Positions 1 through 34,708 of a stretch of 34,708 bases of DNA are shown here, piece by piece. How positions within the stretch are numbered: the first letter of the stretch is position 1; every line of letters starts with the position of its first letter. This DNA is from Phycisphaerae bacterium (GTDB taxonomy: Bacteria; Planctomycetota; Phycisphaerae; Sedimentisphaerales; SM23-30). The stretch covers positions 1 through 34,708 of the forward strand of contig JAEIOG010000051.1 of assembly GCA_016342495.1 (NCBI GenBank), read 5' to 3'. The notes under the pieces are model-generated. The model was not told the origin of the DNA. It made no database searches and worked only from the letters and a program-made list of their open reading frames with translations. The position numbers were made by a program, and so were the translations under genes.

Positions 1-146
1 ATCGCGCAAGTTGCCTATTTTAACATTTTGTTTATTTCTCCAAATTCTTCAATTAAATTTCATGCGTTAGCCCTGATTATATTACTCTTTCTATTGCAAT
101 TTCCACTAAAAAAAGTTAAAATTTCTCAAACCTTAGAAATAAGGAT

Positions 147-190
147 GATTTGCCGCAATCTAGGGTACATGAAGATGATTGCGGCAAATC
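147..190. repeat. 14-bp perfect inverted repeat
   Basis: The arm at 147-160 (gatttgccgcaatc) is the exact reverse complement of 177-190, with a 16-base loop. It lies 32 bases beyond the stop of the minus-strand glutamine synthetase. No clear T-run follows it on the minus strand, so it may be an RNA 3' end stabiliser, a terminator of atypical form or a protein-binding site. The sequence shows only the symmetry. Confidence 0.6.
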
Positions 191-191
191 T

Positions 192-217
192 AGGTTTAGC
201 ACTTAAACCTTTTTTTT
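192..217 (+). terminator. Candidate intrinsic terminator, plus strand
   Basis: A 7-bp stem (aggttta 192-198 with taaacct 204-210) and a 5-base loop run straight into an eight-T run ending at 217. The orientation would stop transcription from a plus-strand gene to the left of the window, convergent with the glutamine synthetase gene. The stem is AT-rich, so strength is uncertain. Confidence 0.45.
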
Positions 218-221
218 CAAA

Positions 222-2330
222 TTATTTCAAAAACATCATCTGGGCATACGTAGGCAATGGCCATACATCCGCATCGACAATAGTTTCCAGCTTATCACAA
301 TAAGTCCTTGCCTGCGCCATCGCCGGGATAACTTTATTGCTATATGCATCCGCATTCAATTGGGTGCCTTCAACCGCTTCGGCTTCATCTCGCTGATTTT
401 CCAGATTCTCAACTGCATCGCTAAGACCGTCGATAAGTTCAGCTATTGTATTTAGTTTTTTACTTTGAGCTTTCGCAGCCAAACCAGATGCCTTGATAGC
501 TTCAGTCGCCGCCGCTAAGGTCCCGCAATAATCCATTACACACGGTAGAACTTGACGTTTGAGCATATCCAACATAGTGCGAGCCTCAATATTTATGGTC
601 TTGCTATAGGTTTCCAGCAGAATTTCATGGCGTGCCACAAGTTCGGCTTTGCTTAAAATGCCAAATTTTTCAAACAATTCAACATTATCATCGCAGGTAA
701 GATACTTCAAAGCTTCAGGTGCTTTCTTGAGATTAGGCAGACCACGTTTTTCAGCTTCGGCGACCCAGTCTTCGCTGTAGTTATCGCCATTGAAAATGAT
801 TCTTTCATTTTCTGCAATGATTTTCTTAAGCAGTTTTTGGGTTGCAGTATTGATATCTTCTGCTTTTTCCAGCTCGTCAGCGATATCTGACAATGCATCA
901 GCCACAATGGTATTAAATACAAAGGTCGGCCCTGCTGGTGACACCGTCGAACCGGGCATACGAAATTCAAATCGGTTGCCGGTAAAGGCAAATGGCGATG
1001 TACGATTACGGTCTGAACAATCAGTGGGCAATTGTGGCAGAGTCGAAACACCAAGCTGCAAGTTCCCGCTGGACTTTGACGATGAAACTCCACCCGTTTT
1101 GATTTGTTCGATAATATCATTTAACTGTTCGCCCAGAAACATTGAAATGATCGCCGGAGGTGCTTCGTGGCCGCCAAGGCGATGGTCATTTCCCGGTGAC
1201 GCTACGGTACTTCTCAGCAAACCGCTATAGTTATTGACTGCCTTAATAACCGCACATAAAAAGACCATGAAAATCATATTTTCATGTGGTGTACTTCCTG
1301 GATCCAGCAGGTTGATGCCATCATCAGTTGCCAGAGACCAGTTATGATGCTTTCCTGAGCCATTAACACCGGCAAATGGTTTCTCGTGTATCAGGCATAT
1401 CAAACCATGGCGTTTAGCAATCTTCTGCAAGGTTTCCATTGTCAGATGATTATGGTCATTGGCAACATTAACGGTCGAGAAAACCGGAGCTATTTCAAAC
1501 TGACCTGGTGCTACTTCATTATGCTGAGTTTTAGCTGTTACTCCCAGTGCCCACAGTTCCTGATTGACTTCAGCCATATAGGAGGCGATTCTCTCATCCA
1601 GTGAACCAAAATAATGGTCGGCCATTTCCTGACCGCGTGGCGAGGCCGCACCCAGCAGAGTTCTGCCGGTTAACAGCAGATCCAGACGTTTTTCATGGAA
1701 TTCTCTATCAATAAGGAAATATTCCTGCTCGGCACCCAGAGTCGCATAAACCATATTGGATGTCTCATTGCCTAAAGATCTTAGCACACGCAAAGACTGT
1801 TTATTAATAACATCCATTGAACGCAACAAAGGCGTTTTCTTATCAAGCGCCTGACCTGTATATGAACAGAATGCACTTGGAATGAACATTGTAGTGTTGT
1901 CGCCATCTCTTTTGACGAAAACCGGTGAAGTGCAATCCCAAGCGGTATAGCCACGCGCTTCAAATGTTACCCGCAATCCCCCTGACGGAAATGATGAAGC
2001 ATCTGGCTCACCTTTAATGAGTTCTTTTCCACTGAATTCCATGATAATTCTACCATCGGATGTTGGCGAAATGAATGAGTCATGTTTTTCGGCGGTCGAT
2101 CCGGTCATCGGATGGAACCAGTGAGTGTAATGGGTTGCCCCTTTTTCAATAGCCCAGTCTTTCACCGCATTAGCAACAACATCGGCGATTGAAGGATCTA
2201 ATGGATTGTTGCCAATCATTGTTTCTTTAAGTTGTTTGTATACATTTTTAGGTAGTCTGGCTCGCATCTCGGTATCGTTAAAAACCTGGCAGCCAAAAAC
2301 GTTTGATAAGGATTGATTGTCTGAACACAT
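222..2330 (-). CDS. glnN: Glutamine synthetase, type III (GSIII)
   Basis: ATP-dependent synthesis of glutamine from glutamate and ammonium in the cytosol; the main ammonium-assimilation enzyme. The 702-residue product has the length of GSIII rather than the ~450-470 of GSI/GSII. It carries the GSIII hallmark [15 protein letters not shown] near residues 72-86, the glutamate/ammonium-site signature [11 protein letters not shown] near 324-335, [15 protein letters not shown] near 378-392, and [18 protein letters not shown] near 443-460. The chosen ATG (2328-2330) is preceded at 12 bases by aggag on the minus strand (2343-2347). An upstream in-frame start at 2462 would add 44 residues that do not resemble the family. 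Long open leader upstream (see 2331-2889). The symbol follows the usual name for GSIII genes. Confidence 0.96.
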
Positions 2331-2889
2331 CTTTTTTTTAGTCTCCTGTTTCGTACCCTGATATTCAGTGGCCCTGTTACAAAAATTGTCTTTGCCTTTA
2401 TGGATCAAAGACTTTGTTTTAATATTATATTTTGCTATATGCAATAACTGTGCCAAATGCATAAGTGTTGTTTTATTGTTATTTTCCGGGTTTCACATCT
2501 TTTATTTCAATAAATTCACTACAAAAATGTCGCGAGCATCGCAGCAAGTCACAAAATTGTATCTCCAATGTAAATATCGCCAGAGATTTTATGATTTTGT
2601 TTCGATGAACAAGTTTAAAACATGACTCCAATAATTGAATTTATTCTTAAATACATTTCAATCAAGACCTTATGCGGTTAGAACATAAATAATAAGATGA
2701 ACGCTTTTGGCGTTTTTGCTCAATAGCACAACATTAATGTAACAATATCCCAATATAGCAACATTAATGTTGCCTAAATGGAAGTTTTAATGAATTCAAC
2801 CAGATTATATGTTCATTCTAGTCAGGTGCTTTAGGGAATGCAATCACGATAATGTAGTTTATGAATTATTGATGAGAAATGATACTTCT
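2331..2889. other. Intergenic region with paired palindromes
   Basis: 559 bases between glutamine synthetase and the HEAT-repeat gene. No convincing gene: the open frames here lack ribosome-binding sites and familiar composition. It contains the glnN Shine-Dalgarno (2343-2347), a possible minus-strand -10 box at 2424-2429 without a well-spaced -35, and two copies of a short palindrome at 2731-2740 and 2761-2770. Confidence 0.6.
2731..2773. repeat. Two palindromes 30 bp apart, possible operator
   Basis: The palindrome acattaatgt occurs at 2731-2740 and again at 2761-2770, exactly 30 bp (about three helical turns) apart. The second is part of a perfect 16-bp palindrome, gcaacattaatgttgc, at 2758-2773. 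Equal helical phasing is what a dimeric regulator pair would need. It lies about 400 bp upstream of glnN and just after the end of the HEAT gene. Binding is inference. Confidence 0.4.
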
Positions 2890-3438
2890 TTAAAATCTAA
2901 ATAGCCAATTGCGCTTGTATCCAATCCATTTCTGGGCTTCTTTTATTCCAGTAACGGTCAGGCTATACTTCGTATTAGCCAATTCATTAAGAACAGCTAA
3001 AGCTTCCAATTGATGGCTGCCTTTGGTACAAACCAGCTTTTTCACATAATTCAGGCCAGATTTATCACCCATAGCGAATAACGCTTCAGCCGCGCAACAG
3101 CAAACCGAAGGGTCTTTGTCATTCAAACAATCAAGCAGAGCGACCTTGGCAGAATGAGCCCGCAATTTACCCAGAGACTTACATGCCGCTTTGCGAATGA
3201 AACCGGTTTTGTCATTTAGACATCTGGATATCAGCGTGACGGCTTGGGGACCACGGATTTTTTCCAAGGCTTTGATTGCTGTGCGGCGGATATTGGGATC
3301 CGGTTTATGCAATAAAGTCATTATCTGAGCCATCTCTGTATAGCCAGAAGAACGGCCCGAACCTAATGCCGCTGCCGCAGCTAAGGTCTTGCTCCTGAGG
3401 GCATTTTGAGTTATTTGTCTAGCATTTTGTTGATCCAT
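2890..3438 (-). CDS. HEAT-repeat protein
   Basis: A 182-residue cytosolic protein made almost wholly of HEAT/PBS-lyase-like repeats. From about residue 37 the repeats run with a ~31-residue period, for example PDPNIRRTAIKALEKI, KTGFIRKAACKSLGKL and KDPSVCCCAAEALFAM, each with the conserved D/K-xx-[IV]-R-xx-A-xx-[AS]-L pattern. Such small proteins act as protein-protein scaffolds; no catalytic motif is visible. No signal peptide. The start ATG (3436-3438) has only a weak upstream aagg on the minus strand, some 25 bases away. It is separate from its neighbours by more than 130 bases on each side, so probably its own unit. The specific partner is unknown. Confidence 0.8.
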   Translation of the reverse strand: MDQQNARQITQNALRSKTLAAAAALGSGRSSGYTEMAQIMTLLHKPDPNIRRTAIKALEKIRGPQAVTLISRCLNDKTGFIRKAACKSLGKLRAHSAKVALLDCLNDKDPSVCCCAAEALFAMGDKSGLNYVKKLVCTKGSHQLEALAVLNELANTKYSLTVTGIKEAQKWIGYKRNWLFRF

Positions 3439-3575
3439 ATTGAAAATCAGCGCAATATCGAGGCCTTACCTTAACAAGGCTATACGCAAAACAAGTATAA
3501 AATATAATTACCGAGATGGCAAATTTTAGCTATTTTGAAATTATTCCCCGACTCCAGGTATGCCCACATGCCAAA

Positions 3576-4592
3576 TCATTTCTCCAGCCAAAGCTTATTC
3601 ATAATTGCCAGGTCATAAAGATTTACAAAACCATCATGGTTGAGGTCTGCGCCATCGCAATATTCATTGGACTTCTGACAATCAGCTCTGGTCCAGTTTA
3701 GCGAGATAATCCCCAAATCCAGTAAATCACATGTGCAGTCGGCAGCCAAAGGATTAGAATCTGGATCGTAAAAGAAGTTAAGCTCTGGGTTACTAGCTTT
3801 TAACTGAGGAACTAATATGCAATAGAATTTGCTGTCAAGCTGATTGCCAATCAGCCAGAATTGTTCGAGACTGTGTAAATTTGTAATTGTTTCAGGTAAA
3901 TTTGTTAGTTTGTTGGCAACGAGGTTTATTTGCCTTAATTGGTTCAAATTCCCGATTTGTTCAGGCAGAGACCTTATTAGATTATTGCTGGCATTAAGTG
4001 TTTTAAGTTCGGTGAGATTAGTAATCCCATCGGGCAGGCTTGATAGTTGATTTTGTCCCAGCGACAACACCTCTAAGTGTATTAAATTGCCTATTTCTTC
4101 CGGTATTCTCGTGATAATATTATGATGAAGCGAAATCTCCCGCAGTTCAATCAGATCACCAAAATTCACTGGCAGACAGTTCAGGTTATTATAATGCAGC
4201 CAAAGATATTCCAGTTTGACCAGTTGACCAACTTCCGGACAAATAGTTCCCAGCAGATTATTATTCAAATATAACTTTTCCAGATTAACAAGATTGCTAA
4301 TTTCCGCGGGCAGTTCGCTTATTTGATTATTATATAGATATAATTCTTTCAGATTGGTCGCATAGCCTATACCGCTGATGTCAACGATATTTAGCCCATC
4401 TGCGTAAAGCTTGGTAAGCTGTTGCATTTGGCTGACATTCGGGTCAGTTACACCCAGTTCCGTTTCGATAGCAGCTTTAAGGTTCTCATCAGCAAAGACA
4501 ACAATATTGGGGTCGTTGGCAGTATCTGCCAATATCTCCACTGCCATACCAAAGTTGAAATATATTAATATAAGGAAAAGTACATTTTTCAT
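3576..4592 (-). CDS. Secreted leucine-rich-repeat protein with C-terminal dockerin-like module
   Basis: 338 residues. N-terminal signal peptide (about 1-22, hydrophobic, cut near EILA/D). Residues about 60-265 form eight or so bacterial LRRs with a 23-residue period, such as LEYLWLHYNNLNCLPVNFG and LEVLSLGQNQLSSLPDGI. The C-terminus has a dockerin-type calcium loop, DLNHDGFVNLYD, followed by the helix LAIMNKLWL; the first half of the pair (CDLLDLGIISLNW) has kept the helix but lost the D-x-N-x-D loop. LRRs imply protein or glycan binding at the cell surface; the C-terminal module is typical of Planctomycetota secreted proteins. Start ATG 4590-4592 with gaggaagag just upstream. No enzyme domain seen. 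Confidence 0.85.
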   Translation of the reverse strand: MKNVLFLILIYFNFGMAVEILADTANDPNIVVFADENLKAAIETELGVTDPNVSQMQQLTKLYADGLNIVDISGIGYATNLKELYLYNNQISELPAEISNLVNLEKLYLNNNLLGTICPEVGQLVKLEYLWLHYNNLNCLPVNFGDLIELREISLHHNIITRIPEEIGNLIHLEVLSLGQNQLSSLPDGITNLTELKTLNASNNLIRSLPEQIGNLNQLRQINLVANKLTNLPETITNLHSLEQFWLIGNQLDSKFYCILVPQLKASNPELNFFYDPDSNPLAADCTCDLLDLGIISLNWTRADCQKSNEYCDGADLNHDGFVNLYDLAIMNKLWLEK

Positions 4593-5073
4593 TTTCTCTT
4601 CCTCTCAATGTAAGTTGATCATGGTGAAGTGATTAGATATACTCATAACCGTTGGAATTTCCCGTTTTGCCAATACATCAGATAAGTATTGCTGGTCTTT
4701 GGAACTGGCCCCTCAAGGAAAACCATAACTTTTTGGATATATTTGTAACATTTCAGTCACTTGGAGCAACCGGCGTTAATTAGCCGACAACAGCTGGTAG
4801 CGGTAGCGCCCAGCTAAAAAACGTAAACTGTGGTTTAACGCCGAAATTACTTTAATCATCATGAAATATGGCATAACGCCTTAGCACGGCGCTGCCGCTT
4901 CGTGATACTTTGCTTCATACGGCTAAAATATTACATATATTTTGATAATTCAAACTATCGCAATATTTAATTATAGTTAAATTATAACAATTTTGTCAAT
5001 TGCCAATGTCGATTTAAAACAAAAAAACCTGACAAATTTGCCAGGTTTTTGTTAATTTGGGAAAGATCACGCC
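4593..5073. other. Intergenic region between LRR and GLUG genes
   Basis: 481 bases without a credible gene. It holds the LRR gene's ribosome-binding site at the left edge, a small hairpin with arms agctgg/ccagct around 4793-4816, an AT-rich tract around 4930-5000, and the GLUG gene terminator at 5021-5050. Confidence 0.6.
5021..5050 (-). terminator. Intrinsic terminator of the GLUG-repeat gene
   Basis: Stem aacctg (5026-5031) with caggtt (5042-5047), extended inward by a caaatttg core across one mismatch, flanked by A7 on the left and T5 on the right. On the minus strand the hairpin is followed by a T7 run, 24 bases after the stop at 5074. The flanks make it potentially bidirectional. Confidence 0.8.
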
Positions 5074-8022
5074 TTATGGGCACAAACTTTCATCAATATA
5101 GCCACATTCCAGCCAGCTGTTGGCCAACAGCGAAAAATCAAATAAATCTACAATACAATCCCCACTTATATCCGCCAGTGGTGGCTTTGAACATTGACCA
5201 CGCTGCCAGTACAAAACCGGATAACTGTCTTCGGGCATAAACCATATTGCCTCATCGCCATTATCGTCAGTGAAATCCCAGTAAGGTTCAAATAATCCAT
5301 AAGTCTTCATTTCCACAGTAGTCAATCCAACCCCGCCAGCGCTTGTTTCCCTGCCACTAGTTTCAATATCCCAGCAACTATTTATGATGAGACTATCCGT
5401 ACTTACATCTACTAATCCGCCGGCGGTGTAACTGAAGTCCCAGCTGTATGTAGGAGGATTTTGGACTTCGCCAACAGCATAGCAGTTTTTAATAATTGAT
5501 CCCTCTTGGCAAATCCCACATAGCCCACCCAAATTAGGTCTTGTGGAGCTCACATCAAGAGAACGTTTAATAGTAGAGCTAGAGTAACAATCAATGATAT
5601 TTCCTTCGTAATTAACGCCACACAGCCCGCCAACTTTATTCGGCCCAGAGACAGTTCCTTCAGAGTATGATTTTGTAATTGTGCCGGAATTATAGCCACA
5701 CAGCCCACCACAACTGCCATAAGCAATGGTTTGGTTTACAATACCACTAACACCGCAACTATCGATATTCGCCTGTTCATTAAAACCACATAATCCACCT
5801 ATACATGGCAGATGATCAGGGAGATTTGAATTAAAATAGCTGCTACCGTATTGACTCGCTGAAATATTTTCAATTACAATATTTTTCAAAACTGTTTGTG
5901 AACCCGAAATAGTTCCAAATAAACCAATGGCATAAGCGCTATTTGGTGTTTGAAATGGGTAATCCCAATCACGAGATGATGTTGCAACCGCATTTATATT
6001 CAAATTAGATATCTTATATCCATTACCGTCATAGGTTCCGGCAAATTTAGTATCATCGGGGGCGATGACCGCATTATCAAAACTATACTGTTTAAGATCA
6101 ATGTCAGCTGTTTGAATATAGTGTTTAGTCAACAGTGCCGCACTTGAATTGATAGCTATCAAATGTTCAGCATTTTCTACCTTATATGGATTTGCCGCAG
6201 TGCCGCTCTGACTAGGCCTACCACCGGTTTGCCAGGCCAAAATTGGATACCCCGGTTCGGCAGGCATCTCCCAGATATCTTCAAATGATCCCTGAAAAAT
6301 CCAATATGGGGCAAAGGTTTCATAGTCATACATTTCTACCGTTGTTAATCCTTCTCCACCATCGCTATGGTCGATACCGGAAGTTTCAACATCCCAGCCA
6401 CAATTAATGATTTCCCCTTCAAAATTTATCCCGCAAAATCCACCAATATCATTATGTCCCTGAACAAAGCCAGTCGAATAACAATCTCTGATTGAACCAT
6501 GATAACTTGTGCCACACAGACCACCTGCGATATTATTACAATCGATGTTAACCGTAGAATAACAGTTATTAATTTGCCCTTGGCGATTATAACCGCATAA
6601 ACCTCCTGAATATTCATTCGCTTTGATATTGCCGGTAGCATAGCATAGGTTTATGTTTGCCTGATCATTGCCGGCAACCAGCCCGGCAACAAAATTTGAA
6701 CCCAGCCCGCCATTAATATTAATATTTTCGACCCCAAGATACTTAATTTCAGCAGTCTCACCTGAAATAGCCCCAAAAAGCCCTAGAAAGTCATTGTCGT
6801 CATTACTTGGGTCTTGATCAGATAAAGTATCAATTGTCAGGTTCAAAATTCGATAGCCATCCCCGTTGAATGTACCGGTAAATGCCGGCCCCTGATTAAA
6901 TATCTCGGTATCATCAATATCCGGGGCAATAACCGCCTGGGTGAATGAATATCCTGCAAGATCAATATCAGCCGTCAGAATATAATGCTTGTCAAGCAAA
7001 GATGCATTCGAGCCAATTGATATCAACTGGGTGGCATTAGAAATCTGATAAGGATTAACCACAGTGCCTCCATAGCTGGGTTTATAACCAGATTGCCAGG
7101 CCAGAATCGGATAACCCGGTTCGGCGGGCATCGCCCAGATGTTTTCAAATGGACTCTGAAAAATCCAATATGGTGCAAAGGTTTCGAAGTCATACATTTC
7201 TGCCGTTGTTAATCCAACCCCGCTACCATTGCTGTAATCGATACCAGAAGTTTCAATATCCCATTTGCAGGTAATAATTTGCCCTTCAGTGTTGACACCG
7301 CAAAATCCACCAATACCATTAGCACCCCTAACATATCCGGTTGAATAACAATCTCTGATAAAACCATGATAAGTTTCGCCACACAGCCCCCCTGCAATAT
7401 TGCTGCAATCTATGTTAGTTTTTGAATAGCAATTGTTGATTTTTCCTTGACGATTATAACCGCATATGCCACCGACATAATAGCCAGCATTGATATTGCC
7501 GGTAGTATAGCAGAGGTTTATATTTGCCTGATCATTGCCGGCCACCAGCCCGGCAACATAATCCGCCCCCGGTCCGCCATTAATGTTTACATTTTCAACC
7601 GCCAGATACTTGATTTCAGCCGCCTCACCTGAAACAACCCCAAAAAGCCCCAGAAAATCATTATTGTCATTACTTTGATTTGGGTCAGATAAAGTATCAA
7701 TTGTCAGGTTCAAAATTCGATAACCATCACCATTGAATGTACCGGTAAATGCCGGCCCCTGATTAAATTCCTCGGTATTATCAATATCTGGGGCAATAAC
7801 CGCCTGAGTGAATGAATATCCTGCAAGGTCAATGTCAGCCGTCAGAATAAAATGCTTATCAAGCAATTGTTCATTTGAGCCAATAGACACCAACTGATTT
7901 GCATTAGTAATCTGATAAGGGCTGGCCGCAGTGCCATCACCTCCATCAAATTCAAATGCCCAGCAGGAAGATGCAAACAATAAAACAATAATGATAGAAC
8001 AAATAGATAATAGCTTTTTCAT
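5074..8022 (-). CDS. Large secreted GLUG-repeat protein with C-terminal dockerin-like motif
   Basis: 982 residues. A clear signal peptide (1-22, MKKLLSICSIIIVLLF then ...SSCWA). The body has three large units (about 30-318, 319-606, 607-930). Each opens with PYQI/PYKV-type segments and TADIDL (beta-helix start), then GTFNGDGYRI-like turns, then GLUG motifs such as GGLCGYNRQGQINNCY and GGFCGVN that build a right-handed beta-helix rich in Cys. Units 1 and 2 are near copies. Each unit closes with a W-[DN]-x-ETSG...GLTT segment. The C-terminus ends in a single dockerin-like loop DISGDCIVDLFD plus FSLLANSWL. Such proteins act as adhesins or surface-exposed binders; no catalytic residues can be named. 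Start ATG 8020-8022 with aggaga upstream on the minus strand. It ends at a strong terminator. Confidence 0.88.
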   Translation of the reverse strand: MKKLLSICSIIIVLLFASSCWAFEFDGGDGTAASPYQITNANQLVSIGSNEQLLDKHFILTADIDLAGYSFTQAVIAPDIDNTEEFNQGPAFTGTFNGDGYRILNLTIDTLSDPNQSNDNNDFLGLFGVVSGEAAEIKYLAVENVNINGGPGADYVAGLVAGNDQANINLCYTTGNINAGYYVGGICGYNRQGKINNCYSKTNIDCSNIAGGLCGETYHGFIRDCYSTGYVRGANGIGGFCGVNTEGQIITCKWDIETSGIDYSNGSGVGLTTAEMYDFETFAPYWIFQSPFENIWAMPAEPGYPILAWQSGYKPSYGGTVVNPYQISNATQLISIGSNASLLDKHYILTADIDLAGYSFTQAVIAPDIDDTEIFNQGPAFTGTFNGDGYRILNLTIDTLSDQDPSNDDNDFLGLFGAISGETAEIKYLGVENININGGLGSNFVAGLVAGNDQANINLCYATGNIKANEYSGGLCGYNRQGQINNCYSTVNIDCNNIAGGLCGTSYHGSIRDCYSTGFVQGHNDIGGFCGINFEGEIINCGWDVETSGIDHSDGGEGLTTVEMYDYETFAPYWIFQGSFEDIWEMPAEPGYPILAWQTGGRPSQSGTAANPYKVENAEHLIAINSSAALLTKHYIQTADIDLKQYSFDNAVIAPDDTKFAGTYDGNGYKISNLNINAVATSSRDWDYPFQTPNSAYAIGLFGTISGSQTVLKNIVIENISASQYGSSYFNSNLPDHLPCIGGLCGFNEQANIDSCGVSGIVNQTIAYGSCGGLCGYNSGTITKSYSEGTVSGPNKVGGLCGVNYEGNIIDCYSSSTIKRSLDVSSTRPNLGGLCGICQEGSIIKNCYAVGEVQNPPTYSWDFSYTAGGLVDVSTDSLIINSCWDIETSGRETSAGGVGLTTVEMKTYGLFEPYWDFTDDNGDEAIWFMPEDSYPVLYWQRGQCSKPPLADISGDCIVDLFDFSLLANSWLECGYIDESLCP
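5190..7935 (-). repeat. Three in-gene tandem units, two nearly identical (867-bp period)
   Basis: Unit 1 spans about 7069-7935 and unit 2 about 6205-7068; equivalent anchor bases (for example gataaagtat at 7688 and 6821) are 867 bp apart. Long stretches, such as the one encoding the FNQGPAFTGTFNGDGYRI segment, are almost the same at the DNA level. Unit 3 (about 5190-6204) matches in protein pattern but is much more diverged and longer. This points to a recent duplication on top of an older one. Confidence 0.8.
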
Positions 8023-8282
8023 CTTTGCCGTCTCCTAAAAAAATGGGTTAAAACTAAAAAGTACTCCAACAATCTAATTTTACGCTTGTCTATATGAATC
8101 GGCAAGGTCAAAAATAAAAATATGAATTCCTACCCCGACTATTTTTCAAATAATAATATTGGTCATATTATCTACCTTGGTGATATTCGTAATTTTTAGC
8201 TTATATTTGACATTTTTACTACATTTGCATATACTCACATCTTAGTTTTTTTTGCTTTTCATTTTTTATCAGAAAGACGACT

Positions 8283-9452
8283 TTGAATAAACCAGAACAA
8301 GATTTTCAATATATAGACCATCAAGAACCCTTAGATCAGCTGACCGCCAAACTTATTGCTACCGATGATGAAGTAGCTATCGATATTGAAGCCGACAGTT
8401 TATATCACTATTATCATAAAGTATGCCTGCTACAGTTAACCTTTGATAGTAATGACTATATAGTTGACCCGCTTGCGGGGCTGGAATTTGATAATTTTTA
8501 TAATGCCTTGTCAGAAAAAGACTTAATTCTGCACAATGGCGATTATGATTTGCGAATGATGCGCAGCAGTTTTGGTTTTAAACTTAAAAAAACATTCTTC
8601 GATACCATGGTCGCAGCAAGATTACTTGGCTATGAACATTATAGTTTAGCTACAATCGTAAATGATATGTTCGATTTTAGTATGAGCAAGAAAGGCCAAA
8701 AATCAGATTGGTCGCGGCGGCCTTTAAGCGACATGCAAGTAGAATATGCAGTTTATGACACCAGATTCTTAAAACGCATAGCCGACGATTTTCGCGCTAA
8801 GTTGTTGGAATTAAACCGTTTACATTGGTTAGAGCAATGTTGTGATAAACTAATGGCTACCGTTGAAATCGATAAGCCCGACCCAGACCCGGATCGGCAA
8901 TGGCGGATAAAAGGCATCAAGTGGTTTAATCCCAGGCAGTTAGCATTAGTGAAAAATATTTGGCTCTGGCGTGAAGAACAAGCTCAGATAACTGACGTGC
9001 CACCATTCAAGGTCATGGGCAATCAATTAATAATAGATTTAGCGATTTGGAAATCAGAAAAACCTTATTCTAAACTCAAAAATGCGGATTGTCCGCGACT
9101 ACCCCGTAATTGTTCTGGTGATAGATTCAGGTCTCTGGGCAAAGCTATTAAGGATGCATTTGAGCTTAAAATCGAGGATTGCCCTCAGCCAATAAAGTCC
9201 AATTTTGTACCCCGGCCAGCGGGAGAGATGTTCAAGAAATTAAAAGATAGTTGCCAGGAGATTGCTGATGATTTGAAGATAGATTCTTCGGTTTTGGCCC
9301 CTAGAGCGGCATTAACTGCTATTTCTCGCAATCGGCCAACGACTGTTGATGAGATAGTTCAGTGTTCGGATTTATTGCCCTGGCAGGCGGAATTGATCAA
9401 TGATACGGTGCAGGACTTAGCCAGCAAGTATCCTCCGGAATTAACCTGCTGA
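8283..9452 (+). CDS. rnd: RNase D-like 3'-5' exonuclease with HRDC domain
   Basis: 389 residues, cytosolic. Hydrolyses RNA 3' ends (tRNA and structured RNA maturation in known members). The DEDDy nuclease core is intact: Exo I D34-I-E36, Exo II HNGDYDL (D89), Exo III Y155-x3-D159. An HRDC-like helical nucleic-acid binding domain follows at about 215-295 (NPRQLALVKNIWLWREEQA...), and a second, weaker one near the C-terminus (about 330-385), the layout of RNase D. The start is TTG at 8283-8285, with gaaag a few bases upstream; no ATG is available before residue 92, inside the nuclease core. Divergent from the GLUG gene across 260 bases. Confidence 0.88.
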   Translation: MNKPEQDFQYIDHQEPLDQLTAKLIATDDEVAIDIEADSLYHYYHKVCLLQLTFDSNDYIVDPLAGLEFDNFYNALSEKDLILHNGDYDLRMMRSSFGFKLKKTFFDTMVAARLLGYEHYSLATIVNDMFDFSMSKKGQKSDWSRRPLSDMQVEYAVYDTRFLKRIADDFRAKLLELNRLHWLEQCCDKLMATVEIDKPDPDPDRQWRIKGIKWFNPRQLALVKNIWLWREEQAQITDVPPFKVMGNQLIIDLAIWKSEKPYSKLKNADCPRLPRNCSGDRFRSLGKAIKDAFELKIEDCPQPIKSNFVPRPAGEMFKKLKDSCQEIADDLKIDSSVLAPRAALTAISRNRPTTVDEIVQCSDLLPWQAELINDTVQDLASKYPPELTC

Positions 9453-9684
9453 CCGAATGCGCATTTGGAGAAATTTCTTCGGGCACCAAAAGGCACCAAA
9501 CAGCACAAAATCTACCACAAAATGCAGAAATTGACAATAAATTACCGTTTTTTCCCTTTAAAACACCAGGTAAAAATGGCAAAACTGCGCAAATGGTTTT
9601 GAAGGTCGGTCCAAAATTGGTTAATAAACTGCAATGAAAAATTTAGATTTTGGGTATTTTTTTGATGAACTTTAAGGTTATTTG

Positions 9685-10509
9685 ATGACAGATATTTATG
9701 TAAAAATTAAGTATGACGGTTATCGTGTAGAGGTGTTGACTGACTATGCTGATAGTGAGCTGGTAAAGCTTTGCTGCCGGGAGCAGATGGTTGAAGATGC
9801 TAGTTGCCACCGGGTGCATAGTTCCGTTGAGGCCAAGGTTTACCGCATGGATTTTCTGGGCGGCCAATATTATCATAAGACATTTTGTCAGCGCAGTAAG
9901 ATTGAGCCATTGAAGAATTATTTTTATGGGTCTCGAGCTAAACGTGGTTTACGTGGACACCGAATATTGCGGGAAAATGGTTTCAGAGCACCAAAGGTTA
10001 TTATGATTGGCCATCGTGGCGGGCATAATTTCATGGTTACCGAAGCGGTCGCTGATGCGGTAAATTTGTATCAGTATGTTGATGATATTGGCAAATTGGA
10101 AGCCGGGCAAGAGCGGCTTGCAAAACAGGCAATTATCGAAGAGTTGGGACATTATATTGGCAGACTCCATGCAAAAAAAATTATTCATGGCGATTTGCGC
10201 TGGGGTAATTTATTGATTACAAAAGATCAGACCGGGGCCAACATGTTTTGGCTGATTGATAATGAACGGACTTTTCGTTATCCGGTATTGCCAGGAGTGC
10301 GACGTTTAAAGAATCTTGTGCAGTTGAATATGACTGTAACCAAAGTTATATCACGAGCAGACCGGATGCGGTTTTTCAGGATTTATTTATTAGAGAATGA
10401 TAGCATAGCCCCAGATAAAAAACAGTGGCTCCGTCGGGTTGCCGATAAGACGGCGATGCGGCTGGAAAGAAAAAGGAAAAAGACACAGGATACCAGGCAA
10501 AAGGCATAA
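9685..10509 (+). CDS. Kdo/WaaP-type lipopolysaccharide kinase family protein
   Basis: 274 residues. A small protein-kinase-like fold of the Kdo kinase/WaaP group, which phosphorylates sugars of the lipid A-core at the inner face of the inner membrane. Visible: a candidate ATP lysine K65 (YYHKTF), the catalytic loop IIHGDLRWGNLLI with H168, D170 and N175, and the metal-binding D192 in LIDNER in place of DFG. C-terminus is very basic (RKRKKTQ). The ATG at 9685 is chosen over the adjacent TTG at 9682 because aagg at 9674-9677 is correctly spaced. No other lipopolysaccharide gene is in the window, so the acceptor is unknown; a more distant atypical kinase role cannot be excluded. Confidence 0.78.
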   Translation: MTDIYVKIKYDGYRVEVLTDYADSELVKLCCREQMVEDASCHRVHSSVEAKVYRMDFLGGQYYHKTFCQRSKIEPLKNYFYGSRAKRGLRGHRILRENGFRAPKVIMIGHRGGHNFMVTEAVADAVNLYQYVDDIGKLEAGQERLAKQAIIEELGHYIGRLHAKKIIHGDLRWGNLLITKDQTGANMFWLIDNERTFRYPVLPGVRRLKNLVQLNMTVTKVISRADRMRFFRIYLLENDSIAPDKKQWLRRVADKTAMRLERKRKKTQDTRQKA

Positions 10510-10819
10510 GTATTTTTGTTGGTTTATTGGGCAGATGATTTGAAATGCTACTGGGGATCAATTGGTGTCAGGAGCGGGCTTGGTTGTGGTATTCGCTTTG
10601 CTCATGGAATTTATCAGCATGGGCAGTGGGCTGTATTGTTTGAATGTGTTTTGGCGATTTGATGGTTGGGATGAATTCACCGTCGCACCTGCTACGCCAG
10701 AGTACCGTCACCCCATTGATAGATTAAGATTTTGGGTTAGACCGCGGGTACCCGGCCGGCATATGAAGATATGCCAATAGCATAAGTATTTAGCAAAACT
10801 CACTTACATAGGATGATTT
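10510..10819. other. Intergenic, no convincing gene
   Basis: 310 bases. A 72-codon open frame (10562-10780) starts with TTG, has no recognisable domain and is not called. The region has a hairpin ggcatat/atatgcc at 10758-10775, and gcataagtattt occurs at both edges (10504-10515 and 10780-10791). Another frame reads as protein-like for about 40 codons before a stop, so a decayed gene is possible but unproved. Confidence 0.45.
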
Positions 10820-11122
10820 ATGATTGACTTATATAATGATATACCCAAAAAAGAAGGTTGTTTGGATATATTTCCCGAAAGCCATGGAGATAATCAAGTT
10901 TCGATATGTTTAATTGGAGACCCAGATGGGCTAAGATATTTAGCCAAACTATTAAATTGGCTTGCCGACTTTGATCAAAGTAATAATAGTGATATGGAAG
11001 GTTCACGAGAACATATCCATTTGCATTCAAACAATCAATTGGGAAACCATTCTTGTGAAGTAGAGATTTGCAGGGCAGATGCCAAAGGTAGCGGAATGCT
11101 TCCTGATTTCATGAGGGGGTAA
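10820..11122 (+). CDS. Small protein, possible Imm32-like orphan immunity protein
   Basis: 100 residues with no signal peptide. It has a short alternating strand/helix pattern: a strand (QVSICLIG), a GDPDGLRYLAKLLNWLADFDQ-type helix at about 34-54, then HIHLHS and CEVEICRAD strands. This G-x-x-[DE]-G-L-xx-LA-xx-L plus H-[IV]-H-L layout is what I remember for Imm32-type immunity proteins of polymorphic toxin systems, but this is recall, not a search. Start ATG is preceded by agga at 10810-10813 with good spacing. No toxin gene (Rhs, WapA or similar) is near, so if the family call is right it is an orphan. Confidence 0.6.
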   Translation: MIDLYNDIPKKEGCLDIFPESHGDNQVSICLIGDPDGLRYLAKLLNWLADFDQSNNSDMEGSREHIHLHSNNQLGNHSCEVEICRADAKGSGMLPDFMRG

Positions 11123-11164
11123 CCTACGAACTAAGGACGATAACAATTATTATAAATTCAAATT

Positions 11165-11320
11165 TCATTCATTTTCATGCTCAGTTTTTTTCTCAAAAAC
11201 AGGTTCATCTTGGATTGATTCTGGATAATTTTTGGCATACGACAATAACATTTTATGCGCAAAATCAGGTATAAAATAACTCAACACCAACAAAGATATT
11301 AATCCAATTAAGTTAGGCAT
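11165..11320 (-). CDS. Possible single-pass membrane microprotein
   Basis: 51 codons, ATG at 11318-11320 to TGA at 11165-11167. The product starts MPNLIGLISLLVLSYFIP, a good single membrane segment (about 4-18), then a basic/amphipathic stretch (DFAHKMLLSYAKNYPES) and an acidic, charged tail (EPVFEKKTEHENE). The hydrophobic-start/charged-tail layout looks protein-like rather than random. Against it, no Shine-Dalgarno is visible upstream. Convergent with the small protein ending at 11122. Function unknown. Confidence 0.35.
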   Translation of the reverse strand: MPNLIGLISLLVLSYFIPDFAHKMLLSYAKNYPESIQDEPVFEKKTEHENE

Positions 11321-11640
11321 AGCTGGCAACTAAGATAGCCATTATTGCTCTAAGTTTTTGTTTATTAACGATTTATAAATCAAAAAAAAACTTTGCAGCA
11401 CCCTCCTGCAAACTTGATCATTAAATTCCGTTAATCCAATTTCGTTTATCATTGTTTAAATAATTCCTTAATCAGGTAGGCTTTAATTTTAACAGATGTT
11501 CGGGGTGGTATTTATCTGGCGTAGCCAGAGGCGATGGCCCGGTAGCCGTGGCCTTTAATCTGCATTTCAGTTTAGCAGACGCTCGTTTTTTTATGATGTT
11601 TATTACTTAGCGTAGGCATGGGCCAACCTTGCCTGGCTGG

Positions 11641-11660
11641 ATCCCCGCCTGCGCGGGGAT
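11641..11660. repeat. REP/dRS3-like palindromic repeat
   Basis: Perfect 8-bp stem atccccgc/gcggggat with a ctgc loop, embedded in ctgg...gatgaca. The same core (TCATCCCCGCGCAGGCGGGGATCC read on the minus strand, split here by its loop) is a dispersed intergenic repeat known from many unrelated bacteria, similar to Neisseria dRS3. It lies 32 bases beyond the GH76 stop and is far more GC-rich than its surroundings. It has no T-run, so it is not a standard terminator. Confidence 0.7.
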
Positions 11661-11692
11661 GACATTTGAGTTACTTTTTTACGGTATTCAGG

Positions 11693-12826
11693 TTAATCAG
11701 CCTGGATGAAATAGGCACGGGCGGTTGGGGCGCTGAATAGTGGTTTGTATTCTTTAAGTGGTTTAGTTGTTTTCAAGTCCCAGCGTTTGGGATAGCGATT
11801 GTTGGGGTCTTTGGATTGGGTATAGACAAAAGTAAGAGCTTTTTCGGAGAGCTGCTGCCACTGCGGTTCTTTAGCGGCTTTGGCTAACTGGCACCATCCT
11901 TCAGTTAAGGTAAAGGCAAACATGGCTTCGCAATTAATCGCACCGGTTTGCTTATCAACCCAATGGGACTGGGCGGCTTTGGCGATAGCTTTGGCTTTAT
12001 CGAGATAAACTTCTTGCTCAGTAAGAGTATATAACAGGACATAACATTGCAGAGGCATACCGGTATTATATGACCATTTTCTTTTGGCGATTTTGCCATC
12101 AATTCCAATCGCGTCCCAATAGATATTATCTTTATCGAGCAGGGTCTTATCCAGCCAAACCATCAGTTCTTTGGCGGTATCGAGATAGAGTTGTTCCTTG
12201 GTGCATTGATACATTCTCAGGCAGGAATAAGCAATCGGAGCTACCGAACAGGTGTTCTTAGTCTTCTTAGTCTTATCCGGCCAGAACTCACGCCACCATA
12301 TACCGCCACCTAAGGTATCATCCATGCCACTTAGACAAAATTTCACGGTAAGCTCGGCCTGTTTGAGATATTGCTTTTTGCCGGTGGCATCATAGGCATC
12401 AAGCAGGCCCATCGCCAGCCAGGCATTGTCATCATAATATCGCTCAACAGGTTTTTTAGGGCCAGGGAGATGATCATAGCCACCAATACCTTTGTCGATT
12501 TGCCAGTATTTATAAATATGGTTAATCAATTCATCCAGAGGTTTTTCATATTTAGCTTTATCAAACTGGGCTGCCTTGGCATAAGCCAACAGCAACATGG
12601 AATTACTCCAGGAAAAGCCTACCGCTTTTCTATTCTGATCTTCATAATAGGCACCGGCTGTTTTCATGGTAAAATCGCGTCCGATAGCATCGAGGGTTTC
12701 GATGCCCCGCTGAGACCATTTGGATGGCTTGGGGGCGTTGGCGACAGAATTGGAATTGCAGCCAACAAGGATGATAGCTATTGAGATCATAAGGGTCGAT
12801 AAGGTAATGGCTTTTCTGTTAGTCAT
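11693..12826 (-). CDS. GH76-family glycoside hydrolase, lipoprotein
   Basis: 377 residues. Type II signal peptide with lipobox L20-V-G-C23, so membrane-anchored after export. The rest is an (alpha/alpha)6 barrel of family GH76, known as endo-alpha-1,6-mannanases. Visible: the catalytic Asp pair in RYYDDNAWLAMGLLDAYD (D132-D133), DDTLGGGIWW, KNTCSVAPIAYSCLRMY and the conserved KWSYNTGMPL. Length fits the family. The start ATG (12824-12826) lacks a clear Shine-Dalgarno; an inner ATG 12 codons later would give a very short signal sequence. Divergent from the sulfatase operon across 314 bases, which suggests joint use in breaking down a mannose-containing glycan; that link is inference. Confidence 0.88.
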   Translation of the reverse strand: MTNRKAITLSTLMISIAIILVGCNSNSVANAPKPSKWSQRGIETLDAIGRDFTMKTAGAYYEDQNRKAVGFSWSNSMLLLAYAKAAQFDKAKYEKPLDELINHIYKYWQIDKGIGGYDHLPGPKKPVERYYDDNAWLAMGLLDAYDATGKKQYLKQAELTVKFCLSGMDDTLGGGIWWREFWPDKTKKTKNTCSVAPIAYSCLRMYQCTKEQLYLDTAKELMVWLDKTLLDKDNIYWDAIGIDGKIAKRKWSYNTGMPLQCYVLLYTLTEQEVYLDKAKAIAKAAQSHWVDKQTGAINCEAMFAFTLTEGWCQLAKAAKEPQWQQLSEKALTFVYTQSKDPNNRYPKRWDLKTTKPLKEYKPLFSAPTARAYFIQAD

Positions 12827-13140
12827 AATATTTTTTTCGAATTAAAATAAGGTTTCTATCATGCAAATTTTGCCCAGTGCAAATGCAAATGATCAATTTA
12901 GTTTAATATAGCACAAATATTGGGGTATTTGAAATATAAAATAGATGAAGCAGGATAGGCAGAAGTAGTATTAAGGGAGATGAATTTGTCACCTTTGTGA
13001 GAATGAAACAGGGAAATTTTATGCAATTTTCCTGATTTAGCTAACTCTAATCATTTACAGGTTAAGTAAAACATGTTACTGTTAGATGATTATTGAATAG
13101 GAATATTCCAAATAGGCTTTTGGAGCCGGCAAGGTGAAAA
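12827..13140. other. Divergent promoter region
   Basis: 314 bases between the GH76 gene (minus) and the 28-residue-repeat lipoprotein (plus). No gene seen. It must contain promoters for both directions, but I could not name reliable -35/-10 pairs. A small palindrome ggaatattcc lies near 13100-13110, and the ribosome-binding site aaggtg for the plus-strand gene is at about 13130-13135. Confidence 0.5.
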
Positions 13141-14748
13141 ATGGATAAAAAAATCAATTTTCTGATAATCATTTGGTTGGCGGCTTTGGTTTTAGCTGGG
13201 GGGTGCAATAAAGCCAAGCCGGGGCAGTCGGCTAACTATTATTACTATTTCCCATCATTTGCGATTATTGGGGTTGAAAATGACGGGGTGACTGTTGAAT
13301 CTGGGGAGACGATTACCCGCAATTTTTATAGTTTGACCAGATGGAATGAAAGTAAAAATATTAACCGCTATGATATTTACCTGGGTTTAATTAAGCCGGG
13401 GGAATCGGAATATTGCGGTTATCAGCATTTTTTGCCGGGGAATCGTGATACGATTGAAGTAGATTGGCCGGGATCAGCGAAGGCGGGCAAAAAATTCAGT
13501 TTTGCAATCAGCGGGACTCTTGGAACAATTTTATTCGATGGGCAGATGGGTAAAAACGCGGCAATTCCCATGATAGCTGAGACCACATCGCATGGCAAGA
13601 TGACTATCGCAATAGATGAAGCAGAAATGGTTAAAATTGAAAAAGCGTTTGGGCAAAGGCCCGGGCTTTTGGATTTATGCGGGATTGTACTTAAAGATAT
13701 TTCTGCTGAGAAACTTATTGCGTATGCTGACTGTGAAGTTAAGTTTAAGGTTGGGCAGGCGTTTCGATTGGTTGACAAGGCCAGTGTTGAAGATATTGCT
13801 AAAGTTCAAGCGGTGGGATATGATTTTGATGGTGATAATTATGTTCAGCTGGTAAATGGTGGTGTGGTATTCAGCGAAATAATTAAATGGAAAGAAAACG
13901 GTTATAATTTCAAAGCAAGTGAACTGGTTTATTTAAGGCAAAGGAATATATTATCGCAATCTGGTCAGGAATGGAAAGATGCCAGATATGACCTTGATAC
14001 CGAGCAGTTATATTATGCCAAGGCCAGGAAATTACAGCCAGAGCAAGCGAAGCTTTGGCAGCAAGCTGGTTATATGCTGTCGCTGGGGCAATTGTATTAT
14101 GCCAAGAGTCGTAAAATTGACCCGGTTACGACAAAATTATGGAAACTGGCGGGATATGATCTGACACTTGAACAACTTTATTATGCCAAATCTCATGAGC
14201 TAAACCCTAAGGAAGCATTGATTTGGCGACAAGCGGGGCACGACCTTGCTCTGGAAGAATTATATGCCACCAAGATCAAGGGCGTCAAGGCCACCGAGGC
14301 ATTACAGTGGAGAGAAGCGGGATATACACTGACGCTGGAGGATTTGTATTATGGCAAAAGCAGACATCTTGACATCAATGAAGCGAAGCTATGGCGGCAG
14401 GCAGGTCATGATTTAACAGTTCAGGATTTGGCTTATGCAAAAGATCGGCAGCTAAAAGCCAGCGAAGCATTGCTTTGGGACCAAATGGGTTATAAGCTGA
14501 AGTTAAGCGAAATTTATTATGCTAAACGCTACCAGGTCAGTGCCACCGAGGCAAAAAAATGGAAAGATGCAAATTACAATTTCAGCTTGAAAGAATTGCT
14601 TGAACTGAAAAGGTATGGAGTAAGTGCTGATTATGGCGTTCGATTTGCCGATCCGGATTATGTGCCTTTGACAGTAAGTCAGTTGATTGAATTTAAGAGG
14701 AAAAACATATCAGCTGAAGTTATTGTGAATTTACGTAAAAAGAAATAA
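13141..14748 (+). CDS. Lipoprotein with eleven 28-residue helical repeats, function unknown
   Basis: 535 residues. Signal peptide with a lipobox-like VLAGGC (C22), so probably a lipoprotein although the -3 residue (Ala) is less usual. Residues about 30-215 form a first domain that I do not recognise (beta-rich, no known motif). Residues 221-528 are eleven consecutive units of exactly 28 residues, with consensus [LK]W-x-x-AGY-x-L-x-LEQLYYAK-x-R-x-[LI]-x-P-x-EA-x. Each looks like two short helices (W..AGY.L and EQLYYAK.R). The first unit and the last are degenerate. First gene of the likely operon through 21971; 19 bases separate it from the next gene. ATG has aaggtg upstream. A repeat-protein scaffold or binder is the likely role. 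Confidence 0.82.
   Translation: MDKKINFLIIIWLAALVLAGGCNKAKPGQSANYYYYFPSFAIIGVENDGVTVESGETITRNFYSLTRWNESKNINRYDIYLGLIKPGESEYCGYQHFLPGNRDTIEVDWPGSAKAGKKFSFAISGTLGTILFDGQMGKNAAIPMIAETTSHGKMTIAIDEAEMVKIEKAFGQRPGLLDLCGIVLKDISAEKLIAYADCEVKFKVGQAFRLVDKASVEDIAKVQAVGYDFDGDNYVQLVNGGVVFSEIIKWKENGYNFKASELVYLRQRNILSQSGQEWKDARYDLDTEQLYYAKARKLQPEQAKLWQQAGYMLSLGQLYYAKSRKIDPVTTKLWKLAGYDLTLEQLYYAKSHELNPKEALIWRQAGHDLALEELYATKIKGVKATEALQWREAGYTLTLEDLYYGKSRHLDINEAKLWRQAGHDLTVQDLAYAKDRQLKASEALLWDQMGYKLKLSEIYYAKRYQVSATEAKKWKDANYNFSLKELLELKRYGVSADYGVRFADPDYVPLTVSQLIEFKRKNISAEVIVNLRKKK
13801..14724 (+). repeat. Eleven exact 84-bp coding periods (28-residue repeat)
   Basis: Unit starts fall at 13801, 13885, 13969, 14053, 14137, 14221, 14305, 14389, 14473, 14557 and 14641, every one 84 bp from the last, with no insertion or deletion. 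The DNA of the units has diverged while the W, AGY, LYYAK and EA positions are kept, so the period is held by structure rather than by recent copying. Confidence 0.85.
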
Positions 14749-14767
14749 AACTTTAGAGTTAAATAAT

Positions 14768-17104
14768 ATGATGAAAAAATTAGTTATACTTTTATTATTG
14801 TGTTTTGGTATGGATATATGCCTGGCGAGCGGGGAATATGGTTTTAGTTGCTGGGAAAATGGATGGCGGAAAAATGGCGGGGATGGAAGTGCAGATTTAT
14901 TTTGCATTGAAACCAGTGAATATGGTTTTGTGCTGGATTTGGATAATTTCAGTAAGGTTCGATTTGGCAAACTTAACCGTGATGGAGATTATGAACAGGC
15001 ATTGAACGATAATATTGAGCAACTGCATGAATTGACTGTTGGACAATTAGTTGTTGAGATTATCATTGATGGGCAGGCGTATCAGGCCAAGACTTGTAAG
15101 GCCGGTAAAGATAAGGCCGTTGGGCATCTGGGTAGTGCTCGATTGTGGGAAGCCGGCAGGTATGTACAGCATTATGATTTCCTGGAACTTGATTTCCAAA
15201 ATAATAAAGGTGAAAAGCTGGATTTCGATGGAACACTTGACCTGGTGGCATGGCCAGGGAGTTTGACCTTTAATATGGAAGTAGCAGCTGGTGGCAACTG
15301 TGATGATGCGAAGCTAAAACTGGGGTTAAACAGTTGGAAGCAGGAAGAAAATATTAAGGGAACATGGCGAAAAGGCGAGAAAAAAAATATCACGTTAAAC
15401 TGCAATACATCTGGGGAAAAAGTACCGGAAGCTAAAATTTCAGTTAAAGCCAACGGCAGAAATTGGCCAGTTAGTTTTGAAAATAAGAAAAACTGTTATG
15501 TTGTTAAAGTGGAAAGAATGCAACGAAAATGGGCAACCGGCTATACAGATATAAGAAATTATGATGATTTTGAGATTAAGGTAGAAAGTGATGCGGATGG
15601 CAAAGATATACCGTTTTTGCTGGAATTGCGGAATCCGGCAAATATTACGGGTCTGTGCCCTATTCTTTGCGACCAGAACGGGCGACCTTTGGGGGTTCCG
15701 GTTCAGCTAAGTAAGAACTGGCATGAACAATCGATGGGTGCCTACATGATGGCTTATACGATGTTGCCAGCAAAAAAGCAGGCCAGCTATATATTGCGGG
15801 TTATTTATGGGTTTTACGGAACATTACCGACCGCCAGCCATTCACAGTTGAGTCTGGTTGGGTATGGTAAAAACATCGGCAGCAATAATGGTCGATGGGA
15901 ACAGCTGGCGATTGGATGCTGGGGTGAAACGATATGTTTTGATATGGATATGAGCTGTGTTGATGTAGCTATCACCGATATTAGAATGCTGATGACACGC
16001 AATGCTAAAAATGGGAAAAAATGGAGCTGGACTGATGCCGGCTGGGGCGGGGACTGGCTGAATATCGCCGATGCCGGGCAGAAAAAATATTTCATGAATC
16101 ACATGAAAACCGCTTATCTGGCACATGGGCCCTGCTTGACAGACGTTCGACATGATGGATATTATGGGAGTAATCAGGAAATTAAGTTTTCAGCACAAAT
16201 TCAAACTTTGCGAACGGATGATTATAATCGGGTATTTCAGAAATTGACTTATGAGTTCATGCGGGATGTCAAGGCTGATAAGCTTTGGCTATTTAAGCTG
16301 GGCAGAACAAATCAATATACAACGCCCCAAATTGCTTATGGTAATATTAATGGATGCAGTGGAAATTTGACGGTTCCGGCAAAAATGAAGAGAGGACAAC
16401 TGTTCCTGGATAATGTTGAGATAGATGGTGATGGACCGTGGTGGGTTGGATTGCCGGGAGCGGTGCATACTTCGGGAAAAGATTGGGGAACTGGGTATCG
16501 AGCGTTGATAATTAGAGGATATAAAGTTGTGGCAGGAGGCAAAGTATACAGCCAACCAGTGATAAGTGCACCGGCATTTGGGAATAATCCGGCGAATCTG
16601 GATATTGAATTGTCGGGGCCGATTGGGGTTAATAATTTCAAAAAAGGGGATATTATTGAGTTGGATCTGGAATTGATAACGTTGCCACGGGTTGCCGATG
16701 ACTATTATGGTCCAAATGATGCTTTTCGCAGGCATTTAACTGAAAATCCCAGCTCATGGAAAAGTATTTATCGTGAGGTAAAAGGTAATGACCTGGAAGT
16801 TACCGTTGCAGGCGGAAAGCTGTTGCAAAAGTATCCGATTATAATAGAATGTAAAAATGCGGACGTTAAGGTTACAATAAAAGGCGGAGTAGGTGCCGTA
16901 CCGATTCGTTTTGAAGGATTGAAGCAAGCCAACGGGTATAATTTGTACCGGGTAGTGAATGGTAAAAGAGTTAAGCTTGACCAATCGGTACATGGCAATG
17001 ACTATTGGCAGGTGGATTATGAAGAGCATAGCGGTTTGTATAAAATGAGTTTTAATCTGGAGCTGGATGGTTTGGAAGAATCTGACTGGATTCTGGCGAG
17101 ATAA
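14768..17104 (+). CDS. Large secreted protein of unknown function
   Basis: 778 residues. Signal peptide with two adjacent ATGs (MMKKLVILLLLCFGMDICLA, cut near LAS-G). The mature part is rich in aromatic residues, with Trp clusters such as GGDGSADLFC, KKWSWTDAGWGGDW and DGDGPWWVGLPG, and strand-rich segments typical of glycan-binding or polysaccharide-active secreted proteins. I do not recognise a catalytic motif or a known family. It sits between the repeat lipoprotein and two sulfatases with spacings of 19 and 18 bases, so it is probably co-transcribed and periplasmic or surface-located. Weak ribosome-binding site (tagagtt). A new carbohydrate-active family is a reasonable guess, no more. 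Confidence 0.8.
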   Translation: MMKKLVILLLLCFGMDICLASGEYGFSCWENGWRKNGGDGSADLFCIETSEYGFVLDLDNFSKVRFGKLNRDGDYEQALNDNIEQLHELTVGQLVVEIIIDGQAYQAKTCKAGKDKAVGHLGSARLWEAGRYVQHYDFLELDFQNNKGEKLDFDGTLDLVAWPGSLTFNMEVAAGGNCDDAKLKLGLNSWKQEENIKGTWRKGEKKNITLNCNTSGEKVPEAKISVKANGRNWPVSFENKKNCYVVKVERMQRKWATGYTDIRNYDDFEIKVESDADGKDIPFLLELRNPANITGLCPILCDQNGRPLGVPVQLSKNWHEQSMGAYMMAYTMLPAKKQASYILRVIYGFYGTLPTASHSQLSLVGYGKNIGSNNGRWEQLAIGCWGETICFDMDMSCVDVAITDIRMLMTRNAKNGKKWSWTDAGWGGDWLNIADAGQKKYFMNHMKTAYLAHGPCLTDVRHDGYYGSNQEIKFSAQIQTLRTDDYNRVFQKLTYEFMRDVKADKLWLFKLGRTNQYTTPQIAYGNINGCSGNLTVPAKMKRGQLFLDNVEIDGDGPWWVGLPGAVHTSGKDWGTGYRALIIRGYKVVAGGKVYSQPVISAPAFGNNPANLDIELSGPIGVNNFKKGDIIELDLELITLPRVADDYYGPNDAFRRHLTENPSSWKSIYREVKGNDLEVTVAGGKLLQKYPIIIECKNADVKVTIKGGVGAVPIRFEGLKQANGYNLYRVVNGKRVKLDQSVHGNDYWQVDYEEHSGLYKMSFNLELDGLEESDWILAR

Positions 17105-17122
17105 TTCTATAAGGATATTGAC

Positions 17123-18667
17123 ATGAACAGGCGTGAATTTTTGAAAATGGGTTTGGCAGCGACTGCGGCGATAGCTATGCCGGGATGCACTGGTGTGATG
17201 AATGGTAAGAATATCAAGAAACCTAATATTGTTTTGTTTCTGGTAGATGATATGGGTTGGCAAGACACTTCGGTGCCCTTCTATAAGGAATTGACACCTT
17301 TTAATAAAACTTATAAGACGCCGAATATGGAGAAACTGGCCGCCGAGGGGATGAAATTTACGCGGGCTTATGCCAGTTGTGTCTGTTCGCCAACGCGGGT
17401 AAGTTTGATGACAGGTTTGAACGCAGCGCGGCATCGGGTGACAAACTGGACATTAAGAAAAGATGCTACCAATGATGCCAGGCATAAAACACTGGAGTTT
17501 AAGAATTGGAATTATAATGGACTTTCACCGGTTGCGGGGATAAACAATACGGTTCATGCCAAGGCATTGCCAGCGTATCTGAAGGAAGCGGGCTATCGTA
17601 CAATTCATTGTGGCAAGGCGCATTTTGGTGCGATAGGGACACCGGCAGCTGAGCCATTAAATATCGGTTTTGATGTTAATATTGCCGGCCATGCCGCAGG
17701 CGGTCCGGGCAGCTATCATGGTAAACATAATTTTTCGCCAGCGTTTCGCAATGGTGACCGGATATGGGATATACCCGGGCTGGAAGAATTTCATGGTCAG
17801 GATATATTTTTAACCGAAGCTTTGACAATCAAGGCCAACCGGGCAGTGGATGAGTCAATTGAAATGGAGAAGCCATTCTTTTTGTATATGGCTCATTATG
17901 CAATTCATGCTCCAATTGAGCAGGATGACCGTTTTGCACAGGCATATTTAGATAAGGGGATGCACCCTATCGAAGCGAGATATGCGGCTTTGATAGAAGG
18001 GATGGATAAATCACTGGGTGATATTGTTGCCAATCTTGAAAAACACGGACAGCTGGATAATACAATCATATTATTCATGTCAGATAATGGCGGATTAAGT
18101 GCCCATGCCCGTGGCGGTAAGGCTCATACACATAATAAGCCCCTGAGTTCGGGTAAAGGCTCGGCCCATGAAGGGGGTGTGCGGGTGCCTATGATTGTAA
18201 AATGGCCGGGAGTTACCGAAAAAGGGTCGAAGTGTTTTCAGCCGGTGATTATTGAAGATTATTTCCCAACAATATTGGAATTGGCCGGGGTTAAAGATTA
18301 TAAACAGGTTGGCGGCGTAATTGATGGTGAAAGTTTTACACTACTGCTACAAGGAGCGAAGATCAAACGCAAGGCCCGGAAACTGTATTGGCATTTCCCG
18401 AATAATTGGGGGCCAACAGGACCGGGAATCGGTCCACACAGCGCGATAATGGAAGGTGACTGGAAATTAATTTACTATCATGCGGATCGGTCTTATGAAT
18501 TATTTGATTTACGAAAAGATATAGGTGAAAGTAAGAATTTAGCTAAAGATAAGCCGGAAAAAGTTAAGCAATTGGCTATGGCCTTGCGGCAATACCTGAT
18601 AGAGGTTGATGCGAAGATGCCTTTAGTTAAGGCGACAGGAAAAGCGGTAGCCTGGCCTGGTGAATAA
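17123..18667 (+). CDS. Sulfatase (Cys-type), Tat-exported lipoprotein
   Basis: 514 residues. Hydrolyses sulfate esters, probably on a glycan. Twin-arginine signal NRREFLKMG with a lipobox at MPGC (C22), so exported folded and lipid-anchored. The formylglycine motif is C88-S-P-T-R92 followed by VSLMTG; calcium ligands D42-D43 in VDDMGW; GKAHFG (K165, H167) in place of the usual GKWHLG; H262 in IHAP; D321-N322 in SDNGG; K345 in SGKGSAHEGG. All key S1-family residues are present. 18 bases on either side to its neighbours; aagga upstream. Activation needs a formylglycine-generating enzyme, which is not in the window. Substrate unknown. Confidence 0.93.
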   Translation: MNRREFLKMGLAATAAIAMPGCTGVMNGKNIKKPNIVLFLVDDMGWQDTSVPFYKELTPFNKTYKTPNMEKLAAEGMKFTRAYASCVCSPTRVSLMTGLNAARHRVTNWTLRKDATNDARHKTLEFKNWNYNGLSPVAGINNTVHAKALPAYLKEAGYRTIHCGKAHFGAIGTPAAEPLNIGFDVNIAGHAAGGPGSYHGKHNFSPAFRNGDRIWDIPGLEEFHGQDIFLTEALTIKANRAVDESIEMEKPFFLYMAHYAIHAPIEQDDRFAQAYLDKGMHPIEARYAALIEGMDKSLGDIVANLEKHGQLDNTIILFMSDNGGLSAHARGGKAHTHNKPLSSGKGSAHEGGVRVPMIVKWPGVTEKGSKCFQPVIIEDYFPTILELAGVKDYKQVGGVIDGESFTLLLQGAKIKRKARKLYWHFPNNWGPTGPGIGPHSAIMEGDWKLIYYHADRSYELFDLRKDIGESKNLAKDKPEKVKQLAMALRQYLIEVDAKMPLVKATGKAVAWPGE

Positions 18668-18685
18668 TGGGTAAAGGATTTACAA

Positions 18686-20281
18686 ATGATAAGACGCAAA
18701 TTTTTAAAATTGACAGCTGGTTATTGTTTTGGGGCTTTTATAAGTGGATGCAATCATAGATCAAATCATGTAAATATGATTGGGAAACCCAATGTAATAA
18801 TTATTAATGCTGATGATCTGGGCTATGGCGATATTGGCTGCTATGGAGCGACGAAAGTCAAAACACCCAATATAGACAAATTAGCAAAGCAAGGCAGGAT
18901 GTTCACTGATGCTCATACAGCATCGGCGGTATGTACTCCTTCGCGGTATGGATTGCTTACGGGCAGTTACCCTCTCCGGAAAAATTTGTGGGGGCCATCG
19001 CCTGTTCGTCAGGGTTTGTTAATTGATCCTGAAAAACCTACCTTAGCAAGCATTATGAAAAAAGCCGGTTATGCGACATCCTGCATCGGCAAATGGCATC
19101 TGGGCTTTGGTGAGCAAGAACCTGATTGGAATGGAGAATTAAAACCTGGGCCTTTGGAATTGGGATTTGATTATTATTTCGGGATACCGCAAGTAAATAG
19201 CGGCCCCCCATTTGTATATGTCGAAAATCATCAAGTTGTTGGACTGGACCCGTCAGATCCATTGGTTTATGGAAAAAAACCAGAGACACAGGCCTGGCCA
19301 GCTAAAGGATACAAGTCTTCTACCATTGGCGGAGCTCGGGCAGCTCATGAATTATATAAAGATGAAGAAATTGCAACAAAATTTAAGGACAAGGCCATCG
19401 GGTGGATAAAGCAAAATAAGACCAAGCCCTTCTTTATGTATCTGGCAACCACAAATATTCATCACCCATTTACACCTGCACCACGTTTTAAGGGGACCAG
19501 TGAATGTGGAATCTATGGAGATTTCATCCATGAACTTGATTGGGTTGTGGGCGAAATAATGCAATGTCTGGAAGATACCGGACAAGTCAACAATACTTTA
19601 TTAATCTTCACAAGTGATAATGGCGGCATGCTTAATCATGGAGGACAGGATGCCTGGAAAGCCGGACATCACTTAAATGGCGAGCTTCTCGGATTCAAAT
19701 TTGGAGCATGGGAAGGAGGACATCGCACGCCGATGATAGCACGCTGGCCTGGGAAAATTCAAGCTAACAGCAAATCTGATCAGCTAATAAGCCAAATCGA
19801 CATGTTGGCAACTCTGGCTGCATTGACAAATCAAAGTCTAGCTGATAACGATGATATTGACAGTGTAAATCAATTGGAAGCCTTTATTGGAAATCCTAAA
19901 AATTCTATTCGTGAATATCTGATTATTTCACCAAACAGTCCGCAGCATCTGCTGGTTCTCAAAGGCAATTGGGTATATATTCCAGCTCAAAATGAAGGTG
20001 GTTTTCAAGGAACTAAAATTGGTGATCATACTTTAGGTGGAGCGGCGGCGCATAAACTTACCGGGCAAGTTAATAGCGACATTAGCAATGGGAAAATCAA
20101 AGCAGATGCGCCTCCCGGGCAGCTTTATAATTTAAAAAATGATACATCTCAACAATTCAATGTTTATAATAAACATTCCGAAATAGTTGCTGAGCTTGAT
20201 AAATTAATTAAATTATATCGCAGCAAAATTGGACCTGAACCTAAACTCGGTTGGATTAATATTAAACCTGTAAAGAAATGA
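18686..20281 (+). CDS. Sulfatase (arylsulfatase A-like), Tat-exported lipoprotein
   Basis: 531 residues. Twin-arginine signal IRRKFLK and lipobox ISGC (C22). Formylglycine motif C83-T-P-S-R87 followed by YGLLTG; calcium ligands D43-D44 in NADDLGYGDIG; GKWHLG (K136, H138); HHPFTP (H259/H260); TSDNGG (D311, N312); FGAWEGGHRTPM. It is closer to the arylsulfatase A/GALNS group than its partner upstream, so the two probably cut different sulfate positions of one substrate. ATG has aaagga at 18673-18678 with good spacing. The gene follows the first sulfatase by 18 bases. The C-terminal part has a long insertion with a GGFQGTKIG segment not needed for catalysis. Confidence 0.93.
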   Translation: MIRRKFLKLTAGYCFGAFISGCNHRSNHVNMIGKPNVIIINADDLGYGDIGCYGATKVKTPNIDKLAKQGRMFTDAHTASAVCTPSRYGLLTGSYPLRKNLWGPSPVRQGLLIDPEKPTLASIMKKAGYATSCIGKWHLGFGEQEPDWNGELKPGPLELGFDYYFGIPQVNSGPPFVYVENHQVVGLDPSDPLVYGKKPETQAWPAKGYKSSTIGGARAAHELYKDEEIATKFKDKAIGWIKQNKTKPFFMYLATTNIHHPFTPAPRFKGTSECGIYGDFIHELDWVVGEIMQCLEDTGQVNNTLLIFTSDNGGMLNHGGQDAWKAGHHLNGELLGFKFGAWEGGHRTPMIARWPGKIQANSKSDQLISQIDMLATLAALTNQSLADNDDIDSVNQLEAFIGNPKNSIREYLIISPNSPQHLLVLKGNWVYIPAQNEGGFQGTKIGDHTLGGAAAHKLTGQVNSDISNGKIKADAPPGQLYNLKNDTSQQFNVYNKHSEIVAELDKLIKLYRSKIGPEPKLGWINIKPVKK

Positions 20282-20318
20282 GATGGTTTTGACGAAAATT
20301 GATGATTGAGCCTGAAAA

Positions 20319-21425
20319 ATGGATATACGATTTGATTGGTTAAAAAATAAATTCACAAAGAGAGTCCTGACTATTACGATATTGATTCTTTTAATAATGC
20401 TGGGGACACCAAGCAGCAAACGTGGATTATATTGTTTAAAAATTGTCGATGATTGCTATATTTATGAAAAACATGAGGATCAATGGTTTATTGGCAATGG
20501 CAGCATGGATCGTAGCTTTAATGAAATAATCAAGTATGAAGTTGAGCAGTATAATTTTAACAATCAATACATTTATGGAAACCTTAAACGTACAAAACAT
20601 TATTTTATCATCACTTATTCTAAACGTTCTAGAGAAGAAGACATTTTCAAAGACAAAGAAGAATGGATTGCTCAACTGACAGACAAAGGTATAGATAATT
20701 ATCACAATCTGCTAGATCCCGAGCAGGAAGTTTTGAAGTATCCTGAAATTAATGTTGTCAGATACAAATACAAGGTGATGTCTAATTTGTGGGGACTGGA
20801 TGATAACCAATGGTTTTCAGGGGCCATATCATTAAATTTGCTGATATGCTTTATGATTGGCCTTTGCTTAAAACATAATAATATCAAAAAATATATATCA
20901 TTATCATTAGGTTTATTAACCGGGGTGACAATATGCCAACAATGGGGAAATGAACTTTGTGCAGATCAACCTTGCGGGATATATTTATTTCTACTGGTTT
21001 TCTTGCCGTATATTTCTATGAAATTGAGTAAACTTGGTGGTTTTCTGGGAGATAAAAACCCAAAACAAATAGACATTGATGAAAATGTTATATTTTTTGA
21101 CGAGTTAAAAAATGAAGTAATAAATCGAATGGAAACGTATTCACAATTTTGCTTAGAAAATCAGTATATCGAATTAGACCCTGACAATCTTCCGGAAATA
21201 CTTAGACCTTATATTCCTTTAGCTGAGATTTGGGGGGTGTCTGATGAGTCTTCTCGTGAAAATCTAATTGAGAAAGCCCCTGCAAACGCTAAGCTTCATT
21301 TATTTGAAATCATAAATGAAATTAAAATCCCATTAGATGATTGGCTGAACTGGGAAGAAACAAATACGGAAGAAGTTACAAATGAGTATATTGCTTTTAG
21401 AAGTATGAGAATGATATACGAGTAA
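20319..21425 (+). CDS. Polytopic membrane protein of unknown function
   Basis: 368 residues. Four likely membrane segments: about 15-30 (TITILILLIMLGT), 162-185 (AISLNLLICFMIGLCL), 193-209 and 218-234 (GIYLFLLVFLPYIS). Residues 31-160 lie between the first and second segments and 250-368 form a charged C-terminal domain; sidedness cannot be set with confidence. No family recognised. It begins 37 bases after the sulfatase and ends 15 bases before the next gene, so it may be the fifth member of the operon, although its ribosome-binding site is weak. The AT-rich codon use differs visibly from the sulfatase genes. Confidence 0.72.
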   Translation: MDIRFDWLKNKFTKRVLTITILILLIMLGTPSSKRGLYCLKIVDDCYIYEKHEDQWFIGNGSMDRSFNEIIKYEVEQYNFNNQYIYGNLKRTKHYFIITYSKRSREEDIFKDKEEWIAQLTDKGIDNYHNLLDPEQEVLKYPEINVVRYKYKVMSNLWGLDDNQWFSGAISLNLLICFMIGLCLKHNNIKKYISLSLGLLTGVTICQQWGNELCADQPCGIYLFLLVFLPYISMKLSKLGGFLGDKNPKQIDIDENVIFFDELKNEVINRMETYSQFCLENQYIELDPDNLPEILRPYIPLAEIWGVSDESSRENLIEKAPANAKLHLFEIINEIKIPLDDWLNWEETNTEEVTNEYIAFRSMRMIYE

Positions 21426-21427
21426 AT

Positions 21428-21443
21428 GGAGGATAATGAAGTG
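21428..21443 (+). promoter_or_regulatory. Ribosome-binding site deciding a GTG start
   Basis: ggagg at 21428-21432 is placed 8 bases before GTG at 21441-21443. It overlaps the ATG at 21426-21428, which would otherwise be read as the start, and lies directly after the stop (21423-21425) of the previous gene. Confidence 0.6.
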
Positions 21444-21971
21444 AGATGGATAAAATGGTTTTTAATTATTGTAATTATTTTAATCACTATATATTTCTCA
21501 TATACCGCTTTATTTGGAAAAGTCGACAAAGGCACTGTCCGTAGCTGGGAAAATCTGCCACCCTATTTACAACACCAGCTAAGCAACTTACAAGCAGAAG
21601 GTCCATTTAATTACCACTACTGTGCCGCAGCAGACTGGTCGTTCTATCTATTACATGGAAAAGTTAGTAAGGGAAATTTCAGTGCATTTTGCTCGAAGGC
21701 AAATGGATGGAAAATTGACATGAATCTGGATTCATGGGATACCGCCGCACTGCATAAAAGATGGGAAAATCGTGGTATAGATATCAGCAAATTTCCTTTA
21801 AAAGAAAAGAACAAGACACTTGAGGGAAATTCATACAAATTCATTTTTGGGCACAAGAATTTTTGTCCAAATACATCAAATCCTCACGACACCGTAGATA
21901 TGAAAATTTATTATTCCGAAGATTCAAATACTTTCACAATTTACATATCAAGAAACCGAAGAAAGCCATAG
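21441..21971 (+). CDS. Single-pass membrane protein of unknown function
   Basis: 176 residues from a GTG at 21441; an ATG at 21426 is in frame but has no ribosome-binding site, while ggagg (21428-21432) fits the GTG. One N-terminal membrane anchor (WIKWFLIIVIILITIYFSY), then a soluble domain of about 145 residues with four or five Cys and many Trp/Phe (YHYCAAADWSFYL, NGWKIDMNLDSWD). No known domain recognised. Last gene of the cluster; its stop is 8 bases from the convergent dgt stop. It may partner the membrane protein upstream. Confidence 0.72.
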   Translation: MRWIKWFLIIVIILITIYFSYTALFGKVDKGTVRSWENLPPYLQHQLSNLQAEGPFNYHYCAAADWSFYLLHGKVSKGNFSAFCSKANGWKIDMNLDSWDTAALHKRWENRGIDISKFPLKEKNKTLEGNSYKFIFGHKNFCPNTSNPHDTVDMKIYYSEDSNTFTIYISRNRRKP

Positions 21972-21979
21972 TCATAAAA

Positions 21980-23128
21980 CTAATTTAGCAATTGCTGAAA
22001 AAGTTTATGGCTGTAGCGGTCGGTCATGCCGGCTATGTAGTCGCAGATTACGCGGTGGAGGGGTTGTTCTTCCAGGCGTTTCTGGTAGCGGTTGGGCATT
22101 AGGTCCGGGCTAGTTAAGAAAAGATTGAACAGCTCTGAAATTTCATGTTTGGCCTGCTTTTGGCCCTGCATTACTTCGGTGCTGCAATAGACATTTTGCA
22201 TGAGAAAATCGGAAAGGTGATTGAGAAGAGCTTGCTTCTCGGTAGAAAGACCAACGATTTTTGCTGGAGCGTTGCGGACATCATCGACGCTTTGGGGGTT
22301 GATTTCAGTTAGCTGAGCGGATGCATGCTTGAGGACATCACGAACCAGAGTATCGATAATAGCTTTTGCACAGCGAAGCTGCCGGGCATGGCGATGGGCT
22401 TCGGGGTATAGTTTCTGGACAGTTTCTTTGATCTGCTGATAGAGTTCAATCTGATCAAGGTCTTGTTCGGTTATGAGGCCACAAGCTAAGGCATCATCGA
22501 GGTCATGGGAGTTATAAGCGATAGAATCGGCCAGGTCAGCTATCTGGCCTTCGATTGTTCCTTTGCCATCACCGAATTCATCGTTTTGTTCGGGATTGTC
22601 GAAACGGGTTTCATGCTTAGCAAGACATTCACGAGTTTCGTAGGAAAGATTCAGACCCCGGAAATTGGGGTATGGATGTTCGAGATATTCAACGGTTCGC
22701 AGCGATTGAAGATTATGTTCAAAGCCACCATGACCTTGCATAAGTTCGTTGAGGACTTCTTCGCCGCAATGGCCATAAGGGGGATGGCCAAGATCATGGG
22801 CCAGTGCAGCAGCTTCGGCAAGGTCTTCATTTACTTTTAAGATACGGGCAAGAGTGCGGGCGATTTGGGCGACTTCGATGGTATGAGTCAATCGAGTGCG
22901 ATAATAATCATGTTCGACGAGCATGAACACCTGGGTCTTAGCTTCAAGTCGACGAAAAGCGGCACAATGAATAATACGATCGCGGTCACGCTGGAAACAT
23001 GTTCTGAATAGATGCCGATCTTCCTTATAGCTTCGCCCTTTTGAATACTCAGCATGAACAGCATAACTGGCAAGATGGGATGATTCATATAGCCATTGGT
23101 CGGTTATGTTGGAAATGTACTTTGACAT
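21980..23128 (-). CDS. dgt: dNTP triphosphohydrolase (dGTPase-like, HD domain)
   Basis: 382 residues, cytosolic. Cuts dNTPs to nucleoside and triphosphate, controlling dNTP pools. The HD-domain metal ligands are all present: H82 (RLTHT), H111-D112 (AHDLGHPPYGH) and D201 (DLADSIAYNSHDLDD). The AFRRLEAKTQVF segment near 57-68 and the QSLRTVEYLE segment are typical of the dGTPase-like (type 2) group. ATG 23126-23128 has aagga on the minus strand at 23135-23139, 6 bases upstream. Followed (upstream) by tsaB on the same strand 118 bases away. Its stop nearly touches the convergent membrane-protein gene. Substrate preference (dGTP versus others) cannot be read from sequence. Confidence 0.93.
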   Translation of the reverse strand: MSKYISNITDQWLYESSHLASYAVHAEYSKGRSYKEDRHLFRTCFQRDRDRIIHCAAFRRLEAKTQVFMLVEHDYYRTRLTHTIEVAQIARTLARILKVNEDLAEAAALAHDLGHPPYGHCGEEVLNELMQGHGGFEHNLQSLRTVEYLEHPYPNFRGLNLSYETRECLAKHETRFDNPEQNDEFGDGKGTIEGQIADLADSIAYNSHDLDDALACGLITEQDLDQIELYQQIKETVQKLYPEAHRHARQLRCAKAIIDTLVRDVLKHASAQLTEINPQSVDDVRNAPAKIVGLSTEKQALLNHLSDFLMQNVYCSTEVMQGQKQAKHEISELFNLFLTSPDLMPNRYQKRLEEQPLHRVICDYIAGMTDRYSHKLFQQLLN

Positions 23129-23246
23129 TTTATTTCCTTATCATTTTTGCTCACAGTAAATATATCGACAAAATGAATTTAGCGGGTCGCTGCCGCTCAC
23201 CGCTGTTTGTTGATATCAAATAATCCCAGGTAATTTATTTTCAAAC

Positions 23247-24002
23247 TTACTTGCGGCCCAGTTCTTCCCATTTGACTTCGGCTTCGGGGCGGCGCATGTA
23301 TTGGGGTTCGAATTTGACGGCATCATCGAAGGCATCGTTGCCAGCAAACTGGTTAGCGGCGGCACGGAGATGGCCACAACTATGGACAAACTTAACCTGA
23401 GGCGACCAGTATTTTTCATCGAGCAGGATCGCTTCAGAAGATTCAAATTTATCTTTATGATATTTTATGCCAAGGCCCAGAACATATAGTGGTTTAGGGG
23501 CTTTGGCAAGGAACTCTTCAACATCAATCATCGTTGGCTGGGAAATAGTTTTATAGCCGGAGATAAAACCATCAGTATTTTCGGATTTTTCATAGATGCC
23601 ACCAAAAACCATATCACGGCCAGCATGGAGCACAACAGCTACATTTTTTATATCGGTGAAGCCATCAGCTATAGCAATATCAGCGTTTAGCACCTGAGCA
23701 TCGATGCTGGGGACCGGGACGATACGACAATTGTTGGCATAGGCCAGCGTTTTAGCAGTGGTAACCGCCAGACGCAAACCCGTAAAACTGCCCGGGCCGG
23801 CTGAAACATAGATATAATCAATGTCAGCAGGCTTCCAGCCTATATCGCTGGTGAGTTTATCGATAGAGGGTAATAGCTCAGTGGTATGCTTCATTACACC
23901 TGAAAACTGGGTATGAGCCAGGATCTGGTCGCCCTGGGAAATAGCAACAGAACCGATCTGGCCTGAAGTTTCAATTGTTAAGATATTTTTTTGTTTTTCC
24001 AT
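23247..24002 (-). CDS. tsaB: tRNA threonylcarbamoyladenosine biosynthesis protein TsaB
   Basis: 251 residues, cytosolic. Partner of TsaD in making the t6A base at position 37 of ANN-decoding tRNAs. The N-terminal ILTIETSGQIGSVAI is the ASKHA phosphate-1 loop of the family, and SAGPGSFTGLRLAV is the TsaB signature. The C-terminus EPQYMRRPEAEVKWEE is also typical. An earlier in-frame ATG at 24059 would add 19 residues before the core; I chose 24002 because the family starts a few residues before the ILTIETS segment. Neither start has a good Shine-Dalgarno. Divergent from the short secretin paralogue. Confidence 0.92.
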   Translation of the reverse strand: MEKQKNILTIETSGQIGSVAISQGDQILAHTQFSGVMKHTTELLPSIDKLTSDIGWKPADIDYIYVSAGPGSFTGLRLAVTTAKTLAYANNCRIVPVPSIDAQVLNADIAIADGFTDIKNVAVVLHAGRDMVFGGIYEKSENTDGFISGYKTISQPTMIDVEEFLAKAPKPLYVLGLGIKYHKDKFESSEAILLDEKYWSPQVKFVHSCGHLRAAANQFAGNDAFDDAVKFEPQYMRRPEAEVKWEELGRK

Positions 24003-24379
24003 TGTGCTGACATCATAGCGAAAGTTTACAGAACGAGCAACTCTAGTATAAGATTTCATTGAAAAAAAATTGAATCAGGGTAATAATAATTAAAAGGTCA
24101 TGAAAAGATTATGACTTGAACAACTTAACACATAAGTGTTTTATATAAAACACTTTATGCTAAACAAGCCACTACTGGACAGACCTGTTTTGTATCAAAA
24201 AGGAAATGAATAGCAAAAAATTATTTTAACAAAATATATAATTATTTTGCATTAAGGTGCAATTTGGTGCAGACTTAAATAGTTAAACAATATGGACAGA
24301 TGCATTTAGTTGGCTTTTAAGTCCAAATCCAGCCCTAAAACAGCTCTATTAGAGTAGTTTTAAACGAAAGGAGAATATC
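24003..24379. other. Divergent regulatory region
   Basis: 377 bases between tsaB (minus) and the secretin-like paralogue (plus). No gene seen. It contains the 22-bp palindrome at 24134-24155, and aaaggag (24367-24373) as ribosome-binding site for the TTG start of the next gene. Around 24251-24272 ggtgca occurs twice in a short direct repeat. Confidence 0.55.
24134..24155. repeat. Perfect 22-bp palindrome, candidate operator
   Basis: aagtgtttta followed by tataaaacactt is its own reverse complement over all 22 bases. It lies 131 bp from the tsaB start and 225 bp from the start of the secretin paralogue. The central ttatataa would overlap any -10 element used there. Protein binding is inference. 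Confidence 0.6.
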
Positions 24380-25411
24380 TTGTTTTACCACAATTTAAAA
24401 AATATCATTAGCAACTCCAAATGGGGGATGTTAATAGCGTTTATTCTTTGTTTTTCGGTTTCGATGACCTTTGCCGCGGAAACAAAAATAACATCCAGTC
24501 ACATCCAAGGCTATTGGCTACTCAGCAGAGACCTCAGCGAAAGCTATACAAAAGCTAAAAAATTCGACGAGGCTACCGCTGAAATCAACAAATCTATTGC
24601 CATTTTTGACAAAAACAAAGAGATTTTAGGCGAAAAAACGCATGAAAAACTAAAAAATGAGGCTGAAATCGCCCTCAAATATATTCAGGATAGCCAGGCA
24701 AACAAGGTCAATAAAGTTAATCAGGTTAATAAAGTTAGTAAAGTTAGTAAAGTTTCTGATAAGACAAATAAGACAAACCTAACAGCCACAACTCAAAAGA
24801 CCAAAGAATTGGACCGGCCATTAACGCCAATGGAACGTGAAGCCAAAGCCATCGAAATTCTGGCAACTCAAATAATTGAACTTGAATATGATGAAGAATC
24901 CCTGGAATTTGTGTTAACTGATATAGCTGATCGCAGCAAATTAACTATTTTCCCGGAATGGCCCAAGATTCTAAATATGGCAAATATCCAAAGAGACAAA
25001 AGAGTGGTAATACCAAAATGTCAAGTGCCAGTTGGTAATGCACTGGAGATGGTTTTGGCCTATGTTTCTGGTGATGCCGATGCCCGTCTGGGTTATAGCA
25101 TCAATCAATTTGGCATAGTCAAGGTCAGCATAGCACCCAAAAACTACGGATACAAGTTTAATACTTTCTATGTTGGTGATATCACTCAGTCGCGAAATAT
25201 CGGGGGTGGGGGCATGGGTATGGGCTATGGCGGCCAAGGTGGATACGGCAACAACTCAGGGGGCATGGGAAATAACCGCGGTGGCGGATACAATAACAAC
25301 CGCGGTGGCTCAAACAACCGCAGAAATAGCTATGGTGGGAACCGTAACAACAGCAGTAATAACCGTAGAAACAATAATAATCGTAGCAATCGTGGTGGCT
25401 ATGGACGCTAG
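24380..25411 (+). CDS. Secretin-like N-domain protein lacking the secretin domain
   Basis: 343 residues. Signal peptide (cut near FAA-E). Residues about 37-108 match a TPR-like part of the full secretin at 26536 (SYTKAKKFDEATAEI...). Residues 109-135 are an NKV/SKV repeat. Residues about 160-275 match the N-domain of the secretin closely: LEYDEESLEFVLTDIADRS, VLAYVSGDADARLGY and VKVSIAPKNYGY. The last 70 residues are Gly/Asn/Arg-rich and end with GGYGR. TTG start with aaaggag 6 bases before. The outer-membrane beta-barrel part is absent. It may be an accessory protein of the secretin or a broken copy; the remnant at 25444 favours the second origin. Confidence 0.82.
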   Translation: MFYHNLKNIISNSKWGMLIAFILCFSVSMTFAAETKITSSHIQGYWLLSRDLSESYTKAKKFDEATAEINKSIAIFDKNKEILGEKTHEKLKNEAEIALKYIQDSQANKVNKVNQVNKVSKVSKVSDKTNKTNLTATTQKTKELDRPLTPMEREAKAIEILATQIIELEYDEESLEFVLTDIADRSKLTIFPEWPKILNMANIQRDKRVVIPKCQVPVGNALEMVLAYVSGDADARLGYSINQFGIVKVSIAPKNYGYKFNTFYVGDITQSRNIGGGGMGMGYGGQGGYGNNSGGMGNNRGGGYNNNRGGSNNRRNSYGGNRNNSSNNRRNNNNRSNRGGYGR

Positions 25412-26535
25412 GCCAAAGAAGTAATAGCTGGCGAGACAACTAAGGCGGTCTTGAATATTTGATAAAATCAACGTTACGGACCGATTATTGGTTTGAAAAC
25501 GGCGATTTCAAAAATAACAAGGTATCTCACAAGCAGCTAATCAGTAAACCAGCCAGCTTGAAGCTTACGATACATATCCCAATGATGGAGACAGGTGGAA
25601 TTGTTCCAGTTACTGCTGGAGCCTGAGTGGCGTCCTTGAAACGGTTTAGATAGTGTCGTTTTTTTATTTAGTATGAGGGTATGTTTACGTCCAGGCGATA
25701 GCGTTTGTGGTTATAAGTTTGCCTAGTAGTTGGATTGGTTTTGGGACGGTTATGGAGACAAGGGGTGCCTTGTTTCTACTGGAATGAAAGCTTGTACTAG
25801 ATATCGCAGTCATACTGATTGAGCAGAGTTTAGCCACTATCAGTTTTTATTTATCCCTTCAAAACAATGATTCTCTGGGATATTCTCTGGACATTGGCAA
25901 CAGAGATGTCGGCAAGTAAGGTTAAGCTTGTAATTTTTTTTGGTATATACTGATAATCAGAAAAAAACAGAGAAATTAAATCAGGCAAGCAATACTATTA
26001 TAAGTTCATTACTTACAAGCACTTATAACAATCTCTAAGTCAGGGCCGATAACTTATAACAAGCTAAAACAATTATATCAAGGTTTGACAGCGAGAAGTT
26101 GCAACAGAATAAAATTTTTTGTTTGCAACAATAAGGGAATTTACATAAACTGTGTTCGATAAACAGGTTGATGACACAACCACTAATATCCATGAAACGG
26201 ATATGGTTTTTTCTATTTTTAAAAGAGACAGGAAAGATCAGATGTGACCACAAATACCTGCGTCCCTGGCTAACCATCAGGAGTTCCCGCAAAATTAAGT
26301 CATCAAAGAAAGTAAGGTTTTTGTAACGTTATATCCAAAGGGTATGAGTTTTTCTGACAAGATAAGTTAAAGTCTTATTTTGCAACACCTTATGTGAGAT
26401 GTTACTAGAGAAAAGCTCGACTGTATGCATAATAAATAACGGATAGAACCTCCCGCCGGTAAAAGAAGGCCTTCCTCCCTTGCGATGGGGAAAAAAACCA
26501 GCGGGATAGTCCAACCTTGTAGAAGGAGTATTGCC
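25412..26535. other. Long intergenic with secretin remnant and structured leader
   Basis: About 1.1 kb with no intact gene. Holds the secretin-like remnant at 25444-25626, a hairpin agacaagg/ccttgttt at 25756-25775, a weak stem followed by T6 at 26186-26212, and a possible structured leader at 26449-26516 where cccgccggt and accagcggg can pair around a gaaggccttc palindrome. The secretin ribosome-binding site aaggag is at 26523-26528. An 85-codon minus-strand frame (26035-26292) has no start signal or familiar feature. Confidence 0.5.
25444..25626 (+). pseudogene. Remnant of a secretin-like gene
   Basis: 60 codons open between stops, in a different frame from the gene ending at 25411 and 32 bases after it. 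It reads GGLEYLIKSTLRTDYWFENG then DFKNNKVSHKQL, which aligns with LQDLIMSTIAPETWLYGN and NFGNNRLGQQ of the intact secretin (about residues 750-778) at L, LI, ST, W, N, F, NN and Q. Beyond that the frame (..HIPMMETGGIVPVTAGA) no longer aligns. This looks like what is left of the part lost by the shorter paralogue. Confidence 0.5.

Positions 26536-26538
<3 letters not shown>
26523..26538 (+). promoter_or_regulatory. Ribosome-binding site deciding the secretin TTG start
   Basis: aaggag at 26523-26528 is 7 bases before TTG at 26536-26538. The in-frame ATG at 26485 has no such site, lies inside the possible leader hairpin, and would put 17 extra residues before the signal peptide. Confidence 0.6.
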
Positions 26539-29949
<3,411 letters not shown>

Positions 29950-29972
29950 AGCTTAGTTTACTTAAAATACTC

Positions 29973-30005
29973 ATACCCTGTGTCCTGGACATAGGGTATT
30001 TTTTT
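29973..30005 (+). terminator. Strong intrinsic terminator of the secretin gene
   Basis: 11-bp stem (29973-29983 with 29989-29999, one G-U pair) with a 5-base loop, followed by a run of six T after the stem. It starts 23 bases after the secretin stop. Confidence 0.9.
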
Positions 30006-30139
30006 GCGCAGAAAGTATGGGAAAAGAGAGTAAGAGAGGATCAGAGCAAGAGAGTAAGAATACAGGGGAGTGATATGGCAGCTGGATAGGTTTATTGGTC
30101 GCTGTGGGATTGGAGATAAATGGTTTTACTAAGGAGAAA

Positions 30140-30286
30140 ATGATTCTTGCCGGGGTAAAGATGAGCTGAGCCAGGGAAAAAATGATTCTTGCCGAGGTGG
30201 GAATCATCTTTGCCGAAGCAAGAATGGGCCTTGCCGAGGCGGGAATGAGCCTTGCCGAGTCAAGAATGATTATTGCCGAGGGGGAA
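30140..30286. repeat. 21-bp minisatellite, seven units
   Basis: Seven consecutive 21-bp units (30140, 30161, 30182, 30203, 30224, 30245, 30266) with core ttgccgag, no indel between them. Being a multiple of three, the array gives heptad peptides in plus-strand frame (M-x-[LI]-AE-x-x, broken by one TGA in the second unit) and in a minus-strand frame (IPASAR-like). Units differ by several substitutions, so it is not very recent. Confidence 0.8.
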
Positions 30287-30477
30287 TTGTCCAATACTGG
30301 TCAATTAATCTGCATTTAACCGCTGTAATCGAGGTTTTTCCCGGTTTCAATCAGTTTCTAACCGCTGATTGGCCCAAATCAAGCCAGATCGGTATCAATT
30401 GTTGAGCATCGGCCCCAATCGGTGACTGATATATTGATTCCCAACCCGGTACAATTCTGCTGCTTATGGTCAAAAAA

Positions 30478-31242
30478 CTATATAATCTCAAACATTGCCG
30501 AAACCTGGGATCTGGAACCGACATGGATAGCTAAATCATCACCGAGGATTTCCCGGGCGGTATTAATCGCTAATTCCGGGGTGTTATTGTGCTCGCTGAG
30601 ATGCGATAATACCACGAATTGCAACCGCTGGCCATAGTCTTTGATGACCTGAGAGGCCTGCTGATTGGAAATGTGACCGCCATTGCCGGTGATGCGTTCT
30701 TTCAAAGATGGCGGGTAGCTGCCATCAGCCAGCATGATAGGGTCATAATTACTTTCCAGAAACACCGCATCCAGCTGGGCGATGCCGGGACCCAGTTCAT
30801 CAAAACAATGGCCCAGGTCAGTAAAGATGCCCAGATTTTTATCCTGATAGGAAATAATAAAAGCTACCGAGCCCATGCCATCATGAGGGGTAGCAATGGT
30901 AACGATAGTGGTATCTTTGAATTGCAGAGTCTGGCCCGGATCAAAATAATTGACACTGTTCATCCGGCCCAGCTTTTTCTTACAAATTCGCCAGGAAGCA
31001 GCACTGATATGCATCGGGATCTTAAATACACGATTAAAGACCCCAGCATGGCCCACATGATCCTGATGATGATGACTGATCAGCAAAGCATCGACGGCAT
31101 GAATATCCCGCTGGTGTTCGGCCAGCCGCAGCTTGGCCTGGCGTCCGGAAATACCGGCATCGAAAAGCAGCCTGGTATCAGGGGTTTCAACATAAAAGCA
31201 ATTGCCATTAGAACCGGTTTGCAAAGAGCAGCAATTTATCAT
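30478..31242 (-). CDS. MBL-fold metal-dependent hydrolase, YycJ/WalJ type
   Basis: 254 residues, cytosolic. Metallo-beta-lactamase fold; members of the YycJ/WalJ group are thought to be nucleases or phosphodiesterases linked to DNA repair. The two-metal site is complete: H57-x-H59-x-D61-H62 (SHHHQDH), TPHDG, FTDLGH and the C-terminal VLSHLSEHN. The opening CSLQTGSNGNCFYVE and the GHISNQQA segment are typical of YycJ. No WalK/WalR two-component genes are near, so the name of the group should not be read as a function. Start ATG 31240-31242 has only a weak ribosome-binding site. Same strand as yebC, 159 bases downstream of it. Confidence 0.85.
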   Translation of the reverse strand: MINCCSLQTGSNGNCFYVETPDTRLLFDAGISGRQAKLRLAEHQRDIHAVDALLISHHHQDHVGHAGVFNRVFKIPMHISAASWRICKKKLGRMNSVNYFDPGQTLQFKDTTIVTIATPHDGMGSVAFIISYQDKNLGIFTDLGHCFDELGPGIAQLDAVFLESNYDPIMLADGSYPPSLKERITGNGGHISNQQASQVIKDYGQRLQFVVLSHLSEHNNTPELAINTAREILGDDLAIHVGSRSQVSAMFEII

Positions 31243-31401
31243 TAGAATCCAGTGTTGTTATTTTCCGGTGAGCCAGAAAAGCATAGCGGTTATATACCCT
31301 AAGGGTATGATTATCGTGGGCAGAGCCCTTCTCCGGGTCCTGCATTACCATGAATTAATTATGGGCAAGCCAAAATAGCTAGCCCCAAGGTTGTCAGAGT
31401 A

Positions 31402-32154
31402 TTATTCCTGGCTGATTTTATCCATAATTTCATCGGAAATATCAAAATTAGCCGAGACATTCTGAACATCTTCATGGTCATCAAGTCTTTCCATAAGTTT
31501 CAAAATCTTCCGGGCACCCTTTTCATCTAATTCAACCGTGGTAGAAGGAACCTGGCAAAGCTCAGCAATGGTGATTTTAATTCCCTTTGCTTCCAATGCA
31601 GCTTTGACATCACCGAAAATATCGGGTTCGCAAGTAATTTCATAAATGTCACCGCTGTGCTGGAAATCCTCGGCACCAGCTTCTAAGGCGATTTCCATCA
31701 CGGTATCTTCCTCGGCGGTTGCAGCATCAATAGAAAAAGTTCCTTTTTTGGTGAACATCCACGCCACACAACCGGTCGTGCCTAAGGCACCACCATTAGT
31801 TTCAAAGATTTTACGTAATTCAGGAGCGGTACGATTGCGGTTATCGGTAAGGATTTCGCACATAACCGCTACCCCATTACAGCCATAAGCTTCATAAAGA
31901 ACCTCTTCATAACTAACGCCATCAAGGTTGCCGGTGCCCTTTTTGATAGCTTTATCGATGGTATCTTTGGGCATATTGGCTTCTTTAGCTTTATCAATAG
32001 CATATCGAAGCGATAAATTCTGGCTCGGGTCGCCACCGCCAGATTTAGCGGCTACAATAATTAAACGAGCAACCTTGCTCCAAACTTTACCACGTTTAGC
32101 ATCATTAGCGGCTTTTTTATGTTTGATGCCAGCCCAATGGGAATGTCCAGACAT
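31402..32154 (-). CDS. yebC: YebC/PmpR family protein (TACO1-like)
   Basis: 250 residues, cytosolic. YebC proteins are conserved in nearly all bacteria; described as transcription regulators and, more recently, as ribosome-associated factors helping translation of proline stretches. The N-terminal MSGHSHWAGIKHKKAANDAK and the KRGKVWSKVARLI, NMPKDTIDKAIKKGTG and GGALGTTGCVAWMF segments are family hallmarks; length is standard. The ATG at 32154 is chosen since the family starts MSGHS and ggag lies 9 bases upstream; an in-frame TTG at 32169 overlaps that site. Minus strand, divergent from the LamG gene. Confidence 0.96.
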   Translation of the reverse strand: MSGHSHWAGIKHKKAANDAKRGKVWSKVARLIIVAAKSGGGDPSQNLSLRYAIDKAKEANMPKDTIDKAIKKGTGNLDGVSYEEVLYEAYGCNGVAVMCEILTDNRNRTAPELRKIFETNGGALGTTGCVAWMFTKKGTFSIDAATAEEDTVMEIALEAGAEDFQHSGDIYEITCEPDIFGDVKAALEAKGIKITIAELCQVPSTTVELDEKGARKILKLMERLDDHEDVQNVSANFDISDEIMDKISQE

Positions 32155-32519
32155 TACTTTTATCTCCAAAACAATTATAGTATTTTTTATGCGGATATAG
32201 TTTTCCGAACCGTATCTTATAATATATTTTTGTCAATATGGCAAGAAAATACCCTCACAGAATGTAAATTAAAGATACCCAGTCAATACTGGAACGTCCA
32301 GATGGCTTTTCTATTTTAGCTCTTGCTTTCACAGATACATATTTGCTATAATATTAAAGCAACCCCTGCTGTTTTTCAGTTGTACCTTACAACTAACTTA
32401 ATGCGAGCCTCCGCATTAGCCGAAAAATATATATAGCACTATCCCCCTGAGTGCTAAAAGCAAATATTGGATAAAAGAGACACCAAATTCTCTGCGCCAA
32501 CACAATCAAGGAGTGTGAC
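32155..32519. other. Divergent promoter region, LamG gene and yebC
   Basis: 365 bases with no gene. Contains a plus-strand promoter candidate (32323-32352), a small hairpin agttgt/acaact near 32377-32395 in the leader of the next gene, and aaggag just before its ATG. Confidence 0.55.
32323..32352 (+). promoter_or_regulatory. Sigma-70-like promoter of the LamG/FG-GAP gene
   Basis: TTGCTT at 32323-32328 and a perfect TATAAT at 32347-32352 with 18-base spacing. It would give a leader of about 160 bases before the ATG at 32520. Confidence 0.55.
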
Positions 32520-34664
32520 ATGCCCAAGAAAAGAGCATCGCTATTAACTTTACTATTGATCTTTAGTTTTTCCTCAATTGGACTTTGTGTACCTGTCGGG
32601 ATGGTACATCACTGGAATTTCGATGAAGGGCCAGATTGGCATGATAGTGCGTTTGGGACCCATTATGATGGATTAATTGCAAATGACGGCGTAGGAAACG
32701 CTAATGCCACATTAAATAATATGGATTATAAGGGGTGGAGTTCGGGGCGTCAATTTACTGGACTGACCTTTGATGGCATTGATGATTATCTTTCTTTAGA
32801 TGAAAACCTCGCTGACCCGCTGGGGGCAACAGCAACCGTGGCATTTTGGGTCAAGACCAGTCAGGCAGGTAGTTCCGATAACAATAACTGCCCTGCTATT
32901 ATTGCCGGCGATATTATAAAATGGGGTTCAATTAATGCCAACGGTCAGATTTGCCTGATTATTAATAATCAAAATATCGCAAGTTCCAGTGTTATCAATG
33001 ATAATTACTGGCATTTTATTGTTATTAACCGAAACAATAACGATGGGCAGGTGAAAATTTATGTCGATGGCATTCTTGAAACCACAGCTACAGGGCCTAC
33101 CGGGAACTTTGATGCCGCTATCCAGTCCATCGCTAAAAACCAGAATACTTACTATCAAGGCAAACTTGACCAGATCCATATCTTTAATAATGTTATAGAT
33201 CAGAACATGGTCAATCAGTTAATGGACAACCATGGACCCAAGACCTGGGATACCGAAACCGCTGGTGTTGTCAATTCAACTTTTTCAACCGAAAGCATTT
33301 TCTTTAAGGCTTATGACCCCGAACAAGATGCTCTTGCGGTTGTAAGTTTTACCCAACCAGCCAACGGTTCAGCAAGTTACAACGGTGATGGCACTTTCAA
33401 TTATACGCCAGATACCGACTATGTTGGCACTGATACATTTTCGGCAATTATTGAAGATGGCAAAGGCAATTTCAGTACAGCAACGATTAATTTGCAAATC
33501 ATTATCAACCCGCAAGCGAATGCTTCAAATCGGACAACAACTTTTATCGATTTCCAGGCAATTCAGGCCAGTGGTGCAGACATCAGCCATAGCGGTTTCC
33601 GCGTTCCACGCGCAATAGACTGGGAAGGTGATGGAGACAATGACCTGCTTATCAGTCATGGCGGCTATATCTGGCTATATAAAAATATTGGAACAGGTAC
33701 AAATCCTGATTTTGCCGCAGGTACAAGAATTCAAGCTGATGGACAAAATATATCATCGATCAGTTCGATAGCTGTCTTTGGCGATGCTATTAAAAATATT
33801 GCTGCAGTTGAAAGCGGTACAAATAAAATCCGAATGTATCTTAATACCGCCACTGCTGGCCAGGCGGCATCGTTCAATTATGTCGGTAATATTAAAAAAT
33901 CCAATGGCAACGACCTGGCTTTAGCTGATATTCGTTTCGATATCGGCGACTGGAATAATGATTCCAAGCTGGATATTATCCAGGGCAGTCGTTCTGGTGA
34001 AGTTCGAGTTTATGAAAATCTGGGAAATGACACTTTTGGAGACTATCAGGTCATTGCATCGGGGTCATACAATTTATATTATCGTCTCTTTGACATAAAT
34101 CTCAACGGCACTCTTGATTTAGTTCAGGGCATTAACTGGGGCAGTACAACATACTGGTTTGACCCGGCTTTACATTCTGACCTTGGGCCATCTGGCACAT
34201 TGACTTTTATTAACCCTGACCAGACCACGACGAATGTTCGTGCGGTAACTGATGGTGCTATAGTTGATTTTGCTGATCTCAATGGCGATGAAGTTTTGGA
34301 TACTATTGTTGGAGGCCATGCAGGAACTGGTATATATATCGCCTATGGTAAGGCAACAACGGTAGCAGATTCGATTGCAGAAATGGAAGCAATTTATGAT
34401 GCTCATCCCAATGATCTGGGTGCGGCATTAGAGGCCAATGGCCAGACCCTGCTAAATCAGATTCGAGCAGCCAACAGCAATATTGTTGTTCATCTTGGCG
34501 CTGCGACCCTTCCTGAACGTCAGGAAATGTTTAATTTACTTTCTGCACATGTACAAAAATATTCATTCCTGCAAATGGCCGCCCCTAATACTTCAGGCGA
34601 TACTCAGGTATGGAATGAAGATAAACAAAGAGTAACCGTTCACAGCAATGATTGGTATTGTTGA
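32520..34664 (+). CDS. Secreted LamG / cadherin-like / FG-GAP protein
   Basis: 714 residues. Signal peptide (about 1-23, MPKKRASLLTLLLIFSFSS...). Residues about 28-240 are a LamG/concanavalin-like domain (HHWNFDEG, LTFDGIDDYLSL, VAFWVKTS, VKIYVDGIL), a glycan- or protein-binding jelly-roll. Residues about 245-332 are a cadherin-like Ig domain (ANGSASYNGDGTFNYTPDTD, YVGTDTF). Residues about 350-620 hold FG-GAP/VCBS beta-propeller calcium loops (DWEGDGDNDLLIS, DWNNDSKLDIIQG, DLNGDEVLDTIVGG). The last 90 residues are not recognised. ATG preceded by aaggag. A surface adhesin or substrate-binding protein is likely. No dockerin or anchor at the C-terminus, which ends WYC. Confidence 0.9.
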   Translation: MPKKRASLLTLLLIFSFSSIGLCVPVGMVHHWNFDEGPDWHDSAFGTHYDGLIANDGVGNANATLNNMDYKGWSSGRQFTGLTFDGIDDYLSLDENLADPLGATATVAFWVKTSQAGSSDNNNCPAIIAGDIIKWGSINANGQICLIINNQNIASSSVINDNYWHFIVINRNNNDGQVKIYVDGILETTATGPTGNFDAAIQSIAKNQNTYYQGKLDQIHIFNNVIDQNMVNQLMDNHGPKTWDTETAGVVNSTFSTESIFFKAYDPEQDALAVVSFTQPANGSASYNGDGTFNYTPDTDYVGTDTFSAIIEDGKGNFSTATINLQIIINPQANASNRTTTFIDFQAIQASGADISHSGFRVPRAIDWEGDGDNDLLISHGGYIWLYKNIGTGTNPDFAAGTRIQADGQNISSISSIAVFGDAIKNIAAVESGTNKIRMYLNTATAGQAASFNYVGNIKKSNGNDLALADIRFDIGDWNNDSKLDIIQGSRSGEVRVYENLGNDTFGDYQVIASGSYNLYYRLFDINLNGTLDLVQGINWGSTTYWFDPALHSDLGPSGTLTFINPDQTTTNVRAVTDGAIVDFADLNGDEVLDTIVGGHAGTGIYIAYGKATTVADSIAEMEAIYDAHPNDLGAALEANGQTLLNQIRAANSNIVVHLGAATLPERQEMFNLLSAHVQKYSFLQMAAPNTSGDTQVWNEDKQRVTVHSNDWYC

Positions 34665-34690
34665 TTTGTCCAGTGAGCGTGAAGGGAATC

Positions 34691-34708
34691 ATGGATAAAT
34701 TCAAAAAT
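34691..34708 (+). CDS. Possible start of a further gene, cut by the window end
   Basis: ATG at 34691 opens MDKFKN and runs off the end. It is preceded by gaaggga (34681-34687) at good spacing and starts 26 bases after the previous stop, so the two may be co-transcribed. Only six codons are visible. Confidence 0.4.

Follow-up and report, generated by a model that had tools for sequence, protein, structure and literature searches.

Proteins in which each repeating unit consists of a pair of helices are well known, and proteins made of helical repeats are in general common. Among natural alpha/alpha repeats, those of TAL effectors and mTERF proteins bind nucleic acids, follow another sequence consensus and are built from units longer than the 28 residues encountered here, and the best structural match to the protein described below is an artificial one, a designed left-handed alpha/alpha toroid (PDB 5byo). 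The envelopes of planctomycetes are unusual and contain many unannotated proteins. In the window, by which we mean the whole analysed stretch of 34,708 nucleotides from a member of the Phycisphaerae, a gene for a lipoprotein with an array of 28-residue units was found (Table 1). The array represents a real alpha/alpha repeat family, as yet without a name, among lipoproteins of the planctomycete envelope.

Table 1. Positions of the repeat gene, its parts and the genes following it in the window
Feature	Positions	Strand	Basis
Whole gene, 535-residue lipoprotein with alpha/alpha repeats	13141..14748	+	ORF listing, translation
Signal peptide with lipobox, ...LAGGC (residues 1-22)	13141..13206	+	Sequence; Cys also in both orthologs
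N-terminal beta-rich module (~residues 23-158)	13207..13614	+	AF2, 3-sequence alignment
Pre-solenoid helices and probable degenerate units (~residues 176-221)	13666..13803	+	Predicted helix spacing
Ten exact, consecutive 28-residue alpha/alpha units (residues 222-501)	13804..14643	+	Self-comparison, predicted structure
C-terminal cap (residues 479-535), comprising the final units, among them that of 29 residues	14575..14745	+	Ortholog identity, profile
Next gene, 778-residue secreted protein without Pfam match, 20 bp downstream of the repeat gene	14768..17104	+	
Two sulfatase genes after the 778-residue gene	17123-18667, 18686-20281		

When residues 201-535 were compared with themselves, the score at a lag of 28 residues was +456 (BLOSUM62), whereas none of 500 shuffles exceeded -76 at any lag. 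The most constant columns of the ten units are W1 (9/10), G5, Y6, L13 and K17 (8/10 each), A4 and Y15 (7/10 each) and E25 and A26 (6/10 each). The sequence-only reading had counted eleven units in perfect register without any insertion or deletion. The strong periodicity and ten exact units are retained from that description; the eleventh block (residues 502-529) leaves the strict register by one extra residue. Predicted helices start at 231, 259, 287 and onwards to 455 and 483 with a spacing of 28, followed by 512 with a spacing of 29, and the motif Y-N-F-S-L-K-E-L is shifted to Y-V-P-L-T-V-S-Q-L in this last block; one predicted helix start within the array, at 276, is displaced. The register is kept in orthologs but is no rule for the wider family, the units of the relative G002 being of irregular length. 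A degenerate unit (helices 204-210 and 216-224) probably precedes the array, as judged from predicted helix spacings of 28 (176 to 204) and 27 (204 to 231); it shows a one-residue gap in the alignment with both orthologs. Its sequence score is weak and was reached by 67 of 300 shuffles for the window protein and by 10 and 16 of 300 for the orthologs. For the helix unit starting at 176 the shuffle test yielded no sequence support, the spacing alone being in agreement. A subdivision of the unit into two 14-residue halves was rejected: lags 13, 14 and 15 come directly behind 28 and 56, but the 95% level of column-permuted sequences was exceeded in a single one of the three proteins.

On the DNA level, TRF reported no tandem repeat over the unit array. 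Mean identity between units amounts to 45%, with 57% at codon position 2 and 34% at codon position 3. The low overall and third-position values indicate that the unit duplications are old, and the much higher identity at position 2 that the repeat pattern is held by selection on the protein. Together with the register kept by the orthologs this bears out the earlier proposal that the units are under selection.

The repeat gene is present as a single copy in its own genome and, with this genome counted, the repeat occurs in 5 of the 161 genomes of the order Sedimentisphaerales. A profile of the C-terminal region matched 7 of the 387 genomes that were sampled in the class, again including this one. 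Two of the relatives detected by this profile, G570 (E 7e-19) and G694 (E 6e-13), lie outside the set from which it was built. Full-length orthologs are encoded in two metagenome-assembled genomes of Sedimentisphaerales, G139 (JANQGW010000073.1) and G094 (JAFGBG010000026.1), and share 38% and 32% identity, respectively, with the window protein. Within the exact array, the alignment contains gaps of whole 28-residue blocks only, two of which are missing in G139 and one in G094. Given in the order window-G139, window-G094 and G139-G094, identities rise from 18/12/26% for residues 23-110 and 34/32/38% for residues 111-226 to 43/37/50% for the units at 227-478, and the C-terminal cap (479-535) is the most conserved segment of the protein with 56/44/58%. 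Units resemble each other slightly to moderately more closely within a protein (identities of 0.37, 0.39 and 0.44) than between proteins (0.31-0.36), a pattern that fits lineage-specific turnover without proving it. Long unrelated linkers, Pro/Ala-rich or coiled-coil-like, split the array of G507 and G397, in which the start and the cap are retained. Homology of the N-terminal module is weak in G397 and G142, which ranked first among 1000 shuffles with E values of 0.06-0.12, and in G570 and G694 the module was not separated from 1000 shuffles.

Searches of phages, plasmids and viral contigs brought up no relative; weak plasmid matches in Euzebya (E 0.2), an unannotated stretch of Salinivibrio and Rhizobium were dismissed as unrelated or unconvincing. 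Weak matches in the phylum (E 0.0005-0.008) are mostly short two-hairpin stretches of the LSADDIIKLKQAxVxEKVIAAML type behind apparent signal peptides. Such stretches were noted at L118, L119, L121, L122, L124 and L126 in other Planctomycetota, and the two that were checked belong to no Pfam family. They are possibly distant kin of the unit.

The fold of the lipoprotein has been predicted. A full-length AF2 model, which was calculated from one sequence and thus has to be viewed in the light of the tendency of AF2 to over-predict regular solenoids for repeats, shows two helices of about nine residues per unit in a regular solenoid at high confidence, with pLDDT values mostly above 90 for residues 214-535 (residues 12-213 lie outside the model). 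The folded solenoid anticipated in the sequence-only reading is therefore what structure prediction returns. A second AF2 model covers residues 23-257 and is based on an alignment of three sequences, the window protein and two orthologs (pTM 0.73, mean pLDDT 74.6). In it, a beta-rich module is succeeded by helices that continue into the first units, and these units look the same as in the single-sequence model. PDB 5byo, the best match, likewise has units of two short helices (Foldseek E 5.7e-6; VIA Z 8.3 over 317 residues); its global rmsd of about 30 A restricts the likeness to local unit geometry. Natural alpha/alpha repeats among the VIA matches are TALE (Z ~6) and mTERF (Z ~5), values too low for a claim of common origin with an envelope lipoprotein, as for helical repeats a VIA Z below about 13 may reflect only a common arrangement. 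A structure search of BFVD gave no match. We accordingly regard the array as an alpha/alpha solenoid, probably of the left-handed type, and claim no relationship to any of the matched folds. For the N-terminal beta-rich module no convincing fold match was obtained in the PDB (best Foldseek E 0.014, best VIA Z 4.0), nor was there a match in Pfam.

The window protein starts with MDKKINFLIIIWLAALVLAGGC, a signal peptide with the lipobox LVLAGGC; the corresponding sites read SGC and AGC in the two orthologs, which identifies these proteins as bacterial lipoproteins. All eight proteins whose start is intact, among them the window protein and the relatives G142, G570, G694, G507 and G397, have a lipobox-like Cys. 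The lipobox had also been taken as a sign that the solenoid faces the outside of the cell. This conclusion does not follow, because a lipobox indicates lipidation and is silent on membrane or face; a periplasmic location is at least as likely.

In searches of Pfam, NCBIfam and PDB sequences the window protein had no match above cutoff, in agreement with the earlier statement that the unit has no named family, and no description of the unit motif was found in the literature. Profiles that pass their cutoffs in relatives and the TALE and mTERF structures among the VIA matches could nevertheless be taken to mean that the protein belongs to a repeat or domain family described earlier (Nif11, SUFBD core, TPR, TALE, mTERF or decapeptide), which we regard as quite improbable. 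Nif11 (PF07862, 48 positions) scored 30.0 bits in G002 and 27.3 bits in G570 against a cutoff of 23.8, leader_Nif11 (TIGR03798) 43.4 versus 32.3 bits in G002, and SUFBD_core (PF01458, a core of 232 positions) 42.4 versus 27 in G694 only. These totals sum several partial matches, the best stretches of which span 12-28 model residues, and the window protein passes no cutoff. Its Nif11 score is 13.8 bits with a best stretch of 12 residues, so membership in this family, for which short repeated partial matches inflate the scores, was rejected. The same applies to the SUFBD core, with a best stretch of 19 residues in G694 and no match in the window protein in the Pfam search, and to TPR, for which no match appeared at E values up to 10 and whose repeat comprises 34 rather than 28 residues. 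In terms of sequence, the Nif11-type matches are best understood as a G-Y-x-[LF]-[ST]-x-x-E-L turn motif that G002 and G570 have in common with Nif11 and Nif11-like leader peptides, the remainder of the domain being absent from these relatives, and the SUFBD match as a short helical stretch; neither denotes membership. The structural matches, with Z values of at most 8.3, remain under the level that is meaningful for helical repeats.

Distant members of the family presumably resemble unnamed helical repeats with the motif HGV-[TS]-P-E-[FY] in the tails of some M56/BlaR1-like peptidases. The consensus that we assume for these tails, GYxxLTxDxLIxLKxHGVTPEFIxEL, is similar to units of G570 (LIDLKWQGVSTSYAAGMKQAGYDFT) and G694 (HSHGVSPAYVRAI). 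If this likeness is true, the unit would be a divergent version of a repeat that is widespread but has no name. A tail of this type was not found in phages, plasmids, viral contigs or the phylum sample, and M56 genes fetched from Sedimentisphaerales do not contain the repeat.

Upstream of the repeat gene lies a divergent GH76-type gene. The repeat gene and the following gene for the 778-residue secreted protein are possibly co-transcribed; the latter protein may be a novel part of a locus for sulfated polysaccharides. The ortholog in G139 adjoins tandem membrane proteins of about 320 residues, that in G094 FeoB-like and peptidase-like genes (named by inspection). As the neighbours differ in both orthologs, linkage gives no function and the sulfatases were discarded as a functional clue. 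Beside the G139 ortholog, four tandem paralogous membrane-associated proteins of about 320 residues are encoded (L027, 2649-6803). Elsewhere in the window, a secretin of 1154 residues with TPR repeats (26485-29949) contains Gly/Met-rich tandem repeats (28297-28752, plus strand; GGCGGCATG units of 9-45 bp), a 21/42-bp tandem repeat (AATGAGCCTTGCCGAGGCGGG) is situated at 30181-30287 between the secretin gene and a gene for a metallo-beta-lactamase-fold protein, and a leucine-rich-repeat protein (3576-4592, minus strand) exhibits a C-terminal dockerin type I match below cutoff (17.1 versus 22.9 bits).

With regard to function, we tentatively favour, at slightly less than an even chance, a lipid-anchored rod in the envelope that would hold the conserved cap off the membrane to meet a partner and whose length would be set by the number of units. 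Anchoring would be provided by the lipid and the N-terminal beta-rich module, and the solenoid, with its roughly ten exact units and degenerate end units, would form the rod; the cap would thereby be kept at a defined distance from the membrane and could meet its partner there, and gain or loss of whole units would tune the length. We infer this role from a periodicity that is far above that of shuffles and conserved at the protein rather than the DNA level, from the predicted solenoid, the loss of whole blocks in G139 and G094 and the lipobox-like Cys in every intact start, and from a cap that is the best conserved part and, like the start, persists across the linkers of G507 and G397. Against the rod stand the full-length model from one sequence, in which the solenoid may be over-predicted, the weak homology of the N-terminal module to that of distant relatives, the lack of genetic linkage pointing to a partner and the probably exposed residue at position 15, whose aromatic nature in most units of the window protein and of both orthologs would suit a solenoid that binds something with its side.

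The main rival takes this last point up and proposes a lateral scaffold, a groove or face of which would bind a peptide or polysaccharide unit by unit through a ladder of aromatic residues at position 15 together with the basic residues K17/R19. We consider it possible but rather doubtful. Y15 and K17 recur in the window protein with the frequencies given above, W/Y15 (Tyr in the window protein, Trp in the orthologs) and KQR are found in nearly every unit of both orthologs, the solenoid is basic with a pI of 9.1 (window protein) or 9.4 (G139), and the gene precedes the 778-residue secreted protein and two sulfatases and adjoins the GH76-type gene. On the other hand, G570 and G142 are devoid of the aromatic ladder, G094 has a net charge of 0, the orthologs lack a polysaccharide-gene neighbourhood and the aromatics may merely stack between units. 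Sparse distribution within the order, variable unit number and the linker within the array of G507 and G397 would also be expected of a helical filler under low constraint and without a specific role, in which internal duplications are tolerated because they are foldable. Such a filler is unlikely in view of the conservation of codon position 2 far above position 3, the maintenance of the register by three diverged orthologs along about 300 residues and the better conservation of the cap than of the remaining protein.

A repeat family by itself settles no open question. That the 28-residue two-helix repeat defines an undescribed family of lipid-anchored, length-tunable planctomycete envelope rods that have an N-terminal module of their own and a conserved cap is conceivable, and we put this broader conclusion forward with reserve. 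As a natural short alpha/alpha unit, the repeat is of interest for the design of repeat proteins. For annotation, the clear unit, the caps and the variation in length by whole units offer a handle, since a profile of the unit can be built.
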